From NCBI RefSeq assembly GCF_022747945.1, contig NZ_JALDST010000001.1:3410001-3474000 (forward strand): a stretch of DNA of 64,000 nt. The letters are read 5' to 3'. The number at the start of each line of letters is the position of its first letter. Within the stretch, counting starts at the first letter, position 1. Made by a program: the position numbers and the translations under genes. Shown here one piece after another: positions 1 to 64,000 of this stretch. Source of the DNA: Micromonospora sp. R77. GTDB lineage: Bacteria > Actinomycetota > Actinomycetes > Mycobacteriales > Micromonosporaceae. The notes beneath the pieces were generated by a model. It did no database searches and was not told the DNA's origin. It saw nothing but the letters and a program-made list of their open reading frames with translations.

Positions 1-946
1 GCACGTCCCAGGCCAGGTCCTTGGGATTGCCCTCGAACCGGAGGCTGCGTTGTCCGATGCCCTCCACCAGGGCCATCTGCGGGTACTCGCCGGCGACCTC
101 CTCCAGGGCATGCGCGATTTCCGGCTCTCTGAGCCGGAAGGCGCGCCCTGGGCCACCCGGCTCATTGGTGAGACGGGCCAGGGCGATGGAACCACTCTGC
201 AGAGGCTCGCTGCGTGCCGCGTAGTCCAGGCATGCGTAGGCGACCAGGGCCGGCGGCAGTGAGGTGCGGGCGTTGCTGGTGAAGTGCCAGCGGCTCGCTG
301 CGTTGTTGCGGCCGAACCCGGTGGGCTCCAGTAGCCCGAGTTCCCGGAAGGGGGAATCGAGCAGGTCCTCGAAACTTCCGCCCGAACCCGCGGTGGGTTC
401 ACGCCGGCGTGCGTACATCTTCGTGAGGCAGTCCGCGTCCTTGGTTACGGATGCCTCTACCGGGGGCTCCCAGCCAGCCAACCGTACGTGTCGCAGCGTG
501 GTCTCGGTGAGCTCGCTTGTGGTGAATCGGGACGTCGACTGGGCGTGGAAGGCCACCCACCAGGTGGGAGTGTGGCAGGGTTTTGCCAGTAGCCACCAGT
601 GCAGCAGCCACAGACTCGCAGTGTCCTCAAGGTAGGGGTCGGCGCCGTTCTCGTCGAGCAGCCATTTCGCCTCCCAGGTCGGTGAGGCGACGTTCGCCCG
701 AGACGTGGGGTCCTTTGGGTACTCGATGGTGAGTTTGAAGGCGTACGACCAAAACCGGATTGCATTGACCATGTTCTTACCCACGCCGAGTTTCACCGTC
801 GCGTTCTCGCGCAGAAACACGTCACTGCCGATGTTGGGGTCAGTCAAGGCGCTGTACGCCTTATGCAACCAGCCGAACCGGGGGTGGAAGGTCTCATGGC
901 GGGAGAACGACGGCTCGGCGACGTCCTTGAGCTTGGTTTCAAGCAT
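1..946 (-). CDS. DUF4007 family protein, C-terminus beyond window
   Basis: Partial gene: 315 codons from an ATG at 946 run off the left edge with no stop. The N-terminus shows the DUF4007 signature, RHETFHPRFGWL at residues 16-27 and KLGVGKNMVNAIRFW at 52-66. DUF4007 proteins are known as neighbours of DNA phosphorothioation (Dnd-type) genes; their biochemical role is not established. The ATG overlaps the stop of the upstream cysteine desulfurase gene by 8 bases, so the two are probably translationally coupled in one operon. The next gene to the left would be expected to encode the PAPS-reductase-like DndC, which is absent from this window. The family call is firm; any function is inferred from context. 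Confidence 0.85.
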   Translation of the reverse strand, partial: MLETKLKDVAEPSFSRHETFHPRFGWLHKAYSALTDPNIGSDVFLRENATVKLGVGKNMVNAIRFWSYAFKLTIEYPKDPTSRANVASPTWEAKWLLDENGADPYLEDTASLWLLHWWLLAKPCHTPTWWVAFHAQSTSRFTTSELTETTLRHVRLAGWEPPVEASVTKDADCLTKMYARRREPTAGSGGSFEDLLDSPFRELGLLEPTGFGRNNAASRWHFTSNARTSLPPALVAYACLDYAARSEPLQSGSIALARLTNEPGGPGRAFRLREPEIAHALEEVAGEYPQMALVEGIGQRSLRFEGNPKDLAWDV

Positions 947-2147
947 CGTGTCTCCGCGGTCCTTCCTGCCCCTGGGCGGTTCCAGAGGCAGACGTGGTGG
1001 TGTTTGGGTACAGGGCAGCGTGAACCCGGCGCTCAGCGTCGATCACGTGGCGAATGGCGCTATCAATGTCATCGGCGGTAGTGGCGTAGCCCAGAGAGAA
1101 GCGGATAGTACATTCGGCTTCATCCCGGCTCAGGCCCATGGCCAGCAGGACCCGGCTCGGCTCCATAGCGCCGGCCGCGCAGGCGCTGCCCTCGGACGCG
1201 GCTATGGCGGGCATGGCGGCGAGCATCGCGTCGGCCGGCAGGCCGTCGAAGGTCAGACTCGATACGCCGGGTAGCCGCCGGTCGGGATGACCGTTGCGGC
1301 GGGTGCCGGGTAGGGCGGTCATGACAGCGGTCTCGAAGCGGTCCCGCAGCAACCGGATACGCGAGGCCTCTTGATCGAGGCAACGGGCGGCAGCTTCAGC
1401 AGCGGCACCCAGGCCGACGATGCCGGGCACATTCAGGGTTCCCGGCCTCCGTCCGCGCTCATGACCGCCGCCGTACGCCAGCGGCCGGATCGCCATCGGT
1501 GTGCCCCGCCGCACGAACAGCGCTCCGACGCCCTGAGGAGCCCCGAACTTGTGGCCTGACAGCGACAGAGAGTCAAGGTCCAATCTGCGAAGATCGATGG
1601 GCAGTCGACCCACTAGCTGTGTCGCGTCGGAGTGCACCAACGCGCCGGCTTCGTGTGACAGCTTCACGACGAGTTCCAGGTCGTTCAGGACTCCGGTCTC
1701 ATTGTTAGCGGCCATGATCGATACCAGCGCGGGTTTCGCCGCCAGTGCTTCTTCTAGTTCATCGAGACACAGCGTGCCGTCGGGGTAGACACCGATCGTG
1801 TGAACCGTGCCGTCGAGAGTCGCTGCGGCCTCACTCACCGCCGGGTGTTCTACGGCGCTAATCACTAGACTGCGGCCAGGTGCCGCGGCGGACCGGATGG
1901 CTAGATTGTTGGCCTCTGTCGCACCGGATGTGAAGATCAACTCGTTTGCGGCGCAGCCCAACAGTGCCGCTACCCGGGCGCGCGCCTGTTCAACAGCGGC
2001 GGCAGCTTCCCTGCCGGGGGCATGAGCGCTCGATGCGTTGCCCACCGATCTGAGGGCCTCCGCCGTCGCGTGTAGCGCTTCGGGGCGGATTGGGGCGGTG
2101 GCGTTGTAGTCAAGGTAAACGATGGGACCAGTGCCTGTGCGGCCCAT
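939..2147 (-). CDS. Cysteine desulfurase, DndA/IscS-like
   Basis: 402-residue PLP enzyme that would take sulfur from cysteine as a persulfide and pass it to an acceptor, here most likely the phosphorothioation machinery. Visible are the N-terminal YLDYNATAP motif, NNETG, HSDATQ, the PLP lysine in SLSGHKFGAPQG (about residue 200) and the active-site cysteine in SEGSACAAG (about residue 323). Length fits the family. The ATG at 2147 was chosen because GGGAGGAGG lies just upstream; a longer frame reaches 2237 but adds no family sequence. It lies in the same operon direction as DndD and DUF4007, but a 574-base gap separates it from the gene upstream, so it may have its own promoter. A housekeeping IscS role cannot be excluded, but the DUF4007 overlap argues for Dnd. 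Confidence 0.92.
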   Translation of the reverse strand: MGRTGTGPIVYLDYNATAPIRPEALHATAEALRSVGNASSAHAPGREAAAAVEQARARVAALLGCAANELIFTSGATEANNLAIRSAAAPGRSLVISAVEHPAVSEAAATLDGTVHTIGVYPDGTLCLDELEEALAAKPALVSIMAANNETGVLNDLELVVKLSHEAGALVHSDATQLVGRLPIDLRRLDLDSLSLSGHKFGAPQGVGALFVRRGTPMAIRPLAYGGGHERGRRPGTLNVPGIVGLGAAAEAAARCLDQEASRIRLLRDRFETAVMTALPGTRRNGHPDRRLPGVSSLTFDGLPADAMLAAMPAIAASEGSACAAGAMEPSRVLLAMGLSRDEAECTIRFSLGYATTADDIDSAIRHVIDAERRVHAALYPNTTTSASGTAQGQEGPRRHDA

Positions 2148-2721
2148 CCTCCTCCCTTCGTTTTGCACCCACCCTATGGGCTGGTGGCAGTCGGCAGAAC
2201 CTCGACACGCCCCACCAGCCGTGATCATGGATGGCAAGGCTACCGCATGAGGGTTCCCGTCCGCTCTACGCCGGCCACGTCGTTACGCCGTCGACTAGAG
2301 AATGCCAACCATCGCGTTGGCGCAGTCGGGCGCCCGCTCATGTCGATGTCGTAGGCGTCCGTCTCATGATCCACGCGGCTAGGGACTTCGAGGCGGAGCG
2401 CGCGGCGGATGTCGTTCAGGCAACCGCACTGCTGCACTGCTGCGGGCAACGTGACGCTGCGTACCCTCTTCGCCGTTGTCCCCTCGCCCACCACACTCGT
2501 ATGCCGACTCAACGCCCTAGCCGGTCGACCGGACATCTCCGGCGCGACGAGCAGGCCGATGGCTCGCAATCACTGCCCTGCTCGCAAGGCGCTCGGTAGC
2601 ACCGGACTCCGGCGGGCGACGCGAGGCTAGGTTGAGCTCGACCCTCGCCATGCCGGCACCCGGAAGGGCCATGGTGGGGTCGAGTGACGTAGCGGCTCCC
2701 TGATGGCTGCGGTCCACGTAA
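2148..2721. other. Gene-free stretch inside the Dnd-like operon
   Basis: About 570 bases between the 136-residue gene and the cysteine desulfurase gene. The only long frame, on the minus strand at 2240-2569, has no recognisable family sequence and no convincing ribosome binding site. The stretch probably holds a promoter for the desulfurase-DUF4007 pair; no clear -10/-35 boxes were assigned. Confidence 0.5.
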
Positions 2722-3132
2722 CTAGAGCGTCGCGGGGTCCAAGTAGTTCATGAGGGTCAGCGTAGGCTCGTTCTGCCCAGTCAACGTATCGACGAGAAGC
2801 TCGAGTCCATAGTTCGCGTGCTCGGTGGCCAGTTGTATGACATCGCGCGGTCGAGTCAAGATGTCCTCACCGCGGAGGCCGAGCGCAATCAATTCCAGAT
2901 GGACAATCCGCCAGGGGTCGCTGCTGAGGATCGTTCCGTCCATGAACTTGGTGCGCCTGTCAGGCAGGGGCCGCGTCTGATTGTGCCGGACGCCTAGGCA
3001 GAACGCGATCCACCATGCGTCGACTTGCCGTTGGAATGGCTGTCCTGTCCCAACATACTCACGGATGACCCGGTGCTCGTCCTCCGGCATGAATAGGTCG
3101 ATGGCTGCGTACCGATTGTTGATCTCTACCAT
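2722..3132 (-). CDS. Dnd-associated protein of unknown function, 136 aa
   Basis: Small protein rich in charged and aromatic residues, with no signal peptide or membrane segment. Its start codon overlaps the stop of the DndD-like gene (ATG at 3132), so it is almost certainly co-translated with it. It sits where classical clusters carry DndE, but I do not see DndE sequence. Motifs such as FMPEDEHRVIREY near the N-terminus and ILSSDPWRIVHLELIALG in the middle suggest a compact helical protein. It may belong to one of the small Dnd-system-associated families; this is a guess from position and size. No catalytic motif is apparent. Confidence 0.75.
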   Translation of the reverse strand: MVEINNRYAAIDLFMPEDEHRVIREYVGTGQPFQRQVDAWWIAFCLGVRHNQTRPLPDRRTKFMDGTILSSDPWRIVHLELIALGLRGEDILTRPRDVIQLATEHANYGLELLVDTLTGQNEPTLTLMNYLDPATL

Positions 3133-5285
3133 CAGACAGTGACCTCAATATCCTGAAAAGCCAGTCCGTGTGCGTTGTCGATGTGACGGGCGCAGATGCG
3201 GCATGACTGCTCGTGGGTGCAGGCGCACGCACGCACCTCGGCCTGTTCGCTGTCCTCGCCTAGCCAGTCGTACACGAGGTCCGTAGGGTAGTCCTTGCTG
3301 CATGAGATCGTGGTGAAAGCCCCGGCGTGCTGTTGCAACAGGTCGCCAACCTCCATGATTTCGGAACGGGTCAGCAGGAGGATGACCTGGTATGGCGGTT
3401 CGTCGCCGGTCGGTGGGTGGGTGATGGTGTTCACCATCCGCTGCTTCACTCCTCCGGACACCATGCCCAAGGGCGTATCGATCAGACGTGGCGCCGTGAT
3501 GGCTGCCACCTCCATGAGCGACCAGATGAACGCTAACGTGAGAGCACGTTGCGAAGCGCCGTTGAGTTCATAGTCGGTGTCAAGATTCGTGCCGTTCTGG
3601 CTCTCGACCACGATGTCGAACTTGTCGGTGATGGATACACCCTTGAAAACCCCGAGATGGGCGTCCGGCTCTGCTCCGACAATTGACAGGAAGATCTCCT
3701 GAAGGCGCGTCGAGACCTTTTTTACGTACTCGTCCTCCAGGCGTCGTTGCACCCGTTCGGCAAGTTCGCGTAGTTCCTCGGCTACGTCACGCTTGATAAT
3801 GAGGTCTTGGTTCGCCCGGTTTTTCTGCGTGACTTTAGACAGCTCCTGTTCGCGCTCCTCGAGCTGCCGCTCGTACTGGGCGATGCGCTCGGCGATGCGG
3901 CCTAGTTCGAGGACACCGGCGGCGATCTTCTTACCGACAGCGGCGAGCTCATCGGTCAGTGTTCGCACCCGCGCGTCATCGATGCGGCTGCGCTTCGATT
4001 CTGCCTGCTTCAGCTCGACATCAGCTCGGTTAAGGTCATCGCGGGCTGCGGTGTAGTCGGCCAACGTTGCTTGACGCTTGGCCGCGAAGGCGTCGACGTC
4101 AGCGGCAGCGAGATCGAAGGCGGCCGCACTGTACCTCAGCTCAGTCAACCGTTGGGCCATGTCTGAGTGCTCGCGTTGCTCTTCAAGCAGTTGGACAACG
4201 TGGTCCCGCAACGCGGTACCCGGATGCAGGTCAGACCCGCAGATGCACTCCTCTTCTTCGAGCCGATCTTGAAGCACCTTCAGGGACGTGTTCGGGATGA
4301 CGCGCCGGTCGGCGAGCTCCTCGAGCTTCGCTTGCCCGTTTGCCAGGCCAGCTGCGGTGAACGCTCGCGACAAGGGTTGCCCCTTGAACGCGGATTTCAT
4401 GTCGGCCAAGGCTGCGTCCTCCCGGGCACGACAAGCCTGTATGCGGCCCTTAAGCGTACTGATCTGAGCGTTCAACTCGTCGAGGTCGCCTATACCGCGC
4501 AGCTGTGCGAGTTCCCGTTCCCACTCGTGCTGCTGGGTCTCCATTGACTTCTTGCGGCCTTCGGTCGCGGTACGAAGCTGCTCTTGCTCGGTTATCTGCT
4601 GCCGGAGCGCCTCGCACTGCTCCTCGAGTTCCTCGGCGTCCTTGCCGCTCTCCGCCGACACTCGCCGCTTCAGCCCGCCATGGACATTTTTGAGGTCGCC
4701 TACGGCGGTCGTCAGTTGATCGATACCGAGAAGTTCCCGGATTGCCTGATGTACCTTTGCCTGCCGCTCGTGGGAGTACACCCGCCCCGAGATGAACTTC
4801 TGGATGTCGTCACCATTGGTAAAAAACAGCTCCGACAATCGCAGTGGGACGAGTCGTTCGACCCACGCTTCCGCCGCCGGCACCAACTTGTCGCCCTCTG
4901 GGGTGAGCCTGGCGAGCGTGAGCGAATCTTGGCTGCGCCGCGGGGGACCCTCTACCTGAGGCGTCTCCAGCACCATGCGGCGCAACCGAAATTCACTGTT
5001 CGTGCCCATGTCGTCGGTGTGGCTAAAGACGATCTCAACCTCCACCGCCACAGGCGAGCCTGCACGACAAAAGGTTGAGGTGAGCCGAGGGGCCTCGATG
5101 TTGGCGACCTTCGTCAGCCCTGCCATGCCGTAGAGGCCCCACAGCATCGCGTATAGCAAGCTGGTCTTACCGGATCCGTTCTCACCGCGGATGACCGTCA
5201 GCGGCCGCTCTGGATCCACCGAGAAGTGGATCGTCACATCACGCAGCAGCTTGAAGCGAGAGATGTGCACCGACTTGATCATCAT
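3132..5285 (-). CDS. DndD-like SMC/Rad50-type ATPase
   Basis: 717-residue coiled-coil ABC ATPase of the Rad50/SbcC/DndD type. Walker A is GENGSGKT at residues 34-41. Long charged coiled-coil arms surround a short Cys hinge, CICG at 347-350, resembling a zinc hook but with CxC instead of CxxC. The signature region with LNGASQRALTLAF falls near 570-585 and the Walker B region LIDTPLG near 600. DndD supplies ATPase activity for phosphorothioate modification and may open the DNA. An extra C-terminal tail holds a cluster of cysteines (CACTHEQSCRICARH), a likely zinc site. The gene overlaps both neighbours by 4 and 1 bases. A general Rad50-like repair ATPase is the alternative, but the neighbours favour DndD. 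Confidence 0.85.
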   Translation of the reverse strand: MMIKSVHISRFKLLRDVTIHFSVDPERPLTVIRGENGSGKTSLLYAMLWGLYGMAGLTKVANIEAPRLTSTFCRAGSPVAVEVEIVFSHTDDMGTNSEFRLRRMVLETPQVEGPPRRSQDSLTLARLTPEGDKLVPAAEAWVERLVPLRLSELFFTNGDDIQKFISGRVYSHERQAKVHQAIRELLGIDQLTTAVGDLKNVHGGLKRRVSAESGKDAEELEEQCEALRQQITEQEQLRTATEGRKKSMETQQHEWERELAQLRGIGDLDELNAQISTLKGRIQACRAREDAALADMKSAFKGQPLSRAFTAAGLANGQAKLEELADRRVIPNTSLKVLQDRLEEEECICGSDLHPGTALRDHVVQLLEEQREHSDMAQRLTELRYSAAAFDLAAADVDAFAAKRQATLADYTAARDDLNRADVELKQAESKRSRIDDARVRTLTDELAAVGKKIAAGVLELGRIAERIAQYERQLEEREQELSKVTQKNRANQDLIIKRDVAEELRELAERVQRRLEDEYVKKVSTRLQEIFLSIVGAEPDAHLGVFKGVSITDKFDIVVESQNGTNLDTDYELNGASQRALTLAFIWSLMEVAAITAPRLIDTPLGMVSGGVKQRMVNTITHPPTGDEPPYQVILLLTRSEIMEVGDLLQQHAGAFTTISCSKDYPTDLVYDWLGEDSEQAEVRACACTHEQSCRICARHIDNAHGLAFQDIEVTV

Positions 5286-5500
5286 GAGCTTGCTCCCCCA
5301 CGCGAGGTGACGGCGGATCGACCGAGAGCGTGGACAATCTTGGCGACTTCGTCACGACGCTGGTTCGTATGTGCTATCGACTGCTTAACAACAACCTCGT
5401 CGAGAGCCTTGACCAGTGCTGCCCGGAATCCGGGATACCTTTCGGGGATTGCAAGTACTTCCTGCTCGGCGACATCGTGAATCCGGGGGGTGACTGCCAT
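5282..5500 (-). CDS. 72-aa protein between helicase and DndD
   Basis: Very small acidic-to-basic helical protein starting at ATG 5500, with AGAGGT upstream and only 13 bases after the helicase stop. Its stop overlaps the DndD start as ATGA. The same frame extends to 5686, but that part overlaps the helicase C-terminus and is of shadow composition, so the short start is preferred. No family recognised; the position suggests an accessory subunit or adaptor of the modification/restriction complex. Confidence 0.65.
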   Translation of the reverse strand: MAVTPRIHDVAEQEVLAIPERYPGFRAALVKALDEVVVKQSIAHTNQRRDEVAKIVHALGRSAVTSRGGASS

Positions 5501-5513
5501 TCTGACCTCTGCT

Positions 5514-7649
5514 CTAGACGCTGCGTTCGAGCCTGCTGATGATTGTTCGGGGGCCGTCGGGGTCGTACTCGTTCTCCGCTGCGCCGGCGAACTCTCGAGC
5601 CCGGGCAAGCTCGCCCGCAAGAATGGCGCGGCCTTCGTTGGTGTCGTCGCTGGGCGGCAGGACGATGAAGTCGTGCAATATGGCATGGGATTTACCGACC
5701 GCCCGTCGTAGGATCCTGCCTCGACGCTGGACCCATTCCCGGCGTACTGTGCTCGATGCCAACAGGTACGCGGTGTCGGTCTCCGGCAGGTCGATTCCCT
5801 CGTCGAGAACCTTCATGGCGGTCAGTGCCTGGTACTCGCCGCGGCCGAATGCCTCCAGATACTGCTCAGATCCGCGCCGGCCGGTCTCCGCACTGGTGAA
5901 TTCGTGGAACCGGATCCCGAGCCGCCGAAGCAGGGCGTTGGCCTCGTCGAGCTGCTTGGTGCCGCCTAGCACCTGTTGCTTGGCGGAGGCGTAGATCAGG
6001 GTGCGAGCTACCTCACGGACGCCGGTCTCCACGAGGAGCGCTTCTAGCGCAACGATCTTGGCGGAGGCTTGCTCCAAAACGGCGCGGCGCTTACGCAGCA
6101 GGTGTTCGATCTGATCCTCCAGACCGTCGACCGAGCCGTCGTCCTGTCTGTTGAATCCTTTACGCCGCAACTGTCGGCTCAAGTCGACATAGACGGCGAA
6201 CTCGTCGGCGGTGAGTCTGACCTCGTGCAAATAGTACCGGTACGGCGTTAGACATCCGACCTCAATCGCATCAGCAAGCGTGAACTCGTATATCGGCGGC
6301 CCGAAGTAGTTGAACAGCTCGGCGCTCCCGGCTTCGTCGTACTGCCGCGATGGCGTCGCGGATAGGCCGAGCCGGACGTCGAAGCGGTGTGGCGCCACCC
6401 GCAGAAACGTTGGGGCACCTAGATTGTGCACTTCGTCGCCGATTAGCATTGTCAAGACCCGTTGCGGCAGTGCTTCGATGCTCTCGCGGAGGCCTTCATC
6501 ACGAACAAACAGCTGCTGGGTGCACAGCACCACTGTCGTATAGGTGGCTTCCGTGGTCAGACTGGCTTTCAGCTCTTCAAGCCAGACGCGTCGCTTCGGT
6601 ATGGTCAGCGCGCTCGGTACGGCAGGTTCGATACCGAAGCGCCGCACTACCTCGATCCATTGACGCATCAGCGGCGCGGTCGGCACGATGATGACTATCA
6701 GCATCGGCCCGGTATGACGGTCCTGTTCGTTCGCCGCGGCGATCAACGACGTTTGGGTCTTGCCTCCCCCTGTAGCAATGGCCAGGATCCCCCGTGAGCC
6801 TGCGCCGATGAAGGTCCGCACGGCGACACCTTGATGCCGGTACAGCCCTGTCTCCCATTCGACGTCGTCGGGTACGACCAGTACGCGAGGAGGGTGTGTC
6901 ACCACGCCCGGCGGTAGGGCGGGCTCGAGCCCGCGCATGTGGTCGGCCTGCCAGGCTCGCCAGAAGTCGTCGATAGTGGGTACGGAACGCTTGGCGCCAC
7001 GTCGGTCAAGCATTCGCAGGCCGTCGGTGACGTCGATGGACAGCACGTGCGGATTCTCGTTGTTCCAGTCCCGCTCCCAGCCGCGGAGCAGCTTTGTCAC
7101 CCTGGTCTCGGCCGCCGGACCGTCCGCCCATGGCCGGTCGACTGTCATTTGCTCACCGTTGACCAGCAAGCCGCGAGCGGTTGCGTTGCCCGAACCATGC
7201 ACGGCAAGCCAGTCGGTCCCGCCGCGTAGCAGCCACTTCTTCTTGTGGTACTGGCCCCGAGCCATCAGCGCGAAACGTACCGTGAGCCGGCCGGTGGCGA
7301 TCAGATAGGCGAGGCAGTCGAGCGTGTGCTGCACGAGGGCCGACGCCGACACGACCGCGTCGGCGAGCAGCCGCTGCTCGATATCGTGTATCACCTGCTC
7401 AGGCTGCTTGGTACCTCGCTCAAGAGCCTCACGGTCCGCATCGTCGATTTCGGGACTGATGAGAAGGCTGAGATGACGGCCAGAGTGAGCCAGGAAGTCG
7501 GCGAGCCCGGGCGCGATCTGAGCGAAGCAGCGCGAGCTGAAGAACCCTGCCCCGATGCGAGCCTCATCGGCTGCGGCCATCGCCGGAATCAGGACCTCTC
7601 CGACAAGGTCATCGTCGGGAATCTGGTAAAGAGGGTCGACCTTGATCAT
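5514..7649 (-). CDS. Dnd-system restriction helicase with HKD-nuclease-like N-terminus
   Basis: 711-residue superfamily 2 helicase. The N-terminal part (about 1-180) looks like a phospholipase-D/HKD nuclease half: YHKKKWLL followed by GSGNAT near residues 136-155. The helicase core shows Walker A ATGGGKT (about 293), DEVH as motif II (about 403), LSATPSR (about 431), LIYASAK, and the arginine finger region VQRRGRILRR (about 643). Such helicases are known beside dnd genes as phosphorothioation-linked restriction enzymes. Here the likely role is cutting DNA that lacks the modification. The start at 7649 (MIKVDPLYQIPDDDL) was chosen because sequence further upstream is of poor coding quality. 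First gene of the operon. Confidence 0.87.
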   Translation of the reverse strand: MIKVDPLYQIPDDDLVGEVLIPAMAAADEARIGAGFFSSRCFAQIAPGLADFLAHSGRHLSLLISPEIDDADREALERGTKQPEQVIHDIEQRLLADAVVSASALVQHTLDCLAYLIATGRLTVRFALMARGQYHKKKWLLRGGTDWLAVHGSGNATARGLLVNGEQMTVDRPWADGPAAETRVTKLLRGWERDWNNENPHVLSIDVTDGLRMLDRRGAKRSVPTIDDFWRAWQADHMRGLEPALPPGVVTHPPRVLVVPDDVEWETGLYRHQGVAVRTFIGAGSRGILAIATGGGKTQTSLIAAANEQDRHTGPMLIVIIVPTAPLMRQWIEVVRRFGIEPAVPSALTIPKRRVWLEELKASLTTEATYTTVVLCTQQLFVRDEGLRESIEALPQRVLTMLIGDEVHNLGAPTFLRVAPHRFDVRLGLSATPSRQYDEAGSAELFNYFGPPIYEFTLADAIEVGCLTPYRYYLHEVRLTADEFAVYVDLSRQLRRKGFNRQDDGSVDGLEDQIEHLLRKRRAVLEQASAKIVALEALLVETGVREVARTLIYASAKQQVLGGTKQLDEANALLRRLGIRFHEFTSAETGRRGSEQYLEAFGRGEYQALTAMKVLDEGIDLPETDTAYLLASSTVRREWVQRRGRILRRAVGKSHAILHDFIVLPPSDDTNEGRAILAGELARAREFAGAAENEYDPDGPRTIISRLERSV

Positions 7650-7966
7650 CGCCGCGACAAGAGGCGAGTTCAACCGGCGCCTCCATCCTGTCCTCGCTGA
7701 CCGTCCCGGGCCTTCCTTCGACCACCAAGCCGGGCCCTCTCGACCACTGATCTCGGCGTTCCTAAGTCTACGGACAAACCTCGTCGAAGTCTCGATGGTG
7801 CAGCGGTCGCCTGGCGACGACCACGAACGGGCAGTCTTTGACTGTCGACTCCGGCCGACAGCAGGGCAGGTTAACCCTGCCTCCGTGCCGGCAGTAGGTT
7901 GTAACCGGGGGAGGGTAACGACCCATTGCCTGAGCAGAAGGTGCACCAGACCGCCTCTCGGCCTGC
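7650..7966. other. Promoter-containing gap upstream of the Dnd-like operon
   Basis: About 320 bases between the prepilin peptidase stop and the helicase start, both minus strand. No supported gene. Composition changes here from lower to very high G+C, which is consistent with the edge of an acquired island. It presumably holds the promoter for the defence operon; boxes are not assigned. Confidence 0.45.
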
Positions 7967-8701
7967 TCATGACGGGGCGAGCAGAAGCACAGCGAGGGCA
8001 CCGGCCACGAGGTACGGCCCGAAGGCCATGCTGCCCTCAACCCGGCCGACCAGGCGGATGAGCGCGGCAGGCGCGGCAAGCAGGTACGGCAGGACCGCGC
8101 CGAGGAGCACTGCGTCCCAGCCGAGCGTGCCGAGGGCGGCGCCGAGTAGGGCGGCGAGCCGAAGGTCGCCGAGTCCCATGCCGCTGCCGGCGATGAGGGC
8201 GAGCAGCAGGTATCCGCCGCCGAGCACCGCACCGGCCGCCGCAGCGCTGGCTAGCCGCCGCCCGTCAGCGGTGATGGCCGCCTCTGTGGCGAGGATGGCG
8301 AAGACCGCTGCTGCCGCGGCGGCGATGACAGGAGTGGGCAGGCGGCGCGCGGCGATGTCGACGGCCGCGAGCAGTGCCCCGCTGTAGAGAACGACCAGCC
8401 ATATCGCCAAGGTCGCGAGGCGGGGTGGCTCTGCAGACCGTAGGCGCAATTCGATGCCGACCGAGGCGACCGCGAGGCTGGCGCTACCGACCAGCCACCC
8501 AGGCACGCGCATCCACCGCCAGCTTGCAAGCCGTTCCCGGCTTCCCCGGAACGTGCCCTCTGTCGATCCCGTGGTGATGCTGCCACACGGGCTGGCTGGC
8601 ACCGCTAGCAGCCGCGCGGCCCGTGGTAGAGCTGCGCCCGCCAGCGCACCGGTGAGCCCGACACTGGCGAGCACGACGGCCACGTCAATGTGACTCACCA
8701 C
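7967..8701 (-). CDS. Prepilin peptidase, A24 family
   Basis: 244-residue polytopic membrane protein. It carries the two aspartate motifs of type IV prepilin peptidases: AAVDIAARRLP (first Asp) and GSGMGLGDLRLAAL (GxGD, second Asp). Most of the chain is alanine/leucine-rich membrane helices. It would cut the leader of the Flp-type pilin and TadE-like pseudopilins encoded from 9824 onward. It lies apart from and opposite to that operon, with two regulators between. The N-terminal methylase domain of larger PilD proteins is absent, as is usual for TadV/CpaA-type enzymes. Confidence 0.9.
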   Translation of the reverse strand: MVSHIDVAVVLASVGLTGALAGAALPRAARLLAVPASPCGSITTGSTEGTFRGSRERLASWRWMRVPGWLVGSASLAVASVGIELRLRSAEPPRLATLAIWLVVLYSGALLAAVDIAARRLPTPVIAAAAAAVFAILATEAAITADGRRLASAAAAGAVLGGGYLLLALIAGSGMGLGDLRLAALLGAALGTLGWDAVLLGAVLPYLLAAPAALIRLVGRVEGSMAFGPYLVAGALAVLLLAPS

Positions 8702-8729
8702 GACTGAGCCCGTGCCTCCTCGGCGCCAC

Positions 8730-9080
8730 TCAGGCGCGGTCGCGGTTGTGGACCGAGGACTGGTTGGTCTCGTCGCCGTAGGTGTCGAGCCACTGCCCCA
8801 GGTCGGCCATGAATGACATGAGCACAGGCAGTAGTTCCTCGCCGGCTTCGGTCAGGGCGTAGCGGCTGCCCTCGGGGCCCTCGACGTGGCCGACGAGGCC
8901 GTGCTCCTGCAGCCGCCGCAGAGCCTCGTTCAGCGATTTCGAGCTGGGCGCAGGGCTGATGGTGTGCAGCAGATCGGTGAAGCGCATGGGCTGCCCCTGC
9001 TGCAGCGCGGTCAGGATCTCCAGGGACCACCGGTGTCCGCACAGCCGGACAGCGTCGTAGACGCGTTGAAAGGAATGCAC
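8730..9080 (-). CDS. HxlR-type winged-helix regulator
   Basis: 116 residues with the HxlR pattern: a cysteine near the N-terminus in RLCGHRWSLEILTAL, then FTDLLHTISPAPSSKSLNEAL as helix-turn-helix and a wing ending in YALTEAGEELLPVL. These are DNA-binding dimers that usually control a nearby gene and sense small molecules or redox state through the N-terminal cysteine. It is read with the prepilin peptidase 28 bases downstream, so it may control that gene or the divergent Tad operon. The target is not shown by the sequence. Confidence 0.85.
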   Translation of the reverse strand: MHSFQRVYDAVRLCGHRWSLEILTALQQGQPMRFTDLLHTISPAPSSKSLNEALRRLQEHGLVGHVEGPEGSRYALTEAGEELLPVLMSFMADLGQWLDTYGDETNQSSVHNRDRA

Positions 9081-9182
9081 CGCCTTCCCTCCCCGTCAAG
9101 GTCGGCTACCCCGAAGAGTGTAAGGGCAGCACTGCGCAGCGTGAATAGTAAAATTCACGACCTCCGAAGGATGAGGTGCTGG

Positions 9183-9542
9183 CTAATCGACAGGTGTGCG
9201 TCCTGGAGAGTGGCGTTCGCCCAGCTTGTCGCACGCCTGCGCCAACGCCGCGAGGGAATCGGCAAGGGCCCGACCGGGCCGTGAGAGCAGGTAGACCGAC
9301 GCGGTATCTGTTACGTCCCAGCTTCCGGCTCCCGAGGCGCGTCGCACCAGTCCGGCAGCCGCCAACCAGCGCAGGTCGCACGCGAGTCCAACACCGTCTC
9401 GGCAATTACCAAGCCGCGCGAGCTCGTCCAGGTTGGAGTCACCGTGGTTGCGAAGAGTGACAAGAGCGGCGACCGCGTTCGCTCGCCGGCTCAGTTCGCG
9501 GGCTAGGTCGCGGGGGCAGCGAGCCTCGGCACTGCGACTCAT
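9183..9542 (-). CDS. Winged-helix DNA-binding protein
   Basis: 119 residues with a predicted winged helix: LDELARLGNCRDGVGLACDL as the helix-turn-helix region and LRWLAAAGLVRR plus SWDVTDTASVYLLSRPG as wing. The layout resembles ArsR/MarR/HxlR-like regulators, but no subfamily signature is clear. Same strand as the HxlR gene, 102 bases upstream of it, and 281 bases from the divergent Tad operon, so it is a candidate regulator of either. Confidence 0.65.
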   Translation of the reverse strand: MSRSAEARCPRDLARELSRRANAVAALVTLRNHGDSNLDELARLGNCRDGVGLACDLRWLAAAGLVRRASGAGSWDVTDTASVYLLSRPGRALADSLAALAQACDKLGERHSPGRTPVD

Positions 9543-9823
9543 ATCGGGACTCCCTCGAACTGTTCAGAGGGATTCTAGAGGCATCGATGCCTGCGGGCAT
9601 AGTGTCGCTAACCCGACACCCGGCCGCCGGTTTGCTCTGCTTTCAGACCATTGGCGCTTACCGAAGAGTGCTCACGGAGTCGTAATCACCTCACGGTAAG
9701 TACGTTGCGGTAACTGCGGGGTCCGGGTGTAGAGGTGGATTCAGACCGCGCTCCCTGGAACTTCCACGCATCGCTCCAGGAACGCCGGCGCGTGCTGTGG
9801 AGGGGCGCACCTGAGGAGGGAAA

Positions 9824-10426
9824 GTGACTGTCCGTGATCGACGGAGGCGTCGGGTCAGGCACCGACCATGCCGACCCCGCAATCCGCTGCCCGCTGTAGC
9901 TGTTCTCGCCGCACTGGTCGCTATCGCGGCTGCGGGCGGCTGCACGGGTGCCGAGCCCGCCGAAGACGGCCGAACTCCGCTGCCATCTGTTCCCGCGCCG
10001 ACCCAGGACGCCCGCGGCAGAGCCGAGGAAGCGGCGCTGGACGCCTACCGAGGCATGTGGCAGGCCTACGCGAAGGCCGGCCTGACGGCCAACCCGGACG
10101 AGCCTTCCCTGGCTGTGCACACCACCGGCGAAGCGTTGACGAACCTGAAGAACGGCCTGGCGAAGCTTCGCCGGGACGGCGAGGTCGTCAAGGGCGAGTA
10201 CCAGTCGGATCCGCAGGTCACGGAAGCCTCGCCTGCTGCCACGCCGTCGAGCATCTCGGTGCTGGACTGCCTGAACACGGCGCGATTCCTCACCTACAAG
10301 ACGGCGACTGGAGCATTGGCCGATGACGTGCCGGGCGGGAACCGTGCCGTGAGGGCGACCGTGACCCGCGACGACGGCGGCTGGAAGGTGTCCAGCTTCG
10401 GTGTACAGGCGGTCGGCTCATGCTGA
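9824..10426 (+). CDS. Putative lipoprotein at head of Tad operon
   Basis: 200 residues starting at a GTG with GGAGGG a few bases upstream. A basic N-terminus, a hydrophobic stretch (VAVLAALVAIAAAG) and GCTG form a plausible lipobox with Cys near residue 40. The mature part, after a proline-rich spacer, has a DAYRGMWQAYAKAG start and a VTRDDGGWKVSSFGV end, reminiscent of NTF2/SnoaL-like folds in actinobacterial lipoproteins. The stop overlaps the next start (ATGCTGA). It may serve as a surface partner of the pilus; the function is unknown. Confidence 0.8.
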   Translation: MTVRDRRRRRVRHRPCRPRNPLPAVAVLAALVAIAAAGGCTGAEPAEDGRTPLPSVPAPTQDARGRAEEAALDAYRGMWQAYAKAGLTANPDEPSLAVHTTGEALTNLKNGLAKLRRDGEVVKGEYQSDPQVTEASPAATPSSISVLDCLNTARFLTYKTATGALADDVPGGNRAVRATVTRDDGGWKVSSFGVQAVGSC

Positions 10427-11283
10427 GGCGTGCTCTGCGCGCTGGGATCGTGCTCTTGATTGTTGGCGTCGGCGTCGGCGCCTTCTCCCCGGCTTGGGCC
10501 GACGACGGGCTGGGAAACGTGGACTGCAGCCAGACCCCGAACGCGGCCGAGTGTGACATCAGCGTCGGCACCCCGGGCGGACCGGGCGGCTCGAATGGCG
10601 GCAACCAGGGCGGCGGCGGTTCCGATGACGGCTCGGATGGCGGCGGCGAGGACGGCTGCTACTGGGCGCCGGTCGACGTAGACCTCCCGCCGCCGCCCGG
10701 CAAGGGCCCTGAGGGCGGTTGGTATTCGCGGACCTGCGTGGCCAACGGGCTGGGGTCGCAGGACGTGCCGGTGTGGCTGGACCAGGCGCCGACGGTGGAC
10801 CTGGCGGCGTTGGCGCAGTCAGCGCGTTCTCGGCTGCGCCTGCCTTCGCCGCAGATCCGCACGAATCCCGGCACGGCGCCGTTTGTGCTGGTGCAGGTGC
10901 CGGTGTGGTTGTGGGTGGACCCGGCGACATGGGGTGCCCGTTCGGCGACCGCGTCGGTGCCAGGGGTGTCGCTCACCGCCACCGCGACGCCAACGCAGGT
11001 GGTGTGGTCCTTCGGCGACGGCAGCGACGACCTGACGTGCACTGGTTCGGGCAAGCCGTGGGAGCCGGGAACCGACCCGCGGGCGTCCTCGCCGTGCGGG
11101 CACACCTACACCTCCTCGTCCGCTGCTGCGGCGGGGGCGGCGTTCCGGCTGCGGGCGACGGTGACGTGGTCGGTCACCTGGTCTGGCGCCGGTAGTGGGG
11201 GCACTCTCGCCCCGCTCACGACGACTTCGATGGTGTCCGTGCGGGTGGCGGAGTCCCAGGCGATCGTCGGAGGTGCCCGGTGA
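10420..11283 (+). CDS. Secreted protein with PKD-like domain
   Basis: 287 residues with a Sec signal peptide (cleavage after about SPAWA), a Gly/Asp-rich spacer and a C-terminal PKD-like Ig fold recognisable from VVWSFGDGSDD and SPCGHTYTSSS. It probably sits at the cell surface. Both ends overlap neighbours, so it is a true member of the Tad operon. In actinobacterial Tad loci such PKD proteins are common companions of CpaB; their role is not established. Confidence 0.82.
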   Translation: MLRRALRAGIVLLIVGVGVGAFSPAWADDGLGNVDCSQTPNAAECDISVGTPGGPGGSNGGNQGGGGSDDGSDGGGEDGCYWAPVDVDLPPPPGKGPEGGWYSRTCVANGLGSQDVPVWLDQAPTVDLAALAQSARSRLRLPSPQIRTNPGTAPFVLVQVPVWLWVDPATWGARSATASVPGVSLTATATPTQVVWSFGDGSDDLTCTGSGKPWEPGTDPRASSPCGHTYTSSSAAAAGAAFRLRATVTWSVTWSGAGSGGTLAPLTTTSMVSVRVAESQAIVGGAR

Positions 11284-11960
11284 GCGTCACCACGGACCGT
11301 CCCCGCGCGGGGAGCAGCGCCGCTGCGGATCTGCCGCCGGTGCCCGCCGGTACGCGGCGGGCGGGGCGGCGCAGCGGCCGGCGGGTGGTCGCCGGCCTGC
11401 TGCTGGTCCTGGCGACGGTGGTGACGTTCTGGCAGGTGGACCTGCGCCGGCACGCCGACGAGCAGTTCCTCGCCGTCGCGCGGGACGTACCGGCGGGTCA
11501 GGTCATCACCGACGCCGATGTGCGGGTGGTGCGGGTGGCGAACCCGTCCGGCCTGGACCTGGTCCCGGCCGAGCGGCGCGGCGGGATCGTCGGCCGTTCG
11601 GCGGCGGTGCCGCTGGCGGCAGGGAGCCTGCTGGTGTCGGCGCAGGTCGGGCCGGCAGCCTGGCCCGCGGCGGGGCAGGCGGTGATCGCGGTGCCGGTCA
11701 AGCCGGGCCGGGCCCCGACGAGCCTGACCGCCGGGTCGCGGGTGGTGGTGCTGGTCGCCCCGCCGACCGGAGGCGGGCAGCAGGCGCCGCAGCAGAACAA
11801 CGGTATACGCCGGGCGGTGGCCACGGTCGTGTCCGTGGCGGCGGGCGCCGACCAGGTGGGCACGCAATTGGTGACGGTACTGCTCGCCGCGGATGCGGCG
11901 GAAGCGGTCGCGGCAGCCCCGGGGGACGTGTCGCTGGTGCAACTCGGCCCGTCCCAATGA
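11280..11960 (+). CDS. CpaB/RcpC-like SAF-domain pilus protein
   Basis: 226 residues: a short cytoplasmic head, one membrane helix (VVAGLLLVLATVVTFWQV) and a SAF domain (FLAVARDVPAGQVITDADV) followed by a beta-rich tail. CpaB-type proteins help assemble the Flp pilus channel in the envelope. GTG start overlaps the upstream stop (GTGA). Confidence 0.88.
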   Translation: MSVTTDRPRAGSSAAADLPPVPAGTRRAGRRSGRRVVAGLLLVLATVVTFWQVDLRRHADEQFLAVARDVPAGQVITDADVRVVRVANPSGLDLVPAERRGGIVGRSAAVPLAAGSLLVSAQVGPAAWPAAGQAVIAVPVKPGRAPTSLTAGSRVVVLVAPPTGGGQQAPQQNNGIRRAVATVVSVAAGADQVGTQLVTVLLAADAAEAVAAAPGDVSLVQLGPSQ

Positions 11961-11980
11961 GACGTGAGGAGGCGCGGGAG

Positions 11981-12715
11981 ATGTTGGTGGTGGTGGCGTC
12001 GGTGTCCGGCGCGCCGGGCGCGTCGACGGCCGCGTTGGGGATGGCGGCGTTGTGGCCGGAGCGCCCGGCGTTGCTGGTGGAGGTCGATCCCGGTGGCGGG
12101 GTGGTCGCGGCGCGGTTCGGGCTGGCGCAGGAGCCGGGCCTGGCGTCCCTGGCGGCGGCGGCCCGGCACGGCGGGCACGCCGGTGGGGCGGCGCCCTACG
12201 TGCAGCAGGTGCCGCTGGGTTTGCACGTCCTCGTCGGGCCGGGTGCGGCCGAGACCGCCGCGGGGGCGGTGTCGGTCCTCGCCGGCCAGGCCGAGGCGGT
12301 CGCGCGGTTGGCGCCGGTAGTGGTCGCCGACGCGGGTCGCCTCTACGCCAACAGCCCGGCGTGGGGCCTGCTGCGCTCCGCCGACGCGGTCGTGCTGGTC
12401 ACCTCGGGGTCGACGGAGTATCTGGACCACCTGGACACCCGCCTGCCGGCGCTGCATGCCGCGGCGCGGCCGGGTGTTGTCGGGCTGGCGGTCTGCGGCA
12501 GGTCCGCCTTCACCCCGGCGGAAATCAGCGGTCGCCTCGGTGTTCCGGTGTGGGCGCAGCTGCCCGCCGACCGGTGGGGCGCGGGCGTCCTCGCCGGGCG
12601 GATGACGGGGCGGGCGTGGACACGTACCCGCCTCGCCCAAGCTTTGCGCGCCCTCGCCGCGTCCGTCGCGGCCGGCGGGCAGCCCGCCGGTGCGGCGCTG
12701 GAGGTCGTGCGGTGA
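11981..12715 (+). CDS. CpaE/MinD-like protein with degenerate P-loop
   Basis: 244 residues of the ParA/MinD fold used by Tad systems to place the pilus machine. The P-loop region reads SGAPGASTAALGMAALW, which lacks the Walker lysine expected in KGGxGKT, so ATP hydrolysis may be lost. VDPGG follows as in MinD. ATG 11981 has GAGGAG 9 bases upstream; an alternative ATG at 11957 overlaps the CpaB stop as ATGA and would add 8 residues. Followed directly by CpaF with a GTGA overlap. Confidence 0.82.
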   Translation: MLVVVASVSGAPGASTAALGMAALWPERPALLVEVDPGGGVVAARFGLAQEPGLASLAAAARHGGHAGGAAPYVQQVPLGLHVLVGPGAAETAAGAVSVLAGQAEAVARLAPVVVADAGRLYANSPAWGLLRSADAVVLVTSGSTEYLDHLDTRLPALHAAARPGVVGLAVCGRSAFTPAEISGRLGVPVWAQLPADRWGAGVLAGRMTGRAWTRTRLAQALRALAASVAAGGQPAGAALEVVR

Positions 12716-14022
12716 CCGCCCCGACCCTGAACGGCGGCACGACGGTGGCGCCGCCGGAGGTGGTGGCGCGGCTGCGGGCCCGGGTCAGCGACCGCCTTTC
12801 CGCGCACGGCGCGCAGCTTCCCGACGCCGAGCGGCACGCGGTGATCGCGGGATACATCGCCGAGGAACTCGTCGTCCACGCCCGCGAGGACATCTCCGCC
12901 GGCCGTGTCCCGCTCACTCCGCAGGCCGAGGCGGCCTTGGCGCGGGCGTTGCGGGACAGCTTCACCGGCCTGGGCGGCTTGCAGAGGTTGATTGACGACC
13001 CGCGGGTGGAGGACATCTTCGCCAACGGCTGCGACAACGTGTGGATCCGCACCACCGACGGGCGGGTGCAGCGAATGCCGCCGGTCGCCGCCTCCGACGA
13101 CGACCTGGTCGACCTGGTGCGGGTCGCGGCGGCGCGCAGCGGGCAGGAGGAGCGCCGCTTCGACCGCGGTTCCCCTGGCCTGTCGCTGCGGCTGCCCGGC
13201 GGGCAACGCCTGTTCGCCGTGATGGCGGTAGCGAAACGCCCCTCGCTGTCGATCCGCCGCAACACCCTGCACCGGGTGACCCTGGACGACCTGCTGCACC
13301 GCGGGGAGATCACGGTGGGGTTGCGGGAACTCATCCGGGCGCTGGTGCGGGCGCGCAAGAACATCGTGATCTGCGGAGGCGTCGGCGTCGGCAAGACCAC
13401 CATGCTGCGCGCCGCCGCCGGCGCGATCAGCCCTCACGAGCGGATCGTCACCGTCGAGGACGCCTACGAACTCGGCCTCGACGAGGACACCGAGGCGCAC
13501 CCGAACACCACCGCCCTTCAGCAGCGGGAACCGAACCTCGAAGGCGTCGGCGGCATCGACATGTCCACGATGGTGCGCTGGGGCCTGCGGATGCGCCCGG
13601 ACCGGGTCATCGTCGGCGAGACCCGAGGCGCGGAGGCCGTACCCATGCTCCTGGCCATGTCACAGGGCAACGACGGCAGCATGTGCACCCTGCACGCCTC
13701 CTCCAGTAAGCAGGCGCTGACCCGGCTGGCCATGTACGTCATGCAGGCGCCGGAGAAGCTGACCTTCGACGCGGCGAACGTGCTCATCGGTCAGGCCGTC
13801 GACTTCGTCGTCCACCTGGACGTCGCCACCGACAGCACCCGCGTGGTGTCCTCCATCCGCCAGGTCCTGGAGGCCGACGGCACCCAGGTCCCCTCCAACG
13901 AGATCTTCCGCCCCGGCCCCGACCGGCGCGCCATCCCCGCCGCGCCGATCCGCGCCGACACCCTCGACGAGCTCACCGCCGCCGGCCTCAACCCGAACCT
14001 CCTCGTCCGGGACCGGTGGTGA
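12712..14022 (+). CDS. CpaF/TadA secretion ATPase
   Basis: 436-residue VirB11/PulE-type hexameric ATPase that powers Flp pilus assembly. Walker A GGVGVGKTTM lies near residue 222. GETRGAEAVPMLLAMSQG and TLHASSSKQALTRL form the Walker B/His-box region. An N-terminal domain with LGGLQRLIDDPRVEDIFANG is typical of CpaF. The GTG start overlaps the CpaE stop. Confidence 0.95.
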   Translation: MTAPTLNGGTTVAPPEVVARLRARVSDRLSAHGAQLPDAERHAVIAGYIAEELVVHAREDISAGRVPLTPQAEAALARALRDSFTGLGGLQRLIDDPRVEDIFANGCDNVWIRTTDGRVQRMPPVAASDDDLVDLVRVAAARSGQEERRFDRGSPGLSLRLPGGQRLFAVMAVAKRPSLSIRRNTLHRVTLDDLLHRGEITVGLRELIRALVRARKNIVICGGVGVGKTTMLRAAAGAISPHERIVTVEDAYELGLDEDTEAHPNTTALQQREPNLEGVGGIDMSTMVRWGLRMRPDRVIVGETRGAEAVPMLLAMSQGNDGSMCTLHASSSKQALTRLAMYVMQAPEKLTFDAANVLIGQAVDFVVHLDVATDSTRVVSSIRQVLEADGTQVPSNEIFRPGPDRRAIPAAPIRADTLDELTAAGLNPNLLVRDRW

Positions 14023-14024
14023 GC

Positions 14025-14873
14025 ATGGACCTGCTGCCGATCCTGCTCGGCCTGGGCTGCGCCGCCGGCCTGATCCTCGTCGCCGACGGGCTACGCCGCC
14101 GCCCACCCGGCACCCCGACCACCCGGACACGGCAACGCTGGACGTCGGCCGACCGCACCCGGCTCCTCGCGGCCATCGTCGCCGGATTCGCCGCCGCGGC
14201 GGCGACCCGTTGGCCGGTCGCGGCGCTGCTGACCGCCGCCGCGGTGTGGGCGCTGCCCCGCGTCCTCGGCCCAGACAGGGAACACACCCGCGCGATCGCC
14301 CGGATCGAGGCGATCGCCACCTGGGCCGAGCTGCTGCGCGACACCCTGTCCTCGGCCGCCGGCCTGGAGCAGGCCATCACCGCCACTGCCCCTGTCACCC
14401 CCCAGCCCATCCGCCCCCAGGTGCAGGCCCTCGCCGGGGCGGTGCGCGGCGGAGCACGGCTGCCCGACGCGCTGCGCGCGTTCGCCGCCGACCTCGCCGA
14501 CCCCACCGCCGACCTCGTCGTGCGCGCCCTGACTCAGGCCGCCGGCTACCACGGCGGGCAACTGTCCCAGTGCCTGACCAGCCTCGCCGCCACCGCCCGC
14601 GAGCTCGCCGGCATCCGCATGCGGGTGGCCACCAAACGGGCCGCGACCCGAACCGCCGCCCGGGTCATCACCGGCACGTCGGTCGCGATGGTCGCCGGGC
14701 TGATCCTGCTCAACCGCGGGTTCCTCGCCCCCTACCGCAGCGTCACCGGACAGCTCGTGCTCCTCGTCGTCGGAGCGGTGTTCGCCGGCGGATTCTGGTG
14801 GCTGGCCCGCGCCTCCCGCGTCCCGCAACCACCACGGGTGCTCTCGGCCGACCAGCCCGGGCAGGTGGCGTGA
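14025..14873 (+). CDS. TadB-like inner-membrane platform protein
   Basis: 282 residues with a type II secretion F domain: two N-terminal membrane helices, then the cytoplasmic helical block with LRDTLSSAAGLEQAI and two C-terminal membrane helices. It forms the membrane platform with TadC. ATG 14025 is used; GTGs at 14016 and 14019 overlap the CpaF stop and are possible starts. Confidence 0.9.
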   Translation: MDLLPILLGLGCAAGLILVADGLRRRPPGTPTTRTRQRWTSADRTRLLAAIVAGFAAAAATRWPVAALLTAAAVWALPRVLGPDREHTRAIARIEAIATWAELLRDTLSSAAGLEQAITATAPVTPQPIRPQVQALAGAVRGGARLPDALRAFAADLADPTADLVVRALTQAAGYHGGQLSQCLTSLAATARELAGIRMRVATKRAATRTAARVITGTSVAMVAGLILLNRGFLAPYRSVTGQLVLLVVGAVFAGGFWWLARASRVPQPPRVLSADQPGQVA

Positions 14874-15745
14874 TGGCCGCCTTCGTGGTGGCGTGCGGCG
14901 TCGTCGCCGGCCTCGGCCTGGTCCTGGCCGGCACCGGCCTGCATCCCGCCCGCCCCAGCCTCGCCCAGGCCCTCGACGCCCTGCGCCGCACCCCGGCTGC
15001 CCCGGAAGAACCAGTGGGGGCCAGGATCCGGCTGCTCGCCGCGCCCCTGCGCGCCCTCGGCCTGCCCCGGCAGCGGATGCGCGCCGACCTCGCCGTACTC
15101 GGACGGCCGACCGCCACCCACCTGGCCGACCAGGCCCTCGCGGTCCTCGCCGGCCTGCTGCTGCCCCCGGTCGCGATGGCCGTCCTCGCCTCCGGCGGGG
15201 TCAGCTTCGCCGCCGGCATGCCGCTGTGGGCGTCGCTTGCTGGCGCGGCCGGCGGCTGGTGGCTGGCCGAGACCACCGTGCACGCCGAGGCGCAGCGGCG
15301 CCGCGACGAGCTGCGCTACGCCCTGTCCGCCGTGCTCGACCTCGTCGTCATCTCCCTCGCCGGCGGCGCCGGACTCGAACAAGCCCTCGACGACGCCTGC
15401 GCCGACACCCATGGCTGGGCCGCCGGACGCCTGAACCGTGCCGTGGCCACCGCCCGGCTGCTGCGCATCCCGCCCTGGCAGGCCCTCGGCCAACTCGGCG
15501 AGGACACCGGCGTCGTCGAACTGCAGGAACTCGCCGCGACGATGAGCCTCGCCGGCACCGAAGGTGCCCGCATCCGCGACTCCCTCACCATCCGCGCCGC
15601 CACCCTGCGCGCCCACCAGGCCGCCGCCCTGGAGGCCAGAGCCAACTCCGCCACCGAACGCATGTCCATGCCGGTCATGCTCCTCGCCGCCGCCTACATG
15701 CTGTTCCTCCTCTACCCGGCTGTCACCGCCGTGGACAGCTTCTGA
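14873..15745 (+). CDS. TadC-like inner-membrane platform protein
   Basis: 290 residues, again a T2SSF-type protein: N-terminal helix, middle helices near LAGLLLPPVAMAVLA and the cytoplasmic block DLVVISLAGGAGLEQALDDA, ending in MLLAAAYMLFLLYPAV. It partners TadB in the pilus base. The ATG starts on the last base of the TadB stop. Confidence 0.9.
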   Translation: MAAFVVACGVVAGLGLVLAGTGLHPARPSLAQALDALRRTPAAPEEPVGARIRLLAAPLRALGLPRQRMRADLAVLGRPTATHLADQALAVLAGLLLPPVAMAVLASGGVSFAAGMPLWASLAGAAGGWWLAETTVHAEAQRRRDELRYALSAVLDLVVISLAGGAGLEQALDDACADTHGWAAGRLNRAVATARLLRIPPWQALGQLGEDTGVVELQELAATMSLAGTEGARIRDSLTIRAATLRAHQAAALEARANSATERMSMPVMLLAAAYMLFLLYPAVTAVDSF

Positions 15746-15772
15746 CCCCGACACACCAGAAGGAGAAACGCC

Positions 15773-15979
15773 ATGCACCCCAGCAAGCTGATGGCCCTGC
15801 TGACCCTGGCACACCTCACCCTCACCGACCGGGCCCGCCGGCTGCGCGACTCCGGCGACCGGGGCAGCGAGACCACCGAGAAGGTCATGTGGATCGCCCT
15901 GCTCGTCACCCTCGTCCTGGCCGTCTACGCCATCTTCCAGGGCAAGATCATCACCAAGATCACCGGAATCAATCTCTAG
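15773..15979 (+). CDS. Small Flp-type pilin candidate
   Basis: 68 residues with AAGGAGAAA before the ATG. It has a basic leader, then DRGSETTEKVMWIALLVTLVLAVYAIF, that is a Gly followed by a Glu-containing hydrophobic helix. This layout suits cleavage by the prepilin peptidase encoded at 7967. It is the likely major pilin of this locus, though shorter and less canonical than Flp1 proteins. Confidence 0.78.
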   Translation: MHPSKLMALLTLAHLTLTDRARRLRDSGDRGSETTEKVMWIALLVTLVLAVYAIFQGKIITKITGINL

Positions 15980-15981
15980 CC

Positions 15982-16434
15982 ATGCACCGCACGCGACGAG
16001 GCAGGCGACGCCGGCTCGGTGGTGACCGCGGATCAGTCACCACCGAGGTGGTCCTCTACGCGCCTCTGCTGTTCCTGCTCGTCCTCGTCGGCGTGCAGTT
16101 CGCCCTGTGGGCCCTGGCCCAACTCGGCGTCCAGCACGCCGCGAACCACGCCCTGCAAACCACCAGGGTGTCCGGCGGTACCGCCGCCGCCGGCCGCGCC
16201 GACGCCACCGAGGTGCTCCGCCAAGTCGCCGGGCAGGTCGTCGTCGAGCCGCGCGTGTCGGTCACCCGCACCGCCGACACCGCCACGGTGGCCGTGGCAG
16301 GGCGGGTTCCCGCCGTCGTGCCGTTCCTGCGCCTGCAGGTCAGCACCCAGGCCAGCGCCCCGGTCGAGCGTTTTCGCCCCTCGACCCTGTCGCTGGCCTC
16401 CTCGCCGCCTGGAGTGGAAGGAGACTCGACGTGA
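15982..16434 (+). CDS. TadE-like pseudopilin 1
   Basis: 150 residues: basic leader, GDRGSVTTEVVLYAPLLFLL with the conserved Glu after a Gly, one long hydrophobic helix, then a small extracellular beta domain. TadE/TadF proteins are minor pseudopilins processed like the pilin. The stop overlaps the next GTG start. Confidence 0.87.
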   Translation: MHRTRRGRRRRLGGDRGSVTTEVVLYAPLLFLLVLVGVQFALWALAQLGVQHAANHALQTTRVSGGTAAAGRADATEVLRQVAGQVVVEPRVSVTRTADTATVAVAGRVPAVVPFLRLQVSTQASAPVERFRPSTLSLASSPPGVEGDST

Positions 16435-16898
16435 CCCGCGAGCAGCGACGCAGCCGACATCCACGCCGCCGGGCGCCGCGGCTGCGGGGAGACCGGGGTT
16501 CGGTCAGCGTCGAGATGGCGCTGAGCTACGTACCCCTGATGGTCCTGGCCGCCCTCGCGGTGGTGGCGTGCCTGCGCCTAGCCTCGGCCGCCATCGACGT
16601 CAACTCCGCCGCTGCCGCCGCGGCCCGCCAGGCGTCCCTCGCCCGCACCCCCGGCGAGGCCCGCGCCGCAGGCGCCGATGGCGCCTCCGCCACCCTGGCC
16701 GGGCGGGACTTCACCTGCCAGCCGTCCACCGTCACCGTCGACCCCGGCGCGTTCGTCCCCGGCGGGCAGGTCAGCGCCACCGTGGCGTGCACCGTCCGCC
16801 TCGAAGACCTCTACGGCCTCGGCCTGCCCGGCACGATCACCATCCGCGGCACCTCAAACCAGCCCCTCGACACCTACCGCGGGACAACGGCGCCATGA
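16431..16898 (+). CDS. TadE-like pseudopilin 2
   Basis: 155 residues from a GTG that overlaps the preceding stop. Basic leader, GDRGSVSVEMALSYVPLMVL as the TadE motif with Glu, then an exported part with two cysteines (FTCQP and VACTV) that could form a disulfide. Second of three related membrane-anchored secretins/pseudopilins in a row. Confidence 0.85.
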   Translation: MTREQRRSRHPRRRAPRLRGDRGSVSVEMALSYVPLMVLAALAVVACLRLASAAIDVNSAAAAAARQASLARTPGEARAAGADGASATLAGRDFTCQPSTVTVDPGAFVPGGQVSATVACTVRLEDLYGLGLPGTITIRGTSNQPLDTYRGTTAP

Positions 16899-17341
16899 AC
16901 CGGCTGCGTACCCGCCTGCGGCAGGCCCGCCACGACGACCGCGGCCAGATCACCCCGTGGACGATCTTCGGCGTCGTCCTCGTCCTCGTTCTCGCCGGCC
17001 TGGTCCTCGACCTGGGCCTGGGCATGTCGGACAAGGTGCGGCTGCTCGACGTCGCGCAGGGCGCCGCCCGGGCCGGCGCCCGCGAGATCGACCTCGCCAC
17101 CTATAGGGCCACCGGCACTGTCCAGCTCCAGCCGGCCCAGGCCGCCGCAGCCGCGCGGAGCTTCGCCCAACAGGCCGGTGTCGACGGGCAGGTCACCGCG
17201 TCCGCCACCCCCACCGCCGTCACCGTCACCATCAGCGGCACCCGACAGACGCAGCTGCTGCACCTCGTCGGGATCAGCGCCCTGCCGGTGTCCGCGACCG
17301 CGACCGCCAGCCCTCTGACCGGCGTTACCGCACCGAATTGA
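16895..17341 (+). CDS. TadG-like membrane-anchored pilus protein
   Basis: 148 residues, ATG overlapping the preceding stop (ATGA). A short basic head with DDRGQITPWTIFGVVLVLVL leads into one membrane helix; the rest is an Ala-rich exported domain with alternating Val/Thr strands. It matches the short TadG/TadE-like third member usual in actinobacterial Tad loci. Confidence 0.83.
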   Translation: MNRLRTRLRQARHDDRGQITPWTIFGVVLVLVLAGLVLDLGLGMSDKVRLLDVAQGAARAGAREIDLATYRATGTVQLQPAQAAAAARSFAQQAGVDGQVTASATPTAVTVTISGTRQTQLLHLVGISALPVSATATASPLTGVTAPN

Positions 17342-20300
17342 CCAGGACCGCCACGCCACGACCGGGAGCCCCAGTGTTCGCATTCCTCGCCGCCACCGCC
17401 CGCCGGCTGGCCGGACTCGGGATCCTGGTGCTGCTCACCGCCGGCGTGCCGTATGCGCTCATCCGATACGTCGGCTGGCCGCTACCCCGCGAGGTCCCCA
17501 CCTGGCAGGACGTCGGCACCGCCCTCACCTCACCGCTGACCGACGCCATGCTCGGCAACGCCGTCGTGTGCCTGCTCTGGGCGGTGTGGGCGGCGTTCAT
17601 CTGGTCGCTGATCGCCGAGGTCGCCGAAACCGCCACGGGCATCCGCCTGCCGCAACCCCGAGCCATCGCGCCGGCCCGCGGGCTCGCCGCCATCCTGGTG
17701 GCCGCCATCAGCGGCGGCGTCCTCGCCACCGCCGCCCAGGCCGCACCGGCCCTCACCCAGCCAGCACAAGCGACAACCGCCCACACCAGCGCCACCGCGA
17801 CGGCCCCGGCAACCACCGTGCCCAGCAGCACCGTGCGGCTGGTGAGCACGGATGGGCACCACACGCAGCCCTGGCAGACAGCCGCGTCGACGTCCGCCCT
17901 GGCGGACATGGGGGAACCGGTGCCGACCCGGCTGGTAGCGGGCCACGTGACGCTCGTGTCATCCGGGCAGACCTACACCTGCGAGGTGCGGCGCGGGGAC
18001 ACCCTGTCGAAGATCGCCCAGCAGTGGCTCGGCGACGCCAACCGGTGGCCGGAGATCTTTGCCCTCAACCGGGGCACCCACTTCCGCGACATCGGCGGCA
18101 CCCTCACCAACCCGAACCTGATCTACCCCGGCTGGACCCTGGAACTGCCCGACGACGCCACACCACCCGCCGGCACACCCCGGACCCCACCACCCGCCGA
18201 CCCCCCGGCGACAGGCCCCGAACAGCCGACACACGGCACCGCAACGCCCGCGCCGACACCACCGAGCCAAACCAATCCGCAGCCACCCGACGCGTCATCC
18301 GTGAGCCCGTCGCCAGGCTCCACCACCCGGGCACCGCACGACGGTGACGACGGCGTAGTCCACGTCCCCTCGCCGTCGGTCTTCACCGCGCCCGCTGACC
18401 CGCCGTCGGCCTCCGGAGCCTCGACGACGCCCCGCCCCTCGGTGGACGGGCAGCAGACACCCGGGCCGCGAACGGAGGCGTCACCCGGTGTCTCACTCGG
18501 CACCGGCAGCTGGCTCGACGCCGGGCTCGTCGCCGCGATCCTCGCGGCCGTCGCCCTCGTCTGGGCCCACCGCCGCCGCCGCTACATCCGCCGGCCCGTG
18601 TCGGCCGACCTGCGACTGGACGACCCCGACGTGGCGCCCATGCCGCCCGTGGTGAACCAGATCCGCCGCCGCCTGCGCCACGCCACCACGACCTCCACCG
18701 ACCCGGCCAGCCACGAAGGTCCGGACGACGACCTCGGCCTGTTCACCGACCCGGACGACACCGAAGCGAACGACAAGACCGACGACGGCACCTCCGCACC
18801 GGACAGCCCTGCTGCCTCCGATCAGGACGCCGACCTGCTCGACGACGACCGTCCAGGGATCGCCGGGCGGTACGACGAGAACGACGCCCTCGACGATGCT
18901 GGTCTCGACGACGAGGACGATCCTGAGAAGCCGGCGCCTGCCGCGGACCCGAGCCTGGGCGATGACGCTGCGCTTCGCCCGGTGGTGCCGTCGCTGGCGC
19001 ACCCGATCGCCGCGGTCTGGCCGCCCGCCGGCCTGGGGCTCACCGGTCCCGGCGCGGAGGCCGCCGCCCGCGGGTTCATGGCCGCCGCCCTGGCCGCCGG
19101 AGGCCTCGACGCACCAGAAGACCGCACCTGGCTGGTCATGCCATCAGCGACCGCGGCGACGCTGCTCGGCGCCGGTGCCGTCGCACTGCCCCGCACCCCG
19201 CGGCTGACCGTCACCGGTGGCCTGGACGAGGCACTCGACCTGCTCGAGGCGCAGACCCTGCACCGCAGCCGCATCGCCTACGCCCACGAGGTCGACACCG
19301 TTGCCGAGGCCCGCGCGGCGGACCCGACCGGGGAGCCGATGCCGCCGGTCCTGCTGCTGGCCGACGCCGACACCCGCCACCAGCGCACCCGCATCGCCGC
19401 GCTCCTCGCCCAAGGCCAGCGCCTGGACATCCACGGCGTGCTGCTGGGCGCCTGGCCCGACGGCGACACCATGGTGGTTGCCACGGACGGCGTCACCAGC
19501 CGCGCCGACGGCGAGGGCTCCCGCCACGGCGGTCACCCGGCCGACATCGGCCGGCTGGCCGTCCTCACCCCGTCCGAGACCAGCGACCTGCTCGTTACCC
19601 TCGCCGAGTCCCACACCGGCCAGCCGCAGGCTCCCGCCCCGGCCGAACCCGTCACCACCGCCCAGGCCACGACCGCCGCACCCGATGCGCAACCTTCTCC
19701 CGACACCGAGCCGGCGCCACCCGACGTCCCCTTCTGCGAGGGTGAACACCTGCCGGCATCCGGCCCGGAGCCCGTGCCCGCCGCCCCGGCAACAACACCA
19801 GACAGCGCCGACAGTCAGACCACCCCGGGCACCCAGGCAGCGGCGACAACTCCGCCCACCGGCGCCCATGCCCGCGGCACGGAGACTCCCCGCGACGGTG
19901 CGCCCCCGCCCGCCGTGGAGGAACCGGACACCGACGGCGCGGCCGAGAACAGCCAGGAGACCAGCCACGGGAGGGTACAGGTCACCGTCCTGGGCACCGC
20001 CGCGATCGTCGACGTGCCGCCCGGGCCGACGCTGCGCAAGAAATCCCTCGAAGTGCTCGTCTACCTGGCCGTGCACGACGGCGACGCCTCCGCCGAGGCG
20101 ATCCTCGACGACCTGCTCCCCGACGCCCCCGCCAACAAGGCACCCGGCCGGCTCTACACCTACGTGTCCGACCTGCGCACCATCATGCGCCGCACCGCAG
20201 GACGTGGCACCTACCTCACCCACCCCCACCAGCGGTACGTCCTCAACCGCTACGCCGTCGACGTGGACCTGTGGCGCATGCGCGCCGCGATCCGCGACGC

Positions 20301-20754
20301 CAACCAGGCCACCGACCCGGCCGAGCGCCTCGCCGCTCTGCGCCGCGCGGTCGACACCTACCGAGGGCACCTGGCCGACGGCGCCGACTACGAATGGATC
20401 GAGCCCTACCGCGAAGCCGTCCGGCAGCAGGCACTCGACGCCTACCTCGCCCTCGCCGACGCCCTCGCCGACAGCCCCGCCGAGCAGCTCACCGTCCTCG
20501 ACGCCGCGATCGGCCACAACCCGTACGCCGAAGAGCTGTACCAGCAAGCGATGCGGGCCCGCGCCGCGCTCGGGCACCTCGACGCGATCCGCAGCCTGCG
20601 CCGCGCCCTGATCCGCGCCCTCGGCGAGATCGACGCCGAACCCAGCGACGACACCATTGCCCTGGCCGACGAGTTGGTCGCCCAGGTGCAGCGCCCCGCT
20701 CGACGACCCGACCTGCGGCCTGCACCCCGGCCCGGTGACGGAGCCGCCGCATGA
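17338..20754 (+). CDS. LysM and BTAD domain membrane protein
   Basis: 1138 residues. Membrane helices near 25-45, 72-95 and 115-135, then a LysM domain at about 212-272 (EVRRGDTLSKIAQQWLGDAN ... LIYPGWTLEL). A Pro/Thr-rich linker and a further helix near 390-412 follow. The long cytoplasmic part ends in a winged helix plus BTAD helical repeat domain at about 879-1125, as in SARP/AfsR-type activators. It could tie cell-wall contact to control or assembly of the pilus. TTG 17338 overlaps the previous stop; GTG 17374 with GGGAG upstream is an alternative. Such LysM-BTAD proteins occur at the end of actinobacterial Tad operons; their function is not established. Confidence 0.85.
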   Translation: MTRTATPRPGAPVFAFLAATARRLAGLGILVLLTAGVPYALIRYVGWPLPREVPTWQDVGTALTSPLTDAMLGNAVVCLLWAVWAAFIWSLIAEVAETATGIRLPQPRAIAPARGLAAILVAAISGGVLATAAQAAPALTQPAQATTAHTSATATAPATTVPSSTVRLVSTDGHHTQPWQTAASTSALADMGEPVPTRLVAGHVTLVSSGQTYTCEVRRGDTLSKIAQQWLGDANRWPEIFALNRGTHFRDIGGTLTNPNLIYPGWTLELPDDATPPAGTPRTPPPADPPATGPEQPTHGTATPAPTPPSQTNPQPPDASSVSPSPGSTTRAPHDGDDGVVHVPSPSVFTAPADPPSASGASTTPRPSVDGQQTPGPRTEASPGVSLGTGSWLDAGLVAAILAAVALVWAHRRRRYIRRPVSADLRLDDPDVAPMPPVVNQIRRRLRHATTTSTDPASHEGPDDDLGLFTDPDDTEANDKTDDGTSAPDSPAASDQDADLLDDDRPGIAGRYDENDALDDAGLDDEDDPEKPAPAADPSLGDDAALRPVVPSLAHPIAAVWPPAGLGLTGPGAEAAARGFMAAALAAGGLDAPEDRTWLVMPSATAATLLGAGAVALPRTPRLTVTGGLDEALDLLEAQTLHRSRIAYAHEVDTVAEARAADPTGEPMPPVLLLADADTRHQRTRIAALLAQGQRLDIHGVLLGAWPDGDTMVVATDGVTSRADGEGSRHGGHPADIGRLAVLTPSETSDLLVTLAESHTGQPQAPAPAEPVTTAQATTAAPDAQPSPDTEPAPPDVPFCEGEHLPASGPEPVPAAPATTPDSADSQTTPGTQAAATTPPTGAHARGTETPRDGAPPPAVEEPDTDGAAENSQETSHGRVQVTVLGTAAIVDVPPGPTLRKKSLEVLVYLAVHDGDASAEAILDDLLPDAPANKAPGRLYTYVSDLRTIMRRTAGRGTYLTHPHQRYVLNRYAVDVDLWRMRAAIRDANQATDPAERLAALRRAVDTYRGHLADGADYEWIEPYREAVRQQALDAYLALADALADSPAEQLTVLDAAIGHNPYAEELYQQAMRARAALGHLDAIRSLRRALIRALGEIDAEPSDDTIALADELVAQVQRPARRPDLRPAPRPGDGAAA

Positions 20755-21944
20755 CTGCCACGCCGCTACCCCGGCACACCTCCGCACGTACCCCGGAGGT
20801 GGCAGAGGCCGACCTCCGGCATCTGACCCGTCTGCGGTGGGCCGTGCGGGCGGTGCTCGCACTCGGCGTCGCCGCGTCCATCGCGGCGAACGTCCTACAC
20901 GCCCGGCCGAACCTCATCAGCCAGGTCATCGCCGCGTGGCCACCCCTGGCGCTGCTGCTGACCGTCGAACTCATCTCCCGCGTACCCGCGAACCGCCGCG
21001 GCCTGGCCGCCGCGCGGCTGATCGCCGCCGCCGTCATCGCCGGCATCGCCGCCTGGGTGAGTTACTGGCACATGGTCGGCGTTGCCGCCCGATACGGCGA
21101 AACTGGCGCCGCCGCCTCCTACCTCCTGCCCATCTCCGTCGACGGGCTGGTCGTCGTAGCCAGCATTAGCCTGGTCGAGATCGCGGGGCGGATCCGCACC
21201 CCCTCCGTCACTCCGGTTGACCGCCTGCAGTCCGCCACCACGCCAACGGAGACGCCGTCCCCGACGGCCGAATCCCTGAGCCTGAGGGCACCGGCCCTCG
21301 TATCAGGGCCGCCCCGTGCAGCGCAGACGTTCCGAGGCTTCGACGTATCGCCGACGGAAAGGCCGGAGGCTGCGATCCGCGGCGACGAGGGCGAGCATTC
21401 GAATGCGGACGCCACCGCGCACGCGCCGACCGATGCGCGCGACACCGAGGAAGTTGCACCTGAGCCGCCGCAGGACGATACACGCGACCACGAGGACGCT
21501 CACCTCGTCCAGACCGGTAACGACGCCTCACCGTCCCCGCACACGCCGCCGATGCGGGGCGCGGACCCCTCTCACCACGCCACGGACCGATCTGGAATCA
21601 GCAGGTCCGGCACCACTGGCTCTCCAGGCACGCCGGTCGAGAATTCCGACGAGCAGGACAGGGCCAACCCTCCGGGCGCTGCCCAAGAGATTGAGTTGGA
21701 CCCTGTCGAAGGCCAGGGTCATAACCCCCACCCGGACGACGGCACAAGCAGCGCAAAGGTGCCGCCCGACACCGCCGGGGCCGTGGCCTACTGGTACCGC
21801 CAGGACCCGTCCCTGCACCCAGCCGAGATCGCCACCAGAATCGGTCGGTCCGAGCGCACCGTCCGCCGGTACTGGCCACCCGTGCCGCAAACCGCGAACG
21901 GACACGACACCAGCCGTGTCGCCGAGCAAATTGGCGCCTCGTGA
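20751..21944 (+). CDS. DUF2637 membrane protein
   Basis: 397 residues. The N-terminal half has four membrane helices with the DUF2637 pattern (ASIAANVLHA, ELISRVPANRRG, AWVSYWHMVGVAARYGE, YLLPISVDGLVVVAS). A long acidic disordered region follows, then a small helix-turn-helix-like end (IATRIGRSERTVRRYW). DUF2637 proteins are typical of actinomycete plasmids and integrative elements and resemble Spd spread proteins. The ATG overlaps the stop of the LysM-BTAD gene, so it is read with the pilus operon. Confidence 0.85.
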   Translation: MTATPLPRHTSARTPEVAEADLRHLTRLRWAVRAVLALGVAASIAANVLHARPNLISQVIAAWPPLALLLTVELISRVPANRRGLAAARLIAAAVIAGIAAWVSYWHMVGVAARYGETGAAASYLLPISVDGLVVVASISLVEIAGRIRTPSVTPVDRLQSATTPTETPSPTAESLSLRAPALVSGPPRAAQTFRGFDVSPTERPEAAIRGDEGEHSNADATAHAPTDARDTEEVAPEPPQDDTRDHEDAHLVQTGNDASPSPHTPPMRGADPSHHATDRSGISRSGTTGSPGTPVENSDEQDRANPPGAAQEIELDPVEGQGHNPHPDDGTSSAKVPPDTAGAVAYWYRQDPSLHPAEIATRIGRSERTVRRYWPPVPQTANGHDTSRVAEQIGAS

Positions 21945-22063
21945 CCACCCTCGTGCCTCGGGGCGGCGCCACGGCAACCTGTGGGCCCGCCAGCGCAAGC
22001 ACCGACAGGGTGCGGCTCGAGGTGCGGAGCGGTGCTGCCAGATCCTTAGGATTCTTTCCGGTT

Positions 22064-22801
22064 TCACTCCTCGCCGTCGGTCAGACGAAGCGCGTCCTTG
22101 ATCTTGTCGTTGCGCAGGGGCAGGTATTCGCCCTCGACGAAACGGCCGCCTTCGAAGATCTTCATGAGCGCGGCCGTGGTCTCGTCGCTGAGCAGGGAGG
22201 AGTTCGCCTCCAGCATCCGGTTGAGGGTGTCCGTGAGGTCTAGGGCGGAGAGTCTCTCCAGCGCGCTCTTCAGTTCCGGCGGAGCGTCGGCGTCTTCGAC
22301 GCGAGCACGGGATAGGGTCCGGATCTGATCGGCGATGAACGCCGCGGCGATCATGATCATCGCGAGTCGCCGTTGCGCTTCTTCGCTGCTCATATCGGTC
22401 CGGAGGTCGTCCAGCGAGGCCTCTACCTGTTGCGAGAAGTTCGTCGCGGCGGTGCCGTCCAAGGCGGGTTGACTCTCGCCCTCGCTCATCTCGGAGTTCC
22501 CACTCGACTTCGACTTCAGATCGTTGAACCAGCCCTTGACGTATGGCGCCGACTTGACTGCTGCGATGATCCCGCCGGTGGCGACTGCGATGATTCCGCC
22601 AGTGGCGACAGCCCCGATGATCACGCCTTTCAGCTTGCTTTGTGCAAGCAGCTTCGCTATTTCGGCATCCGCCGATAGCAAGTCGACGCGGCCGAGGCTG
22701 CGAGCAGCATTGAATGTATTCGAGCTTAAAGCGCCGAGGTTCCTTGCTGACGCTGCAAGTTCGTGACCGGCATCGACGATGATCGTGTAGTATTCGGACA
22801 T
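22064..22801 (-). CDS. Unknown protein with glycine-zipper membrane segment
   Basis: 245 residues, G+C visibly lower than its neighbours. The only clear feature is a very hydrophobic Gly/Ala/Ile segment at about 59-82, containing the tandem unit ATGGIIA twice. Long polar, mostly helical flanks surround it; the C-terminus is acidic. No family was recognised. The layout could fit a membrane-active effector or a phage/plasmid-exclusion protein, but this is inference. It is transcribed toward the DUF2637 gene, convergent with it. Confidence 0.7.
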   Translation of the reverse strand: MSEYYTIIVDAGHELAASARNLGALSSNTFNAARSLGRVDLLSADAEIAKLLAQSKLKGVIIGAVATGGIIAVATGGIIAAVKSAPYVKGWFNDLKSKSSGNSEMSEGESQPALDGTAATNFSQQVEASLDDLRTDMSSEEAQRRLAMIMIAAAFIADQIRTLSRARVEDADAPPELKSALERLSALDLTDTLNRMLEANSSLLSDETTAALMKIFEGGRFVEGEYLPLRNDKIKDALRLTDGEE

Positions 22802-22889
22802 TTCTCACATTCGCTTACGGCGCTGTTGCGATTTGGTTTTTCAGCTCGGCGACCCCTCGCAGCCACGCGCCGAACTGTGCTGGCGGCGA

Positions 22890-23240
22890 TTAGCGGTTCG
22901 GCGGCTCGATGCCCGCTTGCTGAAGGCGCCAGCGTGCGGCTGCTCGGTGCTGCTCGCTGAATAACGGATCCCACCTTGGGTTAAGGATCTCCCATTCGAT
23001 AGTTAGCTCGGGGCGACCAGCTTGAACAAGCCGACCGAAGCCTGTCTGGATGTCCCCGCTAACGACCAAGCGTCGCGCAGCTTCCGCTGCACCCAGGGTG
23101 GAAATCATCCCTTTCCATGCCGTTGGCCGGTAGGGCGGAGAGAGGCGGAGGCATGTCTCGATCGCGATCTCGCATACCGCCCGAAATTCGGACTCAAGAG
23201 TCGCAAACGCCTGGAGATCGTCGTCGTGGTGATTAAGCAC
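22890..23240 (-). CDS. Conserved hypothetical protein, 116 aa
   Basis: Small soluble protein from a GTG with GGAGG upstream. The pattern AAEAARRLVVSGDIQTGFGRL, then LTIEWEILNPRWDPLFSEQH, is one I have seen in short actinobacterial hypothetical proteins. No catalytic motif. It lies 88 bases upstream of the glycine-zipper gene on the same strand and may be its partner (for example an immunity or antitoxin protein), which is speculation. Confidence 0.7.
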   Translation of the reverse strand: MLNHHDDDLQAFATLESEFRAVCEIAIETCLRLSPPYRPTAWKGMISTLGAAEAARRLVVSGDIQTGFGRLVQAGRPELTIEWEILNPRWDPLFSEQHRAAARWRLQQAGIEPPNR

Positions 23241-23723
23241 GATAGGCCTCCGCAGATGCTAGGTCTCGCCGCGCTCTGCGGTCGAACCGCAGTATCGCTG
23301 TGAACGGAGAGTAGAGCAAGAGGCCCCGAGCAGCGACGAACAGACTTGCTGCCGCTCGAGCGTGCGGGCGTTCAGTGCCCCCATCGCTACGGGTAGCCGG
23401 TTCTTGCCGCGTCGGCGAGGATCCGGGCGGCTGTGGGTGACAACGGCAGTGAGCTGGCCGAGACTACGCGGACTATCCGAACGCACGGCACGGCGGACGA
23501 CGAAAGACCCCGCCTTTTCACTCCATGCCTGCCCAACCACCGGGAAGGGCCGGGCACTCGCTAATGCTCAGTGACTGGCTACCGGTGTTGACCCCAGTGA
23601 CGGCGTTGACATCGATGGCGACACAGCCCGAGCCGACATAGGCGAGCGCATCCGGTCGTGGCCGGAATCCGAGCGCCGATAGGGGGCGCCCGGATCCCGG
23701 CGGGCCGCAGTTGGCGTGCTCTG
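23241..23723. other. Gene-free stretch, 480 bases
   Basis: Frames exist on both strands (for example minus 23259-23540), but they have shadow-like composition and no convincing start signals. I see no repeat or hairpin of note. It separates the lower-G+C pair at 22064-23240 from the following element genes. Confidence 0.4.
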
Positions 23724-24185
23724 TTACAGCTGGGCGATGAGCGGCTGTGCCTGCGGGGCGAAGTCGTACCCGTTGTCCCAGGGGAACCGGCCCTCCTGGT
23801 CAGGCCACACCAGCTGCTGGAGGCGGATCTGGTCGCGGCCGTAGCGGTTGATCGCCATCGCGGGTAGCAGTTCGTCGGTGGGTGGTCCGTCGATGATGAT
23901 GGCGTCGTAGCCGGCGATGAGGTCGGTGATGCGCTGGCCCTGGGTGAACCGTTCGGCCTTGTCGTAGACCCGGCGGGCTAGGTCGTTGAGGAGGCTGTGC
24001 GCGACCTCGGGTGGCAGTCCGGCGGTGATCAGTTCGGGGTAGGCGTGGGCGGTGAGTCCGACGGTGTAGGCGAATGGGGCGGTGGTGTCGGGGCCGTCGT
24101 CAGTGGGCAGGACGTGGGTGACGGCCCAGCCGGTGGTGTCGATGATCTGATTCTGGCGTCGGAGAAAGTCGTCGATGTCACGCAT
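23724..24185 (-). CDS. DUF4262-like protein
   Basis: 153 residues from an ATG with AGGAGA upstream. The sequence matches the DUF4262 style: WAVTHVLPTDDGPDTTAPFAYTVGLTA near the start and LLPAMAINRYGRDQIRLQQLVWPDQEGRFPWD near the end. Function unknown; such proteins are common cargo on actinobacterial plasmids and ICEs. The start overlaps the upstream gene by 8 bases. Confidence 0.82.
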   Translation of the reverse strand: MRDIDDFLRRQNQIIDTTGWAVTHVLPTDDGPDTTAPFAYTVGLTAHAYPELITAGLPPEVAHSLLNDLARRVYDKAERFTQGQRITDLIAGYDAIIIDGPPTDELLPAMAINRYGRDQIRLQQLVWPDQEGRFPWDNGYDFAPQAQPLIAQL

Positions 24186-24558
24186 GGTGGGTGTCTCCTG
24201 GGCATTCGGGGGTGCGGGCGGGGTTCGGGTCGGGTGGCTCGACGTCGACGAAGCCCCAGATTCGTTCCATGACCTGGAGTTGCCAGGTGCGGTAGCGGTC
24301 GGCGAAGCCACGGCAGAGCGCGGGCGGGACCGGACTGCCGGCGTAGGGCAGCGTCGAGTGGCAGATGATGTAGCCGGCGTCGCCGCGCGCTTCGGACACC
24401 ATCTGCTTGAGCCGGCCGGGATCGAGGTGCATCGGGTTGCCGGGCTTGAAGATGCAGGTGTCGCACTCGCGGGCGAGCCGTCGGGTCTTGCTTAGTTCCG
24501 GGTCGCCGACGCTAAGTCGGGGTGACCGGTCGGCGTCCGGTTCGAACATGCTGTCCAT
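24178..24558 (-). CDS. Conserved Cys-rich hypothetical protein
   Basis: 126 residues with a CDTCIF ... ICHST ... ALCRGFADRY pattern, that is two Cys close together plus a Cys/His pair further on, suggesting a metal or Fe-S site. I chose ATG 24558 because GGAG is well placed; ATG 24570 is possible. Overlaps DUF4262, so the two probably act or at least are made together. Confidence 0.72.
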   Translation of the reverse strand: MDSMFEPDADRSPRLSVGDPELSKTRRLARECDTCIFKPGNPMHLDPGRLKQMVSEARGDAGYIICHSTLPYAGSPVPPALCRGFADRYRTWQLQVMERIWGFVDVEPPDPNPARTPECPGDTHHA

Positions 24559-24580
24559 AGTCAGCTCCATCTCGTTGCGG

Positions 24581-24614
24581 CGCGGGGCCCGCATGCGTGG
24601 ATGCAGGCCCCGCG
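24581..24614. terminator. Hairpin after HAD gene
   Basis: CGCGGGGCC pairs with GGCCCCGCG 16 bases on, with an inner GCAT/ATGC pair. It lies 42 bases after the stop of the HAD gene (minus strand), so a likely terminator or attenuator before the Cys-rich gene. Confidence 0.6.
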
Positions 24615-24655
24615 AATCCGGGTGAACGGAGTTCCTCGGTGCCGGTATGACCTGG

Positions 24656-25198
24656 TCAGAGCTGACCCAGCCAGGTCAGCACTGTGTCGACGTCGGCACG
24701 GCGCAGCCCGTGGTACGGGTCGACCGGGTGGAGCAGGGTGGGTGCGCCGCCGACGGTGCGCTGGTCGGCGGTGGTGGGGTCCTTGCCGCCGAACTCGTCG
24801 TCGAGGACGGCGAGTGGCCGCCGCGTGGCCCAGGCGTACAGCGGGCTGAGTTTGTTCTGGTGGCCGAAGCGGACCCCGCCAGCGTGGACGGGGACGTGGG
24901 GCCAGGCGGTCGGTAGGCCGAGCCGTGGCGCGATCCATGCGGCGGCCAGCTGGTTCCAGCTGGTGCACCACACCGGTTGGGCGCGCTCGGCCAGTTCCCG
25001 CAGCCACGGCCCGTGGTCGGGGTTCAGCCAGACGGTGCCGGTGACGCGCCGACCGTCCGGGCCGGGCCCGTCGTAGCGGTGTGGCCGGTAGCCGAGTGTT
25101 TCGGCGTGGGCTGGGTTGGCGGGGTTGAGGACGCCGTCGACGTCGATGGCCACGATCGGTGAGGAGCTGGGGTGTGCCAGCGGTGGGGTGGTGGTCAC
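24656..25198 (-). CDS. HAD-like phosphatase domain protein
   Basis: 180 residues starting at a GTG that overlaps the preceding stop (GTGA). DVDGVLNP near residue 18 is the HAD motif I (DxDG). CTSWNQLAA fits motif II surroundings and LDDEFGGKD the C-terminal acidic motif. It belongs to the HAD group often seen with RNA repair or plasmid functions. The substrate is unknown. Confidence 0.78.
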   Translation of the reverse strand: MTTTPPLAHPSSSPIVAIDVDGVLNPANPAHAETLGYRPHRYDGPGPDGRRVTGTVWLNPDHGPWLRELAERAQPVWCTSWNQLAAAWIAPRLGLPTAWPHVPVHAGGVRFGHQNKLSPLYAWATRRPLAVLDDEFGGKDPTTADQRTVGGAPTLLHPVDPYHGLRRADVDTVLTWLGQL

Positions 25199-25806
25199 GG
25201 GTGGGCCTGCTCGATGGTGATCGGGTGTAGGGGCACGGTGAGCCGGTCGGCGGTGCGGCCGGGTCCGTCGGCGGGTTGCCACGTGTCGGCGGCGGCGCGG
25301 TTGGGGAACGGGCCGATGGCGGCGAGCCAGCCTTCGGTGCGGTCGAGCAGCACGAGGACGGCGGTGCGGGCGTCGTCGAGGGCCGGGCGCAGGACGTGGG
25401 CGAGGTCGGGTGGTAGGTCGACCCAACTGGTGGCGGGTAGATCCGTGACGGCGGGGTCGTGCAGCGGTACGGGCCTGGTCACGGCGAGGGTGGTGCTGTC
25501 CAGCGCGAGCGTGGCGGCGTGGGAGTGGGCTGCTTCGGCGCCGCTGGTGGGGCCGTGGGCGCCGAGTTCGCCGTTGGTGTGGACCGCGAGCAGCGCGTGC
25601 GGGTCGCGGATCTCCAGGGAGTCGAGGACGGCGAGGGTGACTGTGTCTCCGGTGCGCATGTCGCGCAGGGTGAGCAGGACCGGCCGTCCGTCCGGGTCCC
25701 GGTTCCAGGTGATGGCGTCGAAGTGTTCGCTGGTGACGTCGCTGAGGCGCCGCCAGGCGCGGTTGTCGGTGTCGAAGGGATGTTCGTCGTCTGTGCCGTA
25801 ACGCAT
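25195..25806 (-). CDS. Hypothetical protein, 203 aa
   Basis: Soluble acidic protein from an ATG with AAGGAG upstream. No domain recognised. It reads as mixed alpha/beta, with a region WNRDPDGRPVLLTLRDMRTG. Overlaps the HAD gene, suggesting a functional pair. Confidence 0.7.
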   Translation of the reverse strand: MRYGTDDEHPFDTDNRAWRRLSDVTSEHFDAITWNRDPDGRPVLLTLRDMRTGDTVTLAVLDSLEIRDPHALLAVHTNGELGAHGPTSGAEAAHSHAATLALDSTTLAVTRPVPLHDPAVTDLPATSWVDLPPDLAHVLRPALDDARTAVLVLLDRTEGWLAAIGPFPNRAAADTWQPADGPGRTADRLTVPLHPITIEQAHP

Positions 25807-25954
25807 GAGGAACTCCTTGGTGGGCAGCGTCGTACCGCGTCCGGACCCGGGGTCGGTCAGGACGCGATGCATGCACGCTTCGATGGCGCGGGATGGTCAA
25901 GTCGCGGGGGCAGCAGCGAGGCCGCCCGACGTCGGCCCTCCGCGAGATGCGGGT

Positions 25955-25975
25955 GGGGCTGCCTGTGGCAGCCCC
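25955..25975. terminator. Hairpin after VWA gene
   Basis: GGGGCTGCC and GGCAGCCCC separated by three bases, about 110 bases after the VWA stop. A second, less perfect GC-rich hairpin lies nearer the stop at roughly 26012-26050. Likely transcription end of the MoxR/VWA unit. Confidence 0.55.
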
Positions 25976-26087
25976 GCATTCCAGGCCGGGTTTGTCATGG
26001 ATCGCGGCGCGCGGCGCTGCGCTGGCCGCAGCCGGCGCAGCGGCGCGGCGCCGAGTGGAAGCCGGATCTGACCTGCTCGGTCGGGAT

Positions 26088-27725
26088 TCAGGCCTGGGTG
26101 AGTGCGATGACGGCGGCGTCGGCGATCGCCGCGATGGCCTCGGTCGGGTCGGTGACGGTCAGGGTGGTGGCGTGGGTGAAGGTGTGTCCCCAGATCTGGT
26201 CGGGGTCGGTCAGTTCGCCGTCGGTGGGCGGGTCGGCGGGGTGGAGCCACAGCACGGCGCAGCCGGCGCGGTGCAGGGTGGTGACGAGTTGTTGGCCGGC
26301 GGGGATGTCGTCGAGGTAGCCGTCGGAGACGACGGCGAGCATCCGCAGTGTGCGGCCGTGGCGCAGGTCGAGGAGTTGGTCGGCGACCTTGACCGCTTCC
26401 GGGAAGGTGGCGGTGGCGAGGCCGGTGCGCATGGTCAGCACCTGCGTGGGGCGGGTGCGTGGGGGTACCAGGACGGTGGTGCGGTCGCCGAACCCGATGG
26501 TGGTGGTCGTCGCGTCAGCGCGGCGGGCCGCGTTGGCGAAGATCCACGCGGCGGAGGACATCGCCTCGGTGTAGCGGTCCATCGACCCGGACAGGTCGAC
26601 CAGGACAGCCAGGTGCAGACGGGGTTTCTCCGGTCGCAGCTGGGCACGTTGCTGCCACGGGGCGGCGGTCGGCATTTGCCCGGCGGCGATTTGCGCTTCG
26701 GCGGTGACGGCCTGCCGGGTGCGCAGCCGACCGGGTGGTATCGCCGAGGGGCGCCGGCCGGGTTCGGGGTGTTGGGTGCGGGCCTGCCGCAGCCGGTGGG
26801 CGAGGTCGCGGGCCGCGCGGTGTTCCTGCTCGGTCGGGTCCCGGCGGTCCCACTCCGACGGTGGGCTGTGCCGGTGGGCCAGCAGCGCCGCGGCGTACTC
26901 GGCCGGGGTGACGCCGGCGGCGACGGCGAGGTAGTCGACGAGGGCCGCGGCGAGGCGGCCGGCGAATTGCCCGGCGTCCGGTACGGGGGTGTCGTACTGC
27001 TGGTCGGCGTCGATGCCGAGGACTTGGCACCACCGGCGGGCCAGGCAGATCATGGTGTCGGCGTCGGTGTCGTCGCAGGTGTGGGCCTCGCGCCAGATGT
27101 CCCGCAGTTGCCGCAGGCGTTTGCGTCCGAGGACGCCGCTGACGGCGGCCCGGACGGGGCGGACGTCTTTGCTGGTGACGATGCGGGCGTCGACGCGGGC
27201 CAAGAGCAGGGCGGCGAGTTGCCCGGCGTGCCACGCGTCGTCAACGGCCGCGTCCTCGGGGTCGAGGAGGGTCGTCACGACGTGGCGCAGCCAACGGCGG
27301 TCGCCTCGACGGCGGGCGCGTTGGCGTCCTTCGGCCCGGGATTCCTCCAGCATGTCGGCGACAGCCGCGAGGATCGGCCGGGTGCCGGGCGGGGTGGTCC
27401 AGCGGCTGTGCGCGGCGTGCGCGGCGCCGTGCACGAGCAGCCCGTATCCGGTGGGCACGCGCCGCTTGTGGCGGGCCTTCGTCGGGTCGGTGACGTCGGG
27501 GCTGTCGGCGATGTAGGTGGCGTCGACCTCGATCCGGTTCAGGGCGGGGTAGAAGCACTCGGGTGCGTCCCCGGCGGCGCCGGGAGCGACGAGGACAGTG
27601 AGGTCGGTACGGCCGGTCAGCAGCGGCACGTGCTGGGTCCACGCCGCGGACCAGGCATGCCAGTCGCTGGCGCCGACCGGCGTCGGCGGTGCGCCCTGCT
27701 GGAGGTGGGTGCTGGGGTGTGACAC
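26088..27725 (-). CDS. VWA domain protein
   Basis: 545 residues, GTG start with GGAG upstream. The C-terminal third is a von Willebrand A domain: LHLAVLVDLSGSMDRY carries the MIDAS DxSxS near residue 375, followed by MLAVVSDGYLDDIPAGQQ. The N-terminal two thirds resemble the helical region of cobaltochelatase/CobT-like VWA proteins, with LLVHGAAHAAHSRW and MLEESRAEGRQR. It probably works with the MoxR ATPase encoded 37 bases upstream as a metal-dependent AAA/VWA remodelling pair. Confidence 0.85.
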   Translation of the reverse strand: MSHPSTHLQQGAPPTPVGASDWHAWSAAWTQHVPLLTGRTDLTVLVAPGAAGDAPECFYPALNRIEVDATYIADSPDVTDPTKARHKRRVPTGYGLLVHGAAHAAHSRWTTPPGTRPILAAVADMLEESRAEGRQRARRRGDRRWLRHVVTTLLDPEDAAVDDAWHAGQLAALLLARVDARIVTSKDVRPVRAAVSGVLGRKRLRQLRDIWREAHTCDDTDADTMICLARRWCQVLGIDADQQYDTPVPDAGQFAGRLAAALVDYLAVAAGVTPAEYAAALLAHRHSPPSEWDRRDPTEQEHRAARDLAHRLRQARTQHPEPGRRPSAIPPGRLRTRQAVTAEAQIAAGQMPTAAPWQQRAQLRPEKPRLHLAVLVDLSGSMDRYTEAMSSAAWIFANAARRADATTTTIGFGDRTTVLVPPRTRPTQVLTMRTGLATATFPEAVKVADQLLDLRHGRTLRMLAVVSDGYLDDIPAGQQLVTTLHRAGCAVLWLHPADPPTDGELTDPDQIWGHTFTHATTLTVTDPTEAIAAIADAAVIALTQA

Positions 27726-27762
27726 GGATGGGCTCCTTCCAGAAACCTGAGGTGGGCGGCGG

Positions 27763-28926
27763 TTAGCGCTTGCCGAGGGCGAGCGCGGTGATGGGCGTGC
27801 CGGTGTGACGGGACAGGGCGGCGGTGACGTCGTCGCGGGCATCCTCGGGGGCGATACCGGCCAGGTTCGCCAGGGCGGCGGGCATACCCAGGTGGTCGCG
27901 GACCTTCACGAAGCCGAGCAGTTCGCGCAGCTGCGGCGCCCACACGGTTGTGCCGGCGGCGAGGTCGGCATTGAGGTCGATCGCTGCGGCCACGACCGGT
28001 TTGGGGACGCCGAGTTGGCGGGCGAGGTCCCAGTCGGTGGTGACGTGCAGGTGGACGGTGAACCGGGAGGCCAGGGCCTCGGTGAGCACCGCGCCGTGCA
28101 CGCCCGGGTTGTGGCCGGCGACGATGTAGAACCCGTCGACGGCCTGCACGGTCTCGTTGCCGTTTGCGGGGATGGTGATCACTCCGCGGCCGTCCATGGC
28201 CGGGTACAGCACTGCCAGGACGCGGGGCGGGATGAGGGTGGCGTCGTCGACCAGCAGCACCCGCCCCTCCCGCATCGCGGTCACGAGGGGGCCGTGGACG
28301 AACTCGTAGCCGCCGCCGGGGACCGGGTTGTACGAGCCGAGGAAGTCGTCGACGACGGTGTCGCCGGTACCGGCGACGGTCAGCAGGTCGGGAAACGCCG
28401 CCTCGACCATGGCCGTCTTGCCGGTCCCGGGTGGCCCGTACAGCAGCACGGGCACCTGCTGGGTGCGCAGTCGCCGTAGTTCCTCGACGTCCCAGCCCCG
28501 GCCGAGCCGCCGCGGGTGGTACAGCGTCCCGTTCGGTCGCGGTACCGGCGCAGGCCGTCCCTGCCTGCCACCACCGCTGCTGCTGGAGCGGGTGCGGGGC
28601 GCGGCGGGTGGGAGGGTGCCGGCGGCGTCGATGCCAGCCGGGGTGATCTGGAAGCGGTGGTGCGGGTCGCGGTGGTGGGTGGCGTGCCCGGCGGTGGCCA
28701 TCTTCTTCAACGCCTCGAACACCGCCCCGGACGACGGGGCGCCGATCGCCCGGGTGATCTCGCCAACCTTGAGAATCTGGTCGGGGTGATCGGCCAGGTG
28801 CAGGGCCACCTTCCGGTACAGGTAGCCGGACCGGCCAGAGGCGGCCTCAGCGGTGGGCGTGTCGGTCGCGGCCGGGTTGTTCTGCGGCGCGCCGGCCTGG
28901 GGAGCCGGTGGGGTTGGTGTGGTCAT
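27763..28926 (-). CDS. MoxR-type AAA ATPase with N-terminal winged helix
   Basis: 387 residues. Walker A GPPGTGKTAM lies near 163-172, Walker B VLLVDDATLIPP near 230, then the sensor region YIVAGHNPG. The N-terminal ~80 residues form a winged-helix-like domain (HPDQILKVGEITRAIGAPSS), which is unusual for MoxR and suggests DNA or partner binding. MoxR/VWA pairs act as ATP-driven chaperones that load cofactors or remodel complexes. The start has no neighbour overlap. Confidence 0.87.
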   Translation of the reverse strand: MTTPTPPAPQAGAPQNNPAATDTPTAEAASGRSGYLYRKVALHLADHPDQILKVGEITRAIGAPSSGAVFEALKKMATAGHATHHRDPHHRFQITPAGIDAAGTLPPAAPRTRSSSSGGGRQGRPAPVPRPNGTLYHPRRLGRGWDVEELRRLRTQQVPVLLYGPPGTGKTAMVEAAFPDLLTVAGTGDTVVDDFLGSYNPVPGGGYEFVHGPLVTAMREGRVLLVDDATLIPPRVLAVLYPAMDGRGVITIPANGNETVQAVDGFYIVAGHNPGVHGAVLTEALASRFTVHLHVTTDWDLARQLGVPKPVVAAAIDLNADLAAGTTVWAPQLRELLGFVKVRDHLGMPAALANLAGIAPEDARDDVTAALSRHTGTPITALALGKR

Positions 28927-28951
28927 GGCGATGCCTCGATTCCAAGGTCGA

Positions 28952-28981
28952 GCCCGCGCACCCGTCTCCGGGTGCGCGGGC
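28952..28981. terminator. 12-bp stem hairpin
   Basis: GCCCGCGCACCC and GGGTGCGCGGGC with a six-base loop, lying between the 157-residue gene and the MoxR gene. Best read as the terminator of the former. The gap 28927-29274 holds nothing else I can support. Confidence 0.65.
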
Positions 28982-29274
28982 GGTGGATACCGCACAGCGG
29001 AGACGGGTGGGGCCAACCCCGTGCCGGCCTGGTCGGGCCGGGCGGGTGGGCGACCACACCCCGGTGGTGCTGAAGGGTTACGGCGACACGTGGGTCGCCG
29101 CCGGTGCGTGCTGGTCGGTGTCGACGCCGCGCGGGCGGTGTCTGCGCCGACGATGGAACGCCCCACCGCCCAATCGATCAAGTCGAATTGGTGCGGGGCG
29201 CGGGATCGCTGACGTGCCGGCTGTCTACTCGGGCACGTCGAGGGCCGGGAGCTGGGCCGGTGGCCAGGTTCTGG

Positions 29275-29748
29275 TCAGTCGGCGCAGCCCCGTTCGCAGC
29301 CCTGCGGGTCGCACTGCTGACCGTCAGCCATCCGGGCCAGGGCCAGCCCGTCGTCGCCGTCGAGGAACGGCCAGCCGAACCCGTCGGCGAACGCCCGAAC
29401 CTTGGGCGCCCCGTACATCGGGTAGCCGGCGTGGTCCATCCCGGCCACGATGTCGTCGCGGCCGAGGAGCCAGGCGAGTTCGCTGAGCTTGTCCACCGAC
29501 CGGCTCGCCGAGTTGCCCCGGTGGTCGAGGATCTTCCCGATGGCGAAATCGAGGTAGTCCCGGGCGTAGGTCTCGTGGTCGACCCGCTGGGTCCACTCAA
29601 CCGGGTGGCGGGGGGTGATGACCTGGCGGGCGTGGTCGAGGTCGAGTGCCTCCACGAGCACGTCCTCCCGGAAGCCGAGGATGTCCTGTCGGTTGGCCCG
29701 CAGAGCCCAGACCCGGGTGACGATCTCCTCTTGAGTACGGATGGTCAC
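29275..29748 (-). CDS. Conserved hypothetical protein, 157 aa
   Basis: Soluble protein, GTG start with AAGGAAA upstream. IVTRVWALRANRQDILGF opens the protein and the C-terminus has three Cys (QQCDPQGCERGC). I recognise the type from actinobacterial ICEs but know no function. Confidence 0.72.
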   Translation of the reverse strand: MTIRTQEEIVTRVWALRANRQDILGFREDVLVEALDLDHARQVITPRHPVEWTQRVDHETYARDYLDFAIGKILDHRGNSASRSVDKLSELAWLLGRDDIVAGMDHAGYPMYGAPKVRAFADGFGWPFLDGDDGLALARMADGQQCDPQGCERGCAD

Positions 29749-29859
29749 GTGGTTTTCCTTCCTGTTGGTCCTACCTGTCGTGGTGGTGTGTCAGGTGCCG
29801 CTGCCGGAGACGGCTCGGTTCCGGGTGACGCGGCGCGACCTGGCCGGGGGTCGCCGGGC

Positions 29860-31029
29860 CTATGCCTGGTCGGGGTCGGGCAGGTCGCCGACCATCCGGT
29901 CGCAGGCGTACGGGTCGACGGCCTCCCAGCACCAGCTGCGGCCCATCACCACGTACCGGCCGTCACCGTCCGGGGCGACGCGTTCGATGGCTTCCGGATC
30001 GTCTGATAGGGCGCGCTGGTCGACCACGAGGACGTCTTCGTCGAAGGACAGGTCGGCCAGATCCGCGTCGACCCGGCGAGCCAGGTCGTCCTCCGGTACG
30101 CCCTGCTCGCGCAGGCTGCGGCGGTGCTGGTCGCGGAGCCGGTGCTGGTCGGCGACGATCGCCTCCGCCACCGGGCGGGTGCAGGAGAACACCGCCCACC
30201 CGTTCCAATGGTCGATGAGGACGCCGACGAACCCGATCTCGAAGCGGTCATCGCCGTCCGGGCCGACGGTCATCGCCCACTCGCCGGAGAACACGCCGAC
30301 GTCGCCGAGATGTACCCGGTCGGGGTGCAGGTGGGACACGTCGCGGCCGGTGGGGCTGGCCGCGAGGTGACACAGGTCGGCGACACGCTCTTCGGCTGCG
30401 GTGGCGAAGGCGTCGCGGTAGACGGTCATCGCCTCGTCGCGCTGCTGGATGCGCAGCCCGAACCAGCCGGAGACATCGCCGGTGGCGTCGGCGAACAGCT
30501 CCCACCCGGCGGCATCGACCGAGTCTCCAGCCGAGGAGAAGTGGGGCAACGTGTCGAGGACGGCGGGATCACCGTCGTGGATGCCGGCCAGGATCCGGCG
30601 GGCGGCCAGGCGGGTGTCGCCGCTGACTCGGGCGCCGATGGTGTCCTGCGCCCACCATGCGGCGGCGGTGTGGCCGGCCTCGGTGCCGGCGGCCCGCATG
30701 CGCCGCAGCGCGGCGGCCCATTCGGTGGCCTCGCCGACCGGATCGCCGGTGGGCGGCGGGGTGGTGGCTGGTGCGATGCGGTCGCCGTCGTCGAGGCTCA
30801 TCGACAGCGTGGAGCCGCTGTCCCAGGCGACCTCGACGATGTTCTGCCGCTGGTCGTGGTGGCGGACGGTGCCGGTGTCGCCGGCACGCAGCCGGGTATG
30901 TGGGTCGCTGGTGTGGACCAGCGCGACGCGCTGGCCAGGCTGGTAGCTCATGGTGGTCTCCGATCGGTGAGTGGACGGGCCATCGCTGCCGCTGGTGGGC
31001 GGCGACGGGGTGGGGTCGGGTGTGTTCAT
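29860..31029 (-). CDS. DUF4314-domain protein
   Basis: 389 residues, or 363 from ATG 30951. The DUF4314 barrel lies near residues 27-82 (SYQPGQRVALVHTSDP ... AGDTGTV). A long helical and mixed region follows, ending in YACDRMVGDLPDPDQA. The ATG at 31029 overlaps the upstream stop (ATGA); ATG 30951 has the better GGAG. DUF4314 is a small SH3-like domain frequent on conjugative elements; its function is unknown. Confidence 0.78.
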   Translation of the reverse strand: MNTPDPTPSPPTSGSDGPSTHRSETTMSYQPGQRVALVHTSDPHTRLRAGDTGTVRHHDQRQNIVEVAWDSGSTLSMSLDDGDRIAPATTPPPTGDPVGEATEWAAALRRMRAAGTEAGHTAAAWWAQDTIGARVSGDTRLAARRILAGIHDGDPAVLDTLPHFSSAGDSVDAAGWELFADATGDVSGWFGLRIQQRDEAMTVYRDAFATAAEERVADLCHLAASPTGRDVSHLHPDRVHLGDVGVFSGEWAMTVGPDGDDRFEIGFVGVLIDHWNGWAVFSCTRPVAEAIVADQHRLRDQHRRSLREQGVPEDDLARRVDADLADLSFDEDVLVVDQRALSDDPEAIERVAPDGDGRYVVMGRSWCWEAVDPYACDRMVGDLPDPDQA

Positions 31030-31694
31030 CGGGCGCTGCCCGTCGCGTCACCCGTCGTGGGGTTGTGCGGCGGCCAGGGCTTGCGGGTGACGTGGTCGCC
31101 GAACATCGGGTCGGTGGCGACCGAGGAGCCGCAGCGGGTGCAGCTGGTGGCGGTGTCGTAGCCGTAGCCGGCCATGGACGGCACCTCGACGTGGTCGATC
31201 TCGTCAACCGCGCCGCAGACGGGGCACACCGTCATCTCCGGGCCGCCGCCGTCGTCGTCGGCGGGTTCGGTGATGAACAGTTCGTCGGCGGGGTCGAGGT
31301 GGTGGGCGCTGTGCCGCAGCCAGCGGCCGTGGACCGTCGCCTCGTACACCACCAGCCGCCGCTGGTCGAGGTGCAGCAGGTACAGCCACTCGAGGGCCCC
31401 ACCGACGTCCTCGCGCAGCGCCCCGCGCCGGATGGTGTCGTTGTCGGCGGGGTGGCCCAGGCCCGGTACGGGCGGCTGCTGGTCCCAGCGGCGGGGCTTG
31501 GGGTTGACGGCGAGGGACCACCAGTCGTGGGCCAGCAGCGCGGCGGCCATGGCGTCGGTGTCACGGCCGAATGTGTCGGTCCAGATCCGGCGCAGCAGCG
31601 GCACCAGAACCTGCGGATCCTCGCCGAACTGGATCAAGCGGGCGGTGTACCTGCCGCGGAACGCGGCGACACCGACGAGCGTGGGTGTGCTCAC
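31026..31694 (-). CDS. Zinc-ribbon hypothetical protein
   Basis: 222 residues, GTG start with GAGGAAAAG upstream. CPVCG and CTRCG near the C-terminus, about 30 residues apart, form a zinc ribbon; the N-terminal part is helical with a WLYLLHLDQRRLVVYE strand-helix block. It is coupled with the DUF4314 gene by overlap. Confidence 0.75.
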   Translation of the reverse strand: MSTPTLVGVAAFRGRYTARLIQFGEDPQVLVPLLRRIWTDTFGRDTDAMAAALLAHDWWSLAVNPKPRRWDQQPPVPGLGHPADNDTIRRGALREDVGGALEWLYLLHLDQRRLVVYEATVHGRWLRHSAHHLDPADELFITEPADDDGGGPEMTVCPVCGAVDEIDHVEVPSMAGYGYDTATSCTRCGSSVATDPMFGDHVTRKPWPPHNPTTGDATGSAR

Positions 31695-31808
31695 GGGCTT
31701 TTCCTCCTCAGGGTTGTGTGGATGGGGGTTGCGGTGGTCGTCCCGGGGTGGGCCGACCTCCGAGCTGGGGGTGGATCACGCAGCCGCCGCCGGCGTTCGC
31801 GATGGCGA

Positions 31809-32885
31809 CTACTGGTTGAGGGGCGCGCCGACGGAGGCCATGAAGGCGACCGGGTCGACGGCCGTGCCGGAGGTGTGGTCACCGAGGTGCACCTCGAAGT
31901 GCAGGTGAGGTCCGGACGAGTGGCCGGAGCTGCCGGAGACGCCGATGACGTCACCCGCCGCGACCTGTTGGCCCTCGGTGACGGAGGGGTGGGCGAGCAT
32001 GTGGCAGTAGCGGGTGATCACCCCACCGGGGTGGGTGATGTCGACGTACCAGCCGCAGCCGCGGGTGAGAGCGGGGTCGCCGTCGCGGTCGCAGTCCCAG
32101 CCCGCGCCGGTGCGCACGTCGACGGCGTTGCAGCGCACGACGGTGACGGTGCCGGCAGACGCGGCGTGGATCGGGGCGCCCTTGCCCACGATCAGGTCGA
32201 CGCCGTCGTGCCCGGGACGGCCAGGGGTGCGGAAACCGGAGCCGACGTCTGCGTGCACCGGTTGGGTCCAGCCCTGCGCGCTGACGGTCACGCCGCAGGC
32301 GGCCAGGCCGGCGGTGACCCCGGTCAGGGCGGCGACGATGCGGGTGGCGTCGGGTTCCCACCTGGCGTAGGCGTCCGGGTAGGCCGACCGCTGCACCGCC
32401 TGGGCGGCCTCGGTTAGGGGCATCGCCTGCCAGCCGTCGACGGCCTGCAACTTCTGGTAGAACTTCGTCGCCGCGTACTGCGGGTCCCGTAGCTGCTCGG
32501 GGGTGCCCCAGCCCTGGGAGGGCCGCTGTTGGAACAGGCCGACCGAGTCGCGGTCCCCACCCGGGGTGTTGATCAGCGAGGATTCCTGCATCGCGGTGGC
32601 CACGGCGATGACCCAGCCGCGGGGCGGGACGCCGAGACGCATGCCGACGGCGGTGATGGTGGCGGCGTTGCCGACCTGCTCGGTGCTCCAGTCACCGATC
32701 GGACCGATCCCGCCCGGGGCGGGGCTGCGCGTCGCCGACGGTGCGGTGGGCGTGACGCTGGCGATCGCGGCACACGCGGCGGCGCCGGTGCCGCCGCTGA
32801 AGATCAGGGTGGTGGCCAGTCCGGAGCACAGCAGCAGGACGCCGACGACCGCGACGGTGATCCCGGACAGCACGCGGGTGGTCAT
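31809..32885 (-). CDS. Transglycosylase plus M23 endopeptidase, wall hydrolase
   Basis: 358 residues: an N-terminal membrane helix (8-30), a lysozyme-like transglycosylase domain with AMQESSLIN (Glu101) and GLFQQRPSQGWG, and a C-terminal M23 peptidase with GHDGVDL near 227, YCHMLAHPSV and HLHFEVHLG near 326. It would open peptidoglycan for the transfer channel, the VirB1-like role. Both catalytic parts look intact. AAGGAG precedes the ATG. Confidence 0.88.
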   Translation of the reverse strand: MTTRVLSGITVAVVGVLLLCSGLATTLIFSGGTGAAACAAIASVTPTAPSATRSPAPGGIGPIGDWSTEQVGNAATITAVGMRLGVPPRGWVIAVATAMQESSLINTPGGDRDSVGLFQQRPSQGWGTPEQLRDPQYAATKFYQKLQAVDGWQAMPLTEAAQAVQRSAYPDAYARWEPDATRIVAALTGVTAGLAACGVTVSAQGWTQPVHADVGSGFRTPGRPGHDGVDLIVGKGAPIHAASAGTVTVVRCNAVDVRTGAGWDCDRDGDPALTRGCGWYVDITHPGGVITRYCHMLAHPSVTEGQQVAAGDVIGVSGSSGHSSGPHLHFEVHLGDHTSGTAVDPVAFMASVGAPLNQ

Positions 32886-32933
32886 GACTGGTCACTCCTT
32901 CAAAGCGGCGGCCGGGTGGTGGGCGGGGACGGC

Positions 32934-32975
32934 GAAGGCCGCGCGGGCCCGTGGAGGGGGCGTCGCGCGGCCTTC
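32934..32975. terminator. 12-bp stem hairpin
   Basis: GAAGGCCGCGCG and CGCGCGGCCTTC around an 18-base loop, 17 bases after the stop of the 345-residue gene. Probable terminator upstream of the wall-hydrolase gene. Confidence 0.65.
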
Positions 32976-32991
32976 GGCGGGGTGCAGGGAA

Positions 32992-34029
32992 TCAGCGGGC
33001 GAGAACGGCGACTTTCTCGCCGTGCAGCAGGGGTGCCCCGTCGGGGCCTTTGATGTGGGCGTTGATCCAGATGCGGTAGGGGTGGCCGTCGCGGTCGATG
33101 AGGCGTCGCCAGTGGCCGCGGACAACGAACCGCACCCGGTAGTGCCACTTGGGCTCGCCGTCGGTGGGTTCGGCGAGAGGGCTGGTGCGGCGCAGCATGA
33201 CCACGCGGGTGTCGTGGCGGATGCTGGCGCGCACTGCGCGGCGGCGGGCGGCGCGGTCCAACGGGGCGGCGGCGACGGTGGCCAGAGGTTGGGCCTGAAT
33301 TCGCCAGAAGGCGTAGGCGATAGCGGCGCAGGCCCACATCGGGGTGGTGGTCTCGTCGATGCAGAACCGACCGTCGGGTGCCGGTTCCCAGTCATGGTCG
33401 TCTCCGTCGAGGACGGGCAGGTCTGGGCGGGGGTCGACGGGTTGGCCGATGGGGATCTCGGTGAAGTCGGTCAGCACGTAGGGGCCGAACTGGCGGGCGA
33501 GGTCGGGCCGGTCGGTGAGCTGCTGCCGGCGGCGCACGGCCGCCGGGTCGTGCGCGTCGTGGTGGTCGGCCCAGCCGGCGATAGCCCAGAACGACCGGCC
33601 GCTGCCGGTGTTGGTGGTGCGGGCCCAGGTGATCGCACCGATGGAGGACACCTCGCCGCGGAGGTTGCGGTGGTAGATCGGTTCGGGGAAGAACAGCACC
33701 CCGCCGTCGTCGGGGGCGATGTCGGCGGGGAGCACCTCGCCGGTCAGGTCGAGGGCCGCCGCAGCGGCGGCGATGATCGCGGTCATCGCGGGGGCGATGA
33801 CGTACGGCTCGCCGAGTCGCCACGGGTTGGCGGTGATGGCGCGGACCGCGTCGAGGACCTTCGCCATGCCCGCTGGGCTGGGACTGGGGTGGTTGGCGAG
33901 GCGGCTGTCGAAGAACGCCTGCAGGTACTGCGCCGCGAGCGGGCTGCGGTGGTAGTCGACCATGCGGGTGCGCAGGTCGACGGCGGTGCGGGCGTAGCCG
34001 GCGAGTGTGTCGTTCGGTAGGAAGTTCAC
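32992..34029 (-). CDS. Conserved hypothetical ICE protein, 345 aa
   Basis: Soluble protein, GTG start with GGAGGTG upstream. The C-terminal region (FVVRGHWRRLIDRDGHPYRIWINAHIKGP split over residues 300-330) follows a pattern seen in actinobacterial integrative elements. No catalytic motif recognised. Confidence 0.75.
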   Translation of the reverse strand: MNFLPNDTLAGYARTAVDLRTRMVDYHRSPLAAQYLQAFFDSRLANHPSPSPAGMAKVLDAVRAITANPWRLGEPYVIAPAMTAIIAAAAAALDLTGEVLPADIAPDDGGVLFFPEPIYHRNLRGEVSSIGAITWARTTNTGSGRSFWAIAGWADHHDAHDPAAVRRRQQLTDRPDLARQFGPYVLTDFTEIPIGQPVDPRPDLPVLDGDDHDWEPAPDGRFCIDETTTPMWACAAIAYAFWRIQAQPLATVAAAPLDRAARRRAVRASIRHDTRVVMLRRTSPLAEPTDGEPKWHYRVRFVVRGHWRRLIDRDGHPYRIWINAHIKGPDGAPLLHGEKVAVLAR

Positions 34030-34050
34030 GGTGCACCTCCAGGTGCGTGC

Positions 34051-34494
34051 TCAGGCGGCCAGCGCCGCCGCGGGTGGACGCCGGTAGACGCGGGATTCAG
34101 GCGGCACCGCGTCCGGTACGGGCGCGGACCGCGTCAGGGGTGCCGGCGGGCGGGCGGGGGTGAACCAGCCGGTGAAGCGGCGCGGCGGGGCGGGCACGGG
34201 GCGCGTCCCCGTACGACCCCGACCGGCGCGGCGACGGCGGCGGGGCGCCGGGGCGAGGGTGGTGGTGGCGCGGCGGGCGTGTTGTTCGGCGCGGCGGGCG
34301 GTGCGCAGCGCCCAGCAGGGGCCCTGCTGCCCGCGGCACTGCAGGTTCGTGCAGGCGCCGTCGGGTCCGAGTTGGTGGGCGGCGGCGACGTCGACCGCGA
34401 GGGCCCACAGGAGCCGGTCAGTGACGTCGTCCGGTACGGCGGTGCGCTCGCTGGGGCGCCGGCTGCGGCCCTTGGGATGTGCGGGGTGTGCCAT
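34051..34494 (-). CDS. Small basic hypothetical protein
   Basis: 147 residues from ATG 34494. CTNLQCRGQQGPCWALRTARR carries three Cys; the C-terminal half is very Arg/Pro-rich and low in complexity. It could bind nucleic acid. Support is weaker than for neighbours, because the basic tail could be partly compositional. Confidence 0.55.
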   Translation of the reverse strand: MAHPAHPKGRSRRPSERTAVPDDVTDRLLWALAVDVAAAHQLGPDGACTNLQCRGQQGPCWALRTARRAEQHARRATTTLAPAPRRRRRAGRGRTGTRPVPAPPRRFTGWFTPARPPAPLTRSAPVPDAVPPESRVYRRPPAAALAA

Positions 34495-34690
34495 GGCGGG
34501 TGGCCCTTCGGTCGGCGGATCGCGTGGTGTGCGCGGTCGCCGCCCGACTCGCGTCGGGGCCCTCGGGAATGCTGGTGTCCGGACGACGGACGACGACCAG
34601 CGGTGATCGACGCTCATCTCTCAATGAAGGTCAAGTCGTACGGGGCGAGCAGGACCTTGCCCGCCCCATACGACGGCGAGGGTCCGTGGT

Positions 34691-35173
34691 TCAGGTGGTC
34701 TGTTCGGGGTCGAGGCGTACGCGGGTGGGGTCGACGGTGGTGAGCAGGTGGCGGGAGACGCCGCGCCAGTAGCGGCCGTTGTTGCCGCCGAGCGGGACGA
34801 GGGAGACACGGCCGTTGCCGGTGTCGCGCAGCACCACGTACAGCTCGCCGGGAGGCTGCTTCCAGCCCGCTCCGGCGACGGTGACGAGGGTGCCCGGATG
34901 CAGCGGCGCCTCGTGGATCATGGTCCACTCGCCGCTGTGGGTGCCGCCGCCGGTGCTGCTGCTGTCGGTTGTGGTGGTGCTGTCCGCCGTGGGGGCGGGC
35001 CGCAGGTAGGTGGGGTTGACCTTCGCCGGTCGGCCGCCGTTGACGGGTTCGACGATGACGTTGACCGGCAGCAGCCGGGTGACGCGGTAGGTGACGCCCC
35101 GGGTGCTGGCGCGGGCCACGGTCGGGTCGATGGTCACCCGGTCGCCGACGGTGTACGTGTGGGGGCTGCTCAT
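34691..35173 (-). CDS. Hypothetical protein, KOW/SH3-like repeats
   Basis: 160 residues from an ATG with AAGGAG upstream. YTVGDRVTIDPTVARAS at the N-terminus and LHPGTLVTVAGAGWKQPP further on look like two small SH3/KOW-type barrels joined by a Ser/Thr-rich linker. The function is unknown. Confidence 0.68.
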   Translation of the reverse strand: MSSPHTYTVGDRVTIDPTVARASTRGVTYRVTRLLPVNVIVEPVNGGRPAKVNPTYLRPAPTADSTTTTDSSSTGGGTHSGEWTMIHEAPLHPGTLVTVAGAGWKQPPGELYVVLRDTGNGRVSLVPLGGNNGRYWRGVSRHLLTTVDPTRVRLDPEQTT

Positions 35174-35257
35174 GGCGGACGCGCTCCTTAACGGGGTCTC
35201 GGCGACCGACGCCGAGGAGAGGGAAAGCAGGGCTGGGCAGATAAGAGCGGGCACGGT

Positions 35258-35293
35258 GAGGACCTCGCGCACGTCGACGGGCGCGAGGTCCTC
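35258..35293. terminator. 13-bp stem hairpin after GGDEF gene
   Basis: GAGGACCTCGCGC and GCGCGAGGTCCTC with a ten-base loop, 20 bases after the GGDEF stop on the minus strand. A strong terminator candidate. Confidence 0.7.
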
Positions 35294-35312
35294 TTGGTGT
35301 GACCGTGAGCGG

Positions 35313-35960
35313 TCAGCGGCGGCGCAGGTCCCGCAGGCGGGTACCCGGCGGCGGTGGGGTGTGGCCGGTGGTGGCGGTGGCGCCGTGGACCCCGGCCCCG
35401 GTTTGTTTGGCCTGGTACATGGCGATGTCGGCCTGGTGCAGCAGGGTGCGCGGGCTGACGCCGAGGGCGGCGCTGGTGTGCCCGACGCTGGCGCGCAAGG
35501 CCACCGCGTGCGTGCCGAGGTCGACGGGGTGGCGGCCGACCGCCCGCCAGGCGGCGCGGGCGGTGGCCGCCACGTCGTCGGGGCCGCCGGTGACCAGCAG
35601 GGCGAACTCGTCGCCCGACAGCCGCGCGGCGAGCCGCACCGGTCCTCGCAGGGCGGCCAGCCGCCGGCCCACCTCCGTGAGGACGTCGTTGCCGGCCTCG
35701 TGGCCGAGGGTGTCGTTGACGGCTTTGAAGCCGTCGAGGTCGAGCAGGACGAGCCCGAACGGGCCATCTGTGTGGGTGGCGCGGGTGAGGGCGGCGAGCA
35801 GGGCCCGCCGGTTGGGCAGGCCGGTGGTGTCGTCGTGGTCGGCGGCGTAGCGGGCGCGGGTCAGCGCCTGCTGCTGGCGCCAGAGCAGCGCCGCGGCGAG
35901 GGCGAGACCGGCGAGGATTCCACCGGCTGCGGTGACGATCGAGGTCAGGATGGGAGACAC
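35313..35960 (-). CDS. Membrane-anchored GGDEF protein
   Basis: 215 residues, GTG start with AAGGAG upstream. One N-terminal membrane helix (5-27), then a GGDEF domain with DHDDTTGLPNRRALL, DLDGFKAVNDTLGH and the signature as SGDEF at 115-119. SGDEF variants are often still active diguanylate cyclases, so c-di-GMP synthesis is possible but unproven. No sensor domain. It is an unusual cargo for a conjugative element and might affect development or adhesion of the host. Confidence 0.85.
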   Translation of the reverse strand: MSPILTSIVTAAGGILAGLALAAALLWRQQQALTRARYAADHDDTTGLPNRRALLAALTRATHTDGPFGLVLLDLDGFKAVNDTLGHEAGNDVLTEVGRRLAALRGPVRLAARLSGDEFALLVTGGPDDVAATARAAWRAVGRHPVDLGTHAVALRASVGHTSAALGVSPRTLLHQADIAMYQAKQTGAGVHGATATTGHTPPPPGTRLRDLRRR

Positions 35961-36054
35961 TTCGGGAGCTCCTTGTCTGTGAAGGAGCACCGGGGGCGGG
36001 CGTGGTTCCGGGAAGTTCGACGCCCGCCTCCGGGCTACCGGCTGGCGGGGTCGT

Positions 36055-37041
36055 TCAGGCGGTGGTGTCGGCGAGGGCGAAGGTGGCGGGTTTCTCGGCG
36101 GCCAGGACCGCCCGCCCGGTCCCGACGAGTTTCACGGCGGCGTTGTGGACCGCGCCCGCGCTGGCCTTCTTCGCGCCGGTTCCCTCGTTGGCCCGGTCGA
36201 CCAGCTTGCACAGCTCGCTGACCTTGTACTGCTGGCCGGGGTTGGCTTCGAGGATGTCGAGGACCGCGCCGCGCAGGGAGCCCGATGCCCGCCGGGTAGA
36301 GGGCTGTGCCGAATCGCCCGCCGCCTCCGTGGCCGGCGTAGCGGCGGGTGCTTCCGGGGCGGGGTCGCCCGTGGTGCTGTCGGTGGCCCCGCCGGCAGGG
36401 CCACCATCCGGTGTGGCCGGTCTGACGTCCGTGTCGTTCGCTGCGGGCATCGTTCCGGTGGCCGGGTCGGTGTCGTCGGTCGCGCCCGGCACGTCGGGGT
36501 CGGCAGTCGAGCGGTCGTCATCGTCGCCGTGGTCGGTTTCGGTGTCCTCGGCTTCAGCGGCCTCGTCGGGTGCGGCCTCGACGTCACCAGCAGCCGGCGA
36601 TGCTTGCTCCTGGGCGGCGTCCGGCTGCCCATCGGCGGGAATCTCGGCGGCTGGATGCTCGTCGTGGTCCTGCCCGGCGGCATCTCCGGCTACCTGCGTG
36701 TCGTCGCCGCGTGGCTCGAGATCTGCAGCGGTGGTGACTGTGTCCACGTCTGAAGTGGAGGATTCCGGTGCGGGCTCGTCGTGCTCGCCCTGCTCGACGT
36801 GCGCGCGGCCGGTGTCGGTCAGCCGCCACAGGCTGCGTCCGGTGTCGTTTCGGCTGGGCTCGGCCAGTCCCGCGGTTTCCAGGGTGCGCAGTTTCGGGGT
36901 GGTGGTGGAGTAGCCGAGGCCGGCTTCGGTGGCGATGGCGGCGGCGGTGGCTTCGCCGAGGCGGTGCAGCGCGGCGAGGACCTTCGCGACGCTGGGTACC
37001 AGTGGTGCTGGTGCGGCCGTGTTGGTGGGGGTGCTGATCAT
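36055..37041 (-). CDS. Winged-helix protein with acidic linker
   Basis: 328 residues from ATG 37041. An N-terminal MarR/IclR-like winged helix (LHRLGEATAAAIATEAGLGY) is joined by a long acidic, low-complexity linker to a second winged-helix-like C-terminus (VLDILEANPGQQYKVSELCK). It is likely DNA binding with two heads. The target may be the element's own promoters. Confidence 0.75.
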   Translation of the reverse strand: MISTPTNTAAPAPLVPSVAKVLAALHRLGEATAAAIATEAGLGYSTTTPKLRTLETAGLAEPSRNDTGRSLWRLTDTGRAHVEQGEHDEPAPESSTSDVDTVTTAADLEPRGDDTQVAGDAAGQDHDEHPAAEIPADGQPDAAQEQASPAAGDVEAAPDEAAEAEDTETDHGDDDDRSTADPDVPGATDDTDPATGTMPAANDTDVRPATPDGGPAGGATDSTTGDPAPEAPAATPATEAAGDSAQPSTRRASGSLRGAVLDILEANPGQQYKVSELCKLVDRANEGTGAKKASAGAVHNAAVKLVGTGRAVLAAEKPATFALADTTA

Positions 37042-37173
37042 GGGCGCGGGCCCCTTTCTCCTGCCGTCGGCAGGGGTCGGTGAGTGAGGCGCGTGCACTG
37101 ATGCACGCTTCGGATCGGGCATTGATCAAGTCGTTTGCCCGGAGTGCGGGACTCCGGCGACGCGCACAGGTGT

Positions 37174-37201
37174 GCCGCCCGGCGAACGCTCGCCGGGCGG
37201 C
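37174..37201. terminator. Terminator after Lsr2 gene
   Basis: GCCGCCCGGCGA and TCGCCGGGCGGC with a four-base loop, 18 bases after the Lsr2 stop on the minus strand. Perfect 12-bp stem. Confidence 0.72.
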
Positions 37202-37218
37202 CTGCTGGTGACAGGGGG

Positions 37219-37569
37219 TCAGTGCGCGGCGTGGTAGGCGTCGCGGACCGCGGCGGGGATGACGCCCCCGGTTCGTGGCCGGGGCAGGTTCAGCTCCTGC
37301 CAGTTCGCGGTCCACCACCAGGTGCGGATCTCCTGGCTCTGGGTGCGGCCGGTCGCGGTGCCGTGCTGCCGCCGCGGTGCGCGGGTCTGTTTCGGCAGGC
37401 GGCGTCCGGCCGTGATGAACGGGCCGAACGCCGCGGCCATCCGGTCGAAGTTGCCGGCGGACAGGTCGATCTCGTAGGTGATGCCGTTGAAGGCGAACTG
37501 GTAGGTGCCGACGTCGTCGGTGGAGCCGTCGAGGTCGTCGACGACGATCGCGGTGGTCTTGGTGGCCAC
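37219..37569 (-). CDS. lsr2: Lsr2-like nucleoid protein, variant DNA-contact motif
   Basis: 116 residues, GTG start behind a near-perfect AAGGAGGTG. The N-terminal dimerisation part (AIVVDDLDGS, YEIDLSAGNFDRMAAAF) and the C-terminal IRTWWWTANW ... VIPAAVRDAY fit Lsr2, the H-NS-like silencer of actinobacteria. The RGR motif that inserts into AT-rich minor grooves in classic Lsr2 reads differently here (RPRTGGVIP), so DNA preference may be altered. Element-borne silencers can mask foreign genes from the host. Confidence 0.88.
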   Translation of the reverse strand: MATKTTAIVVDDLDGSTDDVGTYQFAFNGITYEIDLSAGNFDRMAAAFGPFITAGRRLPKQTRAPRRQHGTATGRTQSQEIRTWWWTANWQELNLPRPRTGGVIPAAVRDAYHAAH

Positions 37570-37600
37570 GAGGGCCACCTCCTTTCCTTCGAGGGGTGGG

Positions 37601-38737
37601 TTACTGGGCGGTTTGGTGGGTGCCGAGGCCGAGCTGGTGGCCGATGGCGGGCCCGCGGTGTACGGCGGCGACGGCGGCAGGCAGGTGTCGGCGTTGCCAG
37701 CCGTGCAGGGCGGCGGTGAGGTCGGCGCCGTACTTGCGGTGCTGGGTGAGAGCGGCAGCGAGGCCGGCGGCTTGTTCGATGCCGTTGTTGGCGCCGCGGG
37801 CGGTGTGCGGGCGGACGGGGGCGAGGGCGTCGCCGAGCAGGACGGCGTGGCCGCCGCCGACGGGCCAGACCATGCGGTCCGGTGGGGTGATGTCGAGGAC
37901 TGGCACCGCCATGCGGGTGGTGGTGGCGTGGACGACGGCGGCGTGGTCGGCCGGGAGGAGCTGGTCGGCGTGGGTGTCGACGTGGGTGCGGGCGGCGGGG
38001 CTGACGTGTCGGGGTAGGGCGAAGACTCGGCGGGTGGGGTCGGCGCCGAACCGCTGCGCGTACTCGGTGCTGGTGCAGTTGAGGTAGAAGGTCCAGTCGC
38101 AGCCGCCGGGTACCGGGGCGAGGTTGAACTGCGCACCGGGGCAGGGCTGAAGCCGCAGAAAGTCCCGCAGGCCGGGCTGGGGGGTGATGTCGGCGATGCC
38201 ACGGTGGGCGACGTAGCCGGCGTACCGCAGGGTCCGATCAGGGTCGAGGAGGCGGCGGCCGGTGGAGGACCGGCCGTCGGCGAACACGACCAGGTCGGCG
38301 GGTGCGGTGTGGCCGTCGCGGAACCGCAGCACCGGCTGGCCGGCCTGCTCGGCCAGGGCGGTGACCCTCATGCCGGAGTGCAGGACACCGGCAGGTAGGC
38401 GGCGTGTCAGTGCGTGGTGCAGCAGGGTCCAGGTGGTGTTCCGCCCCGGGTAGGTACGCCGGATCGTCTCGGCGGGGTGGCGTTCGCGGATGGTCATCTG
38501 GACGATGGCCTCGGAGTCATGGGCGACGAACTCGTGCTGGCCGATGTCGAGGCGGTCGAGCACGTCGAGGGCGGGGTGTTCCAGACCGATGAGGCCGCCG
38601 CCCAGGGGCGCGGACGCCGGTGCGGCTTCGTACACGGTTACATCGTCGAACCCGGCGTGCAGCAACAGCAGCGCGGTGACGGGGCCGGTGAGGCTGCCGC
38701 CGATGACCGCGATGCGGGGCCTGTTGGTGGATGTCAT
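37601..38737 (-). CDS. FAD-dependent monooxygenase
   Basis: 378 residues. Rossmann FAD motif IAVIGGSLTGPVTALLLLHAG at the N-terminus, VFADGRSSTGRR (DG motif) in the middle and the second FAD contact LLGDALAPVRPHTARGANNG near the C-terminus. It is of the PHBH/salicylate hydroxylase type. Substrate unknown. It stands alone inside conjugation-related genes, between Lsr2 and small unknowns, so it is probably cargo, perhaps for drug or metabolite modification. Confidence 0.87.
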   Translation of the reverse strand: MTSTNRPRIAVIGGSLTGPVTALLLLHAGFDDVTVYEAAPASAPLGGGLIGLEHPALDVLDRLDIGQHEFVAHDSEAIVQMTIRERHPAETIRRTYPGRNTTWTLLHHALTRRLPAGVLHSGMRVTALAEQAGQPVLRFRDGHTAPADLVVFADGRSSTGRRLLDPDRTLRYAGYVAHRGIADITPQPGLRDFLRLQPCPGAQFNLAPVPGGCDWTFYLNCTSTEYAQRFGADPTRRVFALPRHVSPAARTHVDTHADQLLPADHAAVVHATTTRMAVPVLDITPPDRMVWPVGGGHAVLLGDALAPVRPHTARGANNGIEQAAGLAAALTQHRKYGADLTAALHGWQRRHLPAAVAAVHRGPAIGHQLGLGTHQTAQ

Positions 38738-38763
38738 GGGGGGTTCCCTTCTGGAGGGTGGGA

Positions 38764-38787
38764 ACCCGGGCACGGCCGTGCCCGGGT
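38764..38787. repeat. Perfect 24-bp palindrome upstream of monooxygenase
   Basis: ACCCGGGCACGG directly followed by its complement CCGTGCCCGGGT, 27 bases upstream of the monooxygenase start. It could be an operator, or the end of transcription from the right; with no loop bases it is more like a binding site than a terminator. A separate 8-bp hairpin at 38876-38896 may be the true terminator of the 105-residue gene. Confidence 0.6.
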
Positions 38788-38994
38788 CTGCGCGAGTGCG
38801 CGGGTGGCCGGGCATCGGCCAGGTAGTGCAGTGAGAAAGCGCGTCAGCGGCGGTGGGCCGTGGACGCGCTGATCAGCCCGCCGTGATGCGGCGGGCGGAT
38901 GAGGTTCGGAGGATCCGGCGCTGGGCTGGGTCCGCTGGTGCGTGAGGTGCGACCGGGCGGGCAGTGCGGCGCGGAAGGGCGTGGCCTTGGCGGG

Positions 38995-39312
38995 TTACCG
39001 GCCGGGCGTGGTGAACGGCGGCGGCACGGGAAGGATCCACCGCGCCCGCTGCAGCACCTCGTCGGCGACCGGGATCAGCGGCGTCGCGTCCGGTGAGGTG
39101 GTCGGGGTGGTGCGGTGCCAGCCGCTACCGGGGCTGCTGGCGATGATCGTCCAGGTGAGCAGAGGGGTGAGGACCTCGGCGACCGCTGTGCTCTGCTTTG
39201 CGTAGCTGTCGCGGTAGACCCGGACCCGCAGGACGTACCCGTCGGTGTGGTGCACGCGGGTCAGCTCGTAGCTGCCGGGGCCGCCCTGCTGGAACGCCTC
39301 GTCGACGATCAC
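38995..39312 (-). CDS. Small hypothetical protein, 105 aa
   Basis: GTG start overlaps the stop of the 281-residue gene (GTGA), which fixes the start. It has one strand-rich region (YVLRVRVYRDSYAKQSTAV) and a Pro-rich end. The function is unknown. Confidence 0.65.
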   Translation of the reverse strand: MIVDEAFQQGGPGSYELTRVHHTDGYVLRVRVYRDSYAKQSTAVAEVLTPLLTWTIIASSPGSGWHRTTPTTSPDATPLIPVADEVLQRARWILPVPPPFTTPGR

Positions 39313-40154
39313 CGCGACCTGTCCGTCGGGTCGGCGGCGCGGGAGGTCGCCTCGGACGCGACGAGGGTCCATGGCCACTGGTAGGCGCCGATGGCGTAGC
39401 AGCGGTTGGCGTCCGGGGTGACCCGGTCGTCCTCGATCCAGCGACTGTCCAGGCCGTCGTCGTTCTCCCACTCGACGGCGACCTCGTCGCCGTCGAACCG
39501 CAGCCTAGGGTGCTCCCCAGGCATGTCACCGGGGTAGAGGGCGTCGAGGTGAGCGGCCATGCGCTGCACCGCGAACCGGGGGAAGCGGCACAGCAGCCCG
39601 GTGCGGGTGAGGGTGGTGTAGCCGGGGGCGGCCATGGCGCGGTAGGTGCCGCCGCCGACCACGTCGCAGGTGACGGCCGCCGGGGTCCAGGTGGACAGCG
39701 GTGGGGTGATGTCGCCGCGGTGGCGGGAGATGCGGTAGCGGTCGCCGGTGGCCTCGCTCGCCGGGTCGGGGTGTAGCCCGAACCAGTGCATCCCGTGGCG
39801 GCGGGCGTAGCGGAGCAGGTCGAGCAGGTCCCGCCGCCCGTCGAGGTGGTTGGCGTGCAGGGGCAGGAATCCGTGCCCGTCGTCGGCGGGGACCGGGTTG
39901 CCGGTGGCGCCAGTGGCGGTGTGGGTCCAGGTTTCGGCGAGGGCCCGGTGGTCGGCGCCGTCGGCGTCGTACCAGCGGGGGACGCCGTTGGAGGACAACC
40001 AGTCACCGTCGGCGTCGTGGGACCAGATGAGCGCGGCCTGGTCCGGGACACCGGCCCGGTACTGCTGTCGGGTCTTCAGGTGCGCGCGGGTGGCGGCGGC
40101 GTGTTCGGCGAGGGGTAGGACGTCGTCGACGCGGAACCACAGTCGGTCGGACAT
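39309..40154 (-). CDS. Hypothetical protein, 281 aa
   Basis: Soluble, Trp/His-rich protein, ATG with AGGAGG upstream. Regions YRISRHRGDITPPLSTW and YAIGAYQWPWTLV are distinctive, but I know no family. It is coupled to the 105-residue protein. Confidence 0.7.
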   Translation of the reverse strand: MSDRLWFRVDDVLPLAEHAAATRAHLKTRQQYRAGVPDQAALIWSHDADGDWLSSNGVPRWYDADGADHRALAETWTHTATGATGNPVPADDGHGFLPLHANHLDGRRDLLDLLRYARRHGMHWFGLHPDPASEATGDRYRISRHRGDITPPLSTWTPAAVTCDVVGGGTYRAMAAPGYTTLTRTGLLCRFPRFAVQRMAAHLDALYPGDMPGEHPRLRFDGDEVAVEWENDDGLDSRWIEDDRVTPDANRCYAIGAYQWPWTLVASEATSRAADPTDRSR

Positions 40155-40585
40155 GGCGAAGGAACCTCCTGATGGGGGAAGAGGGAAAGGTCGGCCGTTC
40201 GCCGGCCGGGCTTGCGGGGCGCCCCAGCCCGGGGCGCCGGGCCGCGCGCGGGCGGCAGAGTGCTCACACCCGCTGCGGCGACGTACGGCGTCGGAGCGGA
40301 AATCCGGATCGAGCGTGAGTGCCAGGTGGAGCTGAGGTTCGGGTGGCGGTGTCGGCGAGTACCCCGACAGGCGGTGACCTGCCATGGCGGTCTCGCCGCG
40401 CTGGTCGGGTTAGGGGTGTGCGTCGCAGGCCGGCGGGGCTCATGGGTGCGGTTGGTAGAGCTCGCTGTCTGCTGCCAGGGCCGGCGCGGCGCGGTTGGGA
40501 AGGGGGTGGAGCCGGTCGGGCCGCCGCCGATCCCCAGGGAAGAGGGAGATGGGTGCGGTGCCCGACCGGTTCCGGTGCGGTGGTG
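40155..40585. other. Gene-free stretch with hairpin
   Basis: About 430 bases. Only a GC-rich hairpin (GGCGCCCC / GGGGCGCC, five-base loop, 40218-40238) stands out, upstream of the 281-residue gene. No coding evidence. Confidence 0.4.
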
Positions 40586-41398
40586 TTACAGGGCGACGGC
40601 GAGCAGCCGCTGGTCGGTCTCGACGCTGTCGAGATACCGGGTCGCCTGCTCGAGGTAGGTCACCCGGTGGGTGAGGGCGTCGCTCGCGGGTGCGAGCTTG
40701 TGCCCGTCCGGCGTGAGCAGGACGTCGCCGCAGACGGCGGTGGTGGCGCTGTAGTGCTGGTAGGCCATCGGGCCCGCCTGGAACATCTCCAGCTCCCCCA
40801 CGGCGAGGTGGGCGGCGCCGTAGCTGGCCGCGTTGTGCATCCGCATCGCGTTGACGCGGGCCTGGTTGTGGAAGTCCGCCTCGGCCCGCTCGCGCGGGTA
40901 TTTGGCGGGGTCCGCCAGGTGGCGGGCCAGCAGGGTCGGCCATGGGGTGGCCGGCCGGGTGCCGTGCACGACCTGCTGCCACAGTTGGTGGCGGATGCCG
41001 GCGCCGACGCCGGCGGCGTGACGCATGGCGGCGAGGTCGAGCAGCTTGACCGGTCCGCCGGCGCAGTACACCGGACGTCCCTTGCGAGGCGCGACCAGGT
41101 CGCGCCGCTGCCACAGCCACATGTCCGGGATGGCCCAGAAACGGGGCTGCAGGGTGCCGGACACACCGAAGTGCCGGTCGAGCTGGGTGGCGGTCAGGGC
41201 CTGCGACGGCAGGCCGTCGGGCAGGCAGACGATCATGGTGTTGATCGTCGCGGTCGGCGTGACCACCGGGCTGGTGGGCGCCGTAGTGCTGGCGGTGGTG
41301 GCCGCGGGGGTGGGCTTGCGGCCCGGGCGGGGCGTCACCGTCGGCACGCGGGTGCCGTAGCGGCTCAGCGGGGTCGCGGCACCGTTGGTTGCGGTCAT
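40586..41398 (-). CDS. Hypothetical protein, 270 aa
   Basis: Soluble protein, ATG with AAGGAGG upstream. A Thr/Pro-rich N-terminus precedes a folded part with VCLPDGLPSQALTATQLDRH and a run of aromatic residues. Not recognised. It lies just downstream of the replication-relaxation gene and its TGTCAG-containing region, so it may belong to the mobilisation module. Confidence 0.7.
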   Translation of the reverse strand: MTATNGAATPLSRYGTRVPTVTPRPGRKPTPAATTASTTAPTSPVVTPTATINTMIVCLPDGLPSQALTATQLDRHFGVSGTLQPRFWAIPDMWLWQRRDLVAPRKGRPVYCAGGPVKLLDLAAMRHAAGVGAGIRHQLWQQVVHGTRPATPWPTLLARHLADPAKYPRERAEADFHNQARVNAMRMHNAASYGAAHLAVGELEMFQAGPMAYQHYSATTAVCGDVLLTPDGHKLAPASDALTHRVTYLEQATRYLDSVETDQRLLAVAL

Positions 41399-41876
41399 CT
41401 GGGGTTCCTCCTTCGGTAGGGCGCGTTGTTGGGCGCGCGGAAGCGGCCGGCCCACCGGGTACATGGGTCGACTCACGGGACGAACAGGGATGGGTGCAGC
41501 AGAGGGCTGCTGGTGGAGCGGGATGATGCGGGTTGGTGCTGGTGGTGCGGTACGACCTGGGGGTCGCCGCTTGGCGCGGGCGCCGACCGGCCGACAAGGG
41601 CGGGTGGGCGGAGCGCACCGTGAGGTGCGGCGGTGGTTCCCGAGGTGGGACCGGACCGGGTGGAGCGATATATGGGTGAAGGTGGTGCCGATGAAGGTAG
41701 CGGCCGGATCTGTCAGCGCCGGCCGCCGTCATGATCGTCAGTAGTGCCGGTGACCTGCACTGTCAGACGACCGCTCGATTCCGCGGGCGAGGGACGGCGG
41801 GACTGTGAGATCCGGTCGGTCTCACAGCCGCCCAAGGCAGTGGACGGCTCCCCTCCGCGTGTGTTGAAGGTGAATG
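41399..41876. other. Non-coding stretch with hairpins and TGTCAG words
   Basis: About 480 bases between the 270-residue and replication-relaxation genes. It holds a hairpin at 41700-41726 whose arms (GCGGCCGG/CCGGCCGC) present TCTGTCAG in the loop, another TGTCAGA at 41761, and an inverted pair CTGTGAGA/TCTCACAG at 41803-41827. It resembles the word usage of the field at 51260-52121. Confidence 0.6.
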
Positions 41877-42851
41877 TCAGGGCTCCGGGTCGGCGGGGCC
41901 GCTGGGGTCGGTGTCGGGGAAGCGGTGCGGGTTGGTGGCCGGGTTGTCCGGGCCGTGGTCGGCGGGCAGTTCGTGCAGCCAGCGGCGCGGCCCGGGGTCG
42001 GTGGTCAGCGTCCAGGCAGGCCCGGCGGGATGCTCGCCGTGGAGGCCGGTGGCCACGGGCATGGCGGTGGGCACCCCAGCGAGGGCGTCGAGGAGGTGCT
42101 GCTCGCGGCGGCGGCCGGGGACGCGCAGCAGCACCGGGTAGCGGGGCCCGTAGCGGGCAAGCTGCTCGTACCCGCGCAGCTTGCGCAGCACGATGCCGAG
42201 GGGTTCGGTGCCGTTGTCGTGTTCGAGGAAGAACCCGACTGTGCGCCCTCGGGCGTGCCAGATGCCGTGCCCGTCGGGCTGGACACCGGTGCCGCTGCCG
42301 GCGGCGTAGGAAGCGGCGGCGAAGGCTGCGGTGGTGTGCTGTTCGGACCACCACCGCGCCAGACGAGCGTGTTCGTCGGTGCGGGCGTAGCCGAGCAGGT
42401 CGACGAACAGCTGGTTGGTGCCGAGCAGGTGGGCCAGGCGGCGGCTGCCGATGATGCGTTCGGTGCGGTCGATGCTGGTGCGTGGAGCGCGGGCGTCGAC
42501 GTGGTTCGGGTCGTTGAACTGGGTGGGGTGGACCACGGTGCCGAGCGGGCCGAGGGTGTAGAGGTACTGGCCGCTGCCGGTGGTGACGTCGACGAACCGG
42601 CTGACCGCCTCCATCTGGTGCAACTGGGCGAGTCGGAGCCGGGCCGAGCGACGCGATGGGAACAGCGCCGTGGTGATCTGTTCGGTGGACAGCACGTAGT
42701 GCTCGGCGAGCCACCGCAACAGCTGATGATCACGGGTGGTCAACCGACGAAGCCGGTCAAGACGAGCAAGACGAGATGACGAACGGGAACCAAGCGAAGA
42801 GGACGAGGAAGAGGCGGAAGCCGAGCGGGAGTCGGAGTTGTTGGTGGACAC
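41877..42851 (-). CDS. Replication-relaxation family protein
   Basis: 324 residues, GTG start. The N-terminal winged helix (LTTRDHQLLRWLAEHYVLS, QITTALFPSRRSARLRL) and the sheet YLYTLGPLGTVVH fit the replication-relaxation family, linked to plasmid replication and DNA relaxation. It may therefore serve as, or help, the relaxase, since no classical relaxase is seen in the window. A dyad at 42946-42981 lies just upstream. Confidence 0.8.
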   Translation of the reverse strand: MSTNNSDSRSASASSSSSSLGSRSSSRLARLDRLRRLTTRDHQLLRWLAEHYVLSTEQITTALFPSRRSARLRLAQLHQMEAVSRFVDVTTGSGQYLYTLGPLGTVVHPTQFNDPNHVDARAPRTSIDRTERIIGSRRLAHLLGTNQLFVDLLGYARTDEHARLARWWSEQHTTAAFAAASYAAGSGTGVQPDGHGIWHARGRTVGFFLEHDNGTEPLGIVLRKLRGYEQLARYGPRYPVLLRVPGRRREQHLLDALAGVPTAMPVATGLHGEHPAGPAWTLTTDPGPRRWLHELPADHGPDNPATNPHRFPDTDPSGPADPEP

Positions 42852-42945
42852 GGTGGATGCTCCAAGCGGAAGAGGAGTTCCCTCCGAGGGAGGGTGTCTG
42901 AGTTCGGTGAGGTGGTCACCGGAGGCTGGACACGGCCGGTGAGCG

Positions 42946-42981
42946 GCACTGACAGACCCGGACGGCCGGATCTGTCAGTGC
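42946..42981. promoter_or_regulatory. 11-bp inverted repeat upstream of replication-relaxation gene
   Basis: GCACTGACAGA and TCTGTCAGTGC, perfect, with a 14-base centre. It is placed 95 bases before the replication-relaxation start. Candidate operator or nick/binding site of the transfer region; the half-site contains the TGTCAG word that recurs at 41399-41876 and 51260-52121. Confidence 0.72.
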
Positions 42982-43094
42982 GGTGTGGTGATCGGTGGTG
43001 AAGGGCTGGTGAAGCCCGCACGGAAGGGGCGACCGGGACTCGGTCGACCTCGGTCGACCGATCTGTCGATCTTGCTTCAACCGTCCTGCGGCGT

Positions 43095-45608
43095 TCAGGT
43101 GTTCGCCTTCGGAGCGCTCTTGCCTCGGGACCGGCGGTTGTCGTCGGGGCGGGCCGAGAACCGGTCGACGAGGTCGTCGATCGCGCTGGTGTCCTGCGCC
43201 GGAACCGCCTGCGCCGCGGCCTGACGGATCGCCGTCGCCTCGCCCACGGCCGGCTTCGGCGGCCGGGTCTTGAGGGTGAACGCCGGCGTCTGCCGCCCGC
43301 CGACGACCAGGCGCCCGACAGCGGTGTAGGCGTCCAGGTGCGTCAGGTCGTGCTCATCGAGCTCGGGCAGGGTGTGCCTCGCCAGGACGCGGGCGTCTTC
43401 CGGGGCGACGGAGAAGTACAGCTTGTTGCGGGCGTTCGCCGACGCCGCTGCCAGGAGGTCCTTCGGGAACTGGGCGAGGTCCTGGTGGGCGAGGACCATC
43501 GACAGTCGGTACTTCCGCGCCTCCGCCAACATTGAGTCCAGGCTGTTGGCGAGGGTCAGGAAGTTCTGACACTCGTCGATGATCAACGTAGCGTCGCGGC
43601 GTTTGTCCGCCGGCACGGCGGCGCGGGCGGTCGCGGCCTGCCACACCTGCGCCAGGACGAGGGAGCCGAGCAGCTTGCTGGTGTCCTCACCCAACTGCCC
43701 CTTTGGGATGCGTACCAGCAGCGCCCCACCGTCGAGGACTGTGCCCATGTCGAAGCTGGACCGGGGGTAGCGCATGGTGCGCTTGACGAAGTCCCGCAGG
43801 AGGAACGCCCGCAGGCGGGCCAGGACGGGGCCGATGACCTGGGAGCGCAGGGCCGGGTTGAGGTCGTCGTACCACTGCCAGAACCCGGACAGGCCGGCCG
43901 GGTCGTCCAGGCCGACGGTCATCGCCGACCGGAACTGTGCCGAGTTGAGCAGGGGCGGGATGTGTTGGAGGGTGACGTTGGCGTGTCGCAGCAGGGTCAG
44001 GCAGGCCACTCGCATGACGTCGTCCATCCGGGGCCCCCACGCTTTCGCGAAGATGTTCCCGAAGATCGACACGAGGTTGTCCACGACCAGGTCTGGGTCG
44101 CTGCCGGATAGCGGGTTGAGGGTGGGCGGGTTGGGCTGGTCGGGGTCGAACAGCACCACCCGCCCGGCGACGCTGGCGGGAAGCCGGTCGAGGATGTCCA
44201 GGACCATGTCGCCGTGCGGGTCGATGACCACGGTGCCCCGGCCGGCTTTGATGTCCTCGACGGCCATGTTGACCAGCAGGGTCGTCTTCCCGGAGCCCGT
44301 CGATCCGACCACATGCATGTGATACCTCGCGTCGGCGACGGACAGGGCCACCGCGTGGCCACCGACTTCGGCGTCGCCGAGGACCTTCATCCCGCGGCCG
44401 CCGGTCGGCACCGCCACCGGGGCGGGCATGGACTTCGCCCGCGCCCGATCCAACCCCGGCACGGCCAGATCCCGCGGCAGCGCCGCGAGGACGGCCAGCT
44501 CGGGGGTGGAGGCCAGGAACCCGGATCCGAGCCGCCGGGTGGCCAGCACGGCCACCGGTTGCGCCATCCGCGCCCGGTGGGCGAGGCGGTTGCGGCCGGC
44601 GTACACGGCGAACGACGAGGCGACCGCGTCCGCGACACCGCGCAGCCTGGCCTCCGGCCGGGACCCGCCGCGGTGGTTGTTCTTTGCGATGGCGTAGCGG
44701 ATGCCGATCGTCCACAGCGGGTGGGTGGTCTTGTCGAGGATCGCCCGCACGTCCCTCTCCACGCCGGGGTCCCGGCGGCTGGCTGGCTGGCCGCCGCTGC
44801 GGGCGGTGGCGGTGCGGCCAGGTAGGAACGCCTCGATGAGCCACAGGAGTGGGGCGGCGGGATTGATGGCCGGTACGGCGGTCTTGCCGTCGCGGAGCCG
44901 GCCGGCGGCGCGGCGAGCTCGTGCGGCGCGGCGTGGGGTGGCGGGGCGGGTGAGGACCTGCACGCAGGCGTACTCGTCCGGTTTGAGCTGCGACCCGGCC
45001 GACATGAGTGCTCGGAGCGGGTCGTTGTCGTGGTCGGTTTCGAAAGGCAGCCACTCGGCGGCCGTCGGCAGCAGGTGCCCGCCGACGGCGGCGGGCACGT
45101 CGAGCGGGATCGGCGGTGACGCCTGGTCGTCGGTGGTGCAGGCGGCGCCGGGCCAGGCGGCCCGCACGGCGGCCTCGACCGCCCCGTGCGGCACGCTGCC
45201 GGGCACCCAGATGCTGATGAGTAGCTGGCGGCCGGTCCAGGTGTAGTGCCACACCACGTGCGGGGCGCCGTACAGCAGCCGGCGTCGGCGGGACGGAGTG
45301 AGGGTGCCGTGCAGGTTCGCCCACAGCGCGGCGGCGCTGTGCGGGTCGACCTCCGGCGGTGGGGCGACGGTGACGAGGCGGGCGCCGTCGGTGTGGCGGC
45401 GGTGCCGCCACCCGTCGAGGAGGTTGCGCCCGGCGACATAGGCGACGAGCAGGGAGGCGGCGACGCCGAGCAACCACGGCCGGCCGGCCGCCCACTCCGC
45501 GGCGTGCAGAACCCACCGCGCGGGCGCGCCCGGCGGAGAGATGAGACCGGCGCCCGGCCCGGACGGGCTGGGCGCCGGCATCGGCGAAAAGGCATGCAGG
45601 GGTGTCAC
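43095..45608 (-). CDS. Conjugal coupling ATPase, VirD4/TraG-like
   Basis: 837 residues, GTG start overlapping the VirB4 stop (GTGA). N-terminal membrane anchor (LLGVAASLLVAYVAGRNLL), then a long insert, then the ATPase with HVVGSTGSGKTTLL near residue 433 and LIIDECQNF near 676. It would hand DNA to the channel. The order coupling ATPase, VirB4, PrgI, VirB6, VirB2 is read right to left. Confidence 0.92.
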   Translation of the reverse strand: MTPLHAFSPMPAPSPSGPGAGLISPPGAPARWVLHAAEWAAGRPWLLGVAASLLVAYVAGRNLLDGWRHRRHTDGARLVTVAPPPEVDPHSAAALWANLHGTLTPSRRRRLLYGAPHVVWHYTWTGRQLLISIWVPGSVPHGAVEAAVRAAWPGAACTTDDQASPPIPLDVPAAVGGHLLPTAAEWLPFETDHDNDPLRALMSAGSQLKPDEYACVQVLTRPATPRRAARARRAAGRLRDGKTAVPAINPAAPLLWLIEAFLPGRTATARSGGQPASRRDPGVERDVRAILDKTTHPLWTIGIRYAIAKNNHRGGSRPEARLRGVADAVASSFAVYAGRNRLAHRARMAQPVAVLATRRLGSGFLASTPELAVLAALPRDLAVPGLDRARAKSMPAPVAVPTGGRGMKVLGDAEVGGHAVALSVADARYHMHVVGSTGSGKTTLLVNMAVEDIKAGRGTVVIDPHGDMVLDILDRLPASVAGRVVLFDPDQPNPPTLNPLSGSDPDLVVDNLVSIFGNIFAKAWGPRMDDVMRVACLTLLRHANVTLQHIPPLLNSAQFRSAMTVGLDDPAGLSGFWQWYDDLNPALRSQVIGPVLARLRAFLLRDFVKRTMRYPRSSFDMGTVLDGGALLVRIPKGQLGEDTSKLLGSLVLAQVWQAATARAAVPADKRRDATLIIDECQNFLTLANSLDSMLAEARKYRLSMVLAHQDLAQFPKDLLAAASANARNKLYFSVAPEDARVLARHTLPELDEHDLTHLDAYTAVGRLVVGGRQTPAFTLKTRPPKPAVGEATAIRQAAAQAVPAQDTSAIDDLVDRFSARPDDNRRSRGKSAPKANT

Positions 45609-47437
45609 AGGGCCTCCTCCCCGTCGTCGGAGTCGAGGTCGGCCAGGTCGGACGGCTTCGTGGTCGCGAGAAGGTGTTCGGTCTGCGAGGAGATCGACTC
45701 GAACGCGGTCCGGTTCGTACCGGAGATCAGCAGGCCGTGCCCGACCCGGGCAGACAACAGCATCCGCCGCTCCCCGACGGTCAGGCCGAACGCGTCGGCG
45801 ACCTGGTCGATGGCCTGCGGTGCCTGCTTGAGCAACACCTGCGTGGCCGCGTTCGACACGACGGCGTGGCCGAGGTCGGTGCCGAGCACGTCTGCGACGT
45901 CCTGGGTGATGACCGACAGGCCGGCGTTGCGCTTCCGGCTGGCCTTGGACATCTTGAACAGGAACCGGGCGCCTTCCCCGTCGCGCATCAGCAGCCACGC
46001 CTCATCCACCACGACCAGCCGCCGGCCTTGCGGGCGGGATCCTTCGTGGGACCGCCGGTGTTGGGGTGGGAGGTCGACCTGCCGCCAGATCTCGTCCAGG
46101 GCGAGGAGGGTGCCGACGGCGCGCAGTTCGTCTGGCAGGTTTCGCAGGCTCCAGACGACGAGGTGCCCCTGCGGGCGGGTCGTGGTCGGTGAGTCGAACA
46201 GGTCGGAGAACGAGCCGGCCACCCACGGGGCGAGTCGGGCGGCCAGTTCGTGGGCGGCGGCGTTGTCGTCGGCCCGTAGGGTCGCGGCCAGATCGCGCAG
46301 CAGCGGCGCGGGCCGGTGGTGGGTGGACGGGTCGGCGGTGATGCCCGCCTGCCGGTACACCTGCAGGATCGCCCGGTCCAGGGCGGCGCGCTCGGCCGGC
46401 GGCGGCAGCTGCCCCAGCAGCACCGCGATAAGGGTGTGCAGGAACAGGCCGCGGCGGGTGAGCACGTCCGGGCGGGTGTCCCCGGCCGGCAGGTCGAGGG
46501 GGTTGATCTTCACGCCGGGGGCGCCGAGTCGCACGATGGTGCCGCCGACCGCGTCGGCCAACCGGAGGTATTCGTCCTCCGGGTCGACGACGGCGACCTG
46601 CACCGCCTGGTAGAGCTGGCGGAGGATGTCGAGTTTGACGAAGTAGGACTTCCCGGCGCCGGAGCGGGCCAAGATCACACTGTTGTGGTTCTCGCAGCTC
46701 CAGCGGTCCCACCAGACGATGCCCTGGGAGTCCGGGTTGACCCCGTAGAGCACGCCGCCGGTGGTGGCGGGGTCGCCGGGCAGCGGTGCCGGCAGGTCCG
46801 CGCTGGCGAGGGGGAACGCGGCGGCCAGGGCCTGGGTGTCCATGGTGCGGCGCATCTGCAGCGAATCGGTCGCCAAGGGGAGGGTGGTGGTCCAGCCGGG
46901 CAGGTGCCGCCACGTCGCGGGTTGCACCTCGATCAGCGTGGAGGCGGCGGCGGCCTTCACCTGCGCGCACGCGTCGAGGAGTTCGGCCTCGGTGCGGGCG
47001 TGCACGGTCAGGTACAGGCCGACGCGGAACAGCTTCGCCGCCCCGCGGGCGAGGCGTTCGGCGAGGTCGGCGGCGTCGTCGGCGGCGGCCTCCACGTACG
47101 GGTCGGCCAGCTTGCCCTTCTGCTCGTCCGCCCGCCGGGACGACTCGAACCGGGCCCGCTGGTTGCGCAGCCGCGACGCCGCCACCGGTGCGGGGATCGG
47201 GTCGATGTGCAGGGCCAGGTCGAGGCGGCCTGGCCAGGACAGCAGCGGCTCCAGCCACGCCGGCCCGACCTCGGCCGGATACCCAGTCACCACCAGGGTG
47301 GCCGCGTAGCCGTCCCCGACCCGCAGGAACCGCGGCGTCACCTCCACCGAGGCCGGGGCCACCGTCGCCGCGAGTCCTGCGGACGGCGGGCTGGTGCTGT
47401 CGTCGATCGGGGCATGTCGGCGCTTGACGAAGATCAT
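45605..47437 (-). CDS. VirB4-like conjugation ATPase
   Basis: 610 residues, ATG overlapping the PrgI stop. Walker A SGAGKSYF near 256, Walker B LVVVDEAWLL near 476, and TQDVADVLGTDLG plus the RHG-type ISGTNRT region typical of VirB4/TraC. It energises the transfer channel. Confidence 0.93.
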   Translation of the reverse strand: MIFVKRRHAPIDDSTSPPSAGLAATVAPASVEVTPRFLRVGDGYAATLVVTGYPAEVGPAWLEPLLSWPGRLDLALHIDPIPAPVAASRLRNQRARFESSRRADEQKGKLADPYVEAAADDAADLAERLARGAAKLFRVGLYLTVHARTEAELLDACAQVKAAAASTLIEVQPATWRHLPGWTTTLPLATDSLQMRRTMDTQALAAAFPLASADLPAPLPGDPATTGGVLYGVNPDSQGIVWWDRWSCENHNSVILARSGAGKSYFVKLDILRQLYQAVQVAVVDPEDEYLRLADAVGGTIVRLGAPGVKINPLDLPAGDTRPDVLTRRGLFLHTLIAVLLGQLPPPAERAALDRAILQVYRQAGITADPSTHHRPAPLLRDLAATLRADDNAAAHELAARLAPWVAGSFSDLFDSPTTTRPQGHLVVWSLRNLPDELRAVGTLLALDEIWRQVDLPPQHRRSHEGSRPQGRRLVVVDEAWLLMRDGEGARFLFKMSKASRKRNAGLSVITQDVADVLGTDLGHAVVSNAATQVLLKQAPQAIDQVADAFGLTVGERRMLLSARVGHGLLISGTNRTAFESISSQTEHLLATTKPSDLADLDSDDGEEAL

Positions 47438-48396
47438 GATGTCCTCCTGGTACGTGGCCTCCTCGCCGGAGGCGCGGTGATGGTGGTGTCGGGGGCGGCG
47501 AGGCCGCCGGGGCGGGGCGGCCGGTAGGGGTCCGCCGCAGCGGCCAGGGCGGCGGTCGTGGCGTGGCCGTCGAGGGCGCGGGTGGTGACGCCCAGCCCGG
47601 CTAGCGACCGGACCGTCTGATCGGCGCGGCGCCGGGCAGCGTGTTCACCGCGCTCACCGGAGTTGGTGCGGGTGACGATGAGGACCTGCCGGCGCAGCGG
47701 ATCCCGCCGTTCGGCGAGGTCGTCGAGGAACCGGGCGTGATCGGCTGCCGCGTCGGCGAGAGCCGGGTGCGGCATCTCGTCCGCCGCCCGCGCTAGGGTG
47801 CGGGCGGCGGAGCGCAGGTCGACCGGCTGCGCCGACACCACGATCTGCGTCGGCGTGGACAGGCTGTTGAGCCACCGGCCGAAGGTGTCGACCAGGGCGG
47901 CCTGCTCGTCGGCGGTGCGCAGAGCGAGGTTGACGCTGGTTGCCGCGACCATCGCCGCCTTCACACCGTCGAGGCTGATCTCCCCGTGGTCGTCGATGGC
48001 GTCGGCGGGCAGTTTCAGCGGCGCCGGCAGCATCACCTTCGACGCCGGGGCCTGCACCCAGTCGGGTGTCTTCGCGGTGGTGTCGGTGGTGGACAAAGCG
48101 CGCGGCGCCCGGGAGTGGCGCACCGCGGAGGCCAGCCACACGTCCATGGGCAGGCCGTCGCGGCGGCCGACAGCGAGGCCGAACACCAGGCCGCCGAGAA
48201 CAACCGCGGCGCCGAGTAGCACCGGTGCGGGCACGATCGCGTGCAGGGCGCGCCAAGCGCCGTAAAAGATGACGGCGGCGACGGCGAGGATCGCGAGTTG
48301 CCGGAACGTCAGCCCGTAGAGCACCTTGTCCGGCGCGTCCACGTCGGCGGGCATGCGGGCGGTGACGGCCTGTTCGTCGCGGCGGGCGCGGCTCAT
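47434..48396 (-). CDS. PrgI-domain conjugation protein (SCO6880-like)
   Basis: 320 residues. PrgI motif MPADVDAPDKVLYGLTFRQL near the start, two membrane helices, then a long cytoplasmic region with a Walker-free alpha/beta part. It pairs with VirB4 in Gram-positive T4SS. Starts at ATG 48396 with the VirB6 stop overlapping. Confidence 0.87.
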   Translation of the reverse strand: MSRARRDEQAVTARMPADVDAPDKVLYGLTFRQLAILAVAAVIFYGAWRALHAIVPAPVLLGAAVVLGGLVFGLAVGRRDGLPMDVWLASAVRHSRAPRALSTTDTTAKTPDWVQAPASKVMLPAPLKLPADAIDDHGEISLDGVKAAMVAATSVNLALRTADEQAALVDTFGRWLNSLSTPTQIVVSAQPVDLRSAARTLARAADEMPHPALADAAADHARFLDDLAERRDPLRRQVLIVTRTNSGERGEHAARRRADQTVRSLAGLGVTTRALDGHATTAALAAAADPYRPPRPGGLAAPDTTITAPPARRPRTRRTS

Positions 48397-49307
48397 CGTC
48401 GCACCGCCCCAAGGCCGGGGATGCGCAGCCCGCGGGTGAGTTGCTGCACCACGACGACCCGCACGACCGCGCCGAGCACGTTGCCGCCACGCCCGCCTGC
48501 GCCGCTGGTGGCGTAGCGGCGCATCAGACCCGGCACCTTGAGCGTGGTCCACAGCAGGACCATCACGACGAACAGGTTGAGCACTCCACCCGGTTCGACC
48601 GGCAGGCCCAGCAGCGGCAGCATGGTGCTGGTATCCAGCAGCATCCACTGGCCGGCGAACAACACGAACGCCTGCACCACCGGGATCGCCAGCATGGCGA
48701 CGTACGACCGCCACCACAGGCGGGCCACGCCGTCGGTCTGCGGCAGCGCGTGGCAGGCCAGCGCGATCGGCGCGACCGCGGTGAGCACCAGCGCGACCGC
48801 GAAGCGGACGATCACACTGCAGGCCGTGGCGGCGAGCAGGAACACGATGATCGCCAGGCAGACGACGAACAGCAGACCGGCGGTCTGGTCACGCGCGGCC
48901 ATCAGGTGGGTCTTGACGGCGTCGAGGGCCCCGTCGCCGTTGAAGTCCTGCGCGGTCAGTGCGGTGGTGAACGCATTGGCGTACTCGATGAGCGCGCCGG
49001 CGATCAGTTGGGAGAAGTGGGCGGTGACGAACCCGACGACGCACCGCGGCAGGAGGTCCTTGGCGGTGTAGCGGGCGCGTTCGTCGCCGCCGGCGACCAT
49101 GGTCAGGACACCGGCGGCGACGAACACCAGGACGAAGACGGTGTCGACGACCCAGATCGACCGTCCGGTGAGGGCCTGCACCTGCGGCAGGCTGGTGACG
49201 TCCGGGGTGATCAGCAGCGCGTGGGTGATCGCGGTGATGAGCCCGTTCAGACAGTCCAGCAGCAGGCCGGCGAACCAGTCGAGGATCTGGTTGAGCGCCC
49301 AGGCCAT
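48393..49307 (-). CDS. VirB6/TrbL-like membrane protein
   Basis: 304 residues with about six membrane helices, including VFVLVFVAAGVLTMVAGG, FVVCLAIIVFLLAATACSVIV and the C-terminal LNLFVVMVLLWTTLKVPGLM. It makes the inner part of the channel. The Gly-rich tail ends in a basic motif. Confidence 0.87.
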   Translation of the reverse strand: MAWALNQILDWFAGLLLDCLNGLITAITHALLITPDVTSLPQVQALTGRSIWVVDTVFVLVFVAAGVLTMVAGGDERARYTAKDLLPRCVVGFVTAHFSQLIAGALIEYANAFTTALTAQDFNGDGALDAVKTHLMAARDQTAGLLFVVCLAIIVFLLAATACSVIVRFAVALVLTAVAPIALACHALPQTDGVARLWWRSYVAMLAIPVVQAFVLFAGQWMLLDTSTMLPLLGLPVEPGGVLNLFVVMVLLWTTLKVPGLMRRYATSGAGGRGGNVLGAVVRVVVVQQLTRGLRIPGLGAVRR

Positions 49308-49309
49308 CG

Positions 49310-49726
49310 TCAGCCTCCGACGATTCCCTGGACGACCTCCAGCAGGATGGGCGCGAGCACGGCCAGGCCGTAGCCGATCAGGGCGTTCTTCAGTGCGCCC
49401 TTGGCCTTGTCGACCTGGGCCGGGTCGCCGCCGGCGGTGGCCCAGTACACGCCGGCCAGGACCAGGAACAGGGTGGCGACGGCTGCCAGGATGCCCATCA
49501 CCCAGGTCTGCAGGTTGGCGATGACGGTGGGCAGGTCGTTGGCGGCCAGGACGACCGGGCCGCCGGGGTCGGCGTAAGCGACGGCCGGCACGGCCAGCGT
49601 CACCACAGCAGCCGCCGCGGCGGGCGCGGCGACCCGGGCGACGAGGCGAAGCGCGCGGGTCGTCATCGGTGTGTGGGAGAGGGCGGTGGTCAGGGCACGG
49701 GAACGTGCCAACAGCGGGCGGAACAT
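49310..49726 (-). CDS. VirB2-like pilin candidate
   Basis: 138 residues; ATG with GGAGGTG upstream. Signal segment ending around AVAYA, then a helix-loop-helix of two membrane helices (WVMGILAAVATLFLVLAGVYW and IGYGLAVLAPILLEVV). The layout is that of VirB2/TrbC pilins. Confidence 0.8.
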   Translation of the reverse strand: MFRPLLARSRALTTALSHTPMTTRALRLVARVAAPAAAAAVVTLAVPAVAYADPGGPVVLAANDLPTVIANLQTWVMGILAAVATLFLVLAGVYWATAGGDPAQVDKAKGALKNALIGYGLAVLAPILLEVVQGIVGG

Positions 49727-50313
49727 GATGGCTGCACCTCCCGCCCCGGCTCGCGCCGGGGCGATTCGTCGAAACGGTGGGCGGAGAGCCGCCGCCGGGC
49801 TCGGGAAAGACACGTCGGCCGGGAACCGTGGTGAACCTCGGGAGGAGCTCGTCCTCCCGTTCGGGTTGGCGATGATCGATGAGGTGTCAGCGCATCAACG
49901 TGGCGCGGCACCCGAGGTCGCCCGGTCCCGTGCCGACCTGGCCTCCCGGCCCGGCGGCGGGCGGAATCAACCCCCTGCCTGACGCCGTGGTGGCGTCGGA
50001 GGAGTTCCGCACCCTCAAACCGGCGTTTGTGAGCTGTGGCGAACACCTGCCGATCCCACAGCGCTCCGACACGACCTCACAGACCTCTGACAGCCCTGGT
50101 CAGCGGCCTGTCCGACGATCGTGCCGCTGGTGGCGGACCTCGCCGTCGGCGTCGGCGCCGGAATCTCACAGCCGCCGGATCAACACCCCGCCGGGGCCGC
50201 TGTCAGATCCGTGGGAGATCCGTCAGACCCGCTTGGCAACGGCCACGGCGGGTTTCCCCGCACCGGGGTGAGGGCCGGTAGCAACGGTGGGAAGTGGCGG
50301 GTTCGTCGCACAC
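49727..50313. other. Non-coding stretch with repeat copy
   Basis: Upstream of the VirB2 gene, it likely holds the transfer-operon promoter. A GGTGTCAGCGCA word at 49883 and CTCACAG/CTGACAG words at 50078-50200 occur here, plus the left copy of the 44-bp inverted repeat. No gene. Confidence 0.55.
50010..50053 (+). repeat. 44-bp inverted repeat, left copy
   Basis: Matches the reverse complement of 52042-52085 at 42 of 44 bases by eye (core CTCAAACCGG and AGCTGTGGCGAACACCTG). The pair brackets the sigma-like gene and the repeat field. No terminal transposase was found. Confidence 0.8.
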
Positions 50314-50349
50314 GCTCGCGGGCCCGACCAGATGGTCGGGCCCGCGAGC
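50314..50349. terminator. 17-bp stem terminator of sigma-like gene
   Basis: GCTCGCGGGCCCGACCA and its exact complement with a two-base centre, 26 bases after the stop at 50375 (minus strand). Very stable. Confidence 0.8.
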
Positions 50350-50374
50350 AGAGAGCCTGCGGGATGGTCGGCGG

Positions 50375-51259
50375 TCAGGCGGCTGCCAGCGTCACCTGCG
50401 CCGCAGGGTGCCGAGCGCTGCCGCCGCGGGCGGCCCGGATGTGCTGCCGTCGCTCGGCCGCCACGGCGAGGTCTTCCCGCGCCCGGGATGAGGTCGCCTC
50501 GGTGAGCATCCCGGTGGCGAGCGCGTCGGCGATGCGGACATCGATGCGCTCCACACGTCGCCGCAGCGTGTCGACCTCTAGGCCGAGGCGGGCGGCGATG
50601 GGTTCGATGGCCCGGTGGCCCAGCCGCACGTCGATGTAGGGCTGCTCATCGCACTCGTCCACGATGCCCAACTCGACCGCCCGGCGTACGAGGAGGTCTG
50701 GATGCCCGTACGGCCGCTTCGGCGTGCGGGAGCCGGTGACGTGTTCGAGGTCGTCCACCGGAACAGCCTCGGCGCCGTCACGTTGCCGCAGTTCGTGGCC
50801 GGCCCGCCACGCGGCCATGCACAGCGCCGCGTACGGCGCTGGTTTGGCCAGGTCGACCCGGTCGCGCAGGGCGGTCAGGAAGCCGGTGAGGATCTCGGCG
50901 TCCAGGTCGTGGGCGTCGCCGGCCCAGCCGGTGTGCAGCCGGCCGGCGTAGCGGCGCAGCGCCGGCATCGCCAGGGCGACCGCGGCGATGACCCAGGCGG
51001 GTCCGTCGAGGCGGGCGCGGCGGACCAGCTCCCGCCACACCACGTCCCGCGCCGTGTAGGCGCGGGGATGTTCCAGCAGCCACTGCCGCAACGCCGGCAG
51101 GTCGATGACACCGCCAGGCAGACCGCTGTCAGCGCCGAGTTGGTCGGCCAGCGGGTCGAGGTCCAGTGACAACGGGTCGGGGTCGCAGGTCAGGTCGGCG
51201 AACGCGGTGTCCACGGCGTCCAGCGGCGAGTCGGGCCAGTCCTTGGCGGACGCGGTCAT
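50375..51259 (-). CDS. Sigma-like regulatory protein
   Basis: 294 residues. DLDAEILTGFLTAL resembles sigma region 2. The C-terminal part (RAIEPIAARLGLEVDTLRRR) is a helix-turn-helix like sigma region 4. It may control transfer genes. It is flanked by repeat-rich, gene-free DNA on both sides. Confidence 0.65.
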   Translation of the reverse strand: MTASAKDWPDSPLDAVDTAFADLTCDPDPLSLDLDPLADQLGADSGLPGGVIDLPALRQWLLEHPRAYTARDVVWRELVRRARLDGPAWVIAAVALAMPALRRYAGRLHTGWAGDAHDLDAEILTGFLTALRDRVDLAKPAPYAALCMAAWRAGHELRQRDGAEAVPVDDLEHVTGSRTPKRPYGHPDLLVRRAVELGIVDECDEQPYIDVRLGHRAIEPIAARLGLEVDTLRRRVERIDVRIADALATGMLTEATSSRAREDLAVAAERRQHIRAARGGSARHPAAQVTLAAA

Positions 51260-52121
51260 GTCACGAACTCCCATGTCGGAGACGAATGTCGATGACGGGC
51301 CGGAGCGGGGTGGCCGGCGCGTCTGACCGCCATTGCGCCACCGGGGTCTCACCGGCCCCTGACAGCGCAGGCCGGCAGGCATGAATTAGCCGGTTCGACG
51401 GCGTCGGCCGCCCCGGCCATCCGCTGACTGACGACCGGCGTCGGCGTGCTTCACCGTTCTGACAAACCGCGTTGACCTGCGCGTTGACACGACAGGAGGC
51501 GGCGGACACGGGACAAGGCCGCGAGGGACATGACACCGCCGAGCGGCCTGACAACGGGGGCACTGCCGGTCTCACAGCGTCTGACAGCGCCCCGCGGGCG
51601 GCACGGTGTCAGATCGCGACCGGCTGACACCGCCGCCGAATGTCATCGTCACCCCGCGCGCCGCGGCGGCCCGCGCCGTCTGACAGCGTTCGTTCGGCGT
51701 GGGGACGGTCTGACACGGCCGCCGCCTCCGATGACAATCCGGCACCGGTGTCCTCGGTGACGCTGCCGCCGTCCGGGACAGACGCCGCTGCCGTCCGGGA
51801 CACCGGACGGCGATCTGACAAGACTGGCCAGCGCCCCCGTGTCATCGACGCAAGTTGCGGTCATGGTCGAGGTGGTCGTGACCGTGCATGTCTGACAGCC
51901 GGGGGTGGCCGAGCGCTGTGACGATCTCACGACGCCGACCCCGGCTCGATCGAGCCGGCGACCGCCGGATCATCCCGCGTCCCCGGGGCCAGCCGAGCGG
52001 ACAGGAATCGGCTGTCAGACATTCGTGAGATCACCGTGAGGTCGGCAGGTGTTCGCCACAGCTGACAAACACCGGTTTGAGGGTGTCAGCGCACCACGGC
52101 GCGGCGCGGAGCCGACACCAC
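51260..52121. repeat. Field of TGTCAG/CTGACA words
   Basis: About 860 bases with no supported gene. Around fifteen copies of CTGACA or its complement TGTCAG (and near forms TGACA, TGTCATC) appear by eye, for example near 51360, 51461, 51608, 51680, 51709, 51812, 51889 and 52014. The spacing is irregular and both orientations occur, so it is not a simple tandem repeat. Candidate replication, transfer or regulatory region. Confidence 0.7.
52042..52085 (-). repeat. 44-bp inverted repeat, right copy
   Basis: Partner of 50010-50053 in opposite orientation. It ends just before GGTGTCAGCGCA, which also recurs near the left copy at 49883. The two arms enclose 50.0-52.1 kb. Confidence 0.8.
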
Positions 52122-53045
52122 ATGAGCGAGCACACGCCGCAGCACCACAACCCGCAGCACGATCCCATCGTCGACACCGGCCCGCTGGCCGGGGTCGACC
52201 CGACGCCGACCGACCTGGTCGCCGGTGACCCGCCGGTACCGCTCACCGTCTGGCGCACCGCCCGCACCCCGGGCGACGCCGGACGCAGCATCGGCACCCG
52301 ACTGGCCGGCCGTCTCATCGCCGCCTACAGCCGCCCCGGTGAGGCGGTCGTCGACCTCACTACCGATTACGCCCTCATCCAGGCCTGCGCGGCTGGGGCG
52401 CGCCGTCACCACCCGGCGTGGTTCACCGACGCGTCCAGCCTGATGATCGGCCCGGCCACTGCGGTCCCGCCCGCCGGCACCACCGGCGACGCGGACGCCG
52501 ACGAGGACCTGCCGGAGATGGGGGCCTGGTTCGGGGACGACCTCACCGACCCGGACCTGCACCCACCGGCCGACACGGGCGCCGGCCTGCCGCTCGGTGG
52601 CTCCCTGCAGCAGGCGACCAGTCTCGTGGTCGCCTGCTGGCCCCTCGACCCCAACGCCGCCGCCAACCGGGTGCGGCTGGCGTGGCTGCTGACCGGCTGC
52701 GCCCAGCTGCTGGAGCCGGGTGGCTGCCTGATCCTCGTCGTCACCGTCCCGGCCGGCACCACCGCCGGCCCGGAGGACTTCTCCGGCGTGGTCGAGGCCG
52801 CCGCTGGCGTCGGACTGGGCTACCTGCAACACCTTGTCGCGGTCACCGCCGACACCGACGGGGACGCGTTCGTCTACCACGTCATCGACGAGGAACTGCT
52901 CACCCTCACCACCGCTGTCGACCAGCGGTGGCAGGTGGCGCACCTGCGGGTCCACGCGGACCTGATGGTCTTCAGTCAGGCCCAGGGCCAGGGCCACGCC
53001 CGGCGTCGACGGGGCGGGCGTGAGGGCGGTGGTCGCCGTGGCTAA
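52122..53045 (+). CDS. Class I methyltransferase-like protein, probably non-catalytic
   Basis: 307 residues. A Rossmann-like layout is visible (AVVDLTTDYALIQACAAGA, LVVACWPLD, LLEPGGCLILVV), but the Gly-rich SAM loop and PPY motif are not. Overlaps the next methyltransferase gene by 8 bases, so it may be its partner or specificity subunit. The C-terminus is very basic. Confidence 0.72.
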   Translation: MSEHTPQHHNPQHDPIVDTGPLAGVDPTPTDLVAGDPPVPLTVWRTARTPGDAGRSIGTRLAGRLIAAYSRPGEAVVDLTTDYALIQACAAGARRHHPAWFTDASSLMIGPATAVPPAGTTGDADADEDLPEMGAWFGDDLTDPDLHPPADTGAGLPLGGSLQQATSLVVACWPLDPNAAANRVRLAWLLTGCAQLLEPGGCLILVVTVPAGTTAGPEDFSGVVEAAAGVGLGYLQHLVAVTADTDGDAFVYHVIDEELLTLTTAVDQRWQVAHLRVHADLMVFSQAQGQGHARRRRGGREGGGRRG

Positions 53046-54033
53046 GCACCGCGCAGACGCCGCCCCGGCCGAGCCCGACGAGCAGAGCACGCCGACTGCC
53101 GCCACGAGCGTCAGCCCGGTCGGACGTCATCGGGCTGCTCCTGGGCCGGAGGGCCTGTCGGTGTGGGCGACCGCCCAGTCCACCGGACCGGTCCAGCGCC
53201 GCGGTCGGTACGTCCGCGAGTCGGTGCAGCACCCGGCGCGGATGCTCCCGGCGATCGCCGCGCACGCCGTGACCGCCTACACCCAACCGGGGGACTTGGT
53301 GCTCGACCCGATGTGCGGGATCGGCACCACCCTGGTCGAGGCGATCCACGCCGGCCGCGACGCGATCGGGGTGGAGTACGAGTCCCGCTGGTCCGACATC
53401 GCCGACGCCAACATCACACACGCCCACACCCAGGGCGCGACCGGCCGGGCCGGCGTCATCCGCGGCGACGCCACCAGCATCCTGTCGCTCGTACCCGGAG
53501 CCCTGGCCGGGCAGGTCGCCCTCGTCGTGACCTCCCCGCCGTACGGGCCGACCGTGCACGGCCTGGTCCGGCCCGGCGCGGACGGGGTGGCGAAGTTCGA
53601 CAACGCCTATAACGACGGCACCGACCGCGGGAACCTCGCCTACCGCGACCTCACCGGCCTCGCCGACGGGTTCGCCCAGATCCTCGCCGGTTGCCACACC
53701 CTCCTCAAGCCCGGTGGGGTCGTCGTGGTGACCGCCCGACCGTGGCGCAAGCACGGTGAACTGGTCGACCTGCCCAGCGCGGTCATCGGCGCCGGCATTA
53801 GGGCCGGCCTCACCCCCGTCGACCGGTGCGTGGCGCTGCTCGCCGCCGTGCGCGACGGCGGGCTCGTCGCCCGCCCGTCGTTCTTCCAACTCCAGGCCGT
53901 CCGTAAGGCCCGGGCCGCCGGCACCCCCATGCACCTGATCGCCCACGAGGACGTCCTCGTGTTCATCAAGAGCCAGACCGATTCGGATGTAGAAAGCCCA
54001 AAGGACACCCTCGGGGGAGGGGTGGTCGCGTGA
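53038..54033 (+). CDS. DNA N4/N6-type methyltransferase
   Basis: 331 residues from GTG 53038 (GTG 53020 possible). SAM motif VLDPMCGIGTTLVEAI near residue 90, followed by the catalytic TSPPYG near 164, then LLKPGG. The order is motif I before PPY, with SPPY as in m4C enzymes. Target site unknown. It could protect the element from host restriction. Confidence 0.85.
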   Translation: MAKHRADAAPAEPDEQSTPTAATSVSPVGRHRAAPGPEGLSVWATAQSTGPVQRRGRYVRESVQHPARMLPAIAAHAVTAYTQPGDLVLDPMCGIGTTLVEAIHAGRDAIGVEYESRWSDIADANITHAHTQGATGRAGVIRGDATSILSLVPGALAGQVALVVTSPPYGPTVHGLVRPGADGVAKFDNAYNDGTDRGNLAYRDLTGLADGFAQILAGCHTLLKPGGVVVVTARPWRKHGELVDLPSAVIGAGIRAGLTPVDRCVALLAAVRDGGLVARPSFFQLQAVRKARAAGTPMHLIAHEDVLVFIKSQTDSDVESPKDTLGGGVVA

Positions 54034-54141
54034 GTGCGCCTGCCCACCGCCACCCGAGCCGCATTTCTCGAGCGCAGACCTGCCGCATTCTGCGGTTGGC
54101 GGCGCGCGGTGAGGATCCGACGCTCGACGCGGCGGAGGTGC

Positions 54142-55399
54142 GTGATTGACCACCGACCCGCACCGCGCATCGGATCGCTGTGCACCGGCTACGGCGGCCT
54201 TGACCTGGCCGTCGAGCTGGTGCTCGGCGGCCAGCTCACCTGGTACGCCGAAACTGACCGGCACGCCGCCACCGTCTGCGCCCACCACTGGCCCAACACA
54301 CCCAACCTCGGTGACATCCGCACCGTCGACTGGACCCGCGTCGCACCCGTCGACGTCCTCACCGCCGGGTTCCCCTGTCAGGACATCTCGAATGCCGGCA
54401 AGCGCGCCGGCATCACCGGAGCGCACTCCAGCCTGTGGCGTGCCGTCGTCGACGCCGTTCGCGTCCTTCGACCGCCGCTCGTGTTCGTGGAGAACGTCGC
54501 CGCGCTCCTACGGCGAGGGTTCGACGTCGTCGAAGCCGACCTGGCCGCGATCGGGTACGACACGAGCTGGACGTGCCTACGCGCGTCCGACATCGGCGCC
54601 GCCCACCGCCGCGACCGGCTGTTCCTGCTGGCCGCACCCACCGGACGAGTGGGAGGAGGTGCGGACGCTGCCGACACCGTGCGCCCGTGACGGCAAAGGA
54701 CCCGGCCTTCCGTACGGGCTGCCCGACCTCATCGAACCGTCAGGCTCGACCTACGGCCTCCTATCCACCTCCACCGCGGGGCGCAGCGCACGCGACGTTG
54801 AGCACCGGCATGCGCGGGCCGACGGCGGGCGTCTGCTGCCCACCCCCAGGGCGAGTGACACCGGGACGCCCGGACGACGTGCGGGGGCCGGGTTTCGGCC
54901 CCCGCTATCCCAGGTGCTCCTGCCCACCCCACGGGCCACCGACGGCGAGAAAGGTTGCCCTGGGCAGCGCGGCTCACACGGCGACCTGACTCTCCCTTCC
55001 GCGGCGGTGCGGGTCCCGACCCGGCTCCTGCCCACCCCGCGCGTGTCCGACGGGTGCGGTCCTGGGCGGCATGGCGACGGTGGCGCGGACCTGCGCACCA
55101 CCGTTGCTGGGCTCGGGCAGCCCGACGAGCAGCGGTGGGGCGCCTACGCCGACGCGGTCGCCCGCTGGGAGCTGTTGCTCGGCCGGCCCGCACCGGCACC
55201 CACGCAGATCGGCCGGCACGGCAAGCCCGTCCTCGCGCCGCCGTTTGTGGAGTGGCTCATGGGCCTCAACCCAGGCCATGTCACCGGCCCCGACCTGGGG
55301 CTGCCGCGCACGCGCGCGCTGCGGGTCCTCGGCAACGGCGTCGTCCCCCAACAGGCCGTCGCCGCCCTGCAGCTGCTGCTGTGCCCACACAGGTGGTAA
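54142..55399 (+). pseudogene. C5-cytosine methyltransferase, frameshifted
   Basis: Start GTG 54142 with GGAGG upstream. SAM motif (SLCTGYGGLDLAVE), catalytic PCQDIS near residue 77 and ENVAALLRRG are in one frame. After LFLLA (about 54633) that frame runs on in non-family sequence and stops at 54690. The expected continuation (HPPDEWEEVRTLPTPCARDG, then LLPTPRASD repeats, LNPGHVTGPDLGL and RVLGNGVVPQQA) is in the next frame to 55399. One extra base in GGCCGCAC near 54633 explains it. This is either a real inactivation, a sequencing error or slippage. Confidence 0.88.
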
Positions 55400-55513
55400 C
55401 GGCAGAAGGTTCCTTGGCCTATTGACGTGGCCAGTGATGGCGCCGGTCGAGGCCAGGGTGCCAGTGAGATCCCGCTAACCAGCATCGGCGTGCTCCGTGC
55501 CTCCACGGCCTCG

Positions 55514-55564
55514 CTCCGCAGGCGGCACCGCCAGTCCGACGTGACGGCGGTGCCGCCTGCGGAG
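55514..55564. terminator. 19-bp stem hairpin
   Basis: CTCCGCAGGCGGCACCGCC and its exact complement around a 13-base loop, 115 bases after the methyltransferase stop and 72 before the HTH gene. It is the strongest hairpin in the window: a terminator or insulator. Confidence 0.75.
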
Positions 55565-55636
55565 AGCCAGCCCTTGTCTGAAACCCAGGACCCCACCGCC
55601 CCTGCGGCTGGCGGTCCGAGATTAGGAGTCAAGCCC

Positions 55637-56005
55637 ATGCGATCAGCACGACGAACCCGCAACCTCACCCCTGCCGCCAACCCCGACAGCGACGACGCAG
55701 CTTGTACCTGGACCACGGAGCGCATCCTGGCGCTCGGGGCGACCACGGATCTCGCCACCGCCGCCGCCATCCTCGGTATCTCCCGCTCGGCGGCCTACAA
55801 GCTGGCCGCCCGCGACGCCTTCCCGGTGCCACTGTTCCGAGCCGGCGCGTACTACCGTGTGCCGACCGCCCCGATCCTGCGGAAACTGCACCTCGATTCC
55901 CCGCCGGTACCGACATCTGGTGACACCGGCGGGGCGGGTGCCGACGAGGACGGCGGGTATTCGGGCGGGGACAGGGACACCACGGGCTGCAGCCCTCCGC
56001 CGTGA
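55637..56005 (+). CDS. Excisionase-like helix-turn-helix protein
   Basis: 122 residues, ATG with AGGAG upstream. MerR/AlpA-type helix-turn-helix DLATAAAILGISRSAAYKLA, wing YYRVPTAPILRKL, acidic tail. Such proteins next to a tyrosine integrase act as excisionases or regulators. The integrase lies 1.7 kb to the right, with the HEPN gene between on the other strand. Confidence 0.78.
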   Translation: MRSARRTRNLTPAANPDSDDAACTWTTERILALGATTDLATAAAILGISRSAAYKLAARDAFPVPLFRAGAYYRVPTAPILRKLHLDSPPVPTSGDTGGAGADEDGGYSGGDRDTTGCSPPP

Positions 56006-56068
56006 CCCCGCCGCGGGTAGGACGCCCAATGCGCGGCTCCGTATGCCGTGCCGGTGCAGTCGCGCCGA

Positions 56069-57457
56069 CTACTGCTCGACAACGCCGGAGAGGAGCCCGA
56101 CCAGGGCGCGGCGCAACACCAGCTCGATGTCATCCACGACGGCTGACAGGTCCTCTGTCGGCTGACCGGTCAGCGTATGCAGTTCCCGCCTGCTCGGGTC
56201 GTCGCCGTGCATCTCGTCGTTGCGGAGCCGGTATCCCAGACGCAGGAGTGCCTCGAGTCGCTCGGGCGGCGCCTGCAGGACAGGGTCGTCCGCCAGGAGC
56301 GCATTCGCTCCGTCAACGATCTTGACTTGCTTGCGGGGATCCGCTGGTAGGCCCGGCAGTTTGATGAACAGCACTTCGGCGCAGACGATCAGGTCGATGA
56401 GCCGGTCGGTCGGTACCCGGTCGGCCCCGGCCAGGACCAGCCGGCGCAGCGCGGTTTGCAGACCCCGGTTCCCCCGTACTGCGGGACGCGCGAGGAGGTC
56501 GTACACCTCGAGCACCGCCTCAACCTGCTCTCGCCCAAGGATTGTCGGTCGCTCTTCGTCGAAGGTGGGTAGCGCCGACAGTGACGCCGTCGGCCCCAGT
56601 CCCTGGGGAAAGTCGTCGTCCGGTGGGCAGCGGATCGCCCGAGTCGCGGTGACGGACCCGCCGCACACCAGCCGAAGCGCGGTCACGAGACGGCTGGCTG
56701 GCTCGACCAGCGCGCCTGAATCCGGCGCCGTCGGTTGGGCGGGCACGTCCATGGCTGAGCACACCGGGTACGAGGTGCAGCGGGTGAGGGCCCACTGGTG
56801 GAACCGCGACACGGTCACCGAGGTCGGGCCGCCCGCGAAGGCGATCGGCACCGCGAGGTAGCCGATCGCGGCGCTCACCTGCCGGTCGCTCATCGCTTGC
56901 AGCACCAGGCCGTCCGGCAACGTGACCGCCTCGATGCCCGCGGTGGGGGTGAAGGCGTTCAGCGGGACCACCTCGACCAGCCGCGCCCGCGTGGCCAGCA
57001 GACCGTCCTCCAACCTGCTGTACGCGGCGTCGAATGCCTCCTGGTCGAACCGGTAACCCCCGACGGCGGCAACTATGGGTTCGAGGACGTGCTTAACCAG
57101 CGTCCACCCCAGTTGCCGGAGCGTGAGGGCGAACTCCACGCCGACGAGGCAATCCACCCGCGAGCGCAGCACCTCATCGGCGGCCACGACGGCCCGCACC
57201 GCCCCGATCTCGGCGAAGGTGTCCAAGAACCGGTAGTCGGTGACCCGAGCCGGCATCTGCCAGGCGCCGCGGCGGATCGCGACGAACGACTCCTGCCCGT
57301 GGCGGTGCCACTCGCCGAAGTCGGGAACGGTCGCGAATACCGGCACGCCGTCGCGGGCGGCCAAGTCGCCGAGCACCGCCGCCATCAACTGGCCCACTGC
57401 CGCGTGCAGCTGTGGGCGCCGCACTCGGCCCCTCGCCACGTCATCTGTCGCCACCAT
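56069..57457 (-). CDS. HEPN-motif protein, putative defence factor
   Basis: 462 residues, ATG with GGAGG upstream. The C-terminal helical part has LRLGYRLRNDEMHGDDPSRR, matching the ApeA-like HEPN RxxxxH motif (RNDEMH, about 411-416). HEPN proteins are often RNases in abortive infection or toxin systems. The N-terminal ~300 residues are unrecognised and might sense a trigger. Sits convergent to the HTH gene and divergent from the integrase, a typical cargo slot. Confidence 0.78.
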   Translation of the reverse strand: MVATDDVARGRVRRPQLHAAVGQLMAAVLGDLAARDGVPVFATVPDFGEWHRHGQESFVAIRRGAWQMPARVTDYRFLDTFAEIGAVRAVVAADEVLRSRVDCLVGVEFALTLRQLGWTLVKHVLEPIVAAVGGYRFDQEAFDAAYSRLEDGLLATRARLVEVVPLNAFTPTAGIEAVTLPDGLVLQAMSDRQVSAAIGYLAVPIAFAGGPTSVTVSRFHQWALTRCTSYPVCSAMDVPAQPTAPDSGALVEPASRLVTALRLVCGGSVTATRAIRCPPDDDFPQGLGPTASLSALPTFDEERPTILGREQVEAVLEVYDLLARPAVRGNRGLQTALRRLVLAGADRVPTDRLIDLIVCAEVLFIKLPGLPADPRKQVKIVDGANALLADDPVLQAPPERLEALLRLGYRLRNDEMHGDDPSRRELHTLTGQPTEDLSAVVDDIELVLRRALVGLLSGVVEQ

Positions 57458-57671
57458 TGGCCGTCCTCCATGCCCGATCTCACGCGAACCGGACAGGATC
57501 CCAGACTCCGCAGCAGGGCGCATCTGACTTTCGCCGGTCACCGGCCCCAGCGGATGGACCACCCACCGGACCTGGAACCGCGGCGACTTGATCGTGGCCG
57601 CCGGTCACGCGTGGATGTCGATCGACCAAACCGATGCCCCATCACCCAGACGAACGGGAGCACCACCTCCG

Positions 57672-59141
57672 ATGCCAGACGGAAGCATCTTCAAGCGCTG
57701 CGGTTGCCGCCACCCCGACACCGGCAAGCCACTGGGAAACGACTGCCCGAAACTACGCCGCGCGAACCGTGCCTGGAGCTCCGACCACGGCCACTGGGCC
57801 TACCAGCTCGAACTACCACCCACCACCGACGGCGGGCGCCGGCAGCTACGCCGCTCCAGCTTTCCCACCCGCCGTGCCGCCGCCGACGAACTCGACCACG
57901 CCCGCGACCTGCTCGCCCTCGCCGACGGTGACCGGCGCCGCCGCACCGAGATCGCCGACCTGCTGCAAACCGCCGTACGCGCCAAACGTCCCCTGCCCGA
58001 GGTCGACCGTATCCGCCAGCGGCTGCGCGGCGACGGCGCGCTCGCCGACATGCCCACCGTCGCCGAGTACCTCACCGGCTGGCTGACCCACCTGACGGTC
58101 GACGCGAACACGCACCGCGGCTACGAATCGATCGCGCGGGTCCACTTGATCCCACACCTGGGTGACATCCCGCTGGACAAGCTGCGCACCACCCACGTCC
58201 GCGCCATGTTCGCCGCCATCGAGCGCCGCAACGACGAGATCGCCGCCGCGAAGGCGAGCACCGACCCAGCCATCCGCGCGTCTGTCACCGGCGTGCGACC
58301 CACTGGTGCCAGCACACGCCAGCGCATCCGCGCCTGCCTGCGCAAAGCGATCAACGACGCCCTCGCCGACGAACTCATCGTCGGCGCCAACCCCGCCGCC
58401 CTGGTCAAGGTCCCCGCCGACAGGCCCCTGCCGATCGTGTGGGAGGACGAACGCGTGCAACGGTGGAAGGCCACCGGCGAGGTCCCCGGACCGGTGATGG
58501 TCTGGACCGACGCCCAGGTCGTGCAGTTCCTCGACTACGCCGCCGTACACGCCCCCGACCTGCACCCCATGTGGCACTACATGGCCTACCGCGGGCCCCG
58601 CCGCGGTGAGGCGTGCGGCCTGCGCGACAGTGAGGTGCGGTTGCACCGCCGCGAGACCACGATCAACAACCAGATCGCCACCCACGGCTACACCGCCGTG
58701 CAGAAACCGCCGAAGAGCAGGGCCGGAAACCGCGACGTCGCCCTCGACACCGACACGACCAAGGTCCTCACCGCCTACAAGGCCCGCCGCGCCGCCTGGC
58801 AACTCGCCTCCGGCGACGCATGGCCCGACACCGGCCTGTTCTTCGTCCGCCCCGACGGACAGCCGTGGCACCCCAACGCCGTCACCCAACGGTTCCGCAA
58901 GCTTGTCCGCAAGGCCGGGCTGCCTCCGATCCGGCTGCACGACCTGCGCCACAGCGCCGCCACCATCGCCCTCGACGCCGGTGTCGACATCAAGGTCGTC
59001 TCCGAGCAACTCGGCCACTCCACCACAACCCTGACCCGTGACACCTACCAGAGTGTCACCAAGCGGATGCACCAGGACGCCGCAGATGCCGTCGCCAAGA
59101 AGATCAACCGGAAGCGCCGCGGTCCCTGCCTCGCGGGGTGA
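57672..59141 (+). CDS. Tyrosine integrase
   Basis: 489 residues, ATG with GGGAG upstream. An N-terminal zinc-like CGCRHPDTGKPLGNDCPKL region, an Arm/SAM-like middle, and a catalytic domain with YRGPRRGEACGL (Arg, about 308), HDLRHSAAT (about 422), QLGHSTTT (about 446) and TRDTYQSV (Tyr about 458). All active residues are present. It probably integrates and excises the element; the attachment site should be near its 3' end. No tRNA is seen beside it. Confidence 0.94.
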   Translation: MPDGSIFKRCGCRHPDTGKPLGNDCPKLRRANRAWSSDHGHWAYQLELPPTTDGGRRQLRRSSFPTRRAAADELDHARDLLALADGDRRRRTEIADLLQTAVRAKRPLPEVDRIRQRLRGDGALADMPTVAEYLTGWLTHLTVDANTHRGYESIARVHLIPHLGDIPLDKLRTTHVRAMFAAIERRNDEIAAAKASTDPAIRASVTGVRPTGASTRQRIRACLRKAINDALADELIVGANPAALVKVPADRPLPIVWEDERVQRWKATGEVPGPVMVWTDAQVVQFLDYAAVHAPDLHPMWHYMAYRGPRRGEACGLRDSEVRLHRRETTINNQIATHGYTAVQKPPKSRAGNRDVALDTDTTKVLTAYKARRAAWQLASGDAWPDTGLFFVRPDGQPWHPNAVTQRFRKLVRKAGLPPIRLHDLRHSAATIALDAGVDIKVVSEQLGHSTTTLTRDTYQSVTKRMHQDAADAVAKKINRKRRGPCLAG

Positions 59142-59232
59142 TGCCACTATCGTCGCCGAGCTGTAGCAGGCCGCCCTCCTACGAGGCCTCGGTCGTTCCG
59201 GACGACGCTCGCGCCGTGAGAGGTGACGGCCA

Positions 59233-59520
59233 GTGGATGAGGCAGCGGGCAGCTTCGACGATGATCCCGACAATTTCAGGCAGCTCGGCCGGGGTAGCTG
59301 CGTAGGGTATGAGGTGCTTGCCGAGTGCGGGCTGCGACCGGGTACGCGCGTCTCTGAGATTGGGGCCCAGAGCAGGGCAGGTGACTGGGTCCCCTCATGG
59401 CCGCTGGCGCGTCGGCGCTGGCCGTGGAGATCGGTGGTCGGCTGGCGGCCCGGCGGCGAGCGAACCTGGCGGGCCACGACGTGACCGTCGTCGAGGGCGA
59501 CGTCACCACCGTGCGGAGTC
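59233..59520 (+). pseudogene. SAM-methyltransferase remnant
   Basis: Three frames piece together a class I methyltransferase N-terminus. VLAECGLRPGTRVSEIGA (59300-59367) lies in frame one, AGQVTGSP (59370-59394) in frame two, and MAAGASALAVEIGGRLAA to EGDVTTV (59397-59510) in frame three. The combined order GxRVxEIG-GQVTG-ALAVE is the usual motif I region. Two single-base-type shifts near 59367 and 59394 and loss of the C-terminal half make it a pseudogene. It sits just right of the integrase, so it may be old chromosomal sequence at the insertion point. Confidence 0.78.
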
Positions 59521-59557
59521 GATGCGCCCGTGTACGCCCTCGAGCGGACGGGGCAGC

Positions 59558-60463
59558 TCAAGGCCGCCCGCCAAGCGTTGCGGTGTCGGTGCCGGTGTGG
59601 CCGTGTTCGAGGATCAGCACGTAGGAGAACAAGCCCGCCTTCGCGCCGTGCACTCGTTCTTGGGCAGAGAGGATCTCGCCTGTGCGGGGGTGGACGATGA
59701 GCTGCGTCTGGGAGTTGTCAGCACTCACGGTGAAGCCGAGGCCAGTTCGTCCGGCGAGGTCAGTCTGCTCGCCCTGGTAGGAGATGGCCGGCACGTCTGC
59801 GAGGACTCCCAGTGCGGCTGCGCGCTGTTCCTGATTGAGGTACTGGCTGGTGGCGACGCCGATGACGCCTTGGACGAGCATGCGCGGGTACGCGGGCTCA
59901 CCGGCCAGTTCGCGTGGGGCCAGCGCACCAACAAGCTCGGCGATGTCGGTGGTCAGCGGTTCGGGAAGGTAGGGCTCGAGTTCGCCGCTGACGTATCGCG
60001 TCGTCTTCGTCCCGGCAGCGGCGAACTGGCGGCGCTCGTCAGGTGTCGGACGGTGGGCGAGGCCACGCACGTCGGGGAGCCGGCGCGTCACCTCACGGCC
60101 GGAGTCGTCGGCGTCGCGGCGCCAGCGCTGTAGGTCCGAGCGGGTGATGACATTGGTGGCACGAGTCCAGGATTGGGTGTGGAGGTAGGTGTAGGGCAGG
60201 TCGATGGTGCGATCGGCGGGGGCGGCCGTGATGGTGCCGGCGAGCAGACGCAGGCGCTGCGGTGGGGTGAGGCCGGGCGCGGTCGCTACGAGTGCCGGGG
60301 ATGGGGGCATCGGAGGCGTCGTGGGGGCTGGTGTGGCCGGTGTCGGGCTGGCGGGTCCGGGTTGGCAGCCGGCGAGGAGGAGGCCAGCGATCAGTCCTGC
60401 CGACCATCGGCGCGTGGTGGGGGTGGTGCGGAGCAAGGTGTTTGGTGTCCTTTCGATGCGCAT
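59558..60463 (-). CDS. CU044_5270-like lipoprotein
   Basis: 301 residues. Basic N-terminus, hydrophobic helix and LLLAGC lipobox near residue 33, then a Pro-rich spacer. The domain has TIDLPYTYLHTQSWTRATN and LIVHPRTGEILSAQE, in the style of the CU044_5270 family of actinobacterial envelope proteins. Function not established. It follows the TPR gene on the same strand. Confidence 0.78.
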   Translation of the reverse strand: MRIERTPNTLLRTTPTTRRWSAGLIAGLLLAGCQPGPASPTPATPAPTTPPMPPSPALVATAPGLTPPQRLRLLAGTITAAPADRTIDLPYTYLHTQSWTRATNVITRSDLQRWRRDADDSGREVTRRLPDVRGLAHRPTPDERRQFAAAGTKTTRYVSGELEPYLPEPLTTDIAELVGALAPRELAGEPAYPRMLVQGVIGVATSQYLNQEQRAAALGVLADVPAISYQGEQTDLAGRTGLGFTVSADNSQTQLIVHPRTGEILSAQERVHGAKAGLFSYVLILEHGHTGTDTATLGGRP

Positions 60464-60522
60464 TTGTTTCGGGTGCGCCCAGGCCGGTTGTCCCGGTGGT
60501 GGGTGGTCAGGTGCGCGGCGGT

Positions 60523-61638
60523 CTAGCTGGCGCCGGGCGTGGCGGACGTTGCGATGTGCGGGGGATGCCCCGGCGGGCCGGTAGCTGTGGTGTGCATGCG
60601 GTACAGGGCGGCTGTCATGCGCGCGATGGCGGGGTGGTGGGGATGGACACGGCGGTGGTCGGCGATGGTGCGGGCGAGGAGTTGCTGCGCCGGTTCCTGG
60701 TGGCCGTGTTGGTACAGGACGACGGCGAGGGTGGCTTGGGTGGCGAGGGTGGGTAGTGCGTAGGGTCCGTCGGCTTGGGTGTGGTGGCGGATGAGGTCGC
60801 TGTAGCAGTCGGCGGCGGCGGTGAGGTTCCCGGCGGCGCGGTGGGTGGCGGCCAGGACGCGCAGGGCGGCGCGGACTTCCGGGTTGGTGGGGTCTCGGAG
60901 GAGGTGGCGCAGGCCGCGGTGTCCCCACTGGGCCCAGGGGAGCGCGGCGGCTGGGTCGCCGCTGGTGAGGGTGAGGGTGGCCAGGAGCATGGCGGCGCGG
61001 GCGGTCGCGGTGTCCAGGGCGAGCCTGCCGCTGGTGGGGTCGATGTGCAGGAGCCCGCTGTGCAGGACGTCGATGGCACGCTCGGGCTTGTTGTCGGCGG
61101 CGTGGCGCTGGGCTAGGTGTAGACGCTGGGCCATGACCATCATCGGGCCGGTGACCTGTAGGGAGATGGCTCTCCAGGTGATGTGCAGGTCTGTGCCGGT
61201 TGCGCCGACGGTGACGCGTTGGATAGGGCCGAGCGCGTAGGAGGCGGCCTGGGTCGTCTTTCCGGGTGGGACGAGGTGTGGGGTGCGGTGCAGGATCACC
61301 GCGGCGACGGCGTCGCGGATCTCCTCGGCCGGCACCGGTGTGCGCCCGCAGGACGGCGCGCACAGGTAGACCCTGCCGCTGCCGGGCAGCTGGATGAGGA
61401 TCATGGATCGCGCGCAGGTGTGGCAGGCCAGGAGGCCGGGTGGCACGGGCGCGGCCTGCACGGCGCGGGCCCGCGAGACCCATTCCTCAACCGTCGCGGG
61501 CGACAGGTGGTGGCTGCGGGCAACGTCCCGGGGCGCTTGGTGCAGGCCGTGGACGGCGGCTTGTTCGATGGTCGCGGCGACGACGTCGGCGACGAAGGCG
61601 GGTGTCCACGCGGGGATGGCGGTCGTCCGCGTCGGCAT
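60523..61638 (-). CDS. Zinc-ribbon and TPR-like protein
   Basis: 371 residues, ATG with AGGAAGG upstream. N-terminal helix-turn-helix-like part (HHLSPATVEEWVSRA), a ribbon with CHTCARS and CAPSCG, and a C-terminal TPR-like array (DPAAALPWAQWGHRGLRHLL, AGNLTAAADCYSDLIRHHTQ). It probably acts as a scaffold or regulator. Read toward the lipoprotein gene. Confidence 0.72.
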   Translation of the reverse strand: MPTRTTAIPAWTPAFVADVVAATIEQAAVHGLHQAPRDVARSHHLSPATVEEWVSRARAVQAAPVPPGLLACHTCARSMILIQLPGSGRVYLCAPSCGRTPVPAEEIRDAVAAVILHRTPHLVPPGKTTQAASYALGPIQRVTVGATGTDLHITWRAISLQVTGPMMVMAQRLHLAQRHAADNKPERAIDVLHSGLLHIDPTSGRLALDTATARAAMLLATLTLTSGDPAAALPWAQWGHRGLRHLLRDPTNPEVRAALRVLAATHRAAGNLTAAADCYSDLIRHHTQADGPYALPTLATQATLAVVLYQHGHQEPAQQLLARTIADHRRVHPHHPAIARMTAALYRMHTTATGPPGHPPHIATSATPGAS

Positions 61639-61742
61639 CGGCGTTCCTTCCTGGGGGTTCATGGTTGCGTTCAGGCGGTGGGAGCAGCGCCGGATTTGTG
61701 AAGTTCGTAGGGACCCGCAGACGGCGCATGTGAGCGGAGGGT

Positions 61743-61783
61743 GTGGCCGGCGACGACAGTGGGGGGCTGTCGTCGCCGGCCAC
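61743..61783. terminator. 17-bp stem hairpin
   Basis: GTGGCCGGCGACGACAG and its exact complement, seven-base loop, between the GNAT stop and the TPR gene start (minus strand). Likely ends transcription of the GNAT/GPP34 unit. The remaining gap 61639-61926 shows nothing else. Confidence 0.7.
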
Positions 61784-61926
61784 GTCGGTCGCCGCTGCCC
61801 TCCCTCAACGGGCGGGCGACCGGCTTGGACGCCCCGACGTGGGCCCGACGCAGAGGGTGGGCGATGACGCGGGGCGGCGACAGAGAGGGGCGGTGCTAGC
61901 CGGACCTGGCTACCGAAACCCAGGGC

Positions 61927-62595
61927 CTAGCGTTGGGCGTCGGACTGGGCGCGGGCCGGGGCGGTGACGGTTGCCGGCCTGGCTGTGTTCAGGGGCCAGG
62001 AGCCGCGGTTCGGGTGAGGGTTGCGGCCCATCGGGACGAGGACCGGCCCGTCGGGCAGGGTGAGCGTGGGTCTCGGGAGGTAGCCGTGCTTGCGGTACAG
62101 GTCCTGGCTGTCGGGCGCGATTTCGGTCCACGAGGGCATGTCGATGCGGTCGACGCGGCTTTCATGGTGGGTGAGCATCGCCTTGCCGATGCCGCGTCGT
62201 TGGGCGGCGGGAAGGACGGCGAGGACTGCCAGGTGGTGGTGAGGTTCGGTGGGTCGGACCGGGGTGAGTAGCTGGTCGAGGAGTTCGAACTGCCGCACGT
62301 GCGGGCCGGCGGCGTCGGCCAGTCGGCTGTGGTAGTTCGACGGTGGCGGGATGCTGCGGTAGCGGTGAAACCCCATGGCGGCGGCGCTCAGGTCGTCCAT
62401 GATCTGGATGTCGCCGAAGAACATGGCGTGTTCCACCCAGATCACCGCCACGTCGGTGAGGATCCGCTGCCGGCAGGTCGGGTCGGGCACCAGCCACTGG
62501 GCGAGCGGGCCGGAGTGCAGGGCGTCGGCGATCAGCGCGGCGACCGGTTCCTTGTCCGCCCACCGGGCGGCACGGATACGCGGAATGACGTCCAT
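61927..62595 (-). CDS. GNAT family acetyltransferase
   Basis: 222 residues, ATG with GGAGG upstream. HHLAVLAVLPAAQRRGIGKAM is the acetyl-CoA loop (Q/RxxGxG/A) and LYRKHGYLPRP the C-terminal GNAT turn. The substrate is unknown. Extra C-terminal tail. Confidence 0.87.
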   Translation of the reverse strand: MDVIPRIRAARWADKEPVAALIADALHSGPLAQWLVPDPTCRQRILTDVAVIWVEHAMFFGDIQIMDDLSAAAMGFHRYRSIPPPSNYHSRLADAAGPHVRQFELLDQLLTPVRPTEPHHHLAVLAVLPAAQRRGIGKAMLTHHESRVDRIDMPSWTEIAPDSQDLYRKHGYLPRPTLTLPDGPVLVPMGRNPHPNRGSWPLNTARPATVTAPARAQSDAQR

Positions 62596-62632
62596 GGGAT
62601 GCCTCCAAGGGCAGCGGGTGGGTGGGGCGGGC

Positions 62633-63316
62633 TTACCGGTAGGTGGCGGTGGCGAGGTCACCGACGGCGGCGTCGACCGCGGCGGTGATGTCGCGTACCT
62701 GCCGGTGGTGCTGCGCGGCAATGGTGCGTAGCTGCGCGGTGAGGGTGGCGATGTCGTCGGCGAGGTACAGGTGGTTGGTCAGGCCGAGGGTCGCGACGAG
62801 GCCGCCGAGGGCGGCGGTGTGGTTGTCGGGCTGGTCACGGCCGGCGGCGATGTAGTGCAACCGGGCGCGGGCGACGACCGGCCACTTGAGGTCCGTGGGC
62901 AGGTAGCGGTCGGTGCGGGCGAGCCCTCCCAGGCGGCGACGCACGTCGTGGCGCAGGATCCCGCCGGCGTGCAGGCCGGCGCGGGTGCGGTCGTACAGGT
63001 CGTCGGCGAACCCGCGCAGCCACCTCCGCAGCGGCGGGGTCGGGTGGGCGTAGCGGATGGAGGCCAGGGCGGTGTCGGCGATCAAGTCCCCGACCGGGCG
63101 GTCCAGGTGCAGCCACAGCCGCTGCTCCTCGCCCGATTGGGTGTCGTCCGTGGTGTCGAGACCGATCCGCCCGGCGAGAAAGAGGTCGATGAGCACCGCA
63201 CCCGCCAGGCCGAGTGCGAGGGCCTGGCGGTGGATGTGTGGCTGGCCGGTGTCGTCGTCGTGACCGAGCAGGAACAACTCGTCCCGCAACGGCAGCTGGG
63301 GGATGGAGGAGGCCAT
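62633..63316 (-). CDS. GPP34/GOLPH3-like protein
   Basis: 227 residues with LRDELFLLGHDDDTG, LALGLAGAVLIDLFLAGRI at the N-terminus and a helical rest, in the style of GPP34 proteins common in actinomycetes. Phosphoinositide binding is known in eukaryotic relatives; the bacterial role is unclear. Confidence 0.85.
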   Translation of the reverse strand: MASSIPQLPLRDELFLLGHDDDTGQPHIHRQALALGLAGAVLIDLFLAGRIGLDTTDDTQSGEEQRLWLHLDRPVGDLIADTALASIRYAHPTPPLRRWLRGFADDLYDRTRAGLHAGGILRHDVRRRLGGLARTDRYLPTDLKWPVVARARLHYIAAGRDQPDNHTAALGGLVATLGLTNHLYLADDIATLTAQLRTIAAQHHRQVRDITAAVDAAVGDLATATYR

Positions 63317-63330
63317 GTGGATCCCGCCCT

Positions 63331-64000
63331 CTACCTCGGCCCGTCGGTGTGCTGCCGGAAGCGGGCGTGCACCCCGTCGTAGGCGGCTTGCGGCTGCGGA
63401 AGCAGTACCTTGTCGACGGCGGCGAGGAGTGTGTAGTTCGGGTCGCAGACGTTGCCGATCGGCGCCCGTCCCGCCTGTGACACCAGCTGGTAGGCGTCGA
63501 GCTGCTCCAGGCCGGTGAGGTCTACCACCCAGCCGACCAGGTCGCGGTGCGCAATCCGGTACGCGTCTTCAAGGGGACGGGCGCAGCCGACCGACATGAT
63601 CGACGTGTCGGTCTCCAGGCGGGGCCACACCGTCGGGACGCCTTTGATGACCTCGATGATCAGGGTGGTGGTTGTGGCGATCTCCACCCCGACGCCACAG
63701 GCCTCACCCTCGCCCTGGCAGGCGTGGCCGTCGCCGAGGGCGAGCATCGCCCCGTGCACGTTCACCCCCAGGTACAGGGTGGTACCGGCGCGCAGCTCCG
63801 GGGTGTCGAGGTTCCCGCCATGGCTGTCGGGCACGATTGTCGAACGCGACTCGAACCCGCCCGGCGCCACCCCGATGGTGCCGATCATCGGGTCCAGCGG
63901 CAGGTCGACCGTGTGGTCGCTGTCGGTGGCGTGGAAGCGGACCGTGCCGGCCTGCCGGTCGATGTCGTACACCCACACCCGCTCCTCGAGAGGCGGCTGC
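63331..64000 (-). CDS. Acetamidase/formamidase family, N-terminus beyond window
   Basis: The frame is open to the right edge, so the start lies outside. Visible: PMIGTIGVAPGG, DSHGGNLDTPEL, LYLGVNVHGAMLALGDGHACQGEGE and IMSVGCARPLEDAYRIAH, the core of acetamidase/formamidase enzymes that hydrolyse short amides. Active residues of the metal centre (His/Asp/Glu in this region) appear present. C-terminal end is complete. Confidence 0.85.
   Translation of the reverse strand, partial: QPPLEERVWVYDIDRQAGTVRFHATDSDHTVDLPLDPMIGTIGVAPGGFESRSTIVPDSHGGNLDTPELRAGTTLYLGVNVHGAMLALGDGHACQGEGEACGVGVEIATTTTLIIEVIKGVPTVWPRLETDTSIMSVGCARPLEDAYRIAHRDLVGWVVDLTGLEQLDAYQLVSQAGRAPIGNVCDPNYTLLAAVDKVLLPQPQAAYDGVHARFRQHTDGPR

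Follow-up and report, generated by a model that had tools for sequence, protein, structure and literature searches.

A run of genes at the left end of a 64,000-nucleotide stretch of Micromonospora sp. R77 DNA (the window) includes a cysteine desulfurase, a DUF4007 protein, a DndD-like ATPase and a nuclease-helicase. Which DNA sulfur-modification system do these genes belong to, and what do the genes around the desulfurase do for it? A sequence-only reading had placed them in one tightly coupled Dnd-like operon. Homologues and family profiles showed that the DUF4007 protein, the desulfurase, the ATPase, the helicase and two proteins of 136 and 72 aa, all encoded on the minus strand, are genes rather than chance open reading frames (ORFs). 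Extending the sequence to the left, proposed in that reading as a test for a PAPS reductase, revealed SspC, SspD (a PAPS reductase), a TIGR04096 putative methyltransferase and the nickase SspE just outside the window. The features within it are as follows:

1..946, minus strand: sspB (DUF4007), 369 aa, with 164 more bases beyond the window edge (9837-10946 in L002); Pfam PF13182 3.9e-86, PADLOC SspB 2.5e-110, PDB 6juf/6lb9 (SspB) 4.2e-123
939..2147, minus strand: sspA, cysteine desulfurase, 402 aa from an ATG behind GGAGG; PADLOC SspA 3.8e-123 vs. DndA 4.1e-117
2148..2721, no strand: spacer separating pbeD from sspA, where the sspABCD promoter presumably lies
2179..2220, no strand: inverted repeat GGCTGGTGG / CCACCAGCC, a short distance upstream of sspA
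2722..3132, minus strand: pbeD, divergent dnd_assoc_4 / DndE-like, 136 aa
3132..5285, minus strand: pbeC, Rad50/DndD-like ABC ATPase with a CxC motif, 717 aa; PADLOC PbeC 1.2e-54 vs. DndD 4.4e-39
5282..5500, minus strand: pbeB, small protein between pbeA and pbeC, 72 aa, named by position
5514..7649, minus strand: pbeA, HKD (PLD-type) nuclease fused to an SF2 helicase, 711 aa; PADLOC PbeA 1.0e-174

Judged by profile scores, the modification half of the locus is Ssp and not Dnd, and the DUF4007 protein is SspB. The four genes sspA, B, C and D are contiguous, mutually overlapping and on the minus strand, and PADLOC gave E values of 0 for SspC and 8.8e-117 for SspD, alongside those listed for SspA and SspB. 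SspA has the motifs SGHK and SACAAG and matches PDB 6m4j ("SspA complex protein") at 7.2e-44, with general cysteine desulfurases scoring above 6m4j. SspE matches its PADLOC model at 2.2e-207 and PDB 6jiv (SspE) at 4.5e-95, and has GmrSD_N and GmrSD_C (DUF262-DUF1524) domains, DGQQR at residue 92 and the HNH motif EHIAP at 625. The mark expected of an Ssp module is a single-strand phosphorothioate (PT), e.g. 5'-CpsCA-3'.

A Dnd system whose DndC or DndE is lost or distant would account for a cysteine desulfurase and a DndD-like ATPase in one cluster, and the SspA and DndA models are near-equal in score. We regard it as very improbable, since SspB, SspC and SspD are present, the DndC model matches SspD at only 1.2e-5, and the PbeC model scores above DndD. 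These PADLOC scores rule out a Dnd reading of the local genes, among which the core of DndC with DndD/DndE was not found. The genome has two other PAPS_reduct matches besides SspD, so a separate Dnd system may exist elsewhere, and the rejection of Dnd covers the local genes. The sulfur-modification type of the locus stands, with the reductase at the left being SspD. A degenerate BREX type 4 locus (BrxC, BrxP, DUF4007 and desulfurase) is hardly credible. Such loci share DUF4007, a BrxC/SspC-type ATPase and a PAPS reductase with this one, passages of PMC12839542 reporting DUF4007 in 442 (97%) type 4 BREX taxa; SspC here matches BrxC at 1.8e-96, and SspD matches BrxP weakly. However, the SspC and SspD models win by far, the reductase being SspD and not BrxP, and neither PglZ nor BrxL, both expected of BREX type 4, was found among the locus genes scanned.

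The helicase had been proposed as a single-protein restriction partner; it is instead PbeA, the first gene of a four-gene cassette, pbeABCD, with spacings of 13 nt and then overlaps of 4 and 1 nt. PbeA, which is 82% identical to homologues in Nonomuraea terrae CH32 and Microtetraspora fusca NBRC 13915, matches TIGR04095 at 4.8e-102, under that model's cut-off. Its nuclease motifs HxK and GSxN are present in the window as well as in most of 87 aligned rows (H, K and N in 84 each, S in 83), and the helicase motifs GxGKT, DExH, SAT and QRxGR are in 87/87. PbeC has a Walker A motif (GENGSGKT) and a hook-type CIC at residue 347; a mid-protein C-x(1-2)-C occurs in 75/75 long PbeC proteins, as CxCG in 37 and as CxC or CxxC in the rest.

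The 72- and 136-aa proteins, previously left as two unknowns, are PbeB and PbeD by position. PbeB, for which at least 24 homologues of 70–71 aa each were listed, is recognized by place and size: in 77 of the best 80 PbeA loci tabulated, PbeA and PbeC have an ORF of ≤110 aa between them. It still belongs to no sequence family, having no significant Pfam or NCBIfam match (best: Pfam Ter, E 0.095) and a single weak hit in PADLOC, to a type III enzyme (5.2e-4). PbeD, with at least 29 homologues listed, follows PbeC as expected. It matches TIGR04062 (dnd_assoc_4) at E 0.0059, far below the cut-off, and its orthologues do so at 3.7e-5 (L049, 81% identical) and 5.8e-6 (L051); hhalign of the PbeD profile against a canonical DndE profile gave a probability of 73.8% with a broad alignment and 9.5% with a close one. 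A weak kinship to DndE is thus suggested, and passages of PMC10853773 treat PbeD as the DndE cognate. The earlier statement that neither DndB nor DndE is recognizable was half right, given this weak DndE-like candidate. A search of the PDB with the PbeD profile returned designed PPR proteins (best E 5.8e-7) via a 17-residue stretch, which are not credible relatives.

The locus is not the single operon that had been proposed: pbeD and sspA lie 574 bp apart, with coupling seen only within pbeA-D and within sspA-D. This gap is presumably the sspABCD promoter region; the one ORF tested in it (2240-2569) had no family match. A congener, G978, carries SspE-MT-SspD-C-B-A at 82–99% identity to this locus, and PbeA is absent from its genome (best helicase match 1.3e-5). 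The gap aligns clearly with this Pbe-less congener to ~2245 and patchily farther on. The inverted repeat lies in the same place in G978; in four other loci (L043, L045, L048 and L049) the region upstream of sspA did not show it, and L049 has a different inverted repeat there. To the right of the locus, a prepilin peptidase is poorly kept in the genus (best of 11 congeners 52% identical, other ten 34–46%).

With the Ssp genes, SspE and PbeABCD identified, the locus places one predicted single-strand PT writer, SspABCD, beside two effectors. We consider it likely that this is a two-effector PT defence locus in which PbeABCD is an exchangeable PT-dependent effector, able to work with either kind of writer, Ssp or Dnd. 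Its writer genes and SspE are those of SspABCD-SspE, close to the solved SspB and SspE, but PbeABCD adjoins as a second effector. Streptomyces lividans HXY6 has already served as a host for SspABCD-SspE (PMC9646914). The haloarchaeal DndCDEA-PbeABCD system, in passages of PMC6459918, shares its four effector genes with this locus, gene order included, among them an HKD-SF2 helicase and a zinc-hook type ATPase, with a small protein of 66 aa vs. 72 here and a PbeD of 152 aa vs. 136; its writer, however, is Dnd and not Ssp. In Vibrio anguillarum SspABCD-SspFGH, one Ssp writer can likewise serve two effectors, and passages of PMC8092258 give a precedent in which SspE and the second effector are additive. 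That second effector comprises a Walker A protein and the FtsK-like SspH, whereas here it is Pbe, and by family matches no gene of this locus fits SspH as described in those passages.

Is the Ssp-Pbe pairing peculiar to this strain? We tabulated the best 80 PbeA loci among the scan matches to four PbeA queries; because two of these queries themselves adjoin Ssp genes, Ssp may be overrepresented in the set. SspB/C/D occurred in the flanks of 34 loci and DndC in 11, placing the helicase beside a sulfur-modification module in 45, or 55 when the rest of the genome is included; L056, which has one gene resembling SspC and another weakly resembling PglZ, was left out of the Ssp count, which would be 35/80 with it. 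Given this distribution and the sulfur partner at the left, the assignment of these genes to sulfur modification holds. In 20/34 Ssp-Pbe loci among the best 80, PbeA comes after a co-directional SspD or SspA, separated from it by an ORF gap of <150 bp. SspB was found in 35 of the best 80 PbeA genomes (31 in the flank and 4 elsewhere), vs. 31/938 random genomes (Fisher p 9e-25), and within Bacteroidota in 18/24 vs. 17/295. Conversely, PbeA and PbeC lie within ~10 kb of 6/31 random SspB loci, and Pbe adjoins only 1 of the 6 from Actinomycetota. As a genome probe TIGR04095 was noisy, matching 334/346 genomes and 14/14 controls; we counted as PbeA the four genomes with E <1e-90, three of which carry SspB. 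The Ssp loci L045, L157, L162, L163, L178 and L181 contain short SF2 helicases that align with PbeA through its helicase region; these were not counted as PbeA. On a PbeA tree the Ssp label required 5 changes vs. 26.8 when shuffled (0/500 shuffles as low), and Ssp vs. Dnd alone required 2. Clostridia-type relatives were labelled as a separate BrxP/SspBC type because the reductase of L063, the one tested, is BrxP-like. The pairing thus recurs in distantly related bacteria and is found coupled in several lineages. Neither SspB nor a clear DndC was found in 25 of the best 80 PbeA genomes (2 of them by flank search alone); Pbe might therefore act with further kinds of mark.

The tightest coupling is on a complete Sphingomonadaceae plasmid, CP099618.1, where sspA-B-C-D-pbeA-B-C-D form an uninterrupted ~11 kb array of eight genes that overlap or lie 1 nt apart. 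SspE was not found within the 21.5 kb examined of this plasmid. Twenty-four plasmid records had a PbeA match, and the two examined were one Ssp-Pbe and one Dnd-Pbe.

From these gene identities we infer the following scheme. SspA would take sulfur off cysteine, and SspD, a PP-loop protein, would activate it and hand it on; SspB would nick the DNA, and the SspC ATPase would help place the sulfur, giving single-strand PT at a short motif. The mark would have two readers: SspE, a GTPase/HNH nickase that PT activates, and PbeABCD, in which PbeC and the DndE-like PbeD may form a DNA scanner, accompanied by the small PbeB, with PbeA as a nuclease-translocase. PbeABCD, probably an exchangeable cassette, would block replication of unmarked DNA.

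Two other arrangements of the same genes have to be weighed. Pbe could attack any unmarked DNA in the style of restriction-modification, like DndFGH or SspFGH, harming the host if Ssp is lost, instead of needing PT to switch it on. SspFGH is described as acting in this way with the same mark (passages of PMC8092258), the HKD motif of PbeA is present in the window and in 83–84 of the 87 rows, and passages of PMC10853773 argue for DNA cleavage by Pbe. However, the archaeal PbeABCD is PT-dependent in passages of PMC6459918: a PT-marked virus escapes it, in cells lacking PT it is neither notably toxic nor protective, and viral DNA cleavage was not seen. We therefore think this arrangement possible but unlikely. 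It is doubtful, too, that the modules are mere neighbours in a defence island, Ssp-SspE being the working system beside which PbeABCD landed, to act alone or with a base methylase. The Pbe-less congener, the 574-bp gap and the 25 genomes with neither PT writer would all fit, as would the methylase genes near 155/320 dnd-less pbeAC in passages of Xiong et al. (PMC6459918). Against it stand the tight same-strand arrays in 20 of 34 loci, the seamless plasmid array and the clustering of the Ssp label on the PbeA tree; the nearest of the three PF00145 cytosine-methylase matches in this genome is ~46 kb off.

The sequence-only reading had raised the possibility that the combination is a little-studied branch of DNA sulfur modification, and we found no description of the Ssp-Pbe pairing in passages of open-access full texts (PMC8092258, PMC6459918, PMC10853773, PMC12839542, PMC12707154, PMC11676413, PMC7464106, PMC8053081, PMC7461809, PMC12421847, PMC9646914 and PMC11662687); an earlier mention elsewhere is possible. 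Passages of PMC7464106 report pbeA-D in about 10% of Mycobacterium and Vibrio with "PT-modifying genes", pooling dnd or ssp, so an unremarked Ssp-Pbe strain may sit in those data.

The two-effector reading bears on a wider puzzle. In passages of PMC8092258, neither SspE nor SspFGH accompanies 2,211/2,678 sspBCD loci, and further effectors are asked about; in passages of PMC12421847, sspE is missing beside other ssp genes in 5,518/5,530 Acinetobacter cases. Pbe, present at 6/31 random SspB loci, is a concrete candidate effector for part of the loci without SspE or SspFGH. There is perhaps an even chance that PbeABCD is a PT effector independent of any one writer, which double-strand PT (Dnd), single-strand PT (Ssp) and a BrxP/SspBC-type writer can all drive, each in its own specialised lineages; that a substantial fraction of "orphan" sspBCD loci have Pbe as their missing partner; and that SspE and Pbe share one mark here as layered immunity. 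Because related Pbe modules lie beside both Dnd and Ssp writers, PT sensing by a Rad50/DndE-type effector could be tested, and the 11-kb array of CP099618.1 and the natural pair of congeners with and without Pbe make the Ssp-Pbe coupling itself testable. If Pbe is indeed exchangeable, it would answer part of the puzzle of the effector-less sspBCD loci.

The Ssp writer (SspABCD, for single-strand phosphorothioate, PT) and the Pbe effector module (PbeABCD) are each already known; what appears new here, judged from sequence, is their pairing, which we did not find described in the open-access literature. The window corresponds to bases 3410001-3474000 of contig C1 in a 7.14 Mb genome, and its left edge is spanned by stretch L002 (C1:3400001-3419000; L002 position minus 10000 gives window position). 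Start codons in the locus were chosen by visual inspection of gene overlaps, ribosome-binding sites and the lengths of homologues.

Features of the Ssp-Pbe locus and its left side
window 7649-5514, minus: pbeA, first in transcription order
window 5500-5282, minus: pbeB, 72 aa
window 5285-3132, minus: pbeC
window 3132-2722, minus: pbeD, 136 aa; pbeD-sspA gap 574 bp
window 2147-939, minus: sspA
L002 10946-9837, minus: sspB
L002 9840 (likely ATG) to 6265 (stop), minus: sspC
L002 6268-5429, minus: sspD
L002 4845-3352, minus, left of window: TIGR04096 "DNA phosphorothioation-associated putative methyltransferase", E 5.7e-169
L002 886-3186, plus: sspE (PADLOC SspE, 2.2e-207)
L003 13165-14984, further left of the locus: IS21-type pair

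An inverted repeat, GGCTGGTGG/CCACCAGCC (window 2179-2187 and 2212-2220), lies immediately 5' of sspA, is also present in congener G978, and is perhaps an operator. Elsewhere in the window, at ~54169-54636 (+), there is a partial match to the PF00145 cytosine-5 DNA methylase (positions 3-161 of 324) in an open frame of 218 aa.

With PADLOC models, the locus reductase scored 8.8e-117 as SspD vs. 1.2e-5 as DndC, the cysteine desulfurase 3.8e-123 as SspA vs. 4.1e-117 as DndA, and the ATPase 1.2e-54 as PbeC vs. 4.4e-39 as DndD; SspC (E = 0), SspB (E = 2.5e-110) and PbeA (E = 1.0e-174) were also matched. Residues 2-358 of the 369 in SspB matched a solved SspB structure (E 4.2e-123), and SspE matched solved SspE (4.5e-95) as well as a DUF262 protein (9.1e-104). 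SspA (SGHK, SACAAG), SspC (Walker A), SspD (SGGKDS, six cysteines), SspE (DGQQR, EHIAP), PbeA (HKK, GSGN, SF2 motifs) and PbeC (Walker A, CIC) bear motifs typical of active enzymes. The roles expected of these motifs are those general to their families, and for SspE they rest in part on PMC9646914.

The two small proteins were placed by position. Eighty PbeA loci were tabulated: 75 from a genome scan, four further ones and the window itself. In 77 of them PbeA and PbeC are separated by an ORF no longer than 110 aa, a tally made by a script that overlooked the window's own pbeB, and in 72 an ORF of 125-215 aa follows PbeC. Because small ORFs recur at these spots, we assign the 72-aa protein as PbeB and the 136-aa protein as PbeD. 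PbeD orthologues matched TIGR04062 with E-values of 0.0059 (window), 3.7e-5 (L049), 5.8e-6 (L051), 7.3e-20 (L078) and 2.0e-27 (L054), and those of L043 and L056 gave no match to it. Against nine canonical DndE, a broad PbeD profile (47 sequences) reached a probability of 73.8%, and a profile of mostly close orthologues 9.5%. These results are compatible with, without demonstrating, the PbeD-DndE kinship asserted in PMC10853773.

How often do the two modules meet? A genome-collection scan with four PbeA queries returned at least 588 stretches and at least 168 relatives, of which the best 80 were analyzed using flanks of up to 10 kb (nearly full in 31/80). SspB, C or D lay in the flank of 34 of these best 80 and DndC in 11; 33 of the remaining 35 were searched genome-wide, yielding SspB in four and DndC in six (one a partial match below cut-off, with four weaker DndC-model matches left uncounted). 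Overall, among the best 80 of 168, Ssp-type genes occur in 38 genomes, SspB itself in 35, DndC in 17, and neither Ssp-type genes nor DndC in 25 (23 searched genome-wide, two by flanks only). The 38 were labeled as 28 Ssp proper and 10 of a BrxP-like type, BrxP identity having been checked for L063 only; in L109, L123 and L125, C or D are the sole Ssp-type genes. PbeA is followed by PbeC in 75 of the best 80 loci. Of the 34 Ssp-Pbe loci, 26 have their closest writer gene upstream on the PbeA strand, and in 20 of these 26 the ORF gap is shorter than 150 bp; four others are convergent, two downstream on the same strand and two divergent.

In random genome draws, centre genomes excluded, SspB was found in 6/345 Actinomycetota, 17/295 genomes drawn from a Flavobacterium's phylum and 8/298 from that of a Moraxella. 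Up to 20 kb was read around each match, less at contig ends, and PbeA plus PbeC lay within ~10 kb in 6 of 31 (L043, L161, L166, L167, L169, L176; PbeA is truncated by the edge of the stretch in L167 and L169). Six is a minimum, because several of the contigs are short and L171 and L172 contain just an SspB fragment. An SspE model derived solely from the SspE of this locus matched one of the 31 (L180). SspB is present in 35/80 PbeA genomes (best 80 of 168) vs. 31/938 random genomes (p = 9e-25), and within Bacteroidota in 18/24 of that set vs. 17/295 (p = 4e-15), p-values that assume an independence which these genomes lack. With C and D included, the figures from the same best 80 are 5/6 vs. 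8/298 for Pseudomonadota and 2/5 vs. 6/345 for Actinomycetota. We regard this as good comparative evidence that the Ssp-Pbe pairing is real and recurrent.

The modules are joined in several ways. Pbe precedes Ssp in the window locus and Nonomuraea (L049), Ssp precedes Pbe in L043, L176 and many Bacteroidota, and in Microtetraspora (L050) the SspBCD-methyltransferase block is reversed relative to Pbe. Congener G978 shares SspE (85% identity), the methyltransferase (82%), SspD (99%), SspC (98%), SspB (98%) and SspA (84%); Pbe proteins had no match in the 26 kb read at its locus, PbeA was not found in its genome, where the top-scoring protein was a helicase (1.3e-5), and clear DNA likeness to the window stops ~100 bases 5' of the sspA start. 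On the side holding Pbe in the window genome, G978 has a pair of plus-strand ORFs (523 and 661 aa; L186/L187 ~14272-17822), the start of the second resembling, by eye, a GHKL-type ATPase; the site may therefore be a defence hotspot. Since SspB occurs in just 1/60 relatives besides the window genome, the Ssp locus is accessory. PbeA matches 24 plasmid records, of which two were read. CP099618.1, from a leaf Sphingomonadaceae bacterium, has the order cysteine desulfurase, DUF4007, SspC, SspD, PbeA, 74 aa, PbeC, 148 aa, with genes overlapping or 1 nt apart, six of the eight confirmed by PADLOC, and its 148-aa protein 31% identical to the window PbeD over 131 aa (E 1e-14). In an Arthrobacter plasmid, where the PbeA match is split over two frames, DndC, a DndD-like ATPase and the TIGR04096-type methyltransferase adjoin Pbe.

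On a tree of 87 PbeA built by a quick method, the Ssp label requires five changes, at least four of them forced by well-supported branches; shuffled labels, which test clustering only, averaged 26.8 changes, and 0/500 shuffles were as low as five. The Dnd label requires 11 changes, and Ssp vs. Dnd alone two. Ssp marks 9/10 rows of a mixed clade (window, Actinomycetota, Pseudomonadota, others), 21/23 of a Bacteroidota clade and 3/3 of a gammaproteobacterial trio. The tree is most simply read as two or more separate joinings of Pbe with Ssp, after which the modules mostly stayed together; a single early joining followed by losses is possible. The change counts are blind to gain vs. loss.

Related loci carry further genes. 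Homologues of the TIGR04096 methyltransferase are found at L044, L047, L048, L050, L056, L078, L093, L108, L177, L178 and L202; as they turn up next to Ssp, Dnd and Pbe loci alike, this protein is perhaps a further shared PT component. SF2 helicases of ~420-560 aa, PbeA-like in their helicase part (L178:14904-16586, L181:14766-16442, L157:2170-3753, L163:684-2342, L045:11002-12264), lie near or adjoin SspD at Ssp loci without Pbe nearby, and are perhaps another Ssp effector. Loci of the Clostridia/Fusobacterium/Treponema type (L063:1731-3476; L065, L082, L090, L097, L103, L113, L115) combine SspB, SspC and an SspA-like gene with Pbe, and their reductase, where the sequence covers it, is weakly SspD/DndC-like. 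The one tested, from L063, is BrxP-like (2e-83), and on that match these loci would couple SspB/C as writer to a reductase of BREX-4-like type. Ssp-Pbe arrays also hold extra defence-like genes (L117:7547-9671, L107:5089-6219, L103:7698-9950, L089:8550-9782), with inserts of NsnA-like, PD-T4-6/mad6-like, OLD/AbiL-type ATPase, HEC-05/PDC-M55C-like and DndB-like types.

In haloarchaea, according to PMC6459918, protection is abolished without pbeB, C or D, with a slight remainder without pbeA, and is gone in a DndA active-site mutant; Pbe without PT is not notably toxic, and PT-marked virus evades Pbe, cleavage not being seen. By contrast, PMC10853773 makes the case that Pbe cleaves DNA. For the window locus we infer a relay in which SspA would pass sulfur to SspD and then SspB/SspC, yielding single-strand PT. 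One effector would be SspE, a GTPase-nickase switched by PT (PMC9646914). The other, by reasoning carried over from haloarchaea, would be Pbe: a PbeC-PbeD complex may scan DNA and be licensed by PT, and the PbeA translocase and nuclease may act on unmarked replicating DNA.
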